Assembly (NCBI GenBank): GCA_016777125.1
Contig: JADHSC010000006.1
Span: 1-64,000, forward strand
From: Candidatus Poseidoniaceae archaeon
GTDB taxonomy: Archaea > Thermoplasmatota > Poseidoniia > Poseidoniales > Poseidoniaceae
Reading direction: 5' to 3'
DNA: 64,000 bases
Shown one piece after another: positions 1-64,000 of this stretch (its first letter is position 1; the number at the start of each line of letters is the position of its first letter). Under the pieces are notes generated by a model. The model searched no databases. It worked only from the letters and a program-made list of their open reading frames with translations, and had not been told where the DNA came from. The position numbers and the translations under genes were made by a program.

Positions 1-1
1 T

Positions 2-376
2 GATCATACAAATCGACATGGAATTACTGATGTTATTATTGGAGGTTGTACGTCTCGACCACTTCCTAATTCCTTCAAAGATGCACTGCAATCGATTCAG
101 TGCTCATTAAGAGGTTTAGATTTACTTGGATTACAAGGCAGTTTACATAATTCCAATGTACAATTAAAAGATGAAGTTAACATTGCAATGTCCAACCTCA
201 TCGATCCCTGGAGTAGAAATCAACGAGTTACGAATGTACGTACTCTGATCGAAAAGTCTTCTCATGAACACCTTGAACTCAATGAGTCTATTTCCTGGAA
301 AGAGCAAACAAACAATCGTCTACGAGTAAACGTTCATTCGTGGACTGATGAAGAAAAAAAGTCCTTAGTCGAATGA
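2..376 (+). CDS. C-terminal part of an unrecognised protein (cut by window start)
   Basis: The frame is open from base 2 and ends with TGA at 374-376, so about 124 codons are visible and the true start lies outside the window. The visible part begins DHTNRHGITDVIIGG and ends in a polar, charged tail. I recognise no family and see no membrane segment. It lies 57 bases upstream of the exported metalloprotease on the same strand. An internal ATG at 188 could give a 62-residue product, but the open frame upstream makes a longer truncated gene more likely. Confidence 0.55.
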   Translation, partial: DHTNRHGITDVIIGGCTSRPLPNSFKDALQSIQCSLRGLDLLGLQGSLHNSNVQLKDEVNIAMSNLIDPWSRNQRVTNVRTLIEKSSHEHLELNESISWKEQTNNRLRVNVHSWTDEEKKSLVE

Positions 377-433
377 CCTACAACCGATGCTGAACACCCA
401 ACAATTGAAACACATGCGCACCATCATCAGGTC

Positions 434-2491
434 ATGGGGAAGAAGGGACATGCATCTGGCATGTTAATTTGCTTACTTCTTTCGATCCTATCGTTTTCCA
501 TTTCATCGACAATTAACTCCTTTTTTGATATTGAAATAGATTCTGAAGATATAGAGGATACGCCCCTCGTTGGATTAGAAAATAATGAATCGTGGCTAGT
601 AGTTCTTGTTGATTTTGATTCTGATAAACTTGAAGAGAATGAAAAACAAGCATTTGGTACGCTTTTAGAAGAACAGGCACGGTTGTATTTTACAGAGGCA
701 ATAGGTTCATCAGTGAATATTGAAATCGACGTTTATGACGAAATAATTCGTTCGCAACGACCACTAGAGTACTATGGAAATGATGGAGCAAATGGCAGAG
801 ATTATGGTGATTCCACCCAATTCATGCCTGCTGAACTTTCAGAATATGTCGTGACTAACCTTGAAGTGGATGATTGGAGTAAATATGATTTGAATGATGA
901 CGAAGTTGTTGACAGATTATTAATTGTTCATTCAACACTTGCTCAAGAGCAAGGAGCAGGATCCAGTAACAGGATCTGGTCCCATTTCACAACCTTCCAA
1001 AATCCAATCACTGTGGATGGCTATAGTATTGAACATTACACCATGTCAAGTATCCGACATGGTATGAACGGCATAGGAACAATCCTTCATGAAATGATGC
1101 ACCAATTTGGAGCATTTGACCTCTATCCAGTTCATGATTCTGGTTACAGTGGATCTTGGAAAGGAATAGGAATATGGGATATTATGGCAAGTGGAAATTG
1201 GAACGGAGGTGGCGATAAACCATCTTTACCTACAGGACCTACAATGGAGTCCATTGGCCAAGAAGCGAGTCTAGCTCTATCATTGGAATGGCCCATCAAC
1301 AGCCAAAGTCCATGCATAGGTCCTGCCTTTGACATACAATCGAGAAGTGATGGCGGAGCACGAGTAAAGATTCAGATTGGACCAGAGGAATTTGTATGGT
1401 TCGAAAAAAGATCACCACAAGGATTTGATGCTTCACTTCCAGGCGAAGGAATTTTGGTTTTACTCGAAGATAAAACTGCAGGTGATGCAGAATATAATGC
1501 ATTGAATATCGATCAAAAAAGACCTTACTTGCGAGTTATTGAAGCGGATGGGAATGATGAACAGTTGCAGGGAATCAATGATGGTGTTTACGCTGATCTA
1601 TTTCAACCAGGAGATACCTTTGGAGAATTGGGAATACAGATTAGAAGCCATGATGGGATTCTCGTTCCATGGCACGTAAATGTATCAATAATGGATGATG
1701 TTTGGAGGATTGAAATTTATTCATTAAATTGTTCACCTCCATTTGAAATCAACTTACCTGATTATGGGCTAACAGTTCTCGATGAGGATGCATTTCCTAT
1801 CGAAATAATTAATTCTCAATCTGTTGTTACATGCACAGGTATACTCAATGGTACCGATGGTAGAGCAATCACCTTTTCACCCGATGTAGAAGGTAAAGAA
1901 AACCTTGTACAAGGTCTCTTTTCAGCCCCAGGAGTTCTTGATTCCATTGCAACATTTAGTGGAGATATAGTCTGTAATGGATACTCCTTTGACATTCATA
2001 CAACCGTCACTACTCTCGGCACTATACCTTTGGAGAAGGAGATGGTTCTTCAACAAGTAATCGATCCAGTAGACATCTCAATCATCACCATACCATATAT
2101 TGGAGAAGGAACCGGTGATGGAAGTTTTTCTGTTGATTTACGAGGGCCAATAACACGAATCGGGACAATGGATTCCCCTTTGATAATTAAAAATAGCAAT
2201 GGTACAATAACACTCGAAATCAATCCTAATGGATTACTTCAACCAAATATGTTCGTGTTTGGTGAAATCCAATTAACTTCTTTCAATGGAGAGGTCTGGA
2301 CTATTGAACTTGAATTACAAGCTGAATCCGAATCGAAAATACCGTTGCTTGATGATCAATCTACAATCATTGGTGTCTTTTTCGTAGTTTGTTCATTATG
2401 GTTTACAGCCTCATATTTGTCTGAAATGAAGAAAAAAGACATCAGTAACGATATTGAGTCTAACGAAGAAATTCAATATGAGTTTGATTAA
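434..2491 (+). CDS. Exported, membrane-anchored M6-type zinc metalloprotease
   Basis: A 685-residue secreted peptidase. A hydrophobic N-terminal segment (about residues 10-28) looks like a signal peptide. The zinc site HEMMHQFGAFD begins at H219, giving the HExxH pair H219/H223 with catalytic E220; this form, followed by DLYP and GIWDIMASG, is typical of M6 (immune inhibitor A-like) peptidases. A hydrophobic stretch near residues 645-665 followed by lysines suggests a C-terminal membrane anchor, with beta-rich domains between. The likely role is digestion of extracellular protein at the cell surface. Its stop codon overlaps that of the convergent endA gene within TTAA (2488-2491). Family assignment is strong; the substrate is unknown. 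Confidence 0.85.
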   Translation: MGKKGHASGMLICLLLSILSFSISSTINSFFDIEIDSEDIEDTPLVGLENNESWLVVLVDFDSDKLEENEKQAFGTLLEEQARLYFTEAIGSSVNIEIDVYDEIIRSQRPLEYYGNDGANGRDYGDSTQFMPAELSEYVVTNLEVDDWSKYDLNDDEVVDRLLIVHSTLAQEQGAGSSNRIWSHFTTFQNPITVDGYSIEHYTMSSIRHGMNGIGTILHEMMHQFGAFDLYPVHDSGYSGSWKGIGIWDIMASGNWNGGGDKPSLPTGPTMESIGQEASLALSLEWPINSQSPCIGPAFDIQSRSDGGARVKIQIGPEEFVWFEKRSPQGFDASLPGEGILVLLEDKTAGDAEYNALNIDQKRPYLRVIEADGNDEQLQGINDGVYADLFQPGDTFGELGIQIRSHDGILVPWHVNVSIMDDVWRIEIYSLNCSPPFEINLPDYGLTVLDEDAFPIEIINSQSVVTCTGILNGTDGRAITFSPDVEGKENLVQGLFSAPGVLDSIATFSGDIVCNGYSFDIHTTVTTLGTIPLEKEMVLQQVIDPVDISIITIPYIGEGTGDGSFSVDLRGPITRIGTMDSPLIIKNSNGTITLEINPNGLLQPNMFVFGEIQLTSFNGEVWTIELELQAESESKIPLLDDQSTIIGVFFVVCSLWFTASYLSEMKKKDISNDIESNEEIQYEFD

Positions 2492-3591
2492 CTACGTTTC
2501 GGCAACCAGCGTCTAATTCTAAGATACTTCCAAGAATCATTTGAATACACTGCACACACCCATTCTTTGTGAACGCCTTCCGCAAGACGGATTGAGAGAC
2601 ATACACCTTCCCATGTCGTTGATGCATGATGTACTGGTTGAATGAGCCAAGGTGCATGAGATTCTTCGAGATTCCCATCATAAACTCGCCATTTACAACC
2701 GAATTTAAATCCAGGACGAACCAACAAACCGCGACGAAGTAAATCATCCATCAACACAATATCGGGCTTCGATGAAGAATTCCCCTCAATACAAGAGTTG
2801 ACGTATTCATGCTCCTCTTGCCTCAAGATTCTGCCGGACATGTGGTCAAATCCAATTTGAGGCCAGGGCCAATTACCGCTGTATGGAAGATATGATCCCT
2901 TTTCCAAGATTCGTTTCTTACCCCAGCACTCTTCGACGTAATTACGCGACTTTAATGATAAATCTGCCCAGCGCTTATTTATCCCTTGAGGTTCAATCAA
3001 ATCGACTCTATATCCTGTTACATGAAGTTCATCATCGATAACATAGAGTTCAGCTAGAGCATTCTGTTTTGTGGATTGTACACACCATTCAAAGATATCA
3101 TCCCAACTAAATCCATCATTCGTTGATGCAATTTTTACATAGGCTTGGCATGCCTCTTTGAACCTATTTTGACTATTTCCCCATCGAACACCCCATGAAG
3201 AATATGGAATCTCACCATCCAAGTTTTCGATGGGAACAACCATTTCTCCACCTCGCCGTCCGATGTCCAAAATTACGGCTTCATGTAAAAGATTAGGATT
3301 TCGCTCAAATTCTATTTCCAGCCAATCCAAGGTCGGCAAAGGCACTGATCGATGCCAATGGCAATAGAGCACTTCTGCAGAAGTTAAGGATATTGAACCA
3401 TCCTCATTTCTACGACCAATTGCACTTTTTTCAAATAATCGGGTTGCTAGAGGAGGTTTAAGCGTCCAATTATTACCATCAAAAGAAGGTCGTTGGAATG
3501 GTTTACGGTCAGATAATTCGGGAACTACGTCTGGACCGATTGGACGAGTTGTGCGAACTCGTGGTTTGTAGCGACGTTGCTGTCGGACCAT
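2488..3591 (-). CDS. endA: tRNA-splicing endonuclease EndA
   Basis: A 367-residue archaeal tRNA-intron endonuclease that cuts introns at bulge-helix-bulge motifs. The catalytic triad is visible in the C-terminal repeat: Y304 in RPGFKFGCKWRVYD, H312 in SHAPWLIQP and K342 in AEGVHKEWVCAVYS. The Tyr-His and His-Lys spacings match the family. The protein is about twice the length of the homotetrameric type, and its N-terminal half (for example SAEVLYCHWHR) looks like a degenerate repeat, so it is probably the tandem form that works as a dimer. RtcB (51026-52501) and archease (5724-6218), which complete the pathway, are in the same window. It is divergent from the winged-helix gene at 3678. Confidence 0.92.
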   Translation of the reverse strand: MVRQQRRYKPRVRTTRPIGPDVVPELSDRKPFQRPSFDGNNWTLKPPLATRLFEKSAIGRRNEDGSISLTSAEVLYCHWHRSVPLPTLDWLEIEFERNPNLLHEAVILDIGRRGGEMVVPIENLDGEIPYSSWGVRWGNSQNRFKEACQAYVKIASTNDGFSWDDIFEWCVQSTKQNALAELYVIDDELHVTGYRVDLIEPQGINKRWADLSLKSRNYVEECWGKKRILEKGSYLPYSGNWPWPQIGFDHMSGRILRQEEHEYVNSCIEGNSSSKPDIVLMDDLLRRGLLVRPGFKFGCKWRVYDGNLEESHAPWLIQPVHHASTTWEGVCLSIRLAEGVHKEWVCAVYSNDSWKYLRIRRWLPKRS

Positions 3592-3677
3592 GCTTGCTCG
3601 TCATAGAACACACATATTGTTTCGTCGATTGAACCGATTGTCCTAAGGACTACCACCATGACATACAACCAAGCGGG

Positions 3678-4640
3678 ATGAATATGGTTAGCGGCTTCTT
3701 AGGCACTCTAACAACTGAAGAGCGAACGCTCCTGCATCTTATGTTCCATCACCTCCCAGAAGGAGTATGGGAAGCACCTGCTGAGTTAACACAGGCAGGA
3801 ATCTCTGCAGCAGTTCATGTTCAGAGGAAACACGTTCCCCGAACACTAAAGAGACTTGAAAAACAAGCAGCGATTGAAAATACAAGTCGACACGTACCAG
3901 GTGCTCGACAAAGAAGAAGAGTATACTCGTTAACCATAGAGGGAAGAGAACGAGCAAACACACTCCACGATAAATTAGGAAAGACTCCAGTCCGTAGTGA
4001 CGGGAAAACAGTATTGCTAGAATCATTTTTCAAATCCTCTGTTTCACCTCTTGAAACATTAGCACATATTGATGAAAATTTAGCTTATCATCAGAATCCC
4101 GTACTGTCACCGGTATCTCATCCTGAAGGATCAGCATCACTTGATGCTCAAGCGGGAGAGGCTCTGGTTCGCAGAATGTTTGCTCGTGCGTGGGAAGATG
4201 GCCGAATAACCAAAGATGAACAGTTACTCCTCAACGAAGTAGTAGACTTCTTGGGTATGCATCCTGAACGTGTACGGAGACTTTCAAAAGAAGCACGTCG
4301 GGAGATCAACGTGCCCCCTCCAGAAGAAATATATCTTGACATGCTGAGACAAGCGCTTGTTGATGGCACAATCCATAATGAAGAGGAAGCATTGCTAAAA
4401 ACTGTTCAAGTGGCTTTCGATATCGACGAAGAAACTCATGAACGGTTGCTTAATGAAGCCAGAGAACAACCTTTCATCCCACCGGAATTAGCGTCATATC
4501 GCTCGGTTTTGCGTACTGCATTATCTGATGGAATTATTACAGGAGACGAAGAAGCAATGTTGTCCACTCTTCGTCAACAAACAAACATCTCAGAACAAGA
4601 TCATGCCACACTTCTGGCTGAATTACAAGATGACATTTAA
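3678..4640 (+). CDS. Winged-helix protein with three TerB-like repeats
   Basis: A 320-residue protein. The N-terminal 100 residues resemble a MarR/ArsR-type winged helix: a Leu-rich helix (TTEERTLLHLMFHHL), then RKHVPRTLKRLEKQ as the probable recognition helix and a basic wing (GARQRRRVYSLT). From about residue 160 three similar helical units follow, marked by ARAWEDGRITKDEQ, RQALVDGTIHNEEE and RTALSDGIITGDEE. The pattern A..DG.I...E resembles TerB-like helical domains. It could be a sensor-regulator, but no ligand site is evident. It lies 12 bases before the PfkB-type kinase and may be co-transcribed with it and archease. ATG 3684 is an alternative start. Domain calls are from motif recognition only. 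Confidence 0.75.
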   Translation: MNMVSGFLGTLTTEERTLLHLMFHHLPEGVWEAPAELTQAGISAAVHVQRKHVPRTLKRLEKQAAIENTSRHVPGARQRRRVYSLTIEGRERANTLHDKLGKTPVRSDGKTVLLESFFKSSVSPLETLAHIDENLAYHQNPVLSPVSHPEGSASLDAQAGEALVRRMFARAWEDGRITKDEQLLLNEVVDFLGMHPERVRRLSKEARREINVPPPEEIYLDMLRQALVDGTIHNEEEALLKTVQVAFDIDEETHERLLNEAREQPFIPPELASYRSVLRTALSDGIITGDEEAMLSTLRQQTNISEQDHATLLAELQDDI

Positions 4641-4652
4641 AGAGGGAAAATT

Positions 4653-5714
4653 ATGGGAATGAACGATGATGATGCACGAGTGCATGACGCACTAAGAAAA
4701 TTGGAAAGTGATTTAAAATCAATAAAGCCATCAAAAGTTTTGCTCGTTGGAGATATCATGATGGATTGTTACATCCATGGGTTCGCAAATAATCTAAATT
4801 CAAGAGCACCTGTTCCAGTGTTGAAAGAAATTTCAAGAGATGAAGATGTTGGGGCAGCCGCACACGTAGCGCGTGGACTTGATTCCTTAGGCCTCTCAAG
4901 TCAACTCCACGGAGTGGTTGGAGATGATGGCCCTGGACTAGCAGTATTGGACATGCTCGATGCAGAGGGTGTTGATACATCGGGTATCGCAGTATTGGAA
5001 GATAGAATTACTACGGTAAAAACACGATTATTAGGTGCACGGGAAGGGCTTGTTCGAGGAGAACAATTGCTGTTACGCTGGGATATTGAAGATGAAAATC
5101 CAATGCCTGAACATGCATCAGAACAACTCATTGATCAAACGATTAATGCTCTGCCCGGTTCTTCTTGTTTGATTCTATCTGATTATGGATTGGGCGTGTT
5201 AAATGATGAAGGGGCTGCACGACTTATCTCTGCAGCGAAAGAACATAATGTTCCCATCATTGCAGATCCTAAGTTAACAGGTTTGCATCGTACAAAAGGT
5301 GTAGACTGGGTTATGTTTCAATCGAAAGGGCTCGAACTTATGAGGGGAAGATTAGGTTCACCAACTGGAACTGATGCAGCAATGAAATTACTTGAAACCA
5401 ATGATTGGAAGCATCTTGTCATTCTCGAAGGCCAAGACGGCGTAACAATTCATTCCAAGGGAGCAGATACAGTTCACGTACCTTGTATGCTTGAAGATAT
5501 TCGGCAAATGATTGGATTAATTGATGCTGCCGCTGTTGCAGTAGCAACTGCCATTTCCCTAGGATTAACCGTTTACGAAACTGCTCAATTAGCTAATGCA
5601 GCAAGTGAGTGTATTCTAACTGCAGATAGAACCGATCGCTTTGTATTACGATTAGACGATATGATTGACCGTATTGGTGAAATCGCTTGGAGCCTCCAAG
5701 TATCGAAGCGCTGA
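4653..5714 (+). CDS. PfkB-family sugar kinase, HldE/RfaE N-terminal-like
   Basis: A 353-residue ribokinase-superfamily protein. The N-terminal block VLLVGDIMMDCYIHG, the following RAPVPVLKE and the glycine-rich region GAAAHVARGLDSLG match ADP-heptose synthase (HldE/RfaE) kinase domains, which phosphorylate a sugar phosphate. The usual GAGD anion-hole/catalytic motif is altered to GLID (G288-D291): the first Gly and the catalytic Asp are kept and the second Gly is lost. No nucleotidyltransferase domain follows, so this is only the kinase half. AGAGGG at 4640-4645, 8 bases before the start, may be a ribosome-binding site. It sits between the TerB-repeat gene and archease at short spacing. The exact substrate cannot be named. 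Confidence 0.82.
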   Translation: MGMNDDDARVHDALRKLESDLKSIKPSKVLLVGDIMMDCYIHGFANNLNSRAPVPVLKEISRDEDVGAAAHVARGLDSLGLSSQLHGVVGDDGPGLAVLDMLDAEGVDTSGIAVLEDRITTVKTRLLGAREGLVRGEQLLLRWDIEDENPMPEHASEQLIDQTINALPGSSCLILSDYGLGVLNDEGAARLISAAKEHNVPIIADPKLTGLHRTKGVDWVMFQSKGLELMRGRLGSPTGTDAAMKLLETNDWKHLVILEGQDGVTIHSKGADTVHVPCMLEDIRQMIGLIDAAAVAVATAISLGLTVYETAQLANAASECILTADRTDRFVLRLDDMIDRIGEIAWSLQVSKR

Positions 5715-5723
5715 GGCGAAGAT

Positions 5724-6218
5724 ATGAGTTCATGGCTAAGACCTACCACCGCTGACATCGGTCTACGATCTTTTGCCGCCTCCTTTGAGCGACTGTTTGA
5801 AGAAACATCCTATGGTATGCAGAATTATCTCATCGATTCAGATTCTGCTCAACAAATTGGTTCTCTTGTTCATCATTCATCCGTTTGGAATGTTTCAGTG
5901 CCATTGCATGAGGAAATGAATAGTATACTTCTGGTAAAATGGCTAGAAGAAGTGCTGTATCAAGATGAAGTTGAGAGAAAGTGGATGGTCGAAAGCACTG
6001 TTCGTATTCAAAATCATGAAACTGCAATACATCTTGAGGCTCATGTATTATGGGTCTCTTCAGAATCCATAAAAAAAGAAGTCGAAATCAAGGCAGTAAC
6101 ACGACAAGATCTTATTATAATGGAAGTAAAAGAATACGAAGAAGTTCCATCACAATGGCCGGAAGTTCCATCATTTGAGGGACCTGGCTGGTTTTGTGAT
6201 GTGGTTTTTGATATCTAA
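5724..6218 (+). CDS. Archease, RtcB activator
   Basis: A 164-residue protein recognisable as archease. Near the N-terminus TTADIGLRSFAASFERLFEE corresponds to the family's HTADIGIRxxxxTLEELFE, keeping the metal-binding Asp although the preceding His is Thr. Further on are LLVKWLEEVLYQ (family LLVxWLNELLY), VEIKAVTRQDL (KAVTYHxL) and the C-terminal VVFDI (VIFDI), which includes the conserved terminal Asp-Ile. Archease speeds guanylylation and turnover of the RNA ligase RtcB in tRNA splicing; rtcB is at 51026-52501. The gene follows the kinase by 9 bases. It converges with the SRP RNA gene, only about 3 bases away. The 20-residue stretch between the two central blocks is less conserved. Confidence 0.88.
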   Translation: MSSWLRPTTADIGLRSFAASFERLFEETSYGMQNYLIDSDSAQQIGSLVHHSSVWNVSVPLHEEMNSILLVKWLEEVLYQDEVERKWMVESTVRIQNHETAIHLEAHVLWVSSESIKKEVEIKAVTRQDLIIMEVKEYEEVPSQWPEVPSFEGPGWFCDVVFDI

Positions 6219-6221
6219 AAA

Positions 6222-6522
6222 GTGGGAATCCTCAGGTGGACGCTCGTACTTTTGAGCCAAATCTGCACACTTCCTCCGTCCCGAATCCCTACAGCATCCA
6301 TGGCCCCAGGTAGGGATGCTCCGTTCCCGGCCTGACCTGTTCCCCCGGTTATTTGGTCCCCGTTTCCTTCCGGAAACGGTTCTCAACACCCGGATCATGT
6401 AGGGGCGAGACATCTACGTCCGCATACAGGAACCCAAAAGCCGCTTTCGCCGCCCTGAGGCATTCAGCCCACCATAAAGACGATTTGTGGTATAGGGTAC
6501 GCCTAGCTCCCCACCTATCCCA
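6222..6522 (-). ncRNA. ffs: Signal recognition particle RNA (7S/SRP RNA)
   Basis: A GC-rich segment in an AT-richer neighbourhood. Read on the minus strand it contains CAGGTCAGGCCGGGAACGGA followed by GCA, the conserved helix-8 core: a GGAA tetraloop closed by CCG/CGG, flanked by the GTCAGG and AGCA internal-loop strands. Near the 5' end GGGGAGCTAGGCG resembles the archaeal Alu domain. The ends pair: 5' GGGATAGGTGG (6511-6520 region) with 3' CCACCT..TCCC (6224-6239), which is the archaeal helix 1. Total length of about 301 bases is normal for archaea. A T-run follows on the minus strand (6217-6221). Boundaries are accurate to a few bases. Confidence 0.88.
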
Positions 6523-6567
6523 TGATACCCTACGAGAAGGTGTATTTCAATCAAACGATGAAATACT

Positions 6568-6963
6568 CTATGCTTCTTCTTCGTATTTTGATGGACACGA
6601 TGTTTTGATTGTATCAGCTTCAACAACGTATGACCCGTTAATTTCTTTGAATGTACCTTCTGCATATACGGTCCGATTATCTCCTAAACCGTTGGATATT
6701 GAACCTGCATTGGAGTAGTCGACCAATATAGTTCCTTCAGAACCCTCCAAAATGAATGTCATATTCATTTCATCAATTGAACCATCCATAATCTCCCCCC
6801 GAACTGCGACTTCATCACCGACGTGATCGGATGAATTGTCAAGTAATTCATCAACAGTGAGAGTGGGTTCGGGTGCCTGAAGGAAGATTGTTCCAAGGAC
6901 GGCAATTGTAATTACACCACCTATGAGCATGAGCCGTAGACGATAGGACAACATAGTCTTCAA
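6568..6963 (-). CDS. ccmE: CcmE-type heme chaperone with CxxxY motif
   Basis: A 131-residue protein with an N-terminal membrane anchor (about residues 10-30) and an OB-fold domain outside. VGDEVAVRGEIMDGS and GLGDNRTVYAEGTFKE follow the CcmE pattern. The C-terminal VVEADTIKTSCPSKYEE ends in CPSKY, the CxxxY form of the heme attachment site known from archaea and some Desulfovibrio, replacing the bacterial HxxxY. It would hold heme covalently during cytochrome c maturation. It lies 37 bases downstream of pyrD on the same strand; no other ccm genes are in the window. Family call is firm from the C-terminal signature; function as a heme carrier is inferred from family knowledge. Confidence 0.85.
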   Translation of the reverse strand: MKTMLSYRLRLMLIGGVITIAVLGTIFLQAPEPTLTVDELLDNSSDHVGDEVAVRGEIMDGSIDEMNMTFILEGSEGTILVDYSNAGSISNGLGDNRTVYAEGTFKEINGSYVVEADTIKTSCPSKYEEEA

Positions 6964-7000
6964 ACCCCCCTCAATCCGTACCTATTTCAATATCTGCCTT

Positions 7001-8110
7001 TCAATTAAGTACCACAGAGGACCCAATTGCTTCCTCGAGAGAGGCATACTTAGAATCTCTAAGTTTCCTCCTTACACCATTAACAATTTCTTTCGTTAAA
7101 CCTGGTCCTTCAAAAACAAAGCCAGCATACGCTTGAAGCAATGATGCTCCATTGATAATTTTCTCCCATGCATCATCTGAAGACATAATTCCACCAACAC
7201 CCACGATAGGAAGAGATCCATTAGTATATTTGAAAATATGATGAATCAATTCTGTACTGCGTTCACCAAGTGGAGTACCAGAGCATCCCCCTGATTCTTT
7301 GTAGGCTTTATCTTCATCATTAGGACGTTGCAGCGTAGTGTTCGTTGCCACAATTCCATCTATATTTGCTGCTAATGCCACATCGAGAATTAGTTCAAGC
7401 TCAGGCATTGATAAATCAGGAGCGATTTTAATTAAAAGTGGCTTTGTTTTACCCCCATACATATCTGCTGATTTTAGATTCTCTGCCATACATTCCTGAA
7501 TAATGCTCGATAAATAATCTCCATGTTGCAAATCTCGCAATCCGGGGGTGTTGGGAGATGAGACATTGATTACAAACAGATCGATATCACACCACAACCT
7601 TCTCAGAGTTGTAGCGTAATCATCCTTTGCCTCTGATAAGGGAGTTAGTTTTGACTTTCCCAAATTAGCCCAAACAGGAATTTTTCGGTTATACTTTCTT
7701 GATTTCTTGAGTCGAAGAGCGACCTTTTCGCTCCCAGGATTGTTAAAGCCCATTCTGTTAACAAGGGCTCTGTCTCCTCCATGGCGAAACATTCTTGGCT
7801 TGGGATTCCCTTCTTGTTCGAGCATAGTAATTCCACCTATTTCTGAAAATCCAAGTCCAATTGATTCCCAACCCCGGAGAGCTTCTGCACGTTTATCCAT
7901 GCCTGCTGCCATCCCAAATGGGTGTTCAAAATCGATTCCAAATCGATGAATAGGGAGATTATGAGTCGGTTTATACAACGTTCGGAGCATGAATCTTGTA
8001 AAGGGATTAGAAGAAAGTATCCTAAGCATTAACAATGATCTGCCATGAGCCTTTTCAGAATCTTGAACCGCAAGTAACGGCCGAGAAATGAATCGAAAGA
8101 CTCTCCCCAT
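7001..8110 (-). CDS. pyrD: Dihydroorotate dehydrogenase, class 2 (quinone-dependent)
   Basis: A 369-residue class 2 PyrD, oxidising dihydroorotate to orotate with electrons passed to quinone in pyrimidine synthesis. The N-terminal helical extension (FRFISRPLLAVQDSEKAH) is the membrane-associating part that defines class 2. Family blocks include HPFGMAAGMDKRAEAL, GNPKPRMFR, NRMGFNNPG and VINVSSPNTPGLRDLQ; the Ser of SSPNTPGLR is the class 2 catalytic base. FMN/substrate blocks LLIKIAPDLS, IVATNTT and IVGVGGIMS are all present. Length is normal. The start ATG at 8110 is divergent from the small gene at 8162. A quinone-linked enzyme fits with mqnC elsewhere in the window. Confidence 0.95.
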   Translation of the reverse strand: MGRVFRFISRPLLAVQDSEKAHGRSLLMLRILSSNPFTRFMLRTLYKPTHNLPIHRFGIDFEHPFGMAAGMDKRAEALRGWESIGLGFSEIGGITMLEQEGNPKPRMFRHGGDRALVNRMGFNNPGSEKVALRLKKSRKYNRKIPVWANLGKSKLTPLSEAKDDYATTLRRLWCDIDLFVINVSSPNTPGLRDLQHGDYLSSIIQECMAENLKSADMYGGKTKPLLIKIAPDLSMPELELILDVALAANIDGIVATNTTLQRPNDEDKAYKESGGCSGTPLGERSTELIHHIFKYTNGSLPIVGVGGIMSSDDAWEKIINGASLLQAYAGFVFEGPGLTKEIVNGVRRKLRDSKYASLEEAIGSSVVLN

Positions 8111-8161
8111 GGCTTCTCCTTGAACCGATATCCTTCAAGCCTTGTGATGGTTCGGAGTGCC

Positions 8162-8581
8162 ATGGAGGAGAATTCGCCACTCTGGCTGGCGTTGCGAGAA
8201 GCAGGACGTAGAGTCCTTTCCCTCGGTGAAATATCAATCGAAATACCAGTGAAACATCATGACCGATGGCATCGGCTCATTCTCAATATGAGTGATGCTT
8301 TGCCACAACGAATTACATTTCCAATTATTTCTACTGGCCAGCACTTAGTGGTAAGAGATACGAATAGCCGAATGATAGTAACTAACCACGAAGCACCTTC
8401 ATCGATGGATACCCTTTGGCTGCCATTGAAAACCGACCTCGTATTACCTGCAATTGAACAAATGTGTTCGGAATTACTTCTGGCAGGATATCCTGGATGT
8501 GAAGGGTGTGGATTTAGAGAAAACGAAGATGTATGGGACGAAGAAATGAGCCGAAATAATCTTCACGCTTTCTTGGAGTAG
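8162..8581 (+). CDS. Conserved-looking small protein, unknown function
   Basis: A soluble protein of about 139 residues that I do not recognise. ATG 8162 is preferred because GGAG lies 5 bases upstream and the frame before it would run into the pyrD promoter region; ATGs at 8120 and 8147 in the same frame are alternatives. A Cys pair near the C-terminus, YPGCEGCGFRENEDVWDEE, could bind metal but only two Cys are present. The stop is about 80 bases before the topoisomerase start, so the two may be co-transcribed. Confidence 0.6.
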   Translation: MEENSPLWLALREAGRRVLSLGEISIEIPVKHHDRWHRLILNMSDALPQRITFPIISTGQHLVVRDTNSRMIVTNHEAPSSMDTLWLPLKTDLVLPAIEQMCSELLLAGYPGCEGCGFRENEDVWDEEMSRNNLHAFLE

Positions 8582-8660
8582 TTCCATAGATACCGTAAGG
8601 TATCTGTTCAAAATGAAGTTTGGCGAGCCTTCAAGTATGGTCGACAAACCGGGTGAATTG

Positions 8661-11393
8661 ATGAGCATCGTTGTCCTCGCCGAGAAGCCTAGTGTTGCAG
8701 AGGACATTGCCAAAGTGCTTGGCATCTCCAAGAAAGAGGCAACACACTGGCAAGGTGATGGGATTGTCGTAACCTGGGCTGTTGGGCATATGCTGGAACT
8801 CAAATACATGGACGACTATGATCCAGAGTTCAAGAACTGGAGAAAAACTGCTGACAGACTACCCTATATTCCAGAAGAATTTGAATTCAAACCAAAGTCA
8901 GGATCTACAAAAAAACAACTCACTGCAATTAAGAAATTAATGAAAGATAAATCCGTTTCTGAAATTGTTAATGCCTGTGACGCTGCAAGGGAAGGCGAAC
9001 TTATTTTTCAGACAATTTATCGTCACGCTAAAATCAAGACGAGCGTTAGTCGTATGTGGTTGCAATCAATGACAACATCAGCAATTCAGAAGGCTTGGGA
9101 TGGTAGAAAATCTTCAGAGGAATTCAAGCCATTATCAGATGCAGCCTACAGCAGAACCCAAGCAGACTGGCTTATCGGAATGAATGGTTCTCGTGTTGCT
9201 GAAATCTTTTTACCCAAAAAACGAACTGAGAAACAAGCAATCTCAATTGGTCGTGTTCAGACTGCTACGCTTGGAATAATTGTCGATCATGAACTCGAAG
9301 TTCTCAAGCACATTCCCACTCCTTATTGGGAACTTAATGCCACGTTTACAAACAAGACGAGCACTTGGAATGGACGATGGGAAGGAGGAAAATCCAATGA
9401 TGACGTAAAGGCACATTGGGTTCTTACCCAGCAAGATAAAGACCGTATTCAAGAATTATTGGATGGCGGCAAAGATGCAGAGGTATCTGAAAAGTTGACG
9501 ATTGGAAAAGAACACCCACCTCTCAATTATGACTTAACATCATTACAACGACAAGCGAATTCTATGTTCTCTTGGCCTGCGAAGAGGACCCTTAATGTTG
9601 CACAAGCACTCTATGAACGACATAAATTGACTACATACCCAAGAACTGATTCTCGATATCTCCCCTCAGATATGACAGATGCAATTGATGAAACAATCGC
9701 AAATATCGGTGAACAATCAGATTTCACAAGTTTTTCAAATCATCTAAAGAAGAGTGGTTTAGAAAATGTCAAGAGGAATTTCAATGATGCGAAAGTCGGT
9801 GATCACTTTGCAATTATCCCTACGGGGAAGAAGCCTTCCGGTTCACTATCAAATGACGAAAAGAGACTTTATGACCTCATCGTTCGAAATTTCTTAGCGT
9901 CTTGGTACCCACAATCAACTATCGAGAAGCAAAAGAGAACAGCCAATTTAGGTGGTGAGATATTCACTAAAGAAGCACAGCAATACCAAACATTAGGATG
10001 GAGAGAAGTCGTTCCAAAGAATTTGAATTTCCCTGAAGGATGGGGTTCACTTGATCAAAACCCAACCACTTCTAAGATTGAGGAACACACTTGGAAAGAG
10101 GATAAATCAAAACCACCATCACGTCTCAAGGAAGCTCGTTTGTTAACACTTATGGAACGTGCCGGAAAGGAAATTGAAGATGAAGAATTAGCAGAAGCGA
10201 TGTCTGATAAAGGACTCGGCACACCTGCAACAAGAGCAGATACAATCGAAAAACTCCTCTCTCGTGGGTACATTTCTCGACAACAATCTGGAGCTATTAA
10301 TGCAGCAGCTCATGGAATTAGAATCATTGAAATCCTAAGACGGATTCCTGTTGAATGGATAACCTCTGCTGAATTAACTGGTGAAATGGAAGCTGCACTA
10401 ACCGACGTACAACAAGGCAAACTTGCTGCAAGTGAATACATGCAACGCATCATCGACCAAACAAATGATCTTGTCACAAGAATTCGTGATCATGAAAGTA
10501 GCGATCTCTTCACAAAGGATACATCAATTGGACAATGCCCGTTATGTGACAGCAAAATAACAGAAACTGCACTTTCTTACACATGTGAGAAAAACAAAGG
10601 AAAGGACAAGGGTTGTACCTTTGTGTTTTGGAAGGATACAAGCGGAAGATGGTTCGATAGAACTACTGCTGCAAGGCTCTTACAAGATAAGAAAATCGAG
10701 GACCTTCACGGTTTCTTTAATCGAAACGGAGAATCCTACAACACAACGATTACGATTGATGACTCAGGGAAAGTTACCTCAGCAGTGTCCTCTGGTACAC
10801 GAGCCAAGAATACAGATCAAGCAGTTTGTCCATGTCCAAAGTGTGATGATGGTATAATTCGAGAAACTGATACACATTATGCATGCGATAATGATAATTG
10901 TAAATTCAGAGGTGTAGGCAAAGAGATCTGCAAAAGGGAAATTTCTCCAGATGAGGCAAAGGCCATATTGGTCGATGGAAAATCAGCACTTATCGAGAAT
11001 TTTATTTCACGAAGAGGCCGTCCATTCCCTGCATTCCTCATTCTTGACGGAAATAAAGTTGGTTTTGAATTTCCACCAAGAGAACCTGCTGCTGACGCTC
11101 GGAAATTTGAGGTTCAGCCTGGTGTTGTTGCAATATGTCCTAAATTCAAGACTGAAATATATGAGACAGAAACACATTATCGACCTAAAACAAGTGCATC
11201 CGGATGTAAAATCGATATTCCTCGTGAAATTGGTAAGAGAGAATTGACGCGAGAGGAAGCAAAAACCTTGATTGAAAAAGGTGAGGTTGGACCGTTTGAT
11301 GACCTCATTGCTAAGAAAACGGGCAATCCCTACACTGCAATTCTTTATCTGAAAAAGAATCAAAGAATTGGTTATCGGTTCGCTAAACGGTGA
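8661..11393 (+). CDS. topB: Type IA DNA topoisomerase, TopB/topoisomerase III-like
   Basis: A type IA topoisomerase of about 910 residues that relaxes or decatenates DNA by single-strand passage. The TOPRIM domain starts VVLAEKPSVAEDIAKVLG (catalytic Glu in AEKPS) and has NACDAAREGELIF. SIGRVQTATLGIIV and TTYPRTDSRYLP follow; the active-site Tyr is Y326 counted from ATG 8661. After about residue 625 come a Cys4-type zinc motif (CPLC..C..GC), a second (CPCPKC..C..C), a degenerate third (CPKF..GC) and repeated C-terminal units (GRWFDRTTAARLLQDKKI). ATG 8661 is preferred over 8613 because homologues begin at this beta-strand and GGTGA precedes it. The C-terminal repeat tail resembles bacterial TopB/TopA tails. 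Confidence 0.92.
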   Translation: MSIVVLAEKPSVAEDIAKVLGISKKEATHWQGDGIVVTWAVGHMLELKYMDDYDPEFKNWRKTADRLPYIPEEFEFKPKSGSTKKQLTAIKKLMKDKSVSEIVNACDAAREGELIFQTIYRHAKIKTSVSRMWLQSMTTSAIQKAWDGRKSSEEFKPLSDAAYSRTQADWLIGMNGSRVAEIFLPKKRTEKQAISIGRVQTATLGIIVDHELEVLKHIPTPYWELNATFTNKTSTWNGRWEGGKSNDDVKAHWVLTQQDKDRIQELLDGGKDAEVSEKLTIGKEHPPLNYDLTSLQRQANSMFSWPAKRTLNVAQALYERHKLTTYPRTDSRYLPSDMTDAIDETIANIGEQSDFTSFSNHLKKSGLENVKRNFNDAKVGDHFAIIPTGKKPSGSLSNDEKRLYDLIVRNFLASWYPQSTIEKQKRTANLGGEIFTKEAQQYQTLGWREVVPKNLNFPEGWGSLDQNPTTSKIEEHTWKEDKSKPPSRLKEARLLTLMERAGKEIEDEELAEAMSDKGLGTPATRADTIEKLLSRGYISRQQSGAINAAAHGIRIIEILRRIPVEWITSAELTGEMEAALTDVQQGKLAASEYMQRIIDQTNDLVTRIRDHESSDLFTKDTSIGQCPLCDSKITETALSYTCEKNKGKDKGCTFVFWKDTSGRWFDRTTAARLLQDKKIEDLHGFFNRNGESYNTTITIDDSGKVTSAVSSGTRAKNTDQAVCPCPKCDDGIIRETDTHYACDNDNCKFRGVGKEICKREISPDEAKAILVDGKSALIENFISRRGRPFPAFLILDGNKVGFEFPPREPAADARKFEVQPGVVAICPKFKTEIYETETHYRPKTSASGCKIDIPREIGKRELTREEAKTLIEKGEVGPFDDLIAKKTGNPYTAILYLKKNQRIGYRFAKR

Positions 11394-11435
11394 ATTCGGA
11401 AGAAACTTCATGAAGTCGACCCCCTCAAAGCAACC

Positions 11436-12653
11436 ATGGACTACGACTATGATGTCGTCATTGTCGGTGCTGGCCCCGTAGGAGGCTATGCATCTCGGCT
11501 TCTTTGCGAGAGAGGATTATCAGTATTGATGATCGAGGAACATACTGAAATTGGACGTCCATTCCAGTGTGCAGGTCTTGTAACTCCAAGCGCAATGCAT
11601 GCGGTGGAAGCATACGGCACTGTCGTTCAAGATGTTGATGGAGCATTAATCCATGGTCCATCTGGAACACTTGTACCTGTCGGCAAAGATGGGGAATTGC
11701 GTACCTATGTAGTCTGTAGAAAACGATTCGACCAAGAAGTTGTCCAACAGGGTTTGAAAGCGGGGGCAGACATCGTCCTCGAATCACAGCCGACCGATGC
11801 AGTGATTCATCCTGATGGAGTCCTTGTGACAATTAAGAATCAACGTACAAAACTAGAACGAGAGGTTTCTTGTAAACTCTTCATTGGTTGCGACGGTGCA
11901 CATTCTTGGGTACGGAGGAAATTCAAAATGGGTCATCCAAAAGAAATGATGGTTGGCTTCCAAGCAGAAGTGGTGGGATATGAAGGCAAGAATCGCTGGC
12001 TCGAGATGTACAGTGGTTCTGAAATTGCACCAGGGTTTTTCGCATGGGTAATTCCATCTGGTAATGACACTCATCGAATCGGATTATGGTCAAAGGCTGA
12101 TATGTTGGATGGGAAAACAATCCTCGACTGCTACAATGATTTACTGACACATCCTTTATGGAAAGAACGATTTGAGAATATACGGGAAACTGCACGTTAT
12201 TGTGGACCTGTACCTTCCGGAATGATCCGTCGTCCCTTCAAAGAACGAGTGATGGTTCTTGGCGATGCAGCGGGTATGGCCAAGCCCACAACTGGAGGAG
12301 GTCTTGGCCCAGGATTCAAACAGATCTCATCAATCGTAGATAATCTCGTCATTGCAATAAATAACGATAAACTCACTGAAAAAGATCTCAAATCCGTTAC
12401 GAAAGCATCATGGCCGAAGATGAAAAAAGAACAAGATAGAGCGCGGGCACTACGTGATCTCCTCGTATCAACCCGTACAGATGAAGAACTGGACAAGCAT
12501 TTTGCTAATTTTGCAAAACCTGAAGTCATTCAATTGATCAACTCAGTTGGAGATATCGAAAAGCCTGTACCACTTGGAATGGCATTATTACGTAAAGTAC
12601 CTGCCTTTAGGAAACTAGCATTCCAAGCTGGAGTAAAACTGCTTTTCACGTGA
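11436..12653 (+). CDS. Geranylgeranyl reductase family FAD enzyme
   Basis: A 405-residue flavoprotein of the digeranylgeranylglycerophospholipid reductase family, which saturates isoprenoid chains of archaeal ether lipids. The N-terminal Rossmann motif is YDVVIVGAGPVGGYASRLL with the acidic end of strand 2 (VLMIEE). FQCAGLVTPSA contains the conserved PFQCAG segment of this family. The second FAD motif is MVLGDAAGMAKPTTGGGLG. The overall length is typical. It starts 42 bases after the topoisomerase stop and is followed after 10 bases by the membrane protein at 12664. A role on another polyprenyl substrate, such as menaquinone side chains, cannot be excluded. Confidence 0.9.
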   Translation: MDYDYDVVIVGAGPVGGYASRLLCERGLSVLMIEEHTEIGRPFQCAGLVTPSAMHAVEAYGTVVQDVDGALIHGPSGTLVPVGKDGELRTYVVCRKRFDQEVVQQGLKAGADIVLESQPTDAVIHPDGVLVTIKNQRTKLEREVSCKLFIGCDGAHSWVRRKFKMGHPKEMMVGFQAEVVGYEGKNRWLEMYSGSEIAPGFFAWVIPSGNDTHRIGLWSKADMLDGKTILDCYNDLLTHPLWKERFENIRETARYCGPVPSGMIRRPFKERVMVLGDAAGMAKPTTGGGLGPGFKQISSIVDNLVIAINNDKLTEKDLKSVTKASWPKMKKEQDRARALRDLLVSTRTDEELDKHFANFAKPEVIQLINSVGDIEKPVPLGMALLRKVPAFRKLAFQAGVKLLFT

Positions 12654-12663
12654 GGCGATACCT

Positions 12664-13797
12664 ATGGGTAAATGGAATATCATTCACAAAGTGAGGTATC
12701 CTCCGTTTGACCATCATCGCTGGAAGCCTGATTCAGTCCCCACCATTCATGAGGAAGTGGACACGAATCTTACAACTAAACTAGTAAAGAAAAAGTATCC
12801 CGAATTTGTAATTCAAAGTGAAGAAGGATGGTTACTTGAACGCTCCTTTGTGTCGACTGATGATCTCCAGTGGAATGAAGATTCTTCGGTTTTAGTTGAT
12901 AACTCAGCATTTGTTAATCTTATTGAACAACAACGAAGCGGGTGGTATATTATACCAAATAATCTCCATTCTGTTGCGAGAAGATTGATAGATTTCGCCG
13001 TCATCTTACTCTTAGTATCACTCACATATTTGTTTATTGAGCCTATACTCAGATCCATTGGTATACCCAGTTTCGGAACTAAAAGTATCCGATTAGGCCT
13101 GTTGGATTATCCTCTATTGACCGTTGTCGTGGTACCATTTCTCTTGATGCCATTACTGTTGAGAATAATTGCCAATTTTTTGGATTTAAAGAAACAACAA
13201 GACTATTTTAAAAATCCAGCCAAATCTCCAATAATCGAACTTGAATCAAATATCCAAAGTGGTAAATCTCTTCGTGGGAAATGCATCATTCCAGAAAGGC
13301 GTGAAGATTGGAAATCTATTTCTGTTCATTGGCATGTTGGAACATTGCCACCCTCGAGAGCTGCTTTAGTGGAATTGTCTGGAAGAAAACTAGGAGAACA
13401 ACCACCAGTTGGGCTTTCAACACCACTTCCTCACCATTGGGAGGAAGGCCTTGATGATGGCACTGCGGGAGGTGAAGATGCTCCTATGGAGAGACAAGAT
13501 ATTCCTGGAGGCGTATTTCTCAGGCCGATGAGATTCTCTGAAGAAGGTGGTGGACAAGTGATCGAAGAAGATGGTCAGTTTGAACTCACCCCCCCTCCAA
13601 CTTTGTGGCCTGGAACGGTAAATTCTGAATTACTTCGCATTCACTGGGAACTTGTTATCAAAATAAAGAGACAACATAACATGCCTCTTCTATGGGTTAT
13701 GCCTATTCGTGTACAATTTCCAACTTCTAAAATACATTTAGATAATCTTGTTGTTAATGATTCTCGAACTGAACATTTTTTCATCGGTAAGCGTTAG
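12664..13797 (+). CDS. Two-span membrane protein, unknown function
   Basis: A 377-residue protein I do not recognise. About 100 hydrophilic residues precede two transmembrane segments, FAVILLLVSLTYLFIEPIL (near 108-130) and YPLLTVVVVPFLLMPLLL (near 148-170). The C-terminal 200 residues are soluble and rich in Pro, Gly and Glu (WEEGLDDGTAGGEDAP), ending in beta-type sequence WELVIKIKRQHNMPLLW. It starts 10 bases after the geranylgeranyl reductase with GAGGCGA just upstream, so it is probably in that operon. Confidence 0.75.
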   Translation: MGKWNIIHKVRYPPFDHHRWKPDSVPTIHEEVDTNLTTKLVKKKYPEFVIQSEEGWLLERSFVSTDDLQWNEDSSVLVDNSAFVNLIEQQRSGWYIIPNNLHSVARRLIDFAVILLLVSLTYLFIEPILRSIGIPSFGTKSIRLGLLDYPLLTVVVVPFLLMPLLLRIIANFLDLKKQQDYFKNPAKSPIIELESNIQSGKSLRGKCIIPERREDWKSISVHWHVGTLPPSRAALVELSGRKLGEQPPVGLSTPLPHHWEEGLDDGTAGGEDAPMERQDIPGGVFLRPMRFSEEGGGQVIEEDGQFELTPPPTLWPGTVNSELLRIHWELVIKIKRQHNMPLLWVMPIRVQFPTSKIHLDNLVVNDSRTEHFFIGKR

Positions 13798-13826
13798 GTT
13801 CATGTCCTACGCTTTGATGTAGATGC

Positions 13827-16800
13827 ATGGGCAAAAATGGAGCGGCCGCTGTTTTCCTTTCACTGTTAATGTTATCAGGGTGCTTTGGAAGCGGCGATTC
13901 AAATGCTGATGTTGAACCGGAGGATACTGTTGCAATCCCATACACCATCGAGGCTTCATGGGATCAAGAAATTGTAACAGGAGAAATAGGTGAAATAAGT
14001 GAATTGAATATTCTTCTTGAAACTACTGGAGAAGGTAGTTACACTATGGAATACAGCATCAGCCATTCAAATGAAGTTGAGGATGCTGCTGAGTGGAGTG
14101 TTACAGAGAAGGCGACCTACATTTCGATTATACTGTTACCAAACGTACCAGGTACTTATCTGATTGAAGTAAAGATACTCCCTTCAGAAGGCGAATTAAT
14201 TACGATGACAAATGCGGTTGAGGTCCAAACCCCTGATGAAGGTACAACCTCGTTGATTGTACCACAATACATCGTAGCAGAATCTTCTATGCTCTTCGTT
14301 CAAGGCCAAATCTTGCACCAGTCTATTGAATCATGCTTTGCTAACATCACGATTCCTCAGGGGGATTTCAATCTCGAATCATATGTATTATCAATCAAAG
14401 AAGATGGAACATTCAATCACATGCTCTCGGAATTAGACTTCCGCAATGAGTCATTTATAATCGCAATATATGCGCAATGCGGTATATACACAATGTCAGA
14501 AGATTTTGGAAATACAACAATCATCATCGAAGCCAACAATGATGCAGATGGCGACGGAATCTTAGACGAGATGGATCAATGCCCAGACGGAATTGGAGAA
14601 TCTGATGGTTGGGCTTCGAATCAACAAAATGACATTGACCAGGATGGATGTAGAGATTTCGATGAAGATATTGATGATGATAACGATGGCATACTAGATG
14701 CAAAGGATGGTTGTGTTTCGACCATTGGTTGGACAAGCACCCTCAGCAATGATCGAGACAGTGATGGCTGCAATGACGATACCAATGATGACGACGATGA
14801 TGGAGATGGCATCCCTGATGTCGATGACTCGTGTCAGTTTGGTGAAGTAAACTGGCCTGCAAACCTATACAATGATTGGGATCAAGATGGATGTCATGAT
14901 TTAGTTGAAGATATTGATGATGATAATGATGGTTCCTTAGATACTGATGATTCTTGTCAAAAAGGAAAATCTAATTGGGAGGGCGAGAGGAATTCCAATA
15001 CTGACTTTGACATGGATGGATGTTATGATTTAACAGAAGACGAAGATGATGATAATGACAGTGTTAATGATGTCAATGCCACAGGTGCAGACTTAGATCA
15101 ATGTCCTTTCACACCGCTAGGAGCAACTGATGTTGATGAATTCGGATGTGCAGCTGTACAACGCGATTCTGATTCTGATGGTGTCAATGACCTCTTAGAC
15201 CAGTGTGAGGGAACTCCTACTGGATTACTCGTTAATGCTGCTGGATGTGCAGATTTAGATGGTGATGGAGTCTTTGCGAATGTTGATATTTGTGACAATA
15301 GTCCTACAAAATGGACAATTGATGTTCAGGGGTGCGCCATTAATCAGAAATCAATCCCTTGGACATCTGGAACGACTGTCAGTGGACCAATGGATGTTGT
15401 CCCAACATTCACAGTCCCCACCCTTGACGGTACATTCACCCTACAAAATAAATGGACTGGGGATGATGTTTATCTCTTCATGTTCAAGTATACTGACTCA
15501 AGTGGCAACTCAAATTCTGCAACTTGGGCTACAAATCCAGGCACATTTATCAGGAACCTCCCCGAAAATACGCATCTCTTTTATGGCTCATTTGATTCAA
15601 CATATCACAACGATATAACATCGAGAAAGAGTGATGTTGAATATCGATTAAATCCAAGTGAAGAACTAGAATGGTCCGGTCGTATCCATTATATCGACAT
15701 GGATGCAAGTAATATTCAGGGTGGACTTGGACAGATGATTTCTAACACGAATAGTCCATTTTTCATGGGAATTGATCGATTCCAAAGAGCAAGAGAAACT
15801 GGTTCAATATATGCTTGGACAACGCAAACCAATGACCCGAACCACTATGCGTATGAACCGCACCAATGGAATGCTGAATTTGAACCTGAAATTCGAATGC
15901 AGGATTCTGGAATTGATGTTGTTACATTGTATGATTTCGAGAGACATGCTGGAGGATGGGGATCCAATCATAATTCATATCGAAATGCCACGTTCACTAT
16001 GCCAAATAATATGACGTCTTATGACACTCTCGAGGTGTTCCATGAGCATGCTTGTGATGAACGAAGCAATTGGTTCCAAAAGAGCGATAGTTCCTATGGG
16101 GGATGTCATGAGTGGGATTATCTTGCTCACCTCTACATCTGCGATGCAAATAATTCATCGACATGTGGGACTGAATTTATGCGATGGATTACAACATATG
16201 GACGTGAAGGACGTTGGCTTACCGACATTAGCCCATATCTCTTCATGTTAGAGGAGGATGAAACGCGTAGATTCCGTTACAAAGGAGCGAATAAAGGCGA
16301 TATGACGATTAAATTCTTATTCTCAAATTGGGGCAGTGGAGAACGTCCACATGATGCAACATTTGCATTCACTGGTGGTCAGTTCGATGGGACCTATAAC
16401 AACGAGAGCCGTTATGTGCGAAGTTTAAATTTCTCAGTTCCAGATAATACAACGAGAGTTGAAATTGTCGCAACAATAACGGGACATGGGTTCCAAAAAG
16501 ATAACGCTAATTGTGCAGAATTTTGTGATCATGAACATCATTACTATGTTGATAATCATCATACCTACGAATGGCATCCAATTGTAAGTTCCAATACTGG
16601 ATGTGAAAATGAAATCGAAAATGGAGTCGTGGCTAATCAATTTGGATCTTGGCCATTTGGCCGAGCAGGTTGGTGTGCAGGGCAAGATGTCAAGCAATGG
16701 TCCTACGATATTTCATCATGGGTTGATTATAATGGTCAAATTAACGAATTAACATATCGTGGACTCTTTAATGGGCAGGAATACAATCCAACTGGAGAAT

Positions 16801-16868
16801 CGAGTAAGGGTGGCAGAAACATCGTAGCTGAGATATGGGTTGTATTCTACACCAATTCGACAACTTGA
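13827..16868 (+). CDS. Lipoprotein with thrombospondin-3-like repeats and PNGase F-like domain
   Basis: A 1013-residue surface lipoprotein: the signal peptide ends in the lipobox LMLSGCFGSG, so Cys20 would be lipidated. Residues about 237-495 are aspartate-rich DxDxDG units with Cys pairs (DADGDGILDEMDQCPDG), the calcium-binding thrombospondin type 3 pattern. The C-terminal third resembles peptide-N-glycosidase F: CHEWDYLAHLYI (C760-D764; compare CDEWDRYANVYV with catalytic D60), NCAEFC (E898; compare CAEWC with E206) and RAGWCAG (R946-G952; compare RAGWCPG). The position of the third important Glu (E118) appears as SNW, without Glu. The enzyme would remove N-glycans from glycoproteins outside the cell. 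The stop overlaps the convergent mqnC end by 22 bases. Confidence 0.85.
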   Translation: MGKNGAAAVFLSLLMLSGCFGSGDSNADVEPEDTVAIPYTIEASWDQEIVTGEIGEISELNILLETTGEGSYTMEYSISHSNEVEDAAEWSVTEKATYISIILLPNVPGTYLIEVKILPSEGELITMTNAVEVQTPDEGTTSLIVPQYIVAESSMLFVQGQILHQSIESCFANITIPQGDFNLESYVLSIKEDGTFNHMLSELDFRNESFIIAIYAQCGIYTMSEDFGNTTIIIEANNDADGDGILDEMDQCPDGIGESDGWASNQQNDIDQDGCRDFDEDIDDDNDGILDAKDGCVSTIGWTSTLSNDRDSDGCNDDTNDDDDDGDGIPDVDDSCQFGEVNWPANLYNDWDQDGCHDLVEDIDDDNDGSLDTDDSCQKGKSNWEGERNSNTDFDMDGCYDLTEDEDDDNDSVNDVNATGADLDQCPFTPLGATDVDEFGCAAVQRDSDSDGVNDLLDQCEGTPTGLLVNAAGCADLDGDGVFANVDICDNSPTKWTIDVQGCAINQKSIPWTSGTTVSGPMDVVPTFTVPTLDGTFTLQNKWTGDDVYLFMFKYTDSSGNSNSATWATNPGTFIRNLPENTHLFYGSFDSTYHNDITSRKSDVEYRLNPSEELEWSGRIHYIDMDASNIQGGLGQMISNTNSPFFMGIDRFQRARETGSIYAWTTQTNDPNHYAYEPHQWNAEFEPEIRMQDSGIDVVTLYDFERHAGGWGSNHNSYRNATFTMPNNMTSYDTLEVFHEHACDERSNWFQKSDSSYGGCHEWDYLAHLYICDANNSSTCGTEFMRWITTYGREGRWLTDISPYLFMLEEDETRRFRYKGANKGDMTIKFLFSNWGSGERPHDATFAFTGGQFDGTYNNESRYVRSLNFSVPDNTTRVEIVATITGHGFQKDNANCAEFCDHEHHYYVDNHHTYEWHPIVSSNTGCENEIENGVVANQFGSWPFGRAGWCAGQDVKQWSYDISSWVDYNGQINELTYRGLFNGQEYNPTGESSKGGRNIVAEIWVVFYTNSTT

Positions 16869-18031
16869 TTTGGCGGTGAACACATTACGTCAGGCAATGA
16901 TATGGTCGTATCTGGTGTTTCTAGGTGAATATAATCGCTATTACGCCGTTGGGGAGAAAATCCAGACCGAATGATTGAAGTTTGTAATTCCTGTTCAGAA
17001 GCACTGAATTTTGTGGTACCGGATGCTGACACTACATTTTCTTCCATCATCGTAGATCCTGCATCGTCGGCACCTCCTAGAAGTGCCATCTGAGCTACAC
17101 CCATGCCCATTGTTGGCCATGAAGCCTGTATGTGTGGGACATTATCGAGGAATAAGCGAGATATTGCCACGTGGCGAAGATATTCACTCGCACCAGCACC
17201 GAGTTCAAATCGATTTGAACCACGATTTCTTTTTCCGAATGTATTCGTTTCAAGTTGAACTGGCCAAGCAATAAATGAAGTGAAGCCAATGTGTCCTTGG
17301 GATAGGACTCGTTCTTGTTGTTGACGAATTCTATCCAAATGCTCAATCCTATTGGAATTGGTTTCTCCAAATCCAATAACGTTCGTAGCACTTGTCGTCA
17401 GCCCTAATGTTTGAGCTTCTTCCATAACACGCAACCAATTATCAGGATGGCCTTTCTTTGGAGACACATCTGTTCGTACTTTTTCAACGAGCATTTCTGC
17501 ACCACCTCCAGGCAGGCCATGCATACCTGCTTCTTTGAAACGGATAAGGACTTCAAGAGTAGTGCTATCTGTAACTTCAGCAATTCCCTCTAATTCAATT
17601 GGTGAGAAACAATCCAAATCAATGGAAGGATGATGAATCCTTAATTCTTTAATCAAACCAATATACCAATCGATATCAAGAGCGGGATTTACTCCCCCTT
17701 GCATAAGTATTCGAGAACCTCCAATGTTCTCTAATTCGACGATTCTTTGTCGAATCTCATCATAGGTCTGAGTGTATGTTTCGTCATGGCCAGGTGGGCG
17801 ATAAAATGAACAGAATTGACAATTGATTGTACACACATTGGTGTAATTGATGTTCCGATCAACAAGGTATGTCACCTTAGTACTTGGATTATGTAATTTC
17901 CTTCTATGATGGGCTGCGTCCATTAATTGATGGAGAGGTGCAGAATCGTACAAAACGAGTGTTTCCTCATTTGTGAGACGAAAAATATCGTTCGATGTAA
18001 CAATTTTTTCAATGATTGTTGACCAATCCAT
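16847..18031 (-). CDS. mqnC: Radical SAM cyclic dehypoxanthine futalosine synthase (MqnC)
   Basis: A radical SAM enzyme of about 394 residues in the MqnC/CofH family. The cluster motif is INYTNVCTINCQFCSFYR (CxxxCxxC). The C-terminal signature LLGGADDAGSTMMEENVVSA fits MqnC (futalosine pathway of menaquinone synthesis) better than CofH, and SFIAWPVQLETNTFG fits the MqnC segment as well. It would cyclise dehypoxanthine futalosine. ATG 18031 is chosen because GAGGTGA lies 7 bases upstream and it falls just after the pepP stop (18042); an upstream start at 18076 would overlap pepP. No other mqn gene is in the window. The distinction from CofH rests on motif memory. Confidence 0.85.
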   Translation of the reverse strand: MDWSTIIEKIVTSNDIFRLTNEETLVLYDSAPLHQLMDAAHHRRKLHNPSTKVTYLVDRNINYTNVCTINCQFCSFYRPPGHDETYTQTYDEIRQRIVELENIGGSRILMQGGVNPALDIDWYIGLIKELRIHHPSIDLDCFSPIELEGIAEVTDSTTLEVLIRFKEAGMHGLPGGGAEMLVEKVRTDVSPKKGHPDNWLRVMEEAQTLGLTTSATNVIGFGETNSNRIEHLDRIRQQQERVLSQGHIGFTSFIAWPVQLETNTFGKRNRGSNRFELGAGASEYLRHVAISRLFLDNVPHIQASWPTMGMGVAQMALLGGADDAGSTMMEENVVSASGTTKFSASEQELQTSIIRSGFSPQRRNSDYIHLETPDTTISLPDVMCSPPNQVVELV

Positions 18032-18041
18032 GGGCTCACCT

Positions 18042-19409
18042 CTACAATGAACCAACAATTCCTTCAATATCAGCAATTGTTTTTGGGCAACGTTTGGTCA
18101 AGACATCAGGTTCATCATCTGTCACAAGGACATCATCTTCAATTCGAATGCCAATATTGGCATATCGTTCAGGGCAATCCACATCAGGCCTCCATGCACC
18201 AAAATACAATCCAGGTTCTACGGTCAGCACCATACCTGCTTCAAGCAAGCGTGGAGTACCATCTGGTTTGTAAACGCCTACATCGTGAACATCAAGACCA
18301 AGCCAATGACCTGTGTTATGCATATACCAGTTTTTCAGTTGACCGGTTTGGGTATCGAGTGCATCTTCTAGACTTTGATTGATAATACCTAATCGGATAA
18401 GGCCCTCTGCGAGAACAGAACGAGCTACTTCATGTGGTTGATTGTAAGGATTCCCAACACGGCAGGCCGCTATTGCTTGTTCTTGGGCATCAAGAACAAT
18501 TTCATAAATTTCCTTTTGCGCATCTGTAAACGTACCGCCAATAGGCCAAGACCGAGTAATATCAGCTGCATATCCTTTGTACTCTGCACCAGCATCGATG
18601 AGAATAATCTCATCGCCTTTACACTTTGATTCATTGACAGTATAATGGAGGATGGTTGCATTTTCACCACACCCAACAATTGATGGATATGCCCAACCAC
18701 TTGTACCCCCATAGACGAAAAAGCCCTCAATAATGGATTGTAGTTGGTATTCGAAAATACCGTCTTTACTTGCTCTCATAGCTAATTCATGAGCGACTGA
18801 AGAGATTTCTGCAGCGTGACGCATGAATTCAATCTCTTCGGGAGATTTGCGTAGACGCATCTCAGCAATTCTACGACTCGGATCTTCAAGTGAAACTGGA
18901 CCAGAACCAAAATGTTGACGATTACGGTCTCTACGTTCAATTGAAGAAAGCACGATTGAATCAATGACACTGCTTATTCCTGTGCGTACATGAACAGTTG
19001 AACACTCAGAAAGAAACATATCAAGATGTTCTTCTAATTCATGTATTGAAGTTGCTTCATCGATAGACCAACCAAGTTTAGCACCTTCTGCTCCAGGGCG
19101 TCTTCCTTCCCAAATTTCTTTTAGAGTATCTTTAGGTTGTACAAATAGATGAGAAATCCATTGTGAACCGTCGTGATGGAAGATGAGTGCTGATTCAGGA
19201 TCAGCCCAACCTACAAGGTAAAGCATGTCACTCGATGTTCTGTATGGATAAGTCACATCGTTACTACGAACAGCTTCTGAGGGGGTTGTTATAATCACCA
19301 AATCTGAAGGCTTTAATTGCGAAAGAAAACGTTGTTGTCGCTCTAAATAGACTGATTTAGGAACACTCTTGGGTTCAGTTGGTAGACCTTTCACAGCATC
19401 ACTAAACAT
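18042..19409 (-). CDS. pepP: Xaa-Pro aminopeptidase (M24B)
   Basis: A 455-residue aminopeptidase P that removes an N-terminal residue before proline. The N-terminal domain has YPYRTSSDMLYLVGWADPES, typical for PepP. The pita-bread catalytic domain shows all five dinuclear metal ligands: Asp in LIDAGAEYKGYAADITRSWP (two), His in HNTGHWLGLDVHDVG, Glu in LTVEPGLYF and Glu in GIRIEDDVLVT. The protein is probably cytoplasmic, since no signal peptide is visible. It lies 10 bases upstream of mqnC on the same strand. Proline-peptide breakdown connects with the proline dehydrogenase at 57947-58897. Confidence 0.95.
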   Translation of the reverse strand: MFSDAVKGLPTEPKSVPKSVYLERQQRFLSQLKPSDLVIITTPSEAVRSNDVTYPYRTSSDMLYLVGWADPESALIFHHDGSQWISHLFVQPKDTLKEIWEGRRPGAEGAKLGWSIDEATSIHELEEHLDMFLSECSTVHVRTGISSVIDSIVLSSIERRDRNRQHFGSGPVSLEDPSRRIAEMRLRKSPEEIEFMRHAAEISSVAHELAMRASKDGIFEYQLQSIIEGFFVYGGTSGWAYPSIVGCGENATILHYTVNESKCKGDEIILIDAGAEYKGYAADITRSWPIGGTFTDAQKEIYEIVLDAQEQAIAACRVGNPYNQPHEVARSVLAEGLIRLGIINQSLEDALDTQTGQLKNWYMHNTGHWLGLDVHDVGVYKPDGTPRLLEAGMVLTVEPGLYFGAWRPDVDCPERYANIGIRIEDDVLVTDDEPDVLTKRCPKTIADIEGIVGSL

Positions 19410-19454
19410 AGACTCACCAGTTATTGCTATAATTCACAGTTTTTTAATGAATGG

Positions 19455-20975
19455 TTAATCATCAGAGGATTTAGTATCAGACCAGCGTACAAAATCTGAT
19501 TTCTGTGACGAAAATACTTTTTTGCGTATGATAACTATTGTCGATATTATGAGAAGGAACAATATTGTGGTCCAAATCGTAATGGATTGAAAAGAATTAG
19601 GATCTTGTGAATTCTGTTCCTCAACAGAAAATGTAATTGATGTACTTGCTCCATTATCATCGGTTAGAGTCAGCGTAATGTCCTTCCAATCATCACTTTT
19701 AATATCAGAAGATAAGAGATACGACCTACCACTTAAGAGGGATTTCCCATCAACAAACCAGTTGTATTGTAATGAATCAATGTCATTTACAGTATCAGTT
19801 GTTTGGTTTGCAGAAAAACACCATTCCTCTGATGATTTTACCATAACGGTCTGGTTATTCGAAATCTTATATCCATCATATCTTAAATCCAGTTGAGGTT
19901 CAACATTGACAACGGAAACATTGTGTTGAACATTTAAAATATTACCTCCTAAATCCCGAATCAGACCAAATATTTGGTACACTCCCTGTTCATCTGCTTC
20001 GAATGATAAACGATTATCCCCTAATATCTCGGTGGAAGATACTGCTCTTAATTCCCCATCTGGTTCAATTATAGTCCAGGTGACCGAATACACTGAACCC
20101 TCATATCCATCATCAACGTTAATATCAACGGTGATCATTTCCGCCTCGAAAAGTTCAGATATGGAAGAGAACGTCACATTGGGAGGATTTCTATCAACTG
20201 CCATGTATTGAGTAAGAGTATTTGATTCTCTCAGGGACATTGATTGAACATAAAAATCAACTAAATACAAACCATCAGGGAGGTTGATCGAGAGAGATTC
20301 CATGGTAACCGTGAGTTCGCCATCAATGAGTTCATGAAGAATTGTTACGGGAATATATTCATCCGTACAAATACCGAATGGGGCAGGGCAGACTGAGAGT
20401 GATGACAAAACCTCCGGATTCGAAATTTCTTCTAAGGAAATCAAGTTTGGTGGTAAAAGGACATCATAAGTGAGTACTACATCTTCAGTTGTAAGCATGA
20501 TTTGTGTTGTGAGATACGATTCAGATGAAAACATCAAAACTGGTCTATGATGAGATTGACCAAGATAGATTGTAAGGCCATATGATTTCAAATCAGTTTG
20601 TTCCAGCAATGAGATACGAACAAGGCATGTACAACTTTCACCCTCCTGATTAAACTGATGATTCCAAAGCCAGTTTGTAGTCCCAAGTGTTGTTTCAAAC
20701 GGAGTAACGGAAAGCAGTGAAGAACTCGAATTTAAAAGATCATATTGGCCGTCAGCCGTCACATTCCATAGGGAGATTTCAACTGAATTTAGAGGTACAG
20801 AGGATGAACCACTAACATTAATGAAATCCATGAGATGAATGCCATCTTCTTGATTAAATTCCAATATTGAATCAGCAGGAAGTTCTGCCATAGAAGACTT
20901 CAACGTAACTGGTGCAATGATAAGCATTGAGAGAATACTCACCAAGCAAATAGAAGTCGAATTCCCTCTAAACAT
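19455..20975 (-). CDS. Exported membrane-anchored protein with PKD-like domain
   Basis: A 506-residue surface protein. The N-terminus has a signal peptide (CLVSILSMLIIAPVTL, cleavage probably near SSMA) and the C-terminus has a transmembrane anchor, TIWTTILFLLIISTIVIIRK, followed by a short charged tail. The outside part is beta-rich and Ser/Thr-rich. Residues about 370-455 resemble a PKD/Ig-type fold (YNWFVDGKSLLSGRSY, ITLTLTDDNGASTSITFSV). No catalytic motif is evident. It follows the 1044-residue calcium-repeat protein by 6 bases, so the two probably form one surface-protein operon. A structural or adhesive role is inference. Confidence 0.75.
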   Translation of the reverse strand: MFRGNSTSICLVSILSMLIIAPVTLKSSMAELPADSILEFNQEDGIHLMDFINVSGSSSVPLNSVEISLWNVTADGQYDLLNSSSSLLSVTPFETTLGTTNWLWNHQFNQEGESCTCLVRISLLEQTDLKSYGLTIYLGQSHHRPVLMFSSESYLTTQIMLTTEDVVLTYDVLLPPNLISLEEISNPEVLSSLSVCPAPFGICTDEYIPVTILHELIDGELTVTMESLSINLPDGLYLVDFYVQSMSLRESNTLTQYMAVDRNPPNVTFSSISELFEAEMITVDINVDDGYEGSVYSVTWTIIEPDGELRAVSSTEILGDNRLSFEADEQGVYQIFGLIRDLGGNILNVQHNVSVVNVEPQLDLRYDGYKISNNQTVMVKSSEEWCFSANQTTDTVNDIDSLQYNWFVDGKSLLSGRSYLLSSDIKSDDWKDITLTLTDDNGASTSITFSVEEQNSQDPNSFQSITIWTTILFLLIISTIVIIRKKVFSSQKSDFVRWSDTKSSDD

Positions 20976-20981
20976 AATTCA

Positions 20982-23900
20982 CTAGCTCTCAAATGGATCG
21001 CATAGTTCACCTTGACCGGGGAAACTTATCGGATTTCTTGGGTTCGTATCCCACTTGAATTCACAATAGTTTACGTGACCATCACCATCGCTATCGACAA
21101 GTCTGTCGGCAGAATCGTAAGGATCGAATTCAAAGTGATATTCCCATCCAGTAGCCATACCATCGTCATCATGATCCATGTAATAGACTTCAGGCCCATC
21201 TTCCCAATCATCACCATCAGTGTCATTAGCCACTGGGTTGGTTCCATTCTCAAATTCTTCGAAATTAGTGTAATTCTCGAGGTTATTATAGAACTTCATA
21301 CCGTCAGGAGTGTTTGGATCGATATTGCATTCCGCATTGGTTGTGTCATTATATCCTGGGCAATATTTCCTGATTAAACCAGTTCGATTTAATCCGTCTG
21401 AATCTGGGTCTTCTTCACCATCATCGATACCGTCAAGGTCACTGTCGGCCATGGAAGGATCCATTACACCACGGGCCCCGTATGCGTTGATTGTAGAATT
21501 ATCAACCAGATTATTATTTATCGCCTCATAGGAATATCGTACTTCCCAACCATCAGGCAAATTATCACCGTCTGTATCGTCGTCTACTGGATTTGTATTC
21601 CAGTTCGCAGGAGCCTCTGCCCCGTTAGGGAGAGTATCATTATCGACGTCATAGGTATCATCTTTCAGAGAATTAAGTGAAGGGTCGAGAGCCCAACGAC
21701 CTTTACATCCATCACACATCGTATTCCCAGGTAGGTCAAAGCCAGAAAGATTCATCTCAGAAACTTCGTATTTCTTCTGAAGTTCAAAGCCACCAAGCCA
21801 ATTAATCCAAACGTAGCCACCGGGTCCCATCTGACAACTATTGGTTGAGGTTTCTGTACATCCTGGTCGATCCCAATTTGAGACAGCAACCCAAAGTGAA
21901 TGAGAATTAGTATTATCTTCAGTTGATTTAACCTGCATTTCCCATCCATCGAGCATACCATCAGCATCAGTATCATTGATCAGTGGATTCGTTTCTGATT
22001 GGAATGGCCTTGGGATAAAGAGGATTTCATTTCCGTCAATCAGGCCATCGCCATCGGTATCAGAGTTGTTTGCGTGGGTAACGAAATTATCTGCACCTGC
22101 AATCACTTCTTCACCATCTTCTAATCCATCGTTATCGGTGTCAAACATACAGGCGGATGTGAAATATTGTTCACCATTGAAGATATATCCGAGTTTGGTT
22201 TCTTGCTGATCACTTTCTCCATCACTGTCAGTATCATCATTTGAAGCATTAGAACCTTGTCCATCACATGTGGAAGAAAATTCAAGATAATCGGAAAGCC
22301 CATCACCATCGGTATCTGGTAATCCAGGATCTGAAACAACCCAAGTTAATTGTACACCCCTATTGACAACAAGAATTTCCCAGCCACCTACTTCGATACC
22401 ATCGAGGAGTCCGTCTAGGTCAGTGTCACCATGGGTTGGATCTGTTGAACGTCCGACGATGTTTCCTTGGTCATCGAGACGAGCCTCGTATTCCATCAAG
22501 TTGGTAAATCGCTCAGATTCTTCAACAAGATTCATCCAAACAAAGAGACGTGATTCAATTTGGTCTCCTGGAGCTACGTTGATTGAGTAAACATAGCCAT
22601 CAACTGGAGCGACCAGATATACTGGTTGCTTGTTACCTCCACCCATTGTGTATTGACCACGAGCGATGGTTGTGTTACTTGTGACGTAATCGCCCTTTTG
22701 GACGTAGAGTTCTACAACAGTAGTTGTGAGTTCCAATTCGTCATACACGACGTCTCCGTCTCCGTCAGAATCCCATCCATCGAAATCGATGTCATCGTTA
22801 GCATTGCTAGCATTTCTTGGATTCAATGGGTATTCTAATGTTGTACGGTTGTACTGATTTGCTTCCCAACCATCAGGCATTTTGTCTCCATCAGTATCCT
22901 CACTCCAAGGAGATGTAAAAGATGGCAATCCGTTTGTAAGGCCAAACTTATTGGCCACTTGATATTCTTCAAGATTGTTTAAGCCATCTTCATCCCAGTC
23001 ATTGTAACCATCGGATGAATTTGATGGATTAAGTTGCTTATTCGCATCCTGAGTCGGGTGATCTTGCTTGAATGAGAAACAGTATTCAAATCCGTCAGGC
23101 ATACCATCACCGTCAGTATCCCAATCACTTGGTCCGTTTAGAAGGCCATCACCGTCAAGGTCAGACAAGAACCATGCAGCGCTTACTTCGGAAGCGAATG
23201 GAGCAGTGCGTGGTGTTCTCTGTGAGACTGGAGTACTTTCAGGTTCACCGCAATCTGAACCAAGTTCAAAGTTAAGGACAACAGCACCTGAGTTTACTTC
23301 GAGGATATCTGGAAGCATATCATCATCGGAATCAGCAGATGCTGGATTGGTCCCATATGCTTCCTCTTGGAAGTTGAGAAGTCCATCGTCATCAAAATCT
23401 AGAACTTGATCGCAGGAATGCTTCCCTAATGGGTTTTCGAGTTCATCCCATGTAGGAGCGCCTTCAAATTCTTCAAGCATTGAAGAAAGGGTTTCTTCCA
23501 AAGCGAGGTTCAAAAGTGTACAATCCCAGTTGCCTGAGAGAGGATTGAAAAGATAGATTGTACCATCTGGAGAAGATACATTCATTCCATAAATAGACTC
23601 CCATCGATCGTTTAATCCATCGTTATCTGTATCAGCCCGTTGTGGGTCGGTTCCGAGTTCCGCTTCTTGTTCGTTTGTAAGACCATCACGATCTGGATCG
23701 CCGTATTTTCCTTGCTCAGGATCAGGCCATGAATCGCTTTCGTTCGAAATTTCAGCATCATCTGCTGTTGTTGTAGAACCCGTCTCTTCTTCAAGCAGTT
23801 CAGACTCACCATTGTCAAGAGGATTGAGGCCATGGTCCACTTCCCATCCATCACTCATGCCGTCTTTATCTGTATCTTCATCGAGGGGATTAGTACCGTA

Positions 23901-24116
23901 TTGAGACTCAAGAACGTCTGGAAGGCCATCATTATCGCTATCAGTAGCTTCTCCAGAAGACACTTCATCTCCAAACAAATCTTCTTCTGCTGCACTATCG
24001 AATTCTCCAATTCCATCAGAAGTTTGGTAAAAACCGCTCACTCCTACGAAAAGAGCCCCGAATATTAGTGTTGAAATGATAGCAGCATACGCCATTTGAT
24101 TGTGATTTAGTGACAT
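20982..24116 (-). CDS. Large surface protein of calcium-binding DxDxDG repeats
   Basis: A 1044-residue exported protein. The N-terminal signal-anchor AAIISTLIFGALFVGVSGF is followed by many aspartate-rich units of the form DTDGDGLSDYLE or DTDNDGLEDGEE with intervening NP or W segments, the thrombospondin type 3/dockerin-like calcium-binding pattern. Near residues 460-535 an inserted segment (LYVQKGDYVTS, YLVAPVDGYVYSINVAPGD) looks like a biotinyl/lipoyl-type barrel-sandwich fold. There is no C-terminal anchor; the protein ends DPFES. It would be rigid and calcium-stabilised at the cell surface. Codon-level repetition gives strong DNA similarity between repeats. No enzyme domain is seen. Confidence 0.8.
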   Translation of the reverse strand: MSLNHNQMAYAAIISTLIFGALFVGVSGFYQTSDGIGEFDSAAEEDLFGDEVSSGEATDSDNDGLPDVLESQYGTNPLDEDTDKDGMSDGWEVDHGLNPLDNGESELLEEETGSTTTADDAEISNESDSWPDPEQGKYGDPDRDGLTNEQEAELGTDPQRADTDNDGLNDRWESIYGMNVSSPDGTIYLFNPLSGNWDCTLLNLALEETLSSMLEEFEGAPTWDELENPLGKHSCDQVLDFDDDGLLNFQEEAYGTNPASADSDDDMLPDILEVNSGAVVLNFELGSDCGEPESTPVSQRTPRTAPFASEVSAAWFLSDLDGDGLLNGPSDWDTDGDGMPDGFEYCFSFKQDHPTQDANKQLNPSNSSDGYNDWDEDGLNNLEEYQVANKFGLTNGLPSFTSPWSEDTDGDKMPDGWEANQYNRTTLEYPLNPRNASNANDDIDFDGWDSDGDGDVVYDELELTTTVVELYVQKGDYVTSNTTIARGQYTMGGGNKQPVYLVAPVDGYVYSINVAPGDQIESRLFVWMNLVEESERFTNLMEYEARLDDQGNIVGRSTDPTHGDTDLDGLLDGIEVGGWEILVVNRGVQLTWVVSDPGLPDTDGDGLSDYLEFSSTCDGQGSNASNDDTDSDGESDQQETKLGYIFNGEQYFTSACMFDTDNDGLEDGEEVIAGADNFVTHANNSDTDGDGLIDGNEILFIPRPFQSETNPLINDTDADGMLDGWEMQVKSTEDNTNSHSLWVAVSNWDRPGCTETSTNSCQMGPGGYVWINWLGGFELQKKYEVSEMNLSGFDLPGNTMCDGCKGRWALDPSLNSLKDDTYDVDNDTLPNGAEAPANWNTNPVDDDTDGDNLPDGWEVRYSYEAINNNLVDNSTINAYGARGVMDPSMADSDLDGIDDGEEDPDSDGLNRTGLIRKYCPGYNDTTNAECNIDPNTPDGMKFYNNLENYTNFEEFENGTNPVANDTDGDDWEDGPEVYYMDHDDDGMATGWEYHFEFDPYDSADRLVDSDGDGHVNYCEFKWDTNPRNPISFPGQGELCDPFES

Positions 24117-24214
24117 TGGTAATAGCCTCCGCTCCTTGACTAATCTTACGAGCCTTCGATTTGGTTATGAACCTTGACCTTAATTGCTCGACAACTATCG
24201 AAATGTTGATTTGA

Positions 24215-24221
24215 TTTATAC
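24215..24221 (-). promoter_or_regulatory. Possible TATA box for the 1044-residue surface protein
   Basis: On the minus strand GTATAAATC occurs about 100 bases upstream of the surface-protein start, at the very end of the preceding unknown gene. The roughly 100-base space before the ATG (24117-24215) holds no gene. TTCATAACC nearer to the start is a weaker alternative. Only the sequence match supports this. Confidence 0.3.
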
Positions 24222-25253
24222 TGAATTTTCGTATGCCAATAATGAACGCAAATTAACGTGTATAGTACCATCAATCAACTTCAAACTTAAGTGAAATTTC
24301 CTTCCATGTGCACGTTCCCAAATACCAGCAACAAGACCAATGGAAAAAGCTGAAAGGGGAGATTTAGGGAATGTTAGAGTTGTATCGTAAGACTGAGGAT
24401 CATATGAGACGACAGTGGCTCCACCCCATCCTTGTTCTGATAGATATGTGCGCAAATAAGCATCCCAACTGTCCTTCCCAGTAATGTAAACTGCACGCTC
24501 CGAAAGGGAAAATAATTCCACTACAGAAGAGATAAGTAGACACATGATGGAAGTATCGGGCTTGGACCAATCGCTTGGACATTCAATCCATTGCACATCA
24601 CTCATATCTGGAGCATAAGCCAAACATGTTGACGAAAATCTCTCCAGAAGAGAAGCCGGGACAATCATGTACCGCTCGCCATCAATTTCAAAATGACCCA
24701 ACTCCTTTACAACAAGTAAACCGGATACGTATCGGGAGTCACCTAGACCAGATGGAGTCATCTTTTCTGACCAGGGAAATGGCCGAACTGAACCGGGAGG
24801 AGGTAATTCACGATTGACCTCAAGTGATAACTGAACTACTCGAGGCGTTGGTTCATTCCAACGAATTTTGTATCTCGTTTGATGGAAAACTTCCAAAGCA
24901 TATGATGCTAACCCAACAGAAAAAAGAGAATGGGCGCCATTGAAAATCTCCTTTTTTTGTAAATCAATTGTTCCACTTCCGTAAAAATGTGTCAGTTGTG
25001 AAAGTTGTGAGATATATTTTTTCTTCTTGAACAATCCATGCTGCAAGGACAAGCGTTCATGAAACTCTAAATCATCCACTACTGAATTTATGAAGATACG
25101 GCTTAAGGGATGTTTGAAAAGAGATTCAAAACTTCGCCACCAACGATTGAATTCATGTTGTTTCCACAACATGTAACAATTTTGATCTGTATCAAAGATG
25201 AAGCCCCCATTATGAGTTAATGACTCATGCGAAAGTTCAGATGGAGTGGACAT
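24216..25253 (-). CDS. Unrecognised soluble protein
   Basis: A 345-residue protein without signal peptide or clear membrane span. It begins 3 bases after the glyA stop, so translation is probably coupled to glyA. The C-terminal region (LSAFSIGLVAGIWERAHGRKFHLSLKL is split by polar turns) faintly recalls V4R-type ligand domains, where a helix with a hydrophobic face precedes a beta-strand pair, but I cannot support that family. No Cys clusters or nucleotide-binding motifs are visible. Confidence 0.7.
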   Translation of the reverse strand: MSTPSELSHESLTHNGGFIFDTDQNCYMLWKQHEFNRWWRSFESLFKHPLSRIFINSVVDDLEFHERLSLQHGLFKKKKYISQLSQLTHFYGSGTIDLQKKEIFNGAHSLFSVGLASYALEVFHQTRYKIRWNEPTPRVVQLSLEVNRELPPPGSVRPFPWSEKMTPSGLGDSRYVSGLLVVKELGHFEIDGERYMIVPASLLERFSSTCLAYAPDMSDVQWIECPSDWSKPDTSIMCLLISSVVELFSLSERAVYITGKDSWDAYLRTYLSEQGWGGATVVSYDPQSYDTTLTFPKSPLSAFSIGLVAGIWERAHGRKFHLSLKLIDGTIHVNLRSLLAYENSV

Positions 25254-25256
25254 GCC

Positions 25257-26549
25257 TTACATTCCTTCATATGCAAGAAGATCTTCAGAATCAAAGCAGT
25301 ATTGAACATGTTGAAAATCAGATTTTAGATGATGTACATCATTTTTAATTGCATTGACATCTTCATTTCGAAGTAATGCTCGTGCATAAAAAGAGGCCAC
25401 TTCTTCCATTTCTCGTGGACCCATTCCAACACGAGTAAGTTCTTGAACTCCTAGTCGAAGACCGGATGGAGTCATAGCCTTGGTGTCTCCTGGAAGCATA
25501 TTCATATTGGTAATTATTCCAGCTTTTTCCAATAGAGCAGCTGCTGTTGCACCTGCTCCAGAATCGATATCTCCGTGACGTGTCAACACCTGATGAGAGG
25601 CTGTATATCCACGGGATTCAGCAAGAACATCAAACCCTTCTGCTGCCAAGGCTTGCGCAAATGCTTGAGCATTTCGAACGATATCTTGGACGTAAGCTGC
25701 TCCAAACGCTTCAAATTCTGCAAGTGCCACAACTTTACCGGCTACGTGATGTAAGTGGTATGATGATACAACACCTGGAAACATTGAATTGTTAAGTTTT
25801 CTTTGAAATTTAGGATCTTCATTTGACGAGAGAAGAAAGCCTCCTTGTGGTCCAGGGAAGGTTTTGTGAGAGGAGCCAGTCATGACATCGGCACCTTCTC
25901 TCAGAGGGTCTTGGAATACACCTCCTGCTATTAACCCAAGAACGTGAGCACCGTCATACATGACTGTAGAACCTACTTCATGGGCTGCATCAGATAACTC
26001 TTTGAGAGGTGTAGGAAAAAGGAACACAGATTGTCCAACAAGGGTTACTTTAGGTTTTAATTCTCGAATAAGTGCGCATGAGCCATCAATATCTGGCTCC
26101 ATACGGTCTTCATCCCAAGGATACGTTGAGACGTTGAGATCACGTAGACCGACAGCACCCATACGAGCATGCGAAATATGTCCTCCATCAGCGGTTGAAA
26201 CAGCAGTAATAGAATCTCCTGGTTTGGCTAATGCTTTCAATGCACCAATATTAGAAACGGTTCCAGAGGTCGATTGTATGTTCGCAAATGGTGCGTTGAA
26301 TACCTTCTTTGCGAGATCAATCCCAAGACTTTCAATGGTGTCGAAATCCTCACATCCTTGGTAATATCTTTTTCCTGGTAAGCCTTCTGCATAGCGGCCA
26401 TGTAAATCAGAATTGATAGCACGCTTAACATTTGGAGAAATAATATTCTCGGATGCAATCATGCCAAGTCCGTTTCCGTAAAGACGGGCACTATTGGATG
26501 TCGCTTCTAAAACGCGGTTAACTGAGTCTCTTGGTGAAGGACTGCCCAT
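25257..26549 (-). CDS. glyA: Serine hydroxymethyltransferase
   Basis: A 430-residue PLP enzyme that interconverts serine and glycine with transfer of a one-carbon unit to a pterin or folate. The PLP-lysine motif is TGSSHKTFPGPQGG. NIQSTSGTVSNIGALKAL, the His of DGGHISHAR and VMYDGAHVLGLIAGG are the other cofactor-binding blocks. YAEGLPGKRYYQGCEDFD is the conserved substrate-loop segment. The Ser-Gly rather than Ser-His-type composition is closer to archaeal SHMTs. With SerA (41758-42765) it covers serine and glycine metabolism in this window. Translation is likely coupled to the unknown gene that follows. Confidence 0.95.
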   Translation of the reverse strand: MGSPSPRDSVNRVLEATSNSARLYGNGLGMIASENIISPNVKRAINSDLHGRYAEGLPGKRYYQGCEDFDTIESLGIDLAKKVFNAPFANIQSTSGTVSNIGALKALAKPGDSITAVSTADGGHISHARMGAVGLRDLNVSTYPWDEDRMEPDIDGSCALIRELKPKVTLVGQSVFLFPTPLKELSDAAHEVGSTVMYDGAHVLGLIAGGVFQDPLREGADVMTGSSHKTFPGPQGGFLLSSNEDPKFQRKLNNSMFPGVVSSYHLHHVAGKVVALAEFEAFGAAYVQDIVRNAQAFAQALAAEGFDVLAESRGYTASHQVLTRHGDIDSGAGATAAALLEKAGIITNMNMLPGDTKAMTPSGLRLGVQELTRVGMGPREMEEVASFYARALLRNEDVNAIKNDVHHLKSDFQHVQYCFDSEDLLAYEGM

Positions 26550-26600
26550 GTATTGTCCAGTCAGACAAGGTTCATGAATACTATCAATCGCTTGTTAGGC

Positions 26601-29600
26601 TCAACGACGACGACTGGGTCGACTGGGACCTGTTCGGGCTGAACGTTCGCTTGTTCGTGTGTTTCGAGGTACACTCCTACCCTTGAAATCATGAGATCCT
26701 ACTGGATTGAGATTAGGCTTTCCAGATGGTGCTTGACGGAATCCAGTCGTCTTTTTCATAAGCATCGTTTGACGACCTCTGTATGCAACTTGGCCAACCA
26801 ATTGTTCAAGAATCGGCACATCTGATAATTCATCCTTTGGCCTCTTGAGCCACCATCCTTTTTTCAATGGCTTCAACTTAGCAGGCTTATTTTTACTAAT
26901 CGATAACGCATTTCGCTTCAGACGAGATCGAATGGTTTTGTCAGCATCCTTTGGAAGCCGTTGGGTCAACCATCCAGGCATTCCAACATCCAAGACAACA
27001 CCGTTTACTGTTACCAGAATACCTGAGAGAAGGAGGTGGGTTCCTATTGGAATATTACCGCTATTTGGATTAACCTTGAAGCGCTTCATCATACGAGCAT
27101 AATCGACCAATGAACGCTGATCACGATGCTTAATTTGTCTTCCTTGTTGTCTGCGGAATCGTGCAAAGGCAATTTGAAGCATGAACAACACAACACCTGT
27201 TACAACTCCTTGAACCTGACCTGCATAACCAGACATAGCAATTGCAGAAACAATGAATATAGGTGGAAGAAGTACATATTGGATGATGTAATGCAAAATT
27301 GAAGGCGAATAGCGAGGAGTCATGTTACGCCGTACTGATTCGTGTGCACAAATCATAATGTTGGCGTTAATGGCTTCATCCATTCCGCCCTTAATTCCAA
27401 GTCCAGCAACAGCATTTACAGGAGCTTCATCGAGCCATTTCCGAACATTTTTACCAGTTTCAACTGCAAGCGATACTTCAATATGTTCGACATTAGCCTC
27501 GTTCCCGAGTAGAACGGATAGAGCAGTTACCCGAGGATCATTAATGTCACTTTCTTTGAGTTCTTGGTATACAGACATGGCCTGGTGCCAATTTCCTTTG
27601 TCGATTAAACACAATGCAACAGCGATTCTAGGCCGAACACCAAGTGGATCAAACTTTACAGTCTCGAGTGCTAATTGGAGAGCTTCTTCATGACGTCTTT
27701 GCATTCTCAATGACGCAACAGAGGATAATTTTCCAATCATCGAAAGTTTATCCGTGTGTTCAATTGAATCTTCAGAATGTTTTGGAGTCCAGTACCTGAG
27801 CATTCGCATTTGCTCATTTAGGTGGTCAATAGTCGAGTTATTTTCCCAATCCCAGATATCATCTTCATCAACTGTTCCATTCCATGGGTCCATCCATTCC
27901 GTGATGAATGCTAGAATTTCAGGTTCATCATACCCTTCTGGTTGTTGTAAACCACGTAGAGCCTCACGGGCAGCATCGAGTCTTCGAGTTGCGAGATATC
28001 CAGTAGCAGTAATCATACGAGCCTCGTCATCATCTCCACCTGCTTGTGCGAGAACTTTACGAGATTCTTCAATGGCTTTTGGCCACAAGCCTCGTATCGC
28101 ACATTCCCACATTTTCGCACGTGCTTTTTCATGACGCACAAGGGCTTCATCACCTTCAATCAATTGCATTTGGAATCGAATGAGTGCATCTAAATCCTCT
28201 TGGAGTGCTGCTTCATCAACGAAGTCTCTCATCCAGTCACCGTCTGCCAGCATGACAGCACCTTCTCTTCTTTCTTCAGGATCAAGATCGAATTTTAATT
28301 GTCTAAGTGGAGCAAAACGAGCAATTGAAAGGAGCCATGTGAACAAGAAAATTGCTTGTCCAACGGCAATAAACATCCATGTTGTAAGGAGACGCATACT
28401 TTCATCAAATCCATTATCCTCAAGATCTTGAGTAAAAGGCATTAAGTCACCAAATTCTTTGTAACAAACCAGAATAAGTAACAGCACAGTGTATCCTGAA
28501 AAGCCAGCGAACGCAAAGGCAAGTTGACGGCCTTGCGCAGACTCTTCTGTTCGAATTTCACGAGGTGTGTCGAGAGTTACTCCAAACATTCCACCGAATG
28601 TTTGACCACCTAAAATCAAGTTTCTTGTCAATTCAAAAATGAACGCTAAGCCAACAATAGCTATGTTAAGAGAAAGGTAAAGTGATAAGAATTGAGGGGC
28701 TGATTTAATAAATTCCCAATGGAATAAAATTTCTGAAATGAGGTCTATACGCTCATAGATGGAATGGCCGATTATACCTCCAAAATTGAGAACTTCTTCC
28801 GTATTTTGAGGCTCATTGACCAGGATATGGAATACAGTAACAATCCCATTGAGAGCAGTAATCGGCATTGTGATGAGGAACATGACAAGAAGTAACGAGA
28901 AAAGTCTGTTTACAAATGAAGGTTTATCAGGGTCAATTGGATTTCTACGTCCTCTCGCTGTCCTCCATTTATTCAAAAGTAGCATATTCCAAGAGGCTCC
29001 CATAATACGCCCATATGCAAGAATTGTTGGAGCCATAAATACCAACATACCTGCTGCAAGCCAAACTGGAGTGATGTCACCACCATTGAGATTCATTCCG
29101 TAACTAACTGTAGCAACAGTTGATGAGACCAAAATAGCGAGTGTGATTATTCTACGGAGACCAGTTCGAATCGTATGGCGGCCAACTCGAAGTTTATTCT
29201 TTCCAATTAACTGCGCATTAAGAGTCTCCCAAGGAGAGATAAGAACTGGAATAAGAATGAATAAACCGATGAGCCATAGATTGAGATCAAAGTAAACATC
29301 TGCATTGAAGAGTAATTCTCCAATCAATACCAGAACACCCATCATACCCATCATGTACAACCCTACGCCAAATGCAACACGCCCTTGCTGCAGGAGTTCT
29401 TTGGCATCATCAATGCCTTTTGTCAAACGATGAACTTCATACAAATCATCATCAATCTCGAATGCAACTTGTAAAGCCGATAACTGGCGAGGAACGAAGA
29501 ATCTCCACAGAAACATTGCAACGAAGAAAGCGACTAAAACTGGATAGAGAAATGATACTTCAAAATCTGTAGATGTTGCGATTGTTGACGCTGATGCTGA

Positions 29601-29666
29601 AGGAAGAAGAGAAATTGCAAGCCCAATAAGGGCTAATTTCATTCCTCGCATGGATATACCGAACAC
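26601..29666 (-). CDS. Large multi-span membrane protein with TPR-like cytoplasmic region
   Basis: A 1021-residue protein with an N-terminal signal-like segment and about nine hydrophobic spans in residues 1-450 (for example VALFVAMF-type, LWLIGLFILIPVLI, LLLILVC). Residues about 480-740 are helical and soluble with TPR-like units (ATGYLATRRLDAAREALRGL, VALCLIDKGNWHQAMSVYQEL). Two more spans occur near residues 790-835, followed by a very basic tail ending SRPSRRR. I do not recognise the family. It lies 51 bases downstream-strand of glyA (upstream in transcription) and 10 bases after the aminotransferase, as part of the long minus-strand gene run. Confidence 0.75.
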   Translation of the reverse strand: MFGISMRGMKLALIGLAISLLPSASASTIATSTDFEVSFLYPVLVAFFVAMFLWRFFVPRQLSALQVAFEIDDDLYEVHRLTKGIDDAKELLQQGRVAFGVGLYMMGMMGVLVLIGELLFNADVYFDLNLWLIGLFILIPVLISPWETLNAQLIGKNKLRVGRHTIRTGLRRIITLAILVSSTVATVSYGMNLNGGDITPVWLAAGMLVFMAPTILAYGRIMGASWNMLLLNKWRTARGRRNPIDPDKPSFVNRLFSLLLVMFLITMPITALNGIVTVFHILVNEPQNTEEVLNFGGIIGHSIYERIDLISEILFHWEFIKSAPQFLSLYLSLNIAIVGLAFIFELTRNLILGGQTFGGMFGVTLDTPREIRTEESAQGRQLAFAFAGFSGYTVLLLILVCYKEFGDLMPFTQDLEDNGFDESMRLLTTWMFIAVGQAIFLFTWLLSIARFAPLRQLKFDLDPEERREGAVMLADGDWMRDFVDEAALQEDLDALIRFQMQLIEGDEALVRHEKARAKMWECAIRGLWPKAIEESRKVLAQAGGDDDEARMITATGYLATRRLDAAREALRGLQQPEGYDEPEILAFITEWMDPWNGTVDEDDIWDWENNSTIDHLNEQMRMLRYWTPKHSEDSIEHTDKLSMIGKLSSVASLRMQRRHEEALQLALETVKFDPLGVRPRIAVALCLIDKGNWHQAMSVYQELKESDINDPRVTALSVLLGNEANVEHIEVSLAVETGKNVRKWLDEAPVNAVAGLGIKGGMDEAINANIMICAHESVRRNMTPRYSPSILHYIIQYVLLPPIFIVSAIAMSGYAGQVQGVVTGVVLFMLQIAFARFRRQQGRQIKHRDQRSLVDYARMMKRFKVNPNSGNIPIGTHLLLSGILVTVNGVVLDVGMPGWLTQRLPKDADKTIRSRLKRNALSISKNKPAKLKPLKKGWWLKRPKDELSDVPILEQLVGQVAYRGRQTMLMKKTTGFRQAPSGKPNLNPVGSHDFKGRSVPRNTRTSERSARTGPSRPSRRR

Positions 29667-29676
29667 TCATCAAACA

Positions 29677-30909
29677 TCAATACTTCGCCGTCTTTGTGTA
29701 CAGAATTCTGTGTTTTTGTAAGAACGTATCAATTCTATCAAAAGCGATGTTTAGAGTTTCCACATCTGGAAGGAATACGAGCCTAAAGTGACCTTTCCCC
29801 TTTTCAGAACTAAATCCTGAACCGTGAACAACCAGCACATGTTGTTCATGCAGTAACTGGAGAACAAAGGCCTTATCATCGTTAGACCATCTCTCATCCG
29901 TCAATTTTACGAACATGTAAAAAGCCCCTTCAGGATTTTGAACTTCAAGACCTTCAATCTCAGCGATTCTTGAGAGACAAACATCTCTTCGTTCTTTGAC
30001 TGTTTCAGAGTATTGTTTCATCCAAGATCGATCCTGTTCAAGTCCAGCCAAAAATCCAATTTGGGCAGGAGTGGATGCACACAAACGAGATCGTAAAATT
30101 CGCTCTAAACCATCACGCACTGACACGAGAGATAATATCGGATCATGTATCGCCATGTAGCCAATTCGCCATCCGGGTGCATAGTATACTTTTGAAACAC
30201 CGTTCATTGTAAGGACTGGGACTGTATGTGACAAACTTGCAGCACTAACGTGACGTCCTGAAAAATCAAGGCCATCATAGATTTCATCGGCGATAAGAAT
30301 ACAATTGGGCCATTTTTCGAGTATTGATAACAATCGATCAATATCACTTGAACCGGCCACTGATCCTGTGGGATTATTTGGATTGATCAATACAAACAGT
30401 CTGACATCGTCATTCATTTTAGATTCAATATCTTCAAAATTTAATGTCCATCCATCATTGGATTTTAGCTCGTATTCAATGGTCTCAGCCCCATACATTT
30501 GGGGATATGCCATGTATGGTGGATAATGTGGACCGGGTGCAAGGACTTGATGTCCTTCTTCTAACGTAGCCTGAAATACAATCTGTAGAGCTTCAGTTAC
30601 TCCATGACAAACATAGACATCCTTGGGCTGAGCATTCCAGCCTTTTCTTGTTTCATCTTGAGCAATGGCAGTTCTTAATTCCGGTAAACCATAGGAGGGT
30701 GAGTATCCATTCCTGCCCTCTGACAAGGCCTTTGAAAACGCATCGACCATGTGCGAAGGAGTTGGTAAACCAGGATATGCAATAGGATCGCCTATGTTTA
30801 ATTTAATGATAGAATGACCTTGTGATTCAAGTTCCGTAGCAGGAACAACCACATCTCGAATAGCATACTCAATATTAGAGGCACGCTTGGACGAGGGGAT
30901 TTCAGCCAC
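29677..30909 (-). CDS. Class I aminotransferase, alanine aminotransferase-like
   Basis: A PLP enzyme of about 410 residues, fold type I. The PLP-lysine lies in TMNGVSKVYYAPGWRIGYM; INPNNPTGSV carries the Asn that contacts PLP; ILIADEIYDGL carries the Asp. The N-terminal VAEIPSSKRASNIEYAIRDV and GYSPSYGLPELRTAI are typical of archaeal AlaA/aspartate aminotransferase-like enzymes. GTG 30909 is chosen because GGTGAT lies just upstream and it starts where homologues start; ATG 30957 would overlap the EVE gene by 40 bases. The amino-acid substrate cannot be fixed from sequence, with alanine/pyruvate most likely. Confidence 0.9.
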   Translation of the reverse strand: MAEIPSSKRASNIEYAIRDVVVPATELESQGHSIIKLNIGDPIAYPGLPTPSHMVDAFSKALSEGRNGYSPSYGLPELRTAIAQDETRKGWNAQPKDVYVCHGVTEALQIVFQATLEEGHQVLAPGPHYPPYMAYPQMYGAETIEYELKSNDGWTLNFEDIESKMNDDVRLFVLINPNNPTGSVAGSSDIDRLLSILEKWPNCILIADEIYDGLDFSGRHVSAASLSHTVPVLTMNGVSKVYYAPGWRIGYMAIHDPILSLVSVRDGLERILRSRLCASTPAQIGFLAGLEQDRSWMKQYSETVKERRDVCLSRIAEIEGLEVQNPEGAFYMFVKLTDERWSNDDKAFVLQLLHEQHVLVVHGSGFSSEKGKGHFRLVFLPDVETLNIAFDRIDTFLQKHRILYTKTAKY

Positions 30910-30917
30910 GTTATCAC

Positions 30918-31397
30918 CTACTCTAGTTCTCCGGGTTCTAATCCACCCATTGTACAAATAATTTCAAATTCATTTTGGTGTACTGGCTGGATGGAGAGTC
31001 GTTGACCTCTCCTTATGAGTGGCATCTCTGAAAGCGAAGGTTCGTTCCTTACTGAATCGAGTGAAACTGTTTCCTCAAGTGGCTTTATTGGTTCGATATC
31101 GACCATAAACCAACGAGGTTTTTCTGGAGAAGATTTTTCATCAAAATAGTTGGATTTAGAATCCCAAGATGTGAAATCCGGATACCCTTCTTTGCATACT
31201 TTGGCGATTCCTGCAATATGCGGAGGTTTGCAATTTGAGTGATAGAATAGAACATAATCTCCTACTTTCATCGCATCACGCATCATGTTACGTGCTTGAT
31301 AATTTCGAACTCCATCCCAATGGGTCGATCCATCTTCAACAAGTTGCGAATATGGATATACATCAAGTTCAGACTTCATCAACCAGTAGTTGACCAT
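30918..31397 (-). CDS. EVE-domain protein (possible modified-base reader)
   Basis: A small single-domain EVE protein of about 159 residues. NYWLMKSELDVYPYSQL at the start, THWDGVRNYQARNMMRD and GDYVLFYHSN are the characteristic EVE (thymocyte nuclear protein 1-like) blocks that form the PUA-type pocket. EVE domains are known to bind modified nucleic acid bases and often occur with modification or restriction systems; none is adjacent here. ATG 31397 fits homologues; a GTG at 31445 would overlap the transporter stop by 7 bases. The end overlaps the region just before the aminotransferase GTG. Confidence 0.88.
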   Translation of the reverse strand: MVNYWLMKSELDVYPYSQLVEDGSTHWDGVRNYQARNMMRDAMKVGDYVLFYHSNCKPPHIAGIAKVCKEGYPDFTSWDSKSNYFDEKSSPEKPRWFMVDIEPIKPLEETVSLDSVRNEPSLSEMPLIRRGQRLSIQPVHQNEFEIICTMGGLEPGELE

Positions 31398-31438
31398 GTC
31401 TGTTGATAGGAATACGGGTCTTATCCCTTTGCTTGTTG

Positions 31439-34400
31439 TCACCACGCTTCATCAGAGCGTGAATCCATGATTAGAACTGCTTCCAGTACATCTGGATCAT
31501 CAGGTTTAACTCGGCCAAGACCCAGTTTACGAGCCATTCCTGAGGGACCACCAACTGCGCCAATACCCATCTTCTCAAGAGTAACAAATATTGCAGGAAG
31601 CAACAACAACGCACTTGCAGCTGCAACCCATAGAAGAATGAGAATAACGGTAACGAACGGTTTGATTTCAGGTATCGGGATTTGATAGGCAGTAAACATA
31701 CCGAGAGAGGTTACAACTGCAGCTTCAAACAGAGACATTCCAGTACCCACAGCGGCAGAACGTATGGCATCTAGCCCACCTCCCAATTCTCGAATACGAT
31801 TGGATATGTGAATAGAAAAGTCAACTCCAACCCCGACTAAAATTGAGCCGATCATAACTGTAACCAACGATAACGGAACATCCATTTGCCACATTACAAG
31901 CCACTGTAACGCAACCGTCGCAATAACTGGAGAAGTCGTCCAGAATGAATAACGAATGTCTTTGAAGACAACAGCGAGTGTTATCAACGTGAGAACAATA
32001 GCAAATCCAAGAGAGGTCCATTGGGAATCAACGATGAGTTGATTGACTTCAATTGCAGTCGCTGCAACACCTGTGAGTTTCTCTGCACGTTCTTGATGTA
32101 CCCCTTGGAATCCTTCAGTGAATTCATTGATTTCATCAACTGCAACCTTGGTATCAGCAACAGGAATAAATGGCATATCTATGTAAACCAATGTCCGATC
32201 ATAATCCGAATTGATAAAAATTTCTCTCATTTCTTTTGTAAGCGAAGAATAGAATACATCGAGTAAGAAAATCTGACTCTGCGTAGTTCCTGGGAGACCA
32301 AAGGTTTCAGGTGTTTCCAACAAATCCCAGAACGTAGCACCTTCTGTGACTTCTTGATCCATAAGAACCGCAAATGTATCCCGTATATCTTCAGGGAGAA
32401 GACCGTATCCTGGAAGTTCTTCTATCTGATTTAGAATAGGTTGGCCAGAAAGCGTAGGTGCAAGACCAGTCGCTTTCATCAAAAAGACAACAGACACAGC
32501 AGAAGCATTTTCTACTGTATTCAAATTTCTTTCAAGACTATCGATAATCTTCAAATTTTGATACGGGTCGTCATTCGTAGGATCATTATCAGTCTGATCT
32601 CCTGAAACGTTTGCATGGACCAGTACCATACCAATTTGGCCAGCATTGAATTCTTCGCTGTATTGTTTCATCTTAATGACTGGCTCTTCACCTTCGGGAG
32701 CCATACCTAAGAGATCGATGTTCTCTTCCACATTGGCTTGACCTATTGTAGAAGAGACCAATACAAGCAAGACGAAGAAAGCAATCACGCTCTTGTTTCG
32801 TTTCATAGGGATATCGACTGCTGCATCAAAAATTTTCAATGGTGGATGTTTAGGTTTTCGTAAATCAAGAATCAACGTGAGATTTGGAACCATAAACATC
32901 GTAAGGATATAGACAACAACAATACCTCCTGATAAGGCAATTCCTACAGTTTGTATAGGTGCCATCGGCGTGAAAATAAGTGAAATAAATCCGATAACTG
33001 TCGTTACAGCAGATAAGAACACAGCACGACCTGTCGATTTCATCGAAGCACGCATTTTTTGACTCCGACTCCCATCTTCCTCAGCATACCGATTGGTAAT
33101 ATGCAGACCATACGAAACACCCAGAGCAAGAAGAATTGGGCCCACAATAATTACGGTCATCGTCACTTCATAATTCGTCGCTCCTATGATTCCAAGGGTC
33201 CAAAATACAGCACAAAGAGTTGGCAAACCTGCTATGATTACGACCTTCATACCTTGAATTGGGCGGATTCCAGAAATACCTGCTTGCAATAAATCAGAGT
33301 GGAATACAAACAAACCAATAGCGACCAGAACTACGGCCAAAGGGAAAATCTCCCAAAAGAGACGGAATGAGAATTCAGTAACAGAATTTGTGATTGGAAT
33401 TGGGCCAGTTAATGTCATGGATACGCCTAGACTTTTGACACCTCTCTCCTCTTGGTCACTGGTTAACTCTCCCCAAACGCACATTCCTTCTTCAGGTACT
33501 GGATTTCCATTCGCATCAAATTCGCATGGCCGTTCCAGCATTGAGATGTTATCAAGACGGTTTTGGGTTTTATCGATAATATCTTTCGGTTCAATTTCAT
33601 TGACGACAGCTACGGCCATAATAGCTCGATCGAGGAGAAGGTCTTCACCCTCTAAGCATCCATTGTCATCGGCCCCTTCAGCATTCGGCTCTGCGCTGCA
33701 ATCGTTGGTATTTCTTGCGAGTTTATCCAAACCCGGCGTAGGTGAGCCATCGTTTTCGTACATTTCACCGATGATAAGATCGATTGTTGTCTGAGTAGGT
33801 ATCTCATACCCACCAGCAAATTGGTCATCGCCAGCGCTTACTGCGTTGTTTACACTCTCAGCAAAGCCCTCACAAACTTCATCCAAGGTTGGGCATTGTT
33901 GACCGAGTTGAGTGATGAATGCTTCACGAATACGAGGCAGACTTGAATTAATTTCTTTCAATACGGTAGAAATGGACAGAATATAGATGACCTCATCACT
34001 TTCATTATCTGAAACAAACGGATTAATGGCCTTTTCAACAAAACTTATTTCTTGCAAAATTCTTTGATCCGTAATATTGTTATTGTTGGATTCAATATAG
34101 ATGACCATCACGTTTGTTGTCCAATCTTCTTCAACCAGTTCGATCAGTTCCTTGACTTCACTTCCTTCTGGGAGATATACTTCCATGTCTCCGTTAACAT
34201 TCAATGCAGGTTTATCTAGGTCATCGTCCCATGCAGTATCGTCAAGGAAACCTGAAGTCGTAACAAAGTAAACCGTAATCATCAGGAAGAGAGCAACTGT
34301 AGCTATCGGAAACCGTGTAATAACTCCGGTTGCACCAGAACGTTGCCACTCACGCTTGAGTCGCTTTGGTGCGTCAAGTACTGCTTCAACAGCCTTTTTG

Positions 34401-34540
34401 GGATCAAAATCTCGTACTCGAGCCGATATATCGACGGAGCTGAGTTTCATTTTGGATTTACTATAATCTGCAATAGCCTGAAATCTTCCAACATCCGTTT
34501 CCGAACGAGGAATTTTATCTGGTTTCGCCTCATCAGACAT
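31439..34540 (-). CDS. RND-superfamily (MMPL-type) transporter
   Basis: A 1033-residue RND-type membrane protein with the expected two-repeat plan. One transmembrane helix (ATVALFLMITVYFVT) comes near residue 80, then a large outside domain with Cys pairs, then five spans from about residue 370 that include TVIIVGPILLALGVSYGLHI; after a linker and a second outside domain the set repeats with VTVMIGSILVGVGVDFSIHI. The GVGVDFxIHI form is typical of the predicted hydrophobe/MMPL exporters. It probably moves lipid or hydrophobic compounds by proton motive force, but the substrate is unknown. It is divergent from valS across 133 bases. Confidence 0.88.
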   Translation of the reverse strand: MSDEAKPDKIPRSETDVGRFQAIADYSKSKMKLSSVDISARVRDFDPKKAVEAVLDAPKRLKREWQRSGATGVITRFPIATVALFLMITVYFVTTSGFLDDTAWDDDLDKPALNVNGDMEVYLPEGSEVKELIELVEEDWTTNVMVIYIESNNNNITDQRILQEISFVEKAINPFVSDNESDEVIYILSISTVLKEINSSLPRIREAFITQLGQQCPTLDEVCEGFAESVNNAVSAGDDQFAGGYEIPTQTTIDLIIGEMYENDGSPTPGLDKLARNTNDCSAEPNAEGADDNGCLEGEDLLLDRAIMAVAVVNEIEPKDIIDKTQNRLDNISMLERPCEFDANGNPVPEEGMCVWGELTSDQEERGVKSLGVSMTLTGPIPITNSVTEFSFRLFWEIFPLAVVLVAIGLFVFHSDLLQAGISGIRPIQGMKVVIIAGLPTLCAVFWTLGIIGATNYEVTMTVIIVGPILLALGVSYGLHITNRYAEEDGSRSQKMRASMKSTGRAVFLSAVTTVIGFISLIFTPMAPIQTVGIALSGGIVVVYILTMFMVPNLTLILDLRKPKHPPLKIFDAAVDIPMKRNKSVIAFFVLLVLVSSTIGQANVEENIDLLGMAPEGEEPVIKMKQYSEEFNAGQIGMVLVHANVSGDQTDNDPTNDDPYQNLKIIDSLERNLNTVENASAVSVVFLMKATGLAPTLSGQPILNQIEELPGYGLLPEDIRDTFAVLMDQEVTEGATFWDLLETPETFGLPGTTQSQIFLLDVFYSSLTKEMREIFINSDYDRTLVYIDMPFIPVADTKVAVDEINEFTEGFQGVHQERAEKLTGVAATAIEVNQLIVDSQWTSLGFAIVLTLITLAVVFKDIRYSFWTTSPVIATVALQWLVMWQMDVPLSLVTVMIGSILVGVGVDFSIHISNRIRELGGGLDAIRSAAVGTGMSLFEAAVVTSLGMFTAYQIPIPEIKPFVTVILILLWVAAASALLLLPAIFVTLEKMGIGAVGGPSGMARKLGLGRVKPDDPDVLEAVLIMDSRSDEAW

Positions 34541-34673
34541 GGTGCAACCTGCCCATCCCTCTGCACCGACATTGAAAGGATTGCCGTTGGTTTGTGAGGG
34601 AACCGTTCAAAAACCAATATCCTGACGGCCGGTTGGACACCTCCGTTAACTGGGGGTTGGGCCGGTGTAAACA

Positions 34674-37136
34674 ATGAGTACTCCAAGACTACCTGAGAAG
34701 CGATGGTCAATCGACCTTGAGAAGAAAATACAAGAGGAACATTACGCTGATTCTGAATCATATCAACAACGGTATGGATTCAAACCTTCAAGCGGAAAAC
34801 CTCTGTTTGTCGTTGACACCCCACCCCCCTATCCTTCAGGCACCTGGCACATTGGAGCAGTTGCTCAATATTCAATGATAGATGTCATTGCTCGATCACA
34901 ACGATTACTTGGAAAGGAAGTCTATTTCCCGTGGGGCGTTGACAGAAACGGTATTAATATCGAATTCACAGTCGAAAAGAACACTAAAAGGAAGATGAAA
35001 ACCTATGACCGAGAGGAATTCCTGACATTGTGCAGAGAGACAATTGAAACATTCACACAAGCCATGAGAAAGACTGCAGCCCGTGTTGGATTATCATGTG
35101 ATTTCGCTGCCGAATATTTGACAGACGCACCAGATTATCGTGCGGTCACTCAATCAATTTTCATCGACTTATTCAAGAAAGGAGATATCATTGAGGACCT
35201 CCGTCCAAACATCTACGATCCTGTTGAAGGGACGACCATTGCAGATGCTGAAGTTGAACGGATATCAAGAAATACCAAACTTATCGATGTAAAATGGCAA
35301 ACGGATTCTGGTGAGGAACTGATCATATCAACTACACGACCAGAGATGATTTGTGCTTGTGGCGTTGTTGTCGTCCATCCTGATGATAAACGATATCAAC
35401 ACCTTGTTGGAAAGAAAGCCATCTTGCCGATGCCAGTAAGTGGAAGAGAAACTTCTGTCGAAATTCAAACCCACCCATCGGTCAAATCCGAATTCGGAAG
35501 CGGTATTTTGATGGTCTGTTCCTTTGGTGATCAAAACGATGTTGCCGTATTTAGAGAACTTGGATTGACACCATATCAAGCCATCGACCTCGATGGTTGC
35601 ATGACGGATATCTCCGCAGACCTATCGGGAATGAGTGTCATTGAGGCAAGAATAAAGGCTACTGAAATGCTTGAAGAATCTGGAAAGATTTCACAGATTG
35701 AAGAACGTTCACAAGAGATTCCAGTTTCTGAACGGGGAAAGAATCCTGTTGAAATTATCCTTCTAAAGGAATGGTATGTACGACAAACCCATATTCAAGA
35801 CAGAATGCGAGAACATATTGATGAAATCGAGTTCCATCCCCCAAGAAACCGACAATTTTTACTTGACTGGATGGACAATATCAGTATCGATTGGCCAATA
35901 TCAAGACGTCGATGGTATCATACTGAGATTCCAATTTGGTATTCGCAAGATGAACAATTCATTGTGGTCCCACCATCGGGTCATTATGTCCAGCCATGGA
36001 AGGAACAACCTCCTTTCGATTCTCGAGTTCTTAATCGTGAATCAAGAGAAGACATAGGTTCATTTAGTGAAATTAAAGATTCACTTGGTGAAATTCGTGG
36101 TGAAGAAAAAGTATTCGATACGTGGATGGATTCATCAAATTCAAATCTTTTCGTAAGTGGATATTTGAATCATCCAGAAGTGTTTGAAAAAGCATTCCCA
36201 ACCGCATTGAGGCCACAAGGAAAAGAGATAGTTCGCACGTGGTTGTACTATACACTCCTGAAGTCAACCCTCTTACTTGACAAGCCTGGTTTCCAACATG
36301 TATGGATTGATGGCCTTGGAATGGATCCTTGGGGGAGAAAAATGTCAAAGTCTCTAGGCAATGGCATTGATGCGGATAGCGTTCTCGAATGTGGCGCAGG
36401 TGGGCGGACAGGATCTTGGAAGGTCAAAGGACCGAGCGGTTCAGTTAGTCTCAAAGCAAATAAAATCGGAAGTGAATGTTTCCGATTATGGAAGGCTTGT
36501 GAAGCCCAAGTAGGGGATGATTTCCATATTAATCCTGAAGAAATAGAAGCGAAATACTTCGGAGTACTTACTAAATTATTCAATGTTGCTCGATTTGCAA
36601 GCCAATTCGATATGCCCGAAATTGAACCTACAACGGCATTCCCGGTTGAGGATAGATGGATTCGTTCAGAATTTTCTTCAACCATGAACACTGTCGAATC
36701 ATCTTGGAATGACCTTGACATTTACACAGCAACACAAGCGCTCAAGACCTTTGGAACTGGCATCTTGCCATCGCATTGGCTTGAAATGGCAAAAACTCGA
36801 CTCTATGATGGCGATATGCATGCAGCTTGGACAATTCATTCAATCTTGAAAGATTTCCTTGCAGCTTTTAGTCCAGTATGTCCTTTCTTTTGCCACCATA
36901 TATCGATGACGCTCTATGGAGAAAGTTCAGTGGATGTTGACCAATTCCCAAATCAAGGATCTGTCGATGAGCAACTCAACAACCTAACTCCAGAAGTCGA
37001 AGCCTTCAACAGCGAAGTTTGGAAGACAAAGAAGGAACAAGGTCTATCGCTTAATGCTGAAATAGAAGGAGTCACGATTCCAGATTCGCTTGAAGAATTC
37101 AATGGCACCCTCACACGAATGCACAAGTTACTCTGA
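34674..37136 (+). CDS. valS: Valyl-tRNA synthetase
   Basis: An 820-residue class Ia synthetase that charges tRNA-Val. The HIGH-region is PPPYPSGTWHIGA, where archaeal ValRS usually has HxGN; here Ala takes that place. The editing domain has LIISTTRPEMICACGVVVVHP. SIDWPISRRRWYHTEIPIWY and LRPQGKEIVRTWLYYTLL are ValRS-type, and WGRKMSKSLGN is the KMSKS loop. The protein lies at the short end of the family and carries no long C-terminal coiled coil. Start ATG at 34674 is preceded by a GC-rich spacer with two GGCCGGT copies. The end overlaps the convergent dinB gene by 9 bases. Confidence 0.93.
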   Translation: MSTPRLPEKRWSIDLEKKIQEEHYADSESYQQRYGFKPSSGKPLFVVDTPPPYPSGTWHIGAVAQYSMIDVIARSQRLLGKEVYFPWGVDRNGINIEFTVEKNTKRKMKTYDREEFLTLCRETIETFTQAMRKTAARVGLSCDFAAEYLTDAPDYRAVTQSIFIDLFKKGDIIEDLRPNIYDPVEGTTIADAEVERISRNTKLIDVKWQTDSGEELIISTTRPEMICACGVVVVHPDDKRYQHLVGKKAILPMPVSGRETSVEIQTHPSVKSEFGSGILMVCSFGDQNDVAVFRELGLTPYQAIDLDGCMTDISADLSGMSVIEARIKATEMLEESGKISQIEERSQEIPVSERGKNPVEIILLKEWYVRQTHIQDRMREHIDEIEFHPPRNRQFLLDWMDNISIDWPISRRRWYHTEIPIWYSQDEQFIVVPPSGHYVQPWKEQPPFDSRVLNRESREDIGSFSEIKDSLGEIRGEEKVFDTWMDSSNSNLFVSGYLNHPEVFEKAFPTALRPQGKEIVRTWLYYTLLKSTLLLDKPGFQHVWIDGLGMDPWGRKMSKSLGNGIDADSVLECGAGGRTGSWKVKGPSGSVSLKANKIGSECFRLWKACEAQVGDDFHINPEEIEAKYFGVLTKLFNVARFASQFDMPEIEPTTAFPVEDRWIRSEFSSTMNTVESSWNDLDIYTATQALKTFGTGILPSHWLEMAKTRLYDGDMHAAWTIHSILKDFLAAFSPVCPFFCHHISMTLYGESSVDVDQFPNQGSVDEQLNNLTPEVEAFNSEVWKTKKEQGLSLNAEIEGVTIPDSLEEFNGTLTRMHKLL

Positions 37137-38276
37137 TTCATCAATGCCATCTAATGTTGTTTGGCGATGGTCGATTACTTCCAGTTGTCCTAGACGAAAT
37201 CCAACGAGTCGTATGTTTTGTTCCTGATTCACATTTTGTGCAAAAAGCATTCGAACTTGACGGAGGAATACATCAGTATCATCCATAGCAACTGGAATAG
37301 AACGTCCATGAGTGTGCGTTTCAAAACCAGTATATCGTAACTTAACCTCTGCCAGCCTACCTGCAATACCCTCTTCTCTGGCCTTTGCCATGACTCTTAC
37401 AGTTAGTTTTTCAAGCACTTCTAGAACAACTTCATGATTCGATTGGTCAACAGGGAACGTTCGTTCTTTTCCAATCGAACGTCGAGATCGGATTGGACTG
37501 ACCTCATTTGAGGTGGTCCCATCCACAACACGTAGTAGCCATGAGGCAAATCGTTCAGAGGTCATTCTTGCTAACGCCAGTTCGCCTAACTCCGAGGCTT
37601 CATCTACGGTTGAGATTCCCCATTCCGCCAATCTGTTCGCTGTTTTAGGACCAATACCTGGCACTTCCCGTACGGAACGTTGTTGAAAGAATGAATGAAT
37701 TTCATCAGGTAATACTCGGTGAATCCCATTTGGTTTATTCACTTCAGAAGACATTTTAGCAACAACTCTCGTTGAACCGATCCCAAAAGAAGCAGTCAAG
37801 CCAACTGAATCTGTAATTTCGCTCTTTATTCGTCGAGCGAGTCCTAGCGCTTCATCCCAATCTCCGTTCGTAAACTCAGTTATGTCGAGATATGCTTCAT
37901 CGATACTCGCCTGTTCAAATTTATCAGCATATTTTCGTAAGATCTTCATGACACGTCGAGACGCCATTGAATACAGGGAACGAGTGCCTCGAATATATCG
38001 TCCCGGGCCGTATGGACTTCCTGGGCAACGTCGCCATGCTTCAGTGATGGGCATTGCAGAACGTACACCGTAGGTCCTAGCAGCATAATTACAGGTCGAT
38101 ACGATACCTCTACCACGGCCCTGTTGAGGGTCTGAACCGATGATTAGTGGCTCATCCTCTGGAAAACCATGATGAAGCATCTCGACCGATGCAAAAAAGG
38201 CATCGAGATCACAATGAATTAGGATACGAGGTTCGCTCACAATGCAAGATAACTGCCGAAGGTGTTTGAAATTCAT
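37128..38276 (-). CDS. dinB: Y-family DNA polymerase (DinB/Pol IV)
   Basis: A 382-residue translesion DNA polymerase. The first catalytic aspartate lies in LIHCDLDAFFASVEM (D23), and QASIDEAYLDIT carries the second Asp-Glu pair. GIVSTCNYAARTYGVRSAMP is the conserved steric-gate/finger region. The helix-hairpin-helix thumb is REVPGIGPKTANRLAEWG, and the little-finger domain follows with VLEKLTVRVMAKAREEG. No clear PIP-box is seen; the C-terminus ends TTLDGIDESE, and TTLDGI could be tested as a PCNA-binding segment. GTG 38240 is an alternative start. It is divergent from the RecA-like gene (73 bases) and part of the polymerase cluster. Confidence 0.94.
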   Translation of the reverse strand: MNFKHLRQLSCIVSEPRILIHCDLDAFFASVEMLHHGFPEDEPLIIGSDPQQGRGRGIVSTCNYAARTYGVRSAMPITEAWRRCPGSPYGPGRYIRGTRSLYSMASRRVMKILRKYADKFEQASIDEAYLDITEFTNGDWDEALGLARRIKSEITDSVGLTASFGIGSTRVVAKMSSEVNKPNGIHRVLPDEIHSFFQQRSVREVPGIGPKTANRLAEWGISTVDEASELGELALARMTSERFASWLLRVVDGTTSNEVSPIRSRRSIGKERTFPVDQSNHEVVLEVLEKLTVRVMAKAREEGIAGRLAEVKLRYTGFETHTHGRSIPVAMDDTDVFLRQVRMLFAQNVNQEQNIRLVGFRLGQLEVIDHRQTTLDGIDESE

Positions 38277-38349
38277 CCTTCACTTTCATAGTACTCCCTG
38301 CGAAACATAACCCTACTGCCTTCGCCGGACAACAATACTTGGTGATGGA

Positions 38350-39087
38350 ATGACGGATATTGAAGCAATAAAGAAAACCCCAATTTTTCCTGAACTTCTC
38401 ATCATGAAAAGGGGCATAACATGGCTCGAAGGGCCAGGCTATTTTGGTAAGGACATGCGTTTCCTCGCTCGGGAAACAGCTGCGGTTTTACTCAGTGAAA
38501 GTCACACAGTCCATTGGATTGATGGAGTAAATCGATTCGATCCAAGTACTTTTTTTGAATCATTAAGAAATCGAAACTGTGGTCTTGAAGAAGGTTTACG
38601 ACGACTCTACATTGGACGAGGATTCACGCTTCATCAATTGCATGCATTGATTCTTCGTGCACATCAAGAGACCATGCTAACAAAGGCTTCTTTGGTCGTT
38701 GTTGATGGATTACTTGCCATGTTTCTCGATGATCAAATCCGGAGGTATGAGGGACGTACAATACTTCGTCATTGTTTGCATTCATTACAGAAATTATCCA
38801 AACATTGCGCAGTCATTATTACCGATGGACACGCAAAAAGTCGACTTCATCAACAACTTAAGCAGACGGTAAAGATACACGCAGACAGGCATTTACATGG
38901 CTCTTGGCAAACAGCAAGAAAGAACATATTGATTCTCAGAAGTACCACCGATTCACAGACATTGCTACGACTTCTTCCTAAAACGAAAGATGAATCTCAA
39001 TCGAGACTTGAGGGCTTTACATCCATTGGTCGAGTCGCACAACACCAACTTCTGTCAATTGATGCTCAGTCCACCCAAAGGGAGTGA
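38350..39087 (+). CDS. RecA-superfamily ATPase paralogue, possible ImuA analogue
   Basis: A 245-residue protein shaped like a RecA/RadA core. ITWLEGPGYFGKDMRFLARE holds a Walker A-like loop, GPGYFGKD (G28-D35), in which the usual Thr/Ser after GK is Asp, so ATP binding may be weakened. LVVVDGLLAMF (Asp119) is the Walker B strand, preceded by GFTLHQLHALIL, which recalls the RadA segment before Walker B. AVIITDGHAKSR resembles the RecA/RadA strand that ends at the polar sensor. No N-terminal helix-hairpin-helix is present. Lying between a Y-family and an atypical B-family polymerase, it may serve as accessory ATPase. The stop lies 71 bases inside the convergent polB 3' end. Confidence 0.75.
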   Translation: MTDIEAIKKTPIFPELLIMKRGITWLEGPGYFGKDMRFLARETAAVLLSESHTVHWIDGVNRFDPSTFFESLRNRNCGLEEGLRRLYIGRGFTLHQLHALILRAHQETMLTKASLVVVDGLLAMFLDDQIRRYEGRTILRHCLHSLQKLSKHCAVIITDGHAKSRLHQQLKQTVKIHADRHLHGSWQTARKNILILRSTTDSQTLLRLLPKTKDESQSRLEGFTSIGRVAQHQLLSIDAQSTQRE

Positions 39088-41431
39088 GTATTGCCCAGAT
39101 CGCACGAATGGCTTGTTGCCGATAATATGCTAAATCGATATTTTGAACTGTTTTATGTAAGTCAGGACACTCTTCGGAAAGAAGAACTCGAAAGAGTGGA
39201 TTCCTGGCATCTTTCTCTCGAACAAGAAATCGTGCTTTCGAACCGACGGTGAGAGGAAATCCATGTGCTTGATGCCTTTGGAAAGCAAGCATTGCTAGAG
39301 ATTGTACTGAACCTTGAGTCGGTTCTCTTGAAATGCGTTGAGCAATCAGAAGGTCACCAATTGTAATCATTCCATTCTCGAGTTTCTCAAGTTCATCAAG
39401 TAGTAGGTTCTGAACCATTTTCTGAACAGAATAGGATGGAAGACCGTTGCTTAGATCAGTGGTTTTTGAGAGAATCTGCAAAGCTTGTTGCTGGAGATTA
39501 CGAATCCATTGGCAGGTTGAATGTTGACGCAATTCAAGACCTCTAATCTTTAGACCATCCTTCCCATATGCCCAATATTTGGTTAGAGAACCTCCTGAAT
39601 GGACTCGACTCGGTAAAAAGGCAATACAATCGTATGTCGCCTCATATTCGAGAGGAATTCCGGTGAATGTCTGCACTTCTTGGGCTAAAGCCAAAGCATC
39701 TTCGTGTTGTTGTTCGTATGTCCTTCCCTGTACATCACGAACCCAAATTGAGTCAACGATGGCATGAAGAACCTCCCAACCTGACTGTTGAGCATGTTCA
39801 ATCGTCTGAAGAAGAAGTTCTCTCGCCCAGGCACAGATTGCTTCGTGTGCTTCAATACGTCCAAACCGAGCGTTACGATAACCAGTGTAGCCAAAGCAAG
39901 TGACAAGAAGCCATTTCAAAGCATTCTGTTGACGATCTGCTCGGTCTTTTTTGTTCTTGACTTGTTTCTTCAATTGTTTTCTTCGCTCAATGAGTGGAGC
40001 TACCACACGACCAAGGAAACCATGAATCCGGCCACAGGTATGCGTTGAAAGGCCTGGGACTTGGAAAGCTGTCGACGAATAACGTGGAAAGGCAAGGCTT
40101 GCAGACTGCCATTGCCGTTCATGCAATTGGAATTTCTTTTTTGCTGATTCGGGATGCAGTGGCAATGGAGCGGTATTGCTGGCTGGCTGGCAACAACTGC
40201 AGTTCAGAGTTTCCGGCGAGATATTTCGTGTTGCGATAATACTTGGAAAGAGACTGGCAAAATCCAGTTCGATGACGTTTGAATAAACTCCAGGTTTGCT
40301 ATCGAGGTAAAGTCCGCCCCGATCTGATTGAAGAAGATCCCAAGCACTTTTGGTATCTTCTGGCCTCGTTTTCTTCCATGGGACAAGAACATCATCTTCC
40401 ATTGCTACTCGATTCTGAATGGCACTGATTACCGACCCAGGAGATTTACGAGCTGCATCGCTTATTCGTGTAGCGGAAACTACCGCTAATTCATACAGAC
40501 CTGAAAGACCCCCTTCTTTGAACATAAAACTAGATGAAAAATCGATATGAATTCGACCTTCAAATGAAAATTGGGGGTCGCTACGAAGAACTTTCCCATA
40601 GGAATGAACTGTTCTTGCGACACCGATTTGGCGAAGAACGGAAGAATTGCGACCAAGCTTCAAGGTGTGCCCACTCCTCTTTGCATGCGTCATTAACGCT
40701 GGAAGAGCAAGCGTATTACCATCCCGTGTAAAGATGACATCAGGGTCAACTTCTCTCAGACTCTGCCCAAGTGTCATAGCAAATGATGGATGGTGGGCAG
40801 GAATCATGAAACTCCTGCCAAACCTCTTCCCTTCTGAATCACATTCCTCTATTCGAGCAGAAGATATCTCAGTAGAACTATCTGCAAATCCCTTGTTCTT
40901 ACAGAATTCAACTTCAAGTCGACAACATCTCAATGAACGTTGATTCACTTCCTGTTCCATTGCAATAAGTTGTTGATTTTCAATCATAACCGAAGAACCA
41001 ATGGACAAACGCTTCGAAGTGAGATAGGATTGTTCTGGTTGCAAGTCCACCGAATAGAGGGTGAAGCGGACATGCTTCCCGCGTTCCTCGATATGTTGAG
41101 CAAGTTGTTTGAGTAATGCATGACCTTTTACTTCCACTGTGAGCACACGTGTTTTATCGACGAAACCGAGTTCCAATCGTTTGTATTCAAATAAATGACT
41201 TAATATCCCAAATTTGATCTTAATCTCTGGTTGCTGCAACCATTCAATCAGCATCTCAAGATCTGAAACTAAACCAGAAACGTGCAATGAGGGATTCCAT
41301 TGTTCACGGTATGAAAACACTGGCCCTTCTTTTGGAACAATCCATACGATCATATCTTTTCTTTCCGAACAAAGATGGGCATCAAGAATCCATCCGTTAT
41401 CTCCTTCAGCCTCCATTGAGTACACCTGCAT
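39017..41431 (-). CDS. B-family DNA polymerase, PolB2-like, exonuclease motifs lost
   Basis: An 804-residue family B polymerase. Motif A, VIELDFASLFPSII, is intact (D390). Motif B is ALKWLLVTCFGYTGYRNARF, with the usual NSxYG changed to VTCFG. Motif C, normally YGDTDS, is HAIVDS: only the second Asp remains (D560). The 3'-5' exonuclease motifs are not recognisable: the DIE site reads LEVEF, NxxxFD reads RDGNTLAL. This pattern resembles archaeal PolB2 enzymes. The start overlaps the upstream small gene by 26 bases, suggesting coupling. It probably acts in translesion synthesis, not bulk replication, but this is inference. ATG 41416 is an alternative start. Confidence 0.88.
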   Translation of the reverse strand: MQVYSMEAEGDNGWILDAHLCSERKDMIVWIVPKEGPVFSYREQWNPSLHVSGLVSDLEMLIEWLQQPEIKIKFGILSHLFEYKRLELGFVDKTRVLTVEVKGHALLKQLAQHIEERGKHVRFTLYSVDLQPEQSYLTSKRLSIGSSVMIENQQLIAMEQEVNQRSLRCCRLEVEFCKNKGFADSSTEISSARIEECDSEGKRFGRSFMIPAHHPSFAMTLGQSLREVDPDVIFTRDGNTLALPALMTHAKRSGHTLKLGRNSSVLRQIGVARTVHSYGKVLRSDPQFSFEGRIHIDFSSSFMFKEGGLSGLYELAVVSATRISDAARKSPGSVISAIQNRVAMEDDVLVPWKKTRPEDTKSAWDLLQSDRGGLYLDSKPGVYSNVIELDFASLFPSIIATRNISPETLNCSCCQPASNTAPLPLHPESAKKKFQLHERQWQSASLAFPRYSSTAFQVPGLSTHTCGRIHGFLGRVVAPLIERRKQLKKQVKNKKDRADRQQNALKWLLVTCFGYTGYRNARFGRIEAHEAICAWARELLLQTIEHAQQSGWEVLHAIVDSIWVRDVQGRTYEQQHEDALALAQEVQTFTGIPLEYEATYDCIAFLPSRVHSGGSLTKYWAYGKDGLKIRGLELRQHSTCQWIRNLQQQALQILSKTTDLSNGLPSYSVQKMVQNLLLDELEKLENGMITIGDLLIAQRISREPTQGSVQSLAMLAFQRHQAHGFPLTVGSKARFLVREKDARNPLFRVLLSEECPDLHKTVQNIDLAYYRQQAIRAIWAILTPFGWTEHQLTEVGVVRLDQWM

Positions 41432-41693
41432 CTGTTAATTGACGTTCAAGTGCTTCAAGCCGCCCCTCCAAGACTCGAATTCGTTGATGAGCACCTAAGA
41501 GCATGGAAAGGAGCATTGGTTTCCATTCTTCTTGTGCGGGAAGCATTCCACCTGCTGCTCGACGAGTGCGAACATCATGTAGCATCATATCGAAGTTGCA
41601 ACAATCATCCAATGAAAGGGCTCTTCGATAAGGCACAAGACGTTCTATTTCCTGTTCGACACGACCTCTCCAAGTTGGTACTGTACGACCCAT
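41406..41693 (-). CDS. Small MGRTVPT-type coiled-coil protein coupled to polB
   Basis: A 95-residue protein that starts MGRTVPTWRGRVEQEIER and ends in a predicted coiled coil, HQRIRVLEGRLEALERQL. The middle, PYRRALSLDDCCNFDMMLHD, has an YRRAL/FD pattern that I recall from small archaeal proteins beside PolB2-type polymerases, though I cannot verify this. The stop overlaps the polB start by 26 bases, which implies translational coupling. It follows serA by 64 bases on the same strand. It could be a polymerase-binding or DNA-binding accessory subunit. Confidence 0.75.
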   Translation of the reverse strand: MGRTVPTWRGRVEQEIERLVPYRRALSLDDCCNFDMMLHDVRTRRAAGGMLPAQEEWKPMLLSMLLGAHQRIRVLEGRLEALERQLTDAGVLNGG

Positions 41694-41757
41694 GTCTTCT
41701 GAACTGCATCTCTAAGGCAAGACTTGTGCTCACACCACTTGCAAAGTGAAAATGGAA

Positions 41758-42765
41758 CTAAGAAAGCGATGAGCGATTCACTGTTGTTTCTGGCAATGAA
41801 CCACTCAAAGCGACGAGGACCGCATCTGCAATATCTAATCCAACACGTCGTTGAGCCTCTATGGTTGCAGCCCCAATGTGAGGTGTACCGTGGAAATGTG
41901 GATGTTGTAGGAGAAGAGAAGATGCGTCAACAGGTTCGTTTTCAAACACGTCGAGGGCGAGTGATGAAAGTTGTCCATTTTCAAGTGCCTCCAAGGCAGC
42001 TGTTTCATCAATAATCCCGCCCCTTGCACAATTAACGATGTGATTCCCACAAGGCAAATTATTCGGATCCTTGCCAGGCATCATTGAAATTCGTTCAGAA
42101 TCAACAAGATGGTGAGTTTCATCAGTGAGGTTACAATGAATCGAAATGTGCGTGCAACGCTTGAACAAACCATCCACCGTTTTATGCATTGATACGTCAA
42201 ATTTCTTGGCTATTGAACCTGGGAGATATGGGTCATAGGAATGAACCTCCATACCAAATGCTTGAGCGACTCGAGCAACACCTTGCGCAATCCGACCGAA
42301 TCCAATCAATCCGAGTCGCTTGCCATAAAGTTCTGTCCCAGTCAACTCTTTTTTCGCCCATGTACCTGAACGAAGAGTACGGTCTGCAGTAGGAATGTAG
42401 CGAAGAGAACCAAGCAAATGAGCAACTGTCAATTCAACCACACTTTGTGTACTTGCCCTAGGTGCATTAACAACAGGAATTCCAAGTTTGGAAGCAGCAT
42501 CGAGATCGATGTTATCGACGCCAACACCAGCTCTTGCGACTACTTTGAGGCCGGGCGTACTTGCTTCTAGAATTTCCTTTGTTATTTTCGTAGCACTACG
42601 AACAATAACTGCATCAAAATCAGCCAATGCTCCATCAAGTAAATCTGGGAGTTCAATGAATTGACGTACAACTTCACAATCAGCTTGTTCTAATCGTTTA
42701 ATTGCTTCATCAGCCATACCATCAGTAACTGCAATCCTACGCATGAATTGGTCACTCTTCGACAC
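41758..42765 (-). CDS. serA: D-3-phosphoglycerate dehydrogenase-like (SerA, short form)
   Basis: A 335-residue D-isomer 2-hydroxyacid dehydrogenase that starts serine synthesis from 3-phosphoglycerate. The NAD site is LGLIGFGRIAQGVARVAQAF with YDPY marking strand 2. The catalytic residues are in NCARGGIIDE (Arg), DVFENEP (Glu) and THIGAAT-type PHIGAATIEAQ (His). GLKVVARAGVGVDNIDLDAA and VVNAPRASTQSVVELTVAHLL are typical of SerA. The C-terminal ACT regulatory domain of long SerA is absent, so serine feedback would need another route. ATG 42744 is an alternative start. GlyA is at 25257-26549. Confidence 0.92.
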   Translation of the reverse strand: MSKSDQFMRRIAVTDGMADEAIKRLEQADCEVVRQFIELPDLLDGALADFDAVIVRSATKITKEILEASTPGLKVVARAGVGVDNIDLDAASKLGIPVVNAPRASTQSVVELTVAHLLGSLRYIPTADRTLRSGTWAKKELTGTELYGKRLGLIGFGRIAQGVARVAQAFGMEVHSYDPYLPGSIAKKFDVSMHKTVDGLFKRCTHISIHCNLTDETHHLVDSERISMMPGKDPNNLPCGNHIVNCARGGIIDETAALEALENGQLSSLALDVFENEPVDASSLLLQHPHFHGTPHIGAATIEAQRRVGLDIADAVLVALSGSLPETTVNRSSLS

Positions 42766-42830
42766 GGTGTTAGAACATTGGGATAAAATCCATTCTTCGC
42801 AATGGATTCAAAACAAAGGGACAACACGCT

Positions 42831-43991
42831 ATGTTTGGTGAGCACATGGCGGCCGAAGTTGATGTCCAGGCCCTAATATGGGCACTTGGTATATTGGCAG
42901 TCCCAGTTGTTGCAGCTATACCACTGCGATTTATCTGGCGTTTCTGGATTGGTGGAGGTCATGAAGAATCAGAGTATAGGACTACTGTCAGGCAGATTAT
43001 TGATGCTGGAAGACAAATCGAAAGTTACCGTCATGCATTGAATGATATCGCACGTAGTTTACGGCTTACACCATCGAGACAACGTCTGATAGAGGCTGAC
43101 ATCCTTAACCCATTGTCAATTACCCACTTCTTAATTTTACCAGCTCTCATCATTTTCCCACTGGCCTTTGTTGTAGCCCTCCCAGTCATGATCGTAGGAT
43201 TGCCAGTCATTCTTCTCGTGGAATTCATCCTTATTCGGCAACGAATACTGATTCGTGGATTGGGCGCAGTCGAACAAGGAATGCATTGGCAAATTATCCA
43301 CATCCCTCAATCCCATAGGGGGAATCAGTCAACTGCACGAAGTTATACAGAATTTTCCCAACATCTCGAACATTTCCATAAAGTTCCTAGAGGCGTATTC
43401 CTTGGATTATTTGCTTGGCTGATCATTCACTGGGTATTCAAGTTAGATGATTTTGGAATAGAGATTATACTTGCCTCTCTGCTCTACATTGGTTTACTCG
43501 CAATCGTGGGAGTATTGTCGACTGCATTTGAAACTGATCTCGTCTTTGTCGACCCTGCAAAGGGCCGACTTATTCCAATCGACCAATGGGTTGAATCTCT
43601 GCTCAAACCACTCGTTGGAGTAGGGCTTATTTTCCTGCTTGGCCGCGACCTATTAGAGGAATCAAGAGGGGGAAATCCTGCTTTGTTTGCTACAACGGTT
43701 CTCGCAGTATTGTACGGTGCAGCCATTGTAGGAATTGCCTACCAATGGGGCTACTCAGTGTGGCGAGGGAAAAAGATTCAACGCTCGTTTGAGGAGCAAG
43801 TCATTGAAACACTCGACCCATTATCCTATGATTTGACACGGACAAAAGGACGTATCGAATTCATTGTTCGTAAACCAATGGCAGAAAGATTACAAGAGAT
43901 TGAAGAAATTCATACTGGTCAAATGACATTTGAAGATCTTGACTCTATGCCAAGTAATCAGCCTACAGAGGCTCCTCAAAACCCAATTTAA
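42831..43991 (+). CDS. Multi-span membrane protein, unknown function
   Basis: A 386-residue protein with a first span at LIWALGILAVPVVAAIPL, two long spans near residues 100-145 (FLILPALIIFPLAFVVALPV), and four more around residues 185-310 (GIEIILASLLYIGLLAIVGV, VGVGLIFLLG, TTVLAVLYGAAIVGIAY). The soluble segment between residues 33-95 is helical and charged. The C-terminal 60 residues are soluble. I do not recognise the family. Its TAA stop shares TTAA (43988-43991) with the stop of the convergent subtilase. It is divergent from serA. Confidence 0.75.
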   Translation: MFGEHMAAEVDVQALIWALGILAVPVVAAIPLRFIWRFWIGGGHEESEYRTTVRQIIDAGRQIESYRHALNDIARSLRLTPSRQRLIEADILNPLSITHFLILPALIIFPLAFVVALPVMIVGLPVILLVEFILIRQRILIRGLGAVEQGMHWQIIHIPQSHRGNQSTARSYTEFSQHLEHFHKVPRGVFLGLFAWLIIHWVFKLDDFGIEIILASLLYIGLLAIVGVLSTAFETDLVFVDPAKGRLIPIDQWVESLLKPLVGVGLIFLLGRDLLEESRGGNPALFATTVLAVLYGAAIVGIAYQWGYSVWRGKKIQRSFEEQVIETLDPLSYDLTRTKGRIEFIVRKPMAERLQEIEEIHTGQMTFEDLDSMPSNQPTEAPQNPI

Positions 43992-46519
43992 TCTTCGATT
44001 AATTCTGCATCAATGGTTGAAGAAACCAAAAATTTAGGTTCATCGATACGGGATGAACGAATCAAGTAACCAAGGCCAATGGCTGCTACGAGCATGAACA
44101 TTGAGAAGAAACTTGCAACACCTAAGTATTCTGAAAATACATCACCTAATGCTGAGAAGAAGCCCTCCGACTCAGAATCTTCAACCACCTCCTTAGGAAC
44201 GATTAAGGAAAATACAGCTTGTTGGTCATAGGCCATTCTCGTGAAAGTCAAATGACCGTCATATTCGCTATCATAGTCTTGAGAAGGAATTGCTGGATCA
44301 AGGTCAGAGTAGAAGTCAGGACGTTGTTCAAAGGAAATGTCAACTGGTTCACTCAGATCAAGGGTCAGGGTTACATCGACTGTGTAGGGAATTCGGGATT
44401 CAAAGAATTCAGGGTCGTTGATGATTCCAAGTAGAGTTGCTGCCTGACCTGTCACGTCGAAGTGTGCCCAGGTATTCCATGATGAGGAATCGACATCAAG
44501 ATCACAAATCCATGCATCAGATACACGTGAGCAAGCACCTTGAGCATCATTACTTCCATCTTCACCTAGGTCAATCTCAAGTTGAAGAGCACCTGCTTGG
44601 GCCGTATCGATATCAAATTCAGTTGGAATAAAACGAGCTTCAAGTTGTGTGGTTCCATTAGGTATCCAGACATAGTGTGAATCTTCAGTGTAATAGACTG
44701 CTCCGCTAGCACCATTGTTGAAGTGATTCCAATCTCCTTTCCATCCGTGGTGAAGTCTGTCAGTGTTGACGGTGATTGTTTTCTCAACCATCATTTCCTC
44801 ATAAATTTCCCAAGCATCCCATACGGTATACTGGGGGAATTCAACCAAACCATCTCCGTCCTGGTCTCGCATGAGTTGGAGCGTTCTTGCAAGAGCAACA
44901 GCAGCATCAACATCTGTTAGACCGTGTCCAATTCTCCAATCATGGCATTCTCCAGTCGTACTTCGATAGCACTCAGCAGGGATGTCATTGCAACCATCAT
45001 CAGCGTTCCCATCTTCACAAGAATTCGCCATACCTTCGTAGGTTGCAGTTAATTCTAGAATCAATTCTAACTCATGAACTCGAGAAAAATTGGCTGTATC
45101 CCAATCTTCGAATTGACCGTAGGATGCAGTACCCTCTCCACCTACAAGACTGGAGCCTTCATCATGATCATCTCGATGGTAATCAGCAACACCGAGAGAA
45201 GGTGCAATTTGGAGAATTAATCCAGCCATACCTCCGACGTGTGGAGTAGCCATTGATGTTCCAGATATGGACATATAATACAAATCACCCTGTAATTTCG
45301 TGCTCGCATCAATGGCAGTTCCGCGAGGAGCTGTCGCCCAAATATCGCGACCAGGCGCCCCAACATCAGGCCATGTATGCTGTTGATTCATACATCCACG
45401 AGAAGAGAAAGATGTTACTGCACTACCGTCGTGTGTAAGTGCTGCCACAGAGATAGCGGACGGAGTATTCGCATATACGTTGGTACGCAAATCACCTGTG
45501 CATTCACCACCACCGCCAGATCCACCTGAATTGGAGGCTGCGAAAATAACTGCCACACCGTTCTCATAAGTCAGCATATCAGTCAAAGTAGCAATCGCAC
45601 CATTTGGATCATAATCACCGTCAGTTCCCCATGAATTGGAAACGACACGAATGTGGAAAGGATTTTGTGAAGGGATTGAATGTTGATAGGTCCATTCAAG
45701 TCCTTGTTCAGCAGCAAAAATAGATGCTCCGTCACCTGTACCTAGTGCAACAAGTTGCCCTCCTTTGGAAACTCCGGCCCTTCTTCCAGCAGATGCATCA
45801 CCATTTCCAGCAATGGTACCACCTACGTGAGTCCCGTGTCCTGAGGAAGTATCAGAATTTGTTGTCTCTGTCCAGACACCATCCCACTTAGCAGAGTAGA
45901 TGACCTTCTCTCCAGTCCATGGTTCAAGATAGTCAAAGTCAGGATGACCAGCGTCAACTCCTGTGTCAAGGTCTACAATCGCAGTACCATCGCCGTCCCA
46001 CTCTGAAAAGGCTAAGTCTGTTTCATAAGCCACTTTGCCATCTGTATCGACGATAACTCTGTGCCAAGCATCGGTTGCTCGTACGACGTGGGTTGTTTCA
46101 TGCATCATTATCCCAGGATCTGTTGGACCTCCCCATTCAGAAGGTAGATAGAAGAAATCGAGTTCACGGTTGAGTTCAAGATATTCAATTCGGTCCCAGA
46201 GAGAGATCTTGCGTATTGTATCAGAGGTGGCTTCAAAGAGACCTCCGTCAATGAGCAATGCCTCGTGAAGATGTACTGCTCCTGTTCTTTTAATGAAATC
46301 AAGATCGTCAGAAGTGACAGGTGATTTCAGTTGAAAGATGACTTCATGGAGAGTCGAATCATCAACGTTGCTTGCAAGAGCTTCTTCAAGCGCTGAATCC
46401 ATCTTATCCAAATCCCCGTATGGGTTTGTTCCCTGAGCAAGAGGAGATGCGAGTGATACCAAGAATATGAACTGGAGGAAGAACACGGTTAGAAGACGAC
46501 TGTTAGGTGTACGACTCAT
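43988..46519 (-). CDS. Secreted, C-terminally anchored subtilisin-like protease (S8)
   Basis: A serine peptidase of about 843 residues. Counted from ATG 46519 the triad is D185 in VDLDTGVDAGHPD, H228 in SGHGTHVGGTIAG and S422 in SGTSMATPHVGG; the oxyanion Asn is in VVSNSWGTDGD. A signal peptide (LLTVFFLQFIFLVSLASPL) follows the start, then a propeptide-like domain to about residue 120. A C-terminal span, FFSMFMLVAAIGLGYLI, followed by RSS, anchors it. Between these lie beta-rich domains. ATG 46519 is preferred to 46579, which would overlap the next gene and place 20 extra residues before the signal peptide. It would act on extracellular proteins. Confidence 0.93.
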   Translation of the reverse strand: MSRTPNSRLLTVFFLQFIFLVSLASPLAQGTNPYGDLDKMDSALEEALASNVDDSTLHEVIFQLKSPVTSDDLDFIKRTGAVHLHEALLIDGGLFEATSDTIRKISLWDRIEYLELNRELDFFYLPSEWGGPTDPGIMMHETTHVVRATDAWHRVIVDTDGKVAYETDLAFSEWDGDGTAIVDLDTGVDAGHPDFDYLEPWTGEKVIYSAKWDGVWTETTNSDTSSGHGTHVGGTIAGNGDASAGRRAGVSKGGQLVALGTGDGASIFAAEQGLEWTYQHSIPSQNPFHIRVVSNSWGTDGDYDPNGAIATLTDMLTYENGVAVIFAASNSGGSGGGGECTGDLRTNVYANTPSAISVAALTHDGSAVTSFSSRGCMNQQHTWPDVGAPGRDIWATAPRGTAIDASTKLQGDLYYMSISGTSMATPHVGGMAGLILQIAPSLGVADYHRDDHDEGSSLVGGEGTASYGQFEDWDTANFSRVHELELILELTATYEGMANSCEDGNADDGCNDIPAECYRSTTGECHDWRIGHGLTDVDAAVALARTLQLMRDQDGDGLVEFPQYTVWDAWEIYEEMMVEKTITVNTDRLHHGWKGDWNHFNNGASGAVYYTEDSHYVWIPNGTTQLEARFIPTEFDIDTAQAGALQLEIDLGEDGSNDAQGACSRVSDAWICDLDVDSSSWNTWAHFDVTGQAATLLGIINDPEFFESRIPYTVDVTLTLDLSEPVDISFEQRPDFYSDLDPAIPSQDYDSEYDGHLTFTRMAYDQQAVFSLIVPKEVVEDSESEGFFSALGDVFSEYLGVASFFSMFMLVAAIGLGYLIRSSRIDEPKFLVSSTIDAELIED

Positions 46520-46569
46520 GGTTGATGGCACCGAAGGACCTTCAAAGGTGTTTGGTATCTTTGTGAAAA

Positions 46570-47307
46570 CTATAACCACGGAATTTCATCTGGAATTTCT
46601 GCAAAAATATTGGCTGGTAAAGCCACTTTTATTTTAGAAACAGAACCTAAGTTTTCCACTGATTTATTCTGCCAGATGGTAAATTCTTCAAGAGATTTCA
46701 TCGATAAAATAGGATTATGGATTCGATTCCATCCAAGCGTTTGGAGTGTTGTACTCGGAGGTTCGTGGCCACTGCAAACAAGTACATCATCAGAAAAGCG
46801 TGTAAACACCTTGAGCGAAGACCAATGTTCTTCTAAGCGGCCACTTGGCAGATCATCTCTACCAACACCAGCTTCACCGTTAAAGAAAAAATCCCCAGTA
46901 AAGATGTGATTATCGACTTCAATGATCATTGAGTCCTGCGTGTGTCCTGGGACATGATGGAAGGAAAAATTCATTCCACCTACATTGAGTTGTGTTGATT
47001 CATCAACATAGAGTGTCACGCCAAGGGAAGGTGTATCTTTCCACATGATGTATGGTATGTCAAATTGCTTTGAAAGTGAAAAACATGCTGTGATGTGGTC
47101 AGCATGTGTATGCGTTGCCATACAGGCAATAAGAGTCAGTGAACGTTGTTCTAGGATTCCGAGATAATGGTCAATATGGTCCCATACTGGGTCGATTAAT
47201 ACCGCATCTTCACCGTTGCTTACAAGATAAGCGCATGCCCAACCACTCGGACGTATATCTTCGACCTGCATGACCTTGGGTGGCAAAACTTCTACTTCAA
47301 ACCTCAC
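46570..47307 (-). CDS. Metallo-beta-lactamase-fold hydrolase, ETHE1/persulfide dioxygenase-like
   Basis: A 245-residue metallo-beta-lactamase-fold enzyme. MATHTHADHITA is the metal motif HxHxDH, VPGHTQDSMIIE gives the next His, and IFTGDFFFNGEAGVGRDDLP the bridging Asp. The GRxD form after TGD is typical of ETHE1-type persulfide dioxygenases and related glyoxalase II-like enzymes, which use mononuclear iron. Usual ETHE1 sequences have GCGRTD; this has GVGRDD. A role in sulfur or glutathione-like persulfide handling is possible, in keeping with the SufS-like desulfurase in the window, but hydrolysis of another thioester is an alternative. It lies 50 bases upstream of the subtilase. Confidence 0.85.
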   Translation of the reverse strand: MRFEVEVLPPKVMQVEDIRPSGWACAYLVSNGEDAVLIDPVWDHIDHYLGILEQRSLTLIACMATHTHADHITACFSLSKQFDIPYIMWKDTPSLGVTLYVDESTQLNVGGMNFSFHHVPGHTQDSMIIEVDNHIFTGDFFFNGEAGVGRDDLPSGRLEEHWSSLKVFTRFSDDVLVCSGHEPPSTTLQTLGWNRIHNPILSMKSLEEFTIWQNKSVENLGSVSKIKVALPANIFAEIPDEIPWL

Positions 47308-47353
47308 GCTAATTTAGACGAGATTTGATGAGGGAGGGGGTCTAGGGTTAACC

Positions 47354-48076
47354 ATGCATCCAACAGAAGTGGTTTATCTCGAGCATGATGGGAAATTACT
47401 GCTCGTTGATGAATCAGGTATTGGACCTCAGCCATGCATGATGGGTAGGCAAGAATCAGCACCAATTCTTCGATTCCCAACAAGGCAGGAATTGGATGGA
47501 ATGAAGATCCCTTGGGAAGAAGAGCGATTCACCGATATCCGATTCAATGAATTGAGCATACGAGTTATTCATGGATTACCAAACATTGAATGGCCATCAC
47601 ATTGGACTTGGAAGGATGAAGTCATTTCAGACAATACGGTCCACCCTGTGGCCAGAGAAGCAGTCTACCGATCAATCCACAGACTCGTAGCCAAAGTGAT
47701 CATACAAAACGAACAACATGAAGTTTTGATGGCAAAGGTCGAACGTGGTTTTTTCAAAGGATACTGGACACTCCCTGGAGGATACATGAATCATAGCGAG
47801 GAACCTTCACAAGGCTGTGTTCGAGAAGCATATGAGGAACTTGGTATATCTTTACAAGTCGATGATAGAAAACCCATTATCACGCAACGTTCATTCCATC
47901 GAGATGGTATTTCTTTCATGAGTTTCACTTACTTTTCAAAATGGAATGGAGCAATCTCGGATTTGAAATTAAAGCAAGGTGAAATTGCTGAAGCCAAGTG
48001 GTTCCCCTTAGAAGAGGCGTTGAGCAATGCTGTATCTGAATTTGATCATATTGCAATCGAATCGATTGTAAATTAA
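47354..48076 (+). CDS. Nudix hydrolase with N-terminal extension
   Basis: A 240-residue protein with a complete Nudix box: GGYMNHSEEPSQGCVREAYEELGI, seen in two pieces as GGYMNHSEEPS and REAYEELGI, gives G(x5)E(x7)REUxEExGU. The segment AKVIIQNEQHEVLMAKVERG and GYWTLPGGYMNH are typical of the Nudix fold. About 110 residues precede the domain; they begin VVYLEHDGKLLLVDESG and form a second small domain of unknown function. The substrate, probably a nucleoside diphosphate derivative, cannot be named. The stop overlaps the convergent alaS by 4 bases. Confidence 0.9.
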   Translation: MHPTEVVYLEHDGKLLLVDESGIGPQPCMMGRQESAPILRFPTRQELDGMKIPWEEERFTDIRFNELSIRVIHGLPNIEWPSHWTWKDEVISDNTVHPVAREAVYRSIHRLVAKVIIQNEQHEVLMAKVERGFFKGYWTLPGGYMNHSEEPSQGCVREAYEELGISLQVDDRKPIITQRSFHRDGISFMSFTYFSKWNGAISDLKLKQGEIAEAKWFPLEEALSNAVSEFDHIAIESIVN

Positions 48077-50922
48077 GACTGAAGGAGATCTTTAGCAGCT
48101 TGTAATGCATCATCTAATCCATCAGGATTTGAGCCACCACCTTGAGCCATTGTTGGGCGTCCACCGCCTCCACCGTTGATATGAGGGATGATCGAACGAA
48201 GAATTTCGACTGCATTGTAGCGTTCTGAAGCAATTGTTCCTTCCGTACAAGCAACCATCAATTTACCGCCCCCTTCACGAGAACCTAGAATGGCAAGCGT
48301 TGGTTTTGATTGTTCTCTGGTTAATTCTTGAAGCATTGATGTGAGTTGTTTCAGATTCCCATCAAGTTCCAAGACAACAATACGAACACCATCAATCTCA
48401 AGTGAATCATCTCCACCACCTGATGTTCTCAAACGAACAATTTCTGCTTCAAGTTGTTCGATTCTTTTCTTTTGATCTTTCCATTCACCAAAGAATCGTT
48501 CAGCAGTTTTTGGTAAATCCTCATTTGCAATTCCAAACGTTTCTGAAGCCGTTCTCAAAATTGAGTCTTGGGAGCGAGCATATTGCAATGCTGCATCGCC
48601 GGCTACGATGTGAAGTCGTTCCACACCATCTTGCACTGCCGTTGAGCGAATGATTCGGATTGAACCAATTTGACCAGGTTCATCATGATGAGTTCCACCA
48701 CATGCTTGTACATCATGATCTGATATTCTCAAGACTCGAATACTGTTTCCTTTCGGAGCACCACCTTGATACAAATCAAAACCATGCTTTTTGTCTGCTT
48801 CATGACGAGCAAGAACTGTTTTCTCCGTACGTGATACAAGTCCAAGAACTTCGTTTGCTAAGATTTCAATCGCATCAAGATCGTCTCGATTTAAACGTCG
48901 ATAATGCGTAATATCCAATCGTGCAAGTTCGACTGATTTGTTTGCACCAGCTTGATAGATGTGTGGGCCAAGAATACGTCGTGCAGCACCACCCACAATG
49001 TGGACTGCAGTATGATGATCCATCAATTGTTTTCGTCGCTTCCAATCAATCGTACCATGAACCAAGTCACCAATTGAGAACGGCCCATCACTAAGATGTA
49101 TAATCAACTCTCCAATCTTTTGAGTATCGAGGACGTTGCGTGTAACGGCATCTGTGGAAAGTGAACCATAGTCTCCTTCTTGGCCACCACCTTCGGGGTA
49201 AAAGCAGGATTCGGCCAAAACAATTGCATGAGTTGCTCCCTCGGGTCCCATACCATCAATCAGAGGCAACGATGCCAATACGCTAGCATCAAAGGAGCGC
49301 TGTTGAACATCTTCATAGTAAAGTGGCACAGTGTTTGGCAAATTAGGGAGGTCTTCGACAATTTGTGGTTGAACTGTAGTCGAAGCAGCTTGTTTTGCCA
49401 TAATCGCGTGCCTTTCTGCCATCTCTGCAGAGAATCCTGTGCGGAGACGAAGATTACTCCACCCGTTACTCTTAGCGATGTTAATGACCATATCAGGAGG
49501 CAAACCATGTGAATCATTGAGTTTGAACAGAAGGGTGTCGGGTAATTCTTCAGCTCCAGAATCAATTGATTTTAACTCCTGTTGAATTAAATTAGAACCT
49601 TTACGAAGGACCTCTTTGTATCGGCTTTCCTCAAGTTCCATAATCGTGATCAAACCATCTCGTGTTTGCTTCATTTCATGACCGTCCATATTGACTTCAA
49701 GATGATGTTGAATTAATTCAGAAAGTGTAATCGAGATCCCTAAATCATCTCGCATACGTAAGATTCTACGAGCCAGCATTCGAGCCAGATAACCGGCTTT
49801 AGCATTGGAAGGAACCAACCCATCTCCAAGCATATGGCAAAGAGCATGAAGGTGATCTGGAATCGCATAAATTCGTGAAAGAGGTTCTGTTACACCAATG
49901 AACTGCTCTTTCGTGAGTTCCACATTTCGTTCCTTAAGTCGACCGATAAACAGAGATGATAGCTCATCAGCATCGACGCCGGGTTCGATATTCATGATGC
50001 CATTCAGGCGACTCATTTCTCCCAATAGACTATCCAAATCTAAATCAGGCCATTGTTCAGCAACGGAGGAAAAACCACTCATCTCCTTGAGCCATTGAAC
50101 GGTTTGAGGATAAATGGCTTCGTAAATAGTGGGCGTACCAGCTGCAGCCCAACAAAATCGTTCAAGTCCATACCCTGTATCGATAATCTGCAACGGCATT
50201 TCTTTGTAACGGTCTCCCTTTAGTTCGATGTCACCATCTGGAGATTCCTCTAGATTCATGAATACGAGAGTAGCTAATTCCAATCCTCCTACGATGACTT
50301 CGACAGCAGCCCCAGCATTACCGCCACCACACCATGGATTCTCCACGTAGGTGATTTCATGAGCGTCTATTCCGAATGTATCGGTTAACATGGCATGGCA
50401 ATATGAAACACATTCCTCCATCCAGTAATACGATTCACCTTCATCTGGGCGATTAAATACGTGATGAGCCATCATCTCAAAGGTGGTTAGGTGTCGACCT
50501 GAACGTCCAACTGCGTCTACATCAGTCAAACGGATACAGGGCTGGGAAATCGTCAGTGGATTTGCAGGAGGTTGTACTTGACCTGATGTAACATGGGGTT
50601 GAAAATCTGCAATAGAAGCTATCGTCAGGTGAATATCGTCTCTCCAGCGTGCTAGAACAGGATATGGTTCGATTCGATGATGTTGATTCGTTTCAAAAAA
50701 GGATAGAAACGATTCACGCATGGAATCTTTCAGTTCTTTCCCGCGTTGTTCAAATCCTGCGATAAGTGGTTTTCCAATGAAGGTATACTCATCTTGGTGA
50801 GTATCTCCGCAAGTCGTTCGATCTGTATCACACGTCCAAAACCAAAGTTCTGTTATTGTGCACTGTTTTCGGAAATAGCCGTTTTCATGAAAAACTGCTA
50901 GGTCGATTGCAGGTAAACTCAT
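48073..50922 (-). CDS. alaS: Alanyl-tRNA synthetase
   Basis: A 949-residue class IIc synthetase that charges tRNA-Ala. The N-terminal catalytic domain has SQPCIRLTDVDAVGRSGRH (motif 2 region) and QIIDTGYGLERFCWAA (motif 3). The editing domain has DHHTAVHIVGGAARRILG (HxxxH) and CGGTHHDEPGQIG (CxxxH), the four zinc ligands that remove Ser and Gly. The C-terminal region has a coiled coil (KKRIEQLEAEIVRL) and GGGGRPTMAQGGG, typical of the AlaRS C-Ala domain. The N-terminal extension is that of archaeal AlaRS. It is convergent with the Nudix gene and divergent from rtcB. Confidence 0.95.
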   Translation of the reverse strand: MSLPAIDLAVFHENGYFRKQCTITELWFWTCDTDRTTCGDTHQDEYTFIGKPLIAGFEQRGKELKDSMRESFLSFFETNQHHRIEPYPVLARWRDDIHLTIASIADFQPHVTSGQVQPPANPLTISQPCIRLTDVDAVGRSGRHLTTFEMMAHHVFNRPDEGESYYWMEECVSYCHAMLTDTFGIDAHEITYVENPWCGGGNAGAAVEVIVGGLELATLVFMNLEESPDGDIELKGDRYKEMPLQIIDTGYGLERFCWAAAGTPTIYEAIYPQTVQWLKEMSGFSSVAEQWPDLDLDSLLGEMSRLNGIMNIEPGVDADELSSLFIGRLKERNVELTKEQFIGVTEPLSRIYAIPDHLHALCHMLGDGLVPSNAKAGYLARMLARRILRMRDDLGISITLSELIQHHLEVNMDGHEMKQTRDGLITIMELEESRYKEVLRKGSNLIQQELKSIDSGAEELPDTLLFKLNDSHGLPPDMVINIAKSNGWSNLRLRTGFSAEMAERHAIMAKQAASTTVQPQIVEDLPNLPNTVPLYYEDVQQRSFDASVLASLPLIDGMGPEGATHAIVLAESCFYPEGGGQEGDYGSLSTDAVTRNVLDTQKIGELIIHLSDGPFSIGDLVHGTIDWKRRKQLMDHHTAVHIVGGAARRILGPHIYQAGANKSVELARLDITHYRRLNRDDLDAIEILANEVLGLVSRTEKTVLARHEADKKHGFDLYQGGAPKGNSIRVLRISDHDVQACGGTHHDEPGQIGSIRIIRSTAVQDGVERLHIVAGDAALQYARSQDSILRTASETFGIANEDLPKTAERFFGEWKDQKKRIEQLEAEIVRLRTSGGGDDSLEIDGVRIVVLELDGNLKQLTSMLQELTREQSKPTLAILGSREGGGKLMVACTEGTIASERYNAVEILRSIIPHINGGGGGRPTMAQGGGSNPDGLDDALQAAKDLLQS

Positions 50923-51025
50923 GTTACGCCCTCGTTCTTGGGGTGTTCCTCCTTGCTTTCAATCCTCCCACGAGAATGAGCAGTAATATCGGAAATCATC
51001 AAATGAATGATGTCTAACCACAACC

Positions 51026-52501
51026 ATGGAGCCCGAATGGATGAACCATGTGGATACGTCCACGCCAGGGGTTGTTCGGATCAAGGCATTTGGAAAAATG
51101 AAAGTGGATGCAGCCCTTATTGCGACCATGGATGAAATCAAATCGTATCAAGATGGACGTGGCCCTAAACAATTGCTCAATGCCGCTCAATTGCCCGGTA
51201 TTGTCGGAACTGCTTGGGGAATGGCTGATTGGCATTATGGATACGGTTTACCCATTGGAGGCGTTGTAGCAACCGACGTAAATCATGGTGAGCAAGGAGG
51301 TAGTATTTCTCCAGGAGCAGTTGGCTTTGACATAAATTGTGGCGTACGGGCTGTAGCTCTGAATCTAACAGTTGATGAAATCCCTAACCTTACGAAATTA
51401 GCCTCCAGATTGGACGGAAGAATCCCTGCAGGAGGCTCAGGAAAAGGAGGCATTAACATCAACGCACAACAACTTGAATCAGTGCTGAGAGGTGGTTTAT
51501 CGGAACTTGAGACTATTGATGTTAGCAGTTATCACGCAAAAGGAAGCGTTGAATCGGATGGTTCTTTCGAAATTGATGAAGTCTCGATAAGCGAGCGAGC
51601 CAAGAATCGAGGTCTGAGAGCTCTTGGAACTTTGGGAAGCGGCAATCATTTTCTTGAACTTCAAAGAGTTTCTGAGATTGCAGATGAAGAGACATCTAAG
51701 TCATGGGGTGTTGAATCCGATCAAGTCATCGCCATGATTCATTCTGGTTCAAGAGGACTGGGACATCAAGTATGTAGCGACCATATTCATGAACTCGAAA
51801 TGAGGCTTAAACAACGCAATGGGGCTTGGGTAGATGAAGAATGGGGATATGAGTTACCAGATCGACAATTGGCTGCAGCACCCATTCATTCCAAGCAAGG
51901 ACAAGCATACCTCAACGATATGAAAACAGCTGCAAATTATGCCTTTGCAAATCGTGCAGTCTTGGCCCATCGATTGTTTCTCGGATTGAAAGCAGAACTC
52001 GGCGATGTTGTCGACCTGACCACAATTTATGATGTATCTCACAATATTGCAAAAATCGAAGATCATACAATCCATGGAGCCAATTGCACTTGCGTAGTTC
52101 ATCGAAAAGGAGCAACAAGAGCATTTAGTGGAGACCAAATGAAAAGTCATGACGTGTTCAAGCGAACTGGACAACCAGTACTGGTCCCTGGAGATATGGG
52201 CAGAGGCTCTTGGATTATGGCGGGGCCTGTGAATGGACAAAACCTAGCATTCGGTAGTGCATGCCATGGTGCTGGAAGAGCAATGTCCCGAACTGTTGCT
52301 CGAAAAACAATCGATCCAGACGTTCAAAAAAGGGTCCTAGATGAACAAGGAGTCATTGTTCATGCTGCAACAAAAAATATTCTTTCGGAAGAAGCTCCTG
52401 CAGCATACAAAAATGTCGATAATGTAATCGAAAATACATATGCAGCAAACCTTGCACGGCCTGTTCTTCGTCTTGAGCCATTAGCAGTGATTAAAGGATA
52501 A
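51026..52501 (+). CDS. rtcB: RNA-splicing ligase RtcB
   Basis: A 491-residue RtcB that joins 2',3'-cyclic phosphate and 5'-OH RNA ends with GTP, sealing tRNA halves after intron removal. GFDINCGVRAVAL carries the metal-binding Cys and NHFLELQRV the Asn/His pair. MIHSGSRGLGHQV and ANCTCVVHRKGATRAF are other conserved blocks. The guanylylated His is H414 in GSACHGAGRAMSR. DHTIHG gives a further metal His. The family length is normal. Archease and EndA, its pathway partners, are at 5724 and 2488. It is divergent from alaS and is followed directly by a convergent small gene and two tRNA genes. Confidence 0.96.
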   Translation: MEPEWMNHVDTSTPGVVRIKAFGKMKVDAALIATMDEIKSYQDGRGPKQLLNAAQLPGIVGTAWGMADWHYGYGLPIGGVVATDVNHGEQGGSISPGAVGFDINCGVRAVALNLTVDEIPNLTKLASRLDGRIPAGGSGKGGININAQQLESVLRGGLSELETIDVSSYHAKGSVESDGSFEIDEVSISERAKNRGLRALGTLGSGNHFLELQRVSEIADEETSKSWGVESDQVIAMIHSGSRGLGHQVCSDHIHELEMRLKQRNGAWVDEEWGYELPDRQLAAAPIHSKQGQAYLNDMKTAANYAFANRAVLAHRLFLGLKAELGDVVDLTTIYDVSHNIAKIEDHTIHGANCTCVVHRKGATRAFSGDQMKSHDVFKRTGQPVLVPGDMGRGSWIMAGPVNGQNLAFGSACHGAGRAMSRTVARKTIDPDVQKRVLDEQGVIVHAATKNILSEEAPAAYKNVDNVIENTYAANLARPVLRLEPLAVIKG

Positions 52502-52717
52502 TCACATACACATGTTGGCCATTGGTTGTCCAGAAGTTGGCGCAGCACCTGAGTGAACGCCGTCTGGTTCTTCAACAATGACCGACAAGAGTGTGTTTAC
52601 AAGTTCTTTGAGATCATCAACTTGCAGTTGTAATTCCTTCACTCGTTCTCGCATATCAGCCTTCTTTTCAGTAGATTCTTTCATTCCCATCCCATCCGAA
52701 GAAGTTGCCTTCTTCAA
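52502..52717 (-). CDS. Small coiled-coil protein, unknown function
   Basis: A 71-residue acidic/Lys-rich protein. The centre ADMRERVKELQLQVDDLKEL is a clear heptad-type coiled coil; the tail is Pro/Gly/Ser-rich. The stop abuts the rtcB stop exactly (52501/52502). The tRNA-Thr gene begins about 70 bases upstream in the same orientation. Length and composition are plausible for a real gene but the evidence is only the clean coiled coil and tight packing. Confidence 0.45.
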   Translation of the reverse strand: MKKATSSDGMGMKESTEKKADMRERVKELQLQVDDLKELVNTLLSVIVEEPDGVHSGAAPTSGQPMANMCM

Positions 52718-52785
52718 TCTAAAGTCGGTAAAGAGGCCTCTTAATGTTTAGGGGAACTACAACCATTAGAATCATGTTTTGAGAG

Positions 52786-52860
52786 TGGAGCCACCGGCGA
52801 GAATTGAACTCGCGACCTCCTCATTACCAATGAGGTGCTATACCGCTAAGCCACGGTGGC
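52786..52860 (-). tRNA. tRNA-Thr (GGT)
   Basis: On the minus strand the gene reads GCCACCG (acceptor), D arm, anticodon arm CCTCA-TTGGTAA-TGAGG, variable AGGTC, T arm GCGAG-TTCAATT-CTCGC, acceptor CGGTGGC, discriminator T and an encoded CCA. The anticodon is GGT, reading threonine codons ACC/ACT. All stems pair fully. No intron is present. Length is 75 bases including CCA. Confidence 0.97.
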
Positions 52861-52884
52861 GTAACCCGAGCCACCAACAATGCC

Positions 52885-52892
52885 GATATAAT
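52885..52892 (-). promoter_or_regulatory. TATA box of tRNA-Thr
   Basis: The minus strand reads CGATTATATCGG, with the ATTATATC core about 25-32 bases before the tRNA-Thr 5' end, the normal distance for an archaeal box A. This gives tRNA-Thr its own promoter in the 53-base gap after tRNA-Ser. Confidence 0.6.
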
Positions 52893-52913
52893 CGCTTCGC
52901 GTAAGTAAAGAGA

Positions 52914-52999
52914 TGGCGCCGAGAGAGAGATTTGAACTCCCGAGGGACAGGCCCACGCGATTTCCAGTCGCGCGCACTACCAGGCTATGCGATCTCGGC
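52914..52999 (-). tRNA. tRNA-Ser (GGA)
   Basis: On the minus strand the gene starts GCCGAGA and ends TCTCGGC, G discriminator and encoded CCA. The anticodon arm is CGCGA-CTGGAAA-TCGCG, giving anticodon GGA (serine, TCC/TCT). A long variable arm with the stem GGG-CCTGT-CCC makes it a type II tRNA, as expected for Ser, and the G discriminator is also typical. The T arm is GGGAG-TTCAAAT-CTCTC. No intron. Length 86 bases with CCA. Confidence 0.97.
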
Positions 53000-53026
53000 T
53001 CGCAATCCGGTCCAAACGACATCACC

Positions 53027-53033
53027 GTTTAAC
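53027..53033 (-). promoter_or_regulatory. Possible TATA-like box of tRNA-Ser
   Basis: GTTAAAC on the minus strand, about 28-34 bases before the tRNA-Ser 5' end. The position fits an archaeal box A but the sequence is only weakly TATA-like. Confidence 0.3.
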
Positions 53034-53093
53034 GCTCTCGCTTCGTAAAACAAGGAGCGCAACAAACTCAAAGGTGAACCTCTTGGGCTGTGC

Positions 53094-54014
53094 ATGGGCG
53101 GGGGGGAAAACGAGGTCTTAGACCCGAATCATAACACCTTACCATTCCGCCTTTCAGATATTGAAATTAAACCTAAATTCTTTGATTTCCACCCGATGAT
53201 TCTCACCATTCGAAAAGAGATTATTTTCCAATGGAAATTAATTCGGGATGAATGGAATAAGCAACATTTGATTGCAATGTTCGCAGGTACAATCGCAATC
53301 CTACTTGGAACGTTTAATGGTGAAATAATCAATGGAGGAGATGCACGAATTTCAGGATTGGAGGGTTTGCAACAATCTGGAGCAACGTCCTATTTCCAGA
53401 TGATTTTATCCATTGTATGCTGGGGATGGTTCCTATACCAATTGCTTCGATTGTTTCCGATAATGAGGACGCACAGTATTACACTGATGTTAATATGGGG
53501 AGGTCTAGGTTTGTCCCAAATTTTATTCCATGTAGAAAATAAACAATTCCCAATTGCATTTGACTTGTCACAGATGATGGGTGGATTACTGGTGACATTG
53601 GTTTGTATCTTTTTCTTATATTTCTTCATCAAAGCAGTCACAGAGACGAGAGATCTCCATGTGGAAACCAATCACTTGCACGAAGATGTGCGGATGATGG
53701 AAGCTGAAATGGCTGAACATTCACTCAAGGCATGGACTACAATATGCCTAGCATGGTGTGGATTAGCGATTTTGAGTTCTTGGAGTGGTGCACACTTCGT
53801 TGCAGAAAGGATGGCCGATCAACCGATTTTGATTGCCATTTACGTCGTACTTTCCCTGATTTGCATACCACTACTTATGTGGACAATATGGTTCCCGCAA
53901 CGTATGCTTGGAACTGAAGCACTTGTTCGAACAAAAGCTGCTGCTTCTGCTGAAGAGGATCTACGTAGTAAGTTCATTATGGCTGAGGTTGCACCAGATG
54001 AAGAGGCTTGGTGA
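53094..54014 (+). CDS. Six-span membrane protein, unknown function
   Basis: A 306-residue protein with six hydrophobic spans: LIAMFAGTIAILLGTF, MILSIVCWGWFLYQLLRL, SITLMLIWGGLGLSQILF, MMGGLLVTLVCIFFLYFF, TTICLAWCGLAILSSW and ILIAIYVVLSLICIPLLM. The segment between spans 4 and 5 is helical and charged (HLHEDVRMMEAEMAEH) and may form a coiled coil. The C-terminus is acidic. I do not recognise the family. The start lies after a poly-G-rich stretch; GGTGA about 18 bases upstream is too far for a normal ribosome-binding site, so the start is uncertain. The gene ends 6 bases before the desulfurase. Confidence 0.7.
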   Translation: MGGGENEVLDPNHNTLPFRLSDIEIKPKFFDFHPMILTIRKEIIFQWKLIRDEWNKQHLIAMFAGTIAILLGTFNGEIINGGDARISGLEGLQQSGATSYFQMILSIVCWGWFLYQLLRLFPIMRTHSITLMLIWGGLGLSQILFHVENKQFPIAFDLSQMMGGLLVTLVCIFFLYFFIKAVTETRDLHVETNHLHEDVRMMEAEMAEHSLKAWTTICLAWCGLAILSSWSGAHFVAERMADQPILIAIYVVLSLICIPLLMWTIWFPQRMLGTEALVRTKAAASAEEDLRSKFIMAEVAPDEEAW

Positions 54015-54020
54015 TTTTGG

Positions 54021-55232
54021 ATGAAGCAATATAGAAAAGATTTCCCAGCCCTTATGCTCGATGATCCAGTGGCTTACTTAGACAATGCTTGCGTTACATT
54101 GAAACCACAATCTGTCATTGATTCAATTCAAGATTACTACATCAACACACCAGGATGTGGCGGTCGTTCGGTTCATCGTTATGGAACTCATGTGTCCAAA
54201 ACTATTTCACAATCGAGGATTAAGTTAGCAAATTTTCTCTCCTCACCATCTGTAAACGAAATTGTTTTCACACGAAATGCAACTCATAGCCTCAACCAAA
54301 TTGCAAAAGGATTGGAATGGAACAAGGGTGATGTCGTCTTAACGACTGATAGGGAACATAATTCCAACCTTGTCCCATGGCTCCAACTTGAACAAGAGCA
54401 AGGAATAGATCATCGAATCGTTCGTTCAAATCAAGATAATACGTTCAATTTAGAATCCTTTGAAGAAGCGTGTGCAGAGGCAGGTTCCAACCTCAAGATG
54501 GTTTCAATGAGTCACGTTGGGAATCTTGATGGTGTAGAAATACCTGTAAAAGATATTACAAAAATTGCAAAGGATTACGGAGCTCTTGTATCCATAGATG
54601 GTGCCCAATCAGCACCCCATATGAGTGTCGATGTTCAAGACCTAGGCATTGATTTCTATTCTTTTTCAATCCATAAAATGCTTGGACCATCTGGCATGGG
54701 TGGGCTTTGGGGTAGGACCGAACTACTTGAGAACATGAGAACAATACAATCCGGTGGACAAACAGTTACATCATCTACGTATGAGTCTTTAGAATGGGCA
54801 AAACCTCCTTCGAAATTTGAAGGCGGACTTGGTCACTTTGCGGGCATGATGGCAACAGGAGCTGCGATTGATTACTTAACCCAACTCAACATGGATGAAG
54901 TTCATGCTCATGAACAATCTCTGAATAAAATCATGTCAGAAGGTGTCAAAGATATTTCTGGAGTCTCAATTATCGGACCTGAGGATGCCTCGAAACGAAG
55001 TGGGATCTGTTCTTTGTTACTCGATGACAAACTCCCATCTCATGATATTGCATTATTACTTGACGAAGTTGCTGGAGTCATGGTACGCTCAGGACAACAT
55101 TGCGTTCATTCATGGTTTAACGACAAAGGATACAATGGCTCATTAAGAGCATCTGCTTATTTTTACAATACCGAAGAAGATGCTCGACGATTTGTTGATA
55201 CCTTCTCTGAAGCAGTAGATGCGTTTAGTTGA
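54021..55232 (+). CDS. sufS: Cysteine desulfurase, SufS-like
   Basis: A 403-residue fold-type I PLP enzyme that takes sulfur from cysteine. YLDNACVTLKPQSVIDSIQ at the N-terminus, FTRNATHSLNQIAKGL and LTTDREHNSNLVPWLQL are the SufS/CsdA blocks. The PLP lysine is in YSFSIHKMLGPSGMGGLWG and SIDGAQSAPHM carries the Asp. The active-site Cys is in RSGQHCVHSWF, where SufS usually has RTGHHCA. GSLRASAYFYNTEEDARRF completes the family pattern. It follows the membrane protein by 6 bases and precedes the anchored subtilase by 9 bases. No SufBCD genes are in the window. Confidence 0.93.
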   Translation: MKQYRKDFPALMLDDPVAYLDNACVTLKPQSVIDSIQDYYINTPGCGGRSVHRYGTHVSKTISQSRIKLANFLSSPSVNEIVFTRNATHSLNQIAKGLEWNKGDVVLTTDREHNSNLVPWLQLEQEQGIDHRIVRSNQDNTFNLESFEEACAEAGSNLKMVSMSHVGNLDGVEIPVKDITKIAKDYGALVSIDGAQSAPHMSVDVQDLGIDFYSFSIHKMLGPSGMGGLWGRTELLENMRTIQSGGQTVTSSTYESLEWAKPPSKFEGGLGHFAGMMATGAAIDYLTQLNMDEVHAHEQSLNKIMSEGVKDISGVSIIGPEDASKRSGICSLLLDDKLPSHDIALLLDEVAGVMVRSGQHCVHSWFNDKGYNGSLRASAYFYNTEEDARRFVDTFSEAVDAFS

Positions 55233-55241
55233 GGAAGTTAT

Positions 55242-56360
55242 ATGGAAGAATCAATTCCAGAAGTTGTGATGAATCCTCAACTAGAAAATGATCTCGTCAT
55301 TGTTCGAAAGATTGTCAGTATAGGCACTGGAATAATGCTTATTCTGATAGCAGGATTTCTTTACAGTGTATTGGTGGGAGATGCGTTAAGCTTCGTGAAA
55401 CCTAAAGATGCATTGATTGATTCAGAAGATGCATATCAAGATCTCATCAGAATGCCGAACGGGTTGACTGGGAAAGGTGTGAAGGTATGTGTTGTAGACA
55501 CCGGTATTGAGCTTGATCATCCAGACCTTGATGGCTATAAATTGAAAGGATGGACAGACATTGTCCAAGGTAAAACGAACCCGTATGATGACAATGGCCA
55601 TGGCACAAATATGGCTGGAATCCTTATCGCTGATGGTTGGCTTGATGGGATAGCCCCAGATGTGGATCTCTATGTTGCTAAGGTAATGCAAGAAAACGGT
55701 TCTGGATATGAAGAAGATGTTGCTGCTGGAATTGATTGGTGCATCAATATGAATACGAATATCATTTCATTATCTCTGGGAGGTGCTCCCGATTTACTTC
55801 CATTCATCGATTCGGGTGGGAGAACAATCGAAGATGCAGTCGCTGATGCAACTACTCGAGGAATCTTTGTTGTTGCTGCCGCTGGAAACGACGGGGGAGA
55901 AGATGATGATGGAGACGTTGCCTCTCCTGGAGGTGAACGCCGCGTGATATGCGTTGGTGGAGTCACAGAATCAGGAGGACCATGGTCCAAATCATCAATT
56001 GGAAACAATGGAGGAAGCCTGTTTCCGTTCCAATTGCCACGAAACGATCCCGACAAGAAGCCTGAAGTTGTCGCACCTGCCAAGGAAGTCCCTGTCCTCA
56101 ACAACAAAGGAACATGGTCATCATCAAGTGGCACCAGTGCCGCAACTGTATTCGTAACAGGGGCTATCGCATTACTCCTCGAACAAAATCCTGAACTAGC
56201 GAGTAACGGGACATCAAGCGATGTATCTACAATCGACCAAGTGAAGGATTGGCTTATGCAAACAGTCTCGCCTCAAGAGAGTCAATCAGGTCATGATGAC
56301 AAGTATGGTTATGGTTTACTCGACATACAAGCACTGCTGGAAAAAGCAAGTGAAACTTGA
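55242..56360 (+). CDS. N-terminally membrane-anchored subtilisin-like protease (S8)
   Basis: A 372-residue serine peptidase. One transmembrane segment (about residues 27-48, GTGIMLILIAGFLYSVLVG) lies after a short hydrophilic N-terminus, so the catalytic domain is outside while the enzyme stays anchored. The triad is D86 in VVDTGIELDHPD, H120 in DNGHGTNMAGIL and S299 in SSSGTSAATVFVTG. GTSAAT replaces the usual GTSMAxP, and the Pro is missing. The oxyanion Asn region is VVAAAGNDGG. No long prodomain is visible. Surface protein digestion or processing of exported proteins is the likely role. Confidence 0.92.
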   Translation: MEESIPEVVMNPQLENDLVIVRKIVSIGTGIMLILIAGFLYSVLVGDALSFVKPKDALIDSEDAYQDLIRMPNGLTGKGVKVCVVDTGIELDHPDLDGYKLKGWTDIVQGKTNPYDDNGHGTNMAGILIADGWLDGIAPDVDLYVAKVMQENGSGYEEDVAAGIDWCINMNTNIISLSLGGAPDLLPFIDSGGRTIEDAVADATTRGIFVVAAAGNDGGEDDDGDVASPGGERRVICVGGVTESGGPWSKSSIGNNGGSLFPFQLPRNDPDKKPEVVAPAKEVPVLNNKGTWSSSSGTSAATVFVTGAIALLLEQNPELASNGTSSDVSTIDQVKDWLMQTVSPQESQSGHDDKYGYGLLDIQALLEKASET

Positions 56361-56361
56361 C

Positions 56362-57078
56362 TTAACGTTTGAAGAAGGCAACAAGAGTACCCTCGAACAA
56401 TGGTACAAATGCCATATAGTGGGTTGAATTAGTTGTTTCAATGAGTTTTATCCAATCATTGAATCCGTCCACCTTTGCCTGTTCATTTTCATCGAGTTCA
56501 TCATAATCACCCGTTGGAGTTGGTGGTTCAACTGTGAACAACACTCCGTTTTGAGAAAGTAATGGAAGGGATTCTGATATTGTAGAAGCCACTTTTTCAG
56601 GTTGGTCGTCGACGATTATTGCATCATATGTTAGATCGAGGCGTTTTTCACCGGTGCCAACTCCTGATTTCATTGTCATCGACCATCCTTTCGCCTCGGC
56701 TAAAAGTGTTGAAAATTCTCCAACAAATATGTTCGACCAAGGTGCTGCTTCGTATCGTGATTGAAGACGGAAAAGAATGACTCCGAATTTAGCCCCTTGT
56801 TCAACCAAATCGAATTTCTTTGGTTGTTCGGTTGTAAAAAGGTCAAACAACCATGCAGAACGGTGTCCAATACTTGCACCAATTTCTAAAACTGAAGTAG
56901 GCTCCAAACGGCCAATTGCATCTCTTAATCGCCTTATGACAGAGATAGACCAGGTATGAAGACCCATGTGTTCTAACTGTGTTGAAATATTGGCTGCAAT
57001 CTCAGGCTCATCCCTGGATCTCTCATCATCTGCAACGAGAAGAGCAGGAAGGACATCTTCCCTTTTGATTTCGCTCAT
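56362..57078 (-). CDS. Class I SAM methyltransferase, O-methyltransferase-like
   Basis: A 238-residue methyltransferase. Motif I is TSVLEIGASIGHRSAWLFDL, and the acidic end of strand 2 is FDLVEQGAKFGV. DLTYDAIIVDDQPEKV is the motif with the metal-type Asp pair seen in caffeoyl-CoA-like O-methyltransferases. The final strand is FVPLFEGTLVAFFK. Predicted cytoplasmic. It is convergent with the anchored subtilase (1-base gap) and divergent from the zinc-finger gene at 57173. The substrate is not predictable. Confidence 0.82.
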   Translation of the reverse strand: MSEIKREDVLPALLVADDERSRDEPEIAANISTQLEHMGLHTWSISVIRRLRDAIGRLEPTSVLEIGASIGHRSAWLFDLFTTEQPKKFDLVEQGAKFGVILFRLQSRYEAAPWSNIFVGEFSTLLAEAKGWSMTMKSGVGTGEKRLDLTYDAIIVDDQPEKVASTISESLPLLSQNGVLFTVEPPTPTGDYDELDENEQAKVDGFNDWIKLIETTNSTHYMAFVPLFEGTLVAFFKR

Positions 57079-57172
57079 TGGCTAGTGCTGCCCACATTTT
57101 GTTTTGAACTCTGTGTTCAAGTCAGTTGCGGTGCCTTCAAAGGTGTCATTCATCGAGGCCTGCACGAGACCG

Positions 57173-57946
57173 ATGGAAGACTTTGACGAGGAGGAGGACT
57201 TTTTCGAGGAAGAAGAAGTACTCGAGAATGCTGTACTTTGTCCTACATGTGACGATGTTACAGGTCATGATATTCTTCGAGAAAGAGAGATGGGAAGGGG
57301 TAAAGATTACCTCCTACGATGCAACGATTGTACAACAGTACATGAGCTGCAATTCCGTCCACCTCCATTGAAAAGAGTCCCATTCATGCTAACATATGGA
57401 CCAGATTCATACATGGCCACGATTGACCTCGATTCTGATGAATGGCTCGATTTAGGCGATGTCTTTGAGCATGATGACATGACTTGGAGAATTACTCGTT
57501 TGGAATCCAAGGAAGGGACTTCAGAATCAATGGAGGCAACAAAGATTATCCAAGCTGTTGCGCTTCGGCAAGACATGCTTCGAGTTAAGATCACCAAAAC
57601 ACGTGGTGAATTTTCAACCCCAGATGTACTCATCGTAGACCAAGGGACCACTTTCAAAGCGAGCACACTTATTGAGATTGGACCTCAGACGTGGAGAATC
57701 AGAGCGATTCACACTGGGGAGGGAAGAACCCTCCGCGGAACCGTAGATGCTTCGAAGATCAAGCGAATGTACCTTCATGAGCCCCCAAGACCGGAGCGAT
57801 TTGCCCCTAAGACACCGCGAGAGCGTCGACAGGCTTGGAAAGAAGGAAAACTTGGATTCAATCCTAATCCGATTCTTCCAAGAGAAATCATCAAGAAAAG
57901 AGTTCAACCTACAAATCGTAGAGATAAAAAGCGACGACGAAAGTAA
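57173..57946 (+). CDS. HVO_0476-family zinc-finger protein
   Basis: A protein of about 257 residues. After a very acidic start (EDFDEEEDFFEEEEV) comes a zinc ribbon CPTCDDVTGHDIL...CNDC, then beta-rich domains with LDLGDVFEHDDMTWRITRLE and IEIGPQTWRIRAIHTGEG, and a basic tail ending NRRDKKRRRK. This layout matches the archaeal HVO_0476 family. Function is unknown; nucleic-acid binding is suggested by the ribbon and tail. ATG 57173 is preferred to a TTG at 57104. It abuts the convergent proline dehydrogenase with no gap. Confidence 0.8.
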   Translation: MEDFDEEEDFFEEEEVLENAVLCPTCDDVTGHDILREREMGRGKDYLLRCNDCTTVHELQFRPPPLKRVPFMLTYGPDSYMATIDLDSDEWLDLGDVFEHDDMTWRITRLESKEGTSESMEATKIIQAVALRQDMLRVKITKTRGEFSTPDVLIVDQGTTFKASTLIEIGPQTWRIRAIHTGEGRTLRGTVDASKIKRMYLHEPPRPERFAPKTPRERRQAWKEGKLGFNPNPILPREIIKKRVQPTNRRDKKRRRK

Positions 57947-58897
57947 TCATGGACGGTTGGACCAAGGCATCAAGAATGCTTTAGCGACTTGAAGACCAAT
58001 TGTTGGATTCTCTTGCAATCGCCGAATACTGTATTCATACCACATCTCACCGTATGGAATGTACACTCTTGTTCGATGACCTTGCTTAGCTAATTTTCTG
58101 CGCAAAGGACCACATACGCCTAGGAGCATTTGAAATTCGTACCCAGGCCCTTTCCCTTTCCTCTCCGCTCCAGCATTTGACCGTGGATCCAAATGACCAG
58201 GGCCCATATTGAGTTCATTAAGCGTCTTTAGTGAAAAATCTACAACCGGCTGATCGTGTGATGCGATACCAACGTAAGCACCTTTTGTTAGTGCTTCTTT
58301 GATTGCATCATTTGTGGCCTTTCTAATCTCACCTCGCGAGGTGTATGCAATATCTTCGGGTTCAAGGTAAATTCCTTTACAGATTCTGTAATCTGCCATT
58401 GAACCAAGTTCTGTTTCGACATCTGTAATATCATCCAATGTACGGTGAAGACGTCCTTGCAACACTGTACCAACATTTGTAAGACCTTTTTCATGAAGTT
58501 TGAGAACAACCTGTATTGTTTCTGTGGTAACTCGATGGTCTTCCATATCAAGTCTGACAAACATATCATGCTCAGCTGCTTGTCTGACAAGCGACTCAAT
58601 GTTCTCAAATCCTTTGGCTTCATCGATTAGCAAACCAAACGCTGTAGGCTTTATTGAAAGATTTGCATCGATGCTGTGTTCAACAATGGAATTCATAACT
58701 CGAACGTATTCTTCGAGAAAGTAATTTGCTTCAACCATGGTTGAGATTTCTTCTCCAAGTACGTCAATTGTAAAACAGGCATCTTCTGCCTCAAGACGTT
58801 TCATGACACGGACTGCATCCTCAAGGGTCGATCCTGCAACATATCGTCGAGAAACCCAACGGACAAACCACTTGGGCATCCGAATTGTCATGGCCAC
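57947..58897 (-). CDS. putA: Proline dehydrogenase
   Basis: A 316-residue monofunctional proline dehydrogenase, the first step of proline breakdown, an FAD barrel enzyme that passes electrons to quinone. DANLSIKPTAFGLL, HDMFVRLDMEDHRVTTETI, VGTVLQGRLHRTLDDI and YRICKGIYLEPEDIAY are core PRODH blocks. GIASHDQPVVDFSLKTL and YEFQMLLGVCGPLRRKL follow, and TRVYIPYGEMWYEYSIRRL is the signature near the C-terminus. No P5C dehydrogenase domain is attached. Together with the peptidases it fits growth on proteins. It is 35 bases from dtdA on the same strand. Confidence 0.93.
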   Translation of the reverse strand: MAMTIRMPKWFVRWVSRRYVAGSTLEDAVRVMKRLEAEDACFTIDVLGEEISTMVEANYFLEEYVRVMNSIVEHSIDANLSIKPTAFGLLIDEAKGFENIESLVRQAAEHDMFVRLDMEDHRVTTETIQVVLKLHEKGLTNVGTVLQGRLHRTLDDITDVETELGSMADYRICKGIYLEPEDIAYTSRGEIRKATNDAIKEALTKGAYVGIASHDQPVVDFSLKTLNELNMGPGHLDPRSNAGAERKGKGPGYEFQMLLGVCGPLRRKLAKQGHRTRVYIPYGEMWYEYSIRRLQENPTIGLQVAKAFLMPWSNRP

Positions 58898-58932
58898 AAT
58901 GAATTTTGATAGTACGCCAATTCCCCCTTGAG

Positions 58933-59892
58933 TTATTGCTCCTGCTGGCGACTTTTGACCATTTCCAAGAAAGGTTTTGAGCGAACTACAGGTATCGATA
59001 TCGATTCAAGATGCTGAAAAATAAGTTGACGTTGCCATCCTTTAAACGACTTCTTTTCGACGGTTGCAATAACAGAACCCTCTGGAAAGGCTTTTTGTGT
59101 GGATTGAACAATTGCATCAATTGATTGACGCCAGAGAATCCCTGGTTCTTCAGGAGAACCAAACGGGATGGAATGATTGGCGAGCATATGCCCGAGCCAA
59201 ACATGCTCTTCTGAAGCCAATTTGTTACCCTTTGGTGCATAATGACCTCCGCCTAACGTGATGAGGACTGGCTGTGAATGATGCATCACGGGATCCCAAT
59301 GACCAAGTTGCGGTGTATCATCAAGCCCAAGACCTTCCCAAATAACATCTGAGAGGAGTTTAGCAGCCCCTTCATGATCCCAGTACTCTTGAGTCGATCC
59401 CACTTCGATAAACAGACAAGGAACATCGAGAATAGGTCCATGATGAGTCACTTCAAGCGATAATGAGAAATCTGGAATAGAATTCCCAACCCACTTTTCT
59501 TGAAGCAGTCTCCACCACGGCCCTAACCGGGTACTCGGAGGCGGTGCAAATCCAGATTCGCCACCAAAATCTGGAAGTTTATCATATGCCAAATGAGGAA
59601 CTCCAATCGGATGTAAAGTTAAACAGGGCGTACCACTTTTTGCAGCATGACGAGACGGGAAAATTACCTCAAGTACGGGTTCATTTGTCGCTGCTTCCCA
59701 CCTCTTTTCGAGATGATCTTCCCAAAGTATTCGTTCTGGTAAAATCCATAGACGGACATGCTCGTACCGATAGGCAGCATGGTGTTCAACATCATCGAGA
59801 GTAAGCCAAGTATCTTTCTTAAGAAGATATTTCGCTTGGTTGGAAGAAGCAATGTCATTACCGTTAACAGCGATGAGAATGATTCCGTCCAT
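58933..59892 (-). CDS. dtdA: Archaeal D-aminoacyl-tRNA deacylase
   Basis: A DtdA/GEK1-type enzyme of about 319 residues that frees D-amino acids from mischarged tRNA. FPSRHAAKSGTPCLTLHPIG is the N-terminal family block, and LSLEVTHHGPILDVPCLFIE, GSTQEYWDHEGAAKLL and LITLGGGHYAPKGNKL are the others. ATG 59892 is preferred because homologues begin directly at the strand IILIAVNGNDIAS; ATG 59940 would add about 16 residues of unmatched sequence. It is divergent from the propeller-like gene at 59959. This is a strictly archaeal/plant family, supporting the archaeal origin of the window. Confidence 0.9.
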   Translation of the reverse strand: MDGIILIAVNGNDIASSNQAKYLLKKDTWLTLDDVEHHAAYRYEHVRLWILPERILWEDHLEKRWEAATNEPVLEVIFPSRHAAKSGTPCLTLHPIGVPHLAYDKLPDFGGESGFAPPPSTRLGPWWRLLQEKWVGNSIPDFSLSLEVTHHGPILDVPCLFIEVGSTQEYWDHEGAAKLLSDVIWEGLGLDDTPQLGHWDPVMHHSQPVLITLGGGHYAPKGNKLASEEHVWLGHMLANHSIPFGSPEEPGILWRQSIDAIVQSTQKAFPEGSVIATVEKKSFKGWQRQLIFQHLESISIPVVRSKPFLEMVKSRQQEQ

Positions 59893-59958
59893 GACCAATG
59901 GAAGCAGAAGCGGTTTTTCAAAGCGAGTATTGACAAACAACCCATCAGTAGGAAGGAC

Positions 59959-60906
59959 ATGGGCGAGAAAGGAAAGGCAAAGAAATTGCCATTCAAAGTT
60001 ATGAAAATACTCCTTACGCCAGCAATCGAAGATGTTTTTGCTATCGCTATTGGCATGGATGGAGAGCTCTGTCGCTTAGACGATGAATGGAATCAACTTG
60101 AGCCGTTTGCTCGTCCGTTTCCCGCACCAATCGAACACGTAATCCTGATTGATGATTTACTTGTTGCAACATGGATTGACCGAGAATTACTCGTTGCAAG
60201 AATGGGGGCAATACGTTGCACACAACCATTCCAAAACGGAGCTGAAAGAGGGGATGTTCGCAAGGCTCGACTTATAGAAAATGCAATACAACCCGCTGGA
60301 GTATTATGGTCACATGTCCTTGATGCTGAACCTTTGGGTTTAGAACGACACGAGGATGGATTCATATTCATCTTATGGAATAGAGGAGTCTACTCCTTCA
60401 ACTCAAATGGAATTGAACAATGGAGAGCCCCTCCCCCTGAATGGCCTGATTTGAAGAACATACCAATGAGCCAAGAATCTGTCGATATCTGTGTTACCAA
60501 GACGAGTATAGAAATCTGGTCAAGAGCAGGAGGCTGTTGTCGCCTCTCAAAGGAGGATGGTTCCTTAATCGGAACAGGTTCATTCGTTCTAGACGGATCA
60601 CTCGACAAGGTGAAAGCAATCGGTTCGAATCGCTTACTTGTTTTGAAAAACGGCCACATCTATTGGTATCGAGAAGGAAAACTCTTCTGCGAAGCATCTT
60701 CAAGCGGCCCTATTCAAGGAGTTCTCTACAATGAAGAATTAAATTCGTGGTATCTCGCAGGATGGAGAGAAGAATTAGAATTAATGGAACACGACTTTAG
60801 ACGATTTGAAAATCAAGAAGTCGTAGTACAACATGTTCGAAGTCCAGATGGACTTTGGGTTGTTACGAATGATGGAATGATGACTCATTCGATCTTGACT
60901 GAATAA
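59959..60906 (+). CDS. Propeller-like protein of unknown function
   Basis: A protein of about 315 residues composed of repeating beta segments ([69 protein letters not shown]) that suggest a beta-propeller. No signal peptide or catalytic motif is visible. ATG 59959 is used; ATG 60001 ([14 protein letters not shown]) is an equally good start. An upstream extension to 59758 would overlap dtdA on the other strand and is unlikely. The last 22 bases overlap the convergent eS31 gene. Confidence 0.65.
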
Positions 60907-61055
60907 CCGCATCTTCCGCAGGTCTTTCGGTCAGAATGAACACCTAAGAAGACCCCAGGGCCACAGTTTGGACAGTGTTCTGCTTTTCGCTCAAGAGTTC
61001 CATCTTCTGCAATAGCGTATTTTGACCACTTTGCCTTTGCGTTTGGTTCTGCCAT
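60885..61055 (-). CDS. rps27ae: Ribosomal protein eS31 (S27Ae)
   Basis: A 56-residue zinc-ribbon ribosomal protein of the small subunit. [20 protein letters not shown] leads into [19 protein letters not shown] and [10 protein letters not shown], giving the CxxC...CxxC ribbon and the conserved GVFLG..S.R..CG.CGY. There is no ubiquitin fusion, as expected in archaea. The start ATG at 61055 overlaps the eS24 stop (TGATG), so translation is coupled. Its stop lies 22 bases inside the convergent gene 59959-60906. It is the last gene of the rpo7 operon. Confidence 0.95.
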
Positions 61056-61372
61056 CACTCATCACCTTCCGTCTTTTCTTCAGCTGGCGCACCGCTTCGG
61101 AATCCCTTGTGGCGCTCATAAATATAATCAGGTTCAACCTTCATAGCACCATCTGTTTCGTAGATTAATGCATTGCCAGTTGTCAGTGCTTGCCCATATC
61201 GAGTTTTGCAGTTCTTAACAACAATGAGGTCCGGGTTTGATCCTGGCTCAAGTGTTTTTACAAGGTCCATAACCTCTTTTTTAGATGGAGTTTCCTTTCC
61301 CTTGTGGCTCCATCGAAATTCGATTTCAACACGGTTGAGCAATTTGTTTTCTGTACGACTTACAATTTCCAT
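61055..61372 (-). CDS. rps24e: Ribosomal protein eS24 (S24e)
   Basis: A 105-residue small-subunit protein. [20 protein letters not shown] begins the fold, [16 protein letters not shown] and [20 protein letters not shown] follow the family closely, and [20 protein letters not shown] ends the domain before an acidic tail. It is the third gene of the operon rpo7-spt4-eS24-eS31, an order conserved in archaea. Spt4 ends 13 bases upstream; the eS31 start overlaps its stop. Confidence 0.95.
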
Positions 61373-61385
61373 TGTTATTCTCTCC

Positions 61386-61589
61386 TTAACGGATATTCAC
61401 CTTCAGTGCATAACGACCTGATTTGTCGATATTCAAGCGTTCTGCGATTTCAGAACGTGAAGGATGAATGATAATGACATAGCCTTGCCAGTCAGTTGTT
61501 GTTTGAGCAGAAGGGCAGCGTGGGCATTGATCGACATCGTCTTGTAGAATCAATCCACAATCACCGCATGCATAGGGTTTTTTTGCCAT
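61386..61589 (-). CDS. spt4: Transcription elongation factor Spt4 (RNAP subunit E'')
   Basis: A 67-residue zinc protein. PYACGDCGLILQDDVDQCPR is the Cys4 zinc finger (CxxC...CxxC), and SEIAERLNIDKSGRYALKVN at the C-terminus is the Spt5-binding half. Spt4 with Spt5 closes the RNA polymerase clamp and raises processivity. ATG 61589 is preferred because AGGTGA is 6 bases upstream; GTG 61595 in frame would add two residues. It begins directly after the rpo7 stop (61592). Confidence 0.93.
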   Translation of the reverse strand: MAKKPYACGDCGLILQDDVDQCPRCPSAQTTTDWQGYVIIIHPSRSEIAERLNIDKSGRYALKVNIR

Positions 61590-61591
61590 AT

Positions 61592-62143
61592 TCACTCACC
61601 TGGTGCATGGAGCCATTCAAGGGAGCCCAATCCTGGTTGCTTGCAGGTCAATCCAATCTTTGAACGACGTGGATCACTTGTATCAGGAGATAGAGAAACG
61701 ATTCTGGCACGAACTGCAGTACCGATTCCTAGGCGCTTGTCATCATCGCGGCCAGAAATAGTTCCGGCTCCAACGTTAACTTCGACTTGAGTTTCGAGAA
61801 TCTGAGACTTGTGGAGTAGGGCTTCCATTGGTCCAATACGGACGAAGGCCCCGAATTCGTTTACTTCGGAAATTGCTCCTTCAACAACTTCGTAGTCATC
61901 CATACAGAAAAGAAGTGCATCGAAGCGAACACGTTGGTAAATTGCACCATCGCCGTGAATAATTCGGCCACGTCCAAGTGGTGTGTGGTTGCTTGTTACC
62001 AAGATGAAACGGTTTTGTTCATCAAAGCGTCCTTCGAATGCAGTCATAGCCAATCGATCGATATGTTGATCGAGAGATTGTCCTTTCTTCATGTACTCTG
62101 CCGGAATACGAATAGTATCCTCTTTTGTTACGATTTTGTACAT
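61592..62143 (-). CDS. rpo7: DNA-directed RNA polymerase subunit Rpo7 (E')
   Basis: A 183-residue archaeal RNAP subunit E', homologue of eukaryal Rpb7. The N-terminal RNP-like half has EDTIRIPAEYMKKG and GDGAIYQRVRFDALLFC; the S1/OB half has EGAISEVNEFGAFVRIGPME and RIVSLSPDTSDPRRSKIGLT. With Rpo4 it forms the stalk that binds emerging RNA; rpo4 is not in the window. It is the first gene of the operon; the stop is adjacent to the Spt4 start. Upstream on its strand lies the GC-rich segment described at 62150-62245. Confidence 0.95.
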   Translation of the reverse strand: MYKIVTKEDTIRIPAEYMKKGQSLDQHIDRLAMTAFEGRFDEQNRFILVTSNHTPLGRGRIIHGDGAIYQRVRFDALLFCMDDYEVVEGAISEVNEFGAFVRIGPMEALLHKSQILETQVEVNVGAGTISGRDDDKRLGIGTAVRARIVSLSPDTSDPRRSKIGLTCKQPGLGSLEWLHAPGE

Positions 62144-62149
62144 CTTTAT

Positions 62150-62245
62150 TCCTCTCCCCGGGCTTCTCTCAGCGTAGCAATGAAGCGGAAGGGGGTGAGC
62201 CTCTTCCGTCCTTCACCGGCGCCGCCTCGGGAGAGAAGGTGACCG
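62150..62245. other. GC-rich self-complementary segment upstream of rpo7, unidentified
   Basis: The 258-base gap between rpo7 and the end gene holds a GC-rich part unlike its surroundings. CTCTCCC (about 62152) can pair with GGGAGAG (about 62228), enclosing a hairpin with stem CGGAAG/CTTCCG. TCACC/GGTGA can also pair. The features suggest a structured RNA or an rpo7 leader. It does not fit tRNA, 5S or RNase P RNA as far as I can see, and I cannot assign a strand. The rest of the gap (62246-62401) is ordinary AT-rich sequence with CCTATATGAAG as a possible promoter element. Confidence 0.35.
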
Positions 62246-62401
62246 AAGTCATTTTGCCCAGTAACGACCCCTATATGAAGCACACCCCTAATTCATGCTA
62301 CTGCGGATGTAGTAAAACACTCCCGAATAGGAAATAATTACTGGAAATCAGGCTTCTTTCTGCACCTTTCGCCCAAAGCAATAACAACCCCTTGATGCAC
62401 A

Positions 62402-64000
62402 ATGTATACAATGAGTAGCGCAAGCCATTACAGAACGGAACAATTCTTGCCAGCTCTTTGCATGGTTCTACTCATGCTTCTTACCTCTCTTAGCCAGATG
62501 GCCATAGAGACATTACAGGACGAAGAGCGTGTTGTAAAAAGTACCGGGAACCAATGGAATCCAGTTGACCAACCGTGGGGCCAATATGGAGGAGTGCCTA
62601 CGAGAAATGGCTCAATGCCTGTCCATTCAGCAGATGGAGGTCCCGGAACAGGCTCAGTTGATTTAGTAACCTCACTTGCGAGTATCAATGACCCCGTCAT
62701 TAATTGGGTCGGTTTAGATGATGGAATCGGTTCAGATGCATACGGATCCATTATTGGAAACTTTTCAGCTAATTTAGACGTTACCTCAGGGGCAAAGGAC
62801 AGATGCACACCTCTTGGCCTCTTTGCCGTGGTTCTTCACGACAGCACAGGAACTTCTTCGACAAAACTATCACTCATTGCAGGTGATGATGCAAGCGTAG
62901 CTTGGGAAGTTGACTTAGGATCGACAAAATCAGCACGCTCCACTCCAGTATTGGTTGATGTTGACCTCGATGGGACAACCGAAATTGTTGTGGTTTATGA
63001 CACGGAAAGTGCGCTAAACGTGGACGTATGGTCTCCAGAACTAACCTGTGATGAATCTGGTTGGCAAACAGGAGGGCATTCGAATGAAGTCGCATGGTCT
63101 TGGTCAGATGCTGATCTGCGAATTGGAATCACAAGCCCTCACGCACCGACAAGAGAAAGTAATCACCTTTCTGTCACACAACCGCTTCTTGCCGATCTAG
63201 AACTTGATGGACAACCTGAACTCGTTATTTCCGCAGTCGATATCAACTCCGAAGACCCTCAAATAATGACCATTCCCTTGGGTTCTTCGACACCAACGGC
63301 CCCATCATGGGAAGTTATTCTCGATAGAGGCACACATCCAAGCGACCCTGCATGGGCTCAACTCGATGATTCCAACACTGCAGTCGTTGCAACTACCATT
63401 GATGAAAATTCAGGGAATATGTGGATTTGGCGCCTTGATGGTGCAACTGGTTCGAATTCATGGGGTCGTGTAGCGATCACAGGAACTGATTATGATGACA
63501 ATTCTCCAAGATTAAGACTACCTAGCCCTGTAGTCACGCAACTTGACAGTGATTCTGCTCCTGAGATGATACTCACCGTCCCTACCGATTCAAACGGCGG
63601 AACGACAGGATATGGTGCTCGATTTGTTGGAATGGAACTGACATCAACGCAAGAGATTTTCTCATTCCGTTCACAAAATGGCTTTGCTGATGCTCCACCT
63701 TTGCCAATCGACACAGACGCCGATGGCATAGATGATCGACTTTGTTGGGTCACTTGGTACTCTACATCTTCCTTCTCATTCGATCGTGAGGGAATGGTTG
63801 GCTGCCATGACTTAAGCAACGACCCTCCAACAAAAGAATGGTCTAAAGTCATGAATAGAGGGGGCTCTGGAAATTCGAATGATGAAATTGCAGTTTCTCC
63901 TCCGTCCCTAATGGATATTAATGGAGAAGATGGGGATGATATTGTTGTTGCTTTTGGAAGAAGAGTGTTTGCATTTGAAGGAGACACGGGCTTTACTGAT
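62402..64000 (+). CDS. Exported FG-GAP/VCBS-repeat protein (cut by window end)
   Basis: An open frame of 533 codons runs from ATG 62402 to the window end without a stop. ATG 62411 is an alternative start. A signal-type segment, LPALCMVLLMLLTSLSQMA, is at residues about 18-36. The rest has repeating units with aspartate-rich turns, for example VLVDVDLDGTTEIVVVYD, LLADLELDGQPELVISAVD, VVTQLDSDSAPEMILTV and LMDINGEDGDDIVVAFG, as in FG-GAP/VCBS integrin-like beta-propellers that bind calcium. The protein is probably surface-exposed or secreted and may bind polymers or cells. The C-terminal part lies outside the window. Confidence 0.85.
   Translation, partial: MYTMSSASHYRTEQFLPALCMVLLMLLTSLSQMAIETLQDEERVVKSTGNQWNPVDQPWGQYGGVPTRNGSMPVHSADGGPGTGSVDLVTSLASINDPVINWVGLDDGIGSDAYGSIIGNFSANLDVTSGAKDRCTPLGLFAVVLHDSTGTSSTKLSLIAGDDASVAWEVDLGSTKSARSTPVLVDVDLDGTTEIVVVYDTESALNVDVWSPELTCDESGWQTGGHSNEVAWSWSDADLRIGITSPHAPTRESNHLSVTQPLLADLELDGQPELVISAVDINSEDPQIMTIPLGSSTPTAPSWEVILDRGTHPSDPAWAQLDDSNTAVVATTIDENSGNMWIWRLDGATGSNSWGRVAITGTDYDDNSPRLRLPSPVVTQLDSDSAPEMILTVPTDSNGGTTGYGARFVGMELTSTQEIFSFRSQNGFADAPPLPIDTDADGIDDRLCWVTWYSTSSFSFDREGMVGCHDLSNDPPTKEWSKVMNRGGSGNSNDEIAVSPPSLMDINGEDGDDIVVAFGRRVFAFEGDTGFTD

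Follow-up and report, generated by a model that had tools for sequence, protein, structure and literature searches.

The closest described relatives of the polymerase considered here are the Dpo2 enzymes of Sulfolobales. As reported in PMC8764526, purified Dpo2 from Sulfolobus islandicus and S. solfataricus incorporates nucleotides robustly, shows no detectable 3′–5′ exonuclease activity, misincorporates at 1e-4 to 1e-5 when the template is undamaged, and strongly extends mispaired and lesion-bearing termini. The same paper and PMC7390963 describe a distributive polymerase with good base selection on undamaged DNA, the gene for which is damage-inducible and causes targeted mutagenesis in S. 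islandicus. In the account of the archaeal PolB2 mutasome by Timinskas et al. 2025 (PMC11791011), loss of the first motif C aspartate is the rule in the PolB2 family (S. islandicus reads IID), the exonuclease is dead, and the polymerase is accompanied by PPB2, a small subunit characterized by an MGRT-type N-terminal motif, and by an ATPase-dead RadA homolog, iRadA. According to the model in that paper, a strand-helix preceding the D(K/R) motif of PolB2 docks iRadA, and the MGRT arm of PPB2 is inserted near the PolB2 active site. As the paper also points out, the outline resembles that of the bacterial Pol V mutasome (UmuD′2C–RecA), in which a translesion polymerase likewise acts with a small subunit and a RecA-family partner, although the catalytic subunit of Pol V is a Y-family enzyme unrelated to the polymerase described below. 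A further relative is the PolB2 operon of haloarchaeal plasmids (Haloprofundus and Halorubrum; L191 and L192), which encodes PolB2, with an IVDS motif C, together with PPB2 and iRadA.

The present study concerns a stretch of 64,000 nt from a Poseidoniales (Marine Group II) archaeon, hereafter the window, in which a minus-strand open reading frame of 804 aa (39017..41431) encodes a B-family polymerase; its extent, strand, and length were given correctly in the initial annotation. The protein matches PF00136 over residues 361–783 (E 1.3e-28), its best PDB matches are archaeal B-family polymerases (E 2e-33), its predicted structure matches the PolB fold, and its closest NCBIfam models are type B DNA polymerases, with scores under the model cut-offs. 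In the predicted structure the palm and fingers are of low confidence, with pLDDT <50 at residues 355–471 and 514–534. The same genome holds a second PolB (contig C32, L001/L194), with intact exonuclease and polymerase motifs (SYDLETS, YNIDNFDF, YCVRDAA, DFKSMYPS, NSFYG, YSDTDS) and a C-terminal QTSLFSF; we refer to this replicative enzyme as PolB3, a label of our own assignment. Both are B-family polymerases, but the window protein lacks a YxDTDS motif and an intact exonuclease site, and its C-terminal PCNA box is degenerate (RLDQWM). Alignment of the two upholds the motif readings of the initial annotation: motif A is intact, with D390 (40262..40264, minus strand) in ELDFASLFPSII, and motif C reads HAIVDS (residues 556–561; 39749..39766, minus strand), in which I558 aligns with the first aspartate of YSDTDS and D560 is retained. 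The exonuclease motifs are degenerate as it had claimed, with an Exo II remnant, RDGNTLAL (40703..40726, minus strand), that aligns to YNIDNFDF and has lost the catalytic aspartate, an unconserved Exo I, and nothing aligned to Exo III; no intact exonuclease residues were found elsewhere. Motif B, which the annotation had passed over, is altered as well, reading KWLLVTCFG (39890..39916, minus strand) where the replicative enzyme has KILMNSFYG.

Tree support was 99 for the 10 Poseidoniales PolB2 rows, 95 for the 20 rows from other Thermoplasmatota, and 100 for the three haloarchaeal rows, and 19 of the 20 PolB3 rows grouped with a support of 100. The PolB2 rows, among them the window protein, are thus set apart from the PolB3 rows, although the remaining PolB3 sequence (L210) forms a long branch and the support for all 20 together is 43; Sulfolobus Dpo2 sequences were left out of the alignments and the tree. 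Members of the PolB2 family as a rule have a one-aspartate motif C, which explains the apparent anomaly: judged by its sequence, the window polymerase is an archaeal PolB2 of the Dpo2 type, an ordinary member of a family in which such an altered active site is normal. This family identity, like the two partner genes described below, had escaped the initial annotation. A block running from VLVPWKK to DRGG ranks among the most conserved parts of PolB2, with DRGG retained in 102/104 PolB2 rows. From its position before motif A, we infer that DRGG corresponds to the published D(K/R) motif, and VLVPWKKTRPEDTKSAWDLLQSDRGG (40313..40390, minus strand), a strand-helix and then this motif, is a candidate iRadA-docking element by analogy with the model in PMC11791011.

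PolB2 is accompanied by both partners of the published mutasome. Directly upstream, and overlapping the PolB2 start by 26 nt, lies a minus-strand gene for a 95-aa protein (41406..41693) of the arCOG07300-type small helical subunit, PPB2; its N-terminus reads MGRTVPTWR, and M1, G2, R3, and R9 are invariant in the 21 aligned homologs. This protein had no match in Pfam, in NCBIfam, or, up to E 10, in the PDB. On the plus strand, convergent to PolB2, a 245-aa protein (38350..39087) matches the RadA profile (E 5.7e-9), and its predicted fold (mean pLDDT 80) gives TM scores of 0.60–0.71, by either length, among the RadA ATPase-domain matches listed. It is without the RadA N-terminal domain and the ATPase residues: Walker A has degenerated to GPGYFGKD (38431..38454, plus strand), and HWIDG (38512..38526, plus strand) stands where RadA has the catalytic glutamate of IDTE, a residue found at that column in 0/97 rows. 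Profile, motifs, and predicted fold together identify this protein as iRadA. Since a GxxxxGK[ST] string still occurs somewhere in 26 of the 97 rows, ATPase decay appears to be uneven, a point of difference from the mutasome as described in PMC11791011. Near its C-terminus, iRadA carries a PCNA-box-like motif, QSRLEGF (38998..39018, plus strand). Across 75 loci, a clamp motif of the form Q..[LIM]..[FWY] was found in PolB2 only in 23, in iRadA only in 18, in both in 2, and in neither in 32, with 3 further loci having an incomplete PolB2 C-terminus; the shuffled-tail control gave 0.067 for iRadA and 0.017 for PolB2. This distribution agrees with the statement in PMC11791011 that either protein but rarely both carries the motif.

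The window gene very probably encodes the PolB2 (Dpo2-type) translesion polymerase of this archaeon, acting in a PolB2 mutasome. Homology, motif conservation, the partner genes, and purifying selection were computed here and form the basis of this proposal. Its mechanistic part (polymerase activity, the extender role, complex formation, clamp binding, and damage induction) is carried over from published relatives. PolB2, a PPB2 oligomer, and ATPase-dead iRadA would assemble into the mutasome, D390 and D560 would carry the chemistry, the first motif C position being normally hydrophobic in this family, and decay of the exonuclease domain would abolish proofreading and so permit extension of mispaired or lesion-bearing primer ends, with the PCNA-box-like motif of iRadA tethering the complex to the clamp. 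Translesion extension is favored as the mechanism because published Dpo2 is active, exonuclease-free, and able to extend such termini, and family membership suggests the same role for the window enzyme. The suggestion in the initial annotation of a specialized enzyme that may still polymerize without proofreading fits this picture, whereas its term "error-prone" needs qualifying in view of the misincorporation range reported for Dpo2.

PolB2 was first proposed to be a catalytically dead scaffold, regulating replication or recombination and here doing so with iRadA, an early interpretation of the family found in PMC4104785 and one with which the altered motifs B and C and the dead exonuclease would be compatible. 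However, the motif A aspartate, the second motif C aspartate, and the KxRG motif are kept in all readable rows (at motif A, 79/80 Poseidoniales rows read ELD[FY] and the remaining one has X at two positions), and the purified Dpo2 of PMC8764526, whose motif C is of this type, is active, so that we regard a dead scaffold as unlikely. Two other polymerases mentioned in PMC4104785, that of casposons and the inactive half of Pol epsilon, were considered but dropped given the PPB2 and iRadA partners. One scan of viral contigs with the PolB2 protein yielded 14 pattern matches, none of which was confirmed as a relative.

Where the Poseidoniales locus departs from the described systems is in its arrangement. 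In the window the 3′ ends of PolB2 and iRadA overlap in antisense by 71 nt (39017..39087). In a set of 28 relatives, with open reading frame ends as called by our script, the two coding ends overlap in 26; in one of the others they lie 13 nt apart (L047) and in the last PolB2 is split (L060). Two loci (L077 and L123, around 8.4–10.7 kb) have about 2.2 kb with other open reading frames between PolB2 and a convergent iRadA. Among the 80 named Poseidoniales loci, PPB2 lies on the PolB2 strand in 77/77 loci that have it, and iRadA lies on the opposite strand, convergent to PPB2–PolB2, in 78/78. By contrast, the haloarchaeal plasmid genes, 29–32% identical among the matches listed, are codirectional in the order iRadA–PPB2–PolB2, and of the 23 loci examined outside Poseidoniales, iRadA was found in 18 and is codirectional in all 18. 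A single codirectional three-gene operon is typical of the family, without defining it, and is absent from the window; according to PMC11791011, the three genes share orientation "in most cases," and the main text of that paper contains none of the words "convergent," "opposite," and "Poseidon." PolB2 itself is of a known kind, and what appears unusual here is the flipped iRadA and the promoter box that the two separate units, PPB2–PolB2 and iRadA, often have in common.

The cassette sits between SerA and a gene for the Y-family polymerase DinB (37128..38276, minus strand; PF00817, E 3.1e-38), which is divergent from iRadA. This proximity could suggest an error-prone polymerase working with DinB in place of a PPB2–iRadA mutasome, and DinB does adjoin iRadA in 44 of the 80 named loci. 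Yet no DinB was found alongside iRadA in 33 loci, some of them on short contigs, and SerA and DinB are direct neighbors without the cassette in six relatives (G135, G138, G121, G104, G024, and G043). DinB is therefore an inconstant neighbor, as against PPB2 in 77/80 loci and iRadA in 78/80; we rejected it as a dedicated constant partner and consider such a pairing very improbable. Since SerA–DinB neighbors exist without the cassette, the PolB2, PPB2, and iRadA genes are apparently gained or lost as a group.

Conservation among relatives bears on whether motif C is real. In the Poseidoniales set (80 named loci kept from 391 confirmed, with motif C uncovered in one row), the motif reads H[AG]IVD[SC] in 79/79 readable homologs, and in the distant loci, 20 from other Thermoplasmatota and three on haloarchaeal plasmids, it reads HGI[VI]D[SA] in 23/23. 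It is readable in 27 of the 28 relatives of the second set, all of them agreeing and one reading HAIVDA; the two sets share organisms, and their counts were kept separate and never summed. Because of this conservation, the frameshift or sequencing error that the initial annotation had left open at motif C is excluded. Comparison of PolB2 with four congeners gave dN/dS values of 0.105, 0.083, 0.069, and 0.09, indicating strong purifying selection on the gene. The idea that motif C reflects a frameshift, a sequencing error, or gene decay, prompted by the oddity of the motif itself and by isolated damaged relatives (G007 with an in-frame stop and L136 split), is to all intents refuted by I[VI]D in 102/102 readable PolB2 rows and dN/dS near 0.1. 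Among the loci collected, one contig titled Rhodobiaceae bacterium (L073) bears a Poseidoniales PolB2 locus and is most likely a mislabelled metagenome bin.

A promoter box of tandem ANTTTC-like hexamers precedes PPB2 in the window (41742..41759, minus strand); its best 12-mer, ATTTTCACTTTG, lies within one mismatch of the tandem pattern, and a weak copy with two mismatches, TCCTTCACTTTC (38276..38287, plus strand), lies between DinB and iRadA. In 110-nt regions before PPB2, ANTTTC ANTTTC occurs exactly in 21/76 loci and with ≤1 mismatch in 54/76, against shuffle expectations of 0.02 and 1.24 and opposite-strand counts of 0 and 1; in these 54 loci the box lies 57–76 nt from the PPB2 start (median 63). 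Before iRadA it occurs in 10/33 loci exactly and 20/33 with ≤1 mismatch where DinB was not found alongside, and in 1/44 and 10/44 where DinB is alongside; the iRadA–DinB regions extend 45 nt into the open reading frame, and at least two of these ten (L061 and L076) lie in the coding part. When the 80 loci were scanned on both strands, 37 exact sites were found, 33 of them inside the PPB2 and iRadA upstream regions, which amount to 23.6 of 1879 kb. These counts come from related loci and are hence nonindependent, but two separate promoters have the box in common. A reversed-pattern control is invalid for the upstream-region test, the repeat being nearly symmetric on reversal, and shuffles and the opposite strand were substituted; the same near-symmetry weakens the reversed controls of the genome counts that follow. 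As a general promoter element the box lacks support in its own genome, where 10 YTTCACTTTSMA sites stand against 9 for the reversed control. Eight of the ten sites were read: the PPB2 site (L216) is intergenic, and the other seven lie within open reading frames. Counted across the family, the 13-mer CANTTTCACTTTC has 157 sites in 78 genomes and its reversed control 68, an approximately twofold excess, and many of the sites are inside genes. Outside Poseidoniales the box shows no enrichment, with ≤1 mismatch in 1 of 23 loci.

Sites at other genes were also seen. A protein of ~170–197 aa with weak beta-propeller-like matches (L258:2345-2938; L305, in this genome at C42 ~3.6 kb; L271, L273, L274, L318, and L320) often has a tandem box ~54–69 nt before its start, and among 16 readable orthologs the box is exact in 4 and within one mismatch in 8. 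A conserved 58-aa open reading frame just after the clamp-loader gene rfcS (L255:2691-2867, in this genome at C42 ~51.7 kb; L257, L260, and L263) has CACTTTCACTTTCAC ~63 nt before its start. At radA, the tandem box was seen upstream in exact form only in two genera of the family (L276, L286, L297, and L298). Constant membership of RadA in a regulon is unsupported: of 24 readable upstream regions, 4 have the box exactly and 6 within one mismatch, and the opposite strand gives 9/24, so that this test is not clean.

The S. islandicus protein Orc1-2 is described in PMC9738581 as an activator of Dpo2 that binds ANTTTC at damage-responsive promoters, and the genome studied here has two Orc1/Cdc6 genes above the family cut-off. 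The Poseidoniales box is reminiscent of this Sulfolobus element, although the hexamer is short and the 23 non-Poseidoniales loci lack enrichment for the box. We tentatively raise the possibility that in Poseidoniales the iRadA–PPB2–PolB2 operon was split into two convergent units that remain linked by a shared tandem-box operator ~63 nt before the start codon, that this box might be the euryarchaeal counterpart of the Orc1-2-bound Sulfolobales element, and that it may mark a small damage regulon, comprising also the ~190-aa propeller-like protein, the 58-aa protein after rfcS, and in some genera radA, which would amount to an SOS-like circuit of Marine Group II archaea. Searches of openly licensed papers in PMC listed no report of a Poseidoniales PolB2 or of a Marine Group II damage box.

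Many Marine Group II archaea have their home in sunlit surface water. The analyses described here show that the predicted PolB2 mutasome of these archaea is complete, and that a one-aspartate motif C, such as its polymerase has, is normal for an active translesion family and no mark of a broken enzyme. Furthermore, the tandem box provides a concrete candidate operator for a DNA-damage response in Marine Group II.
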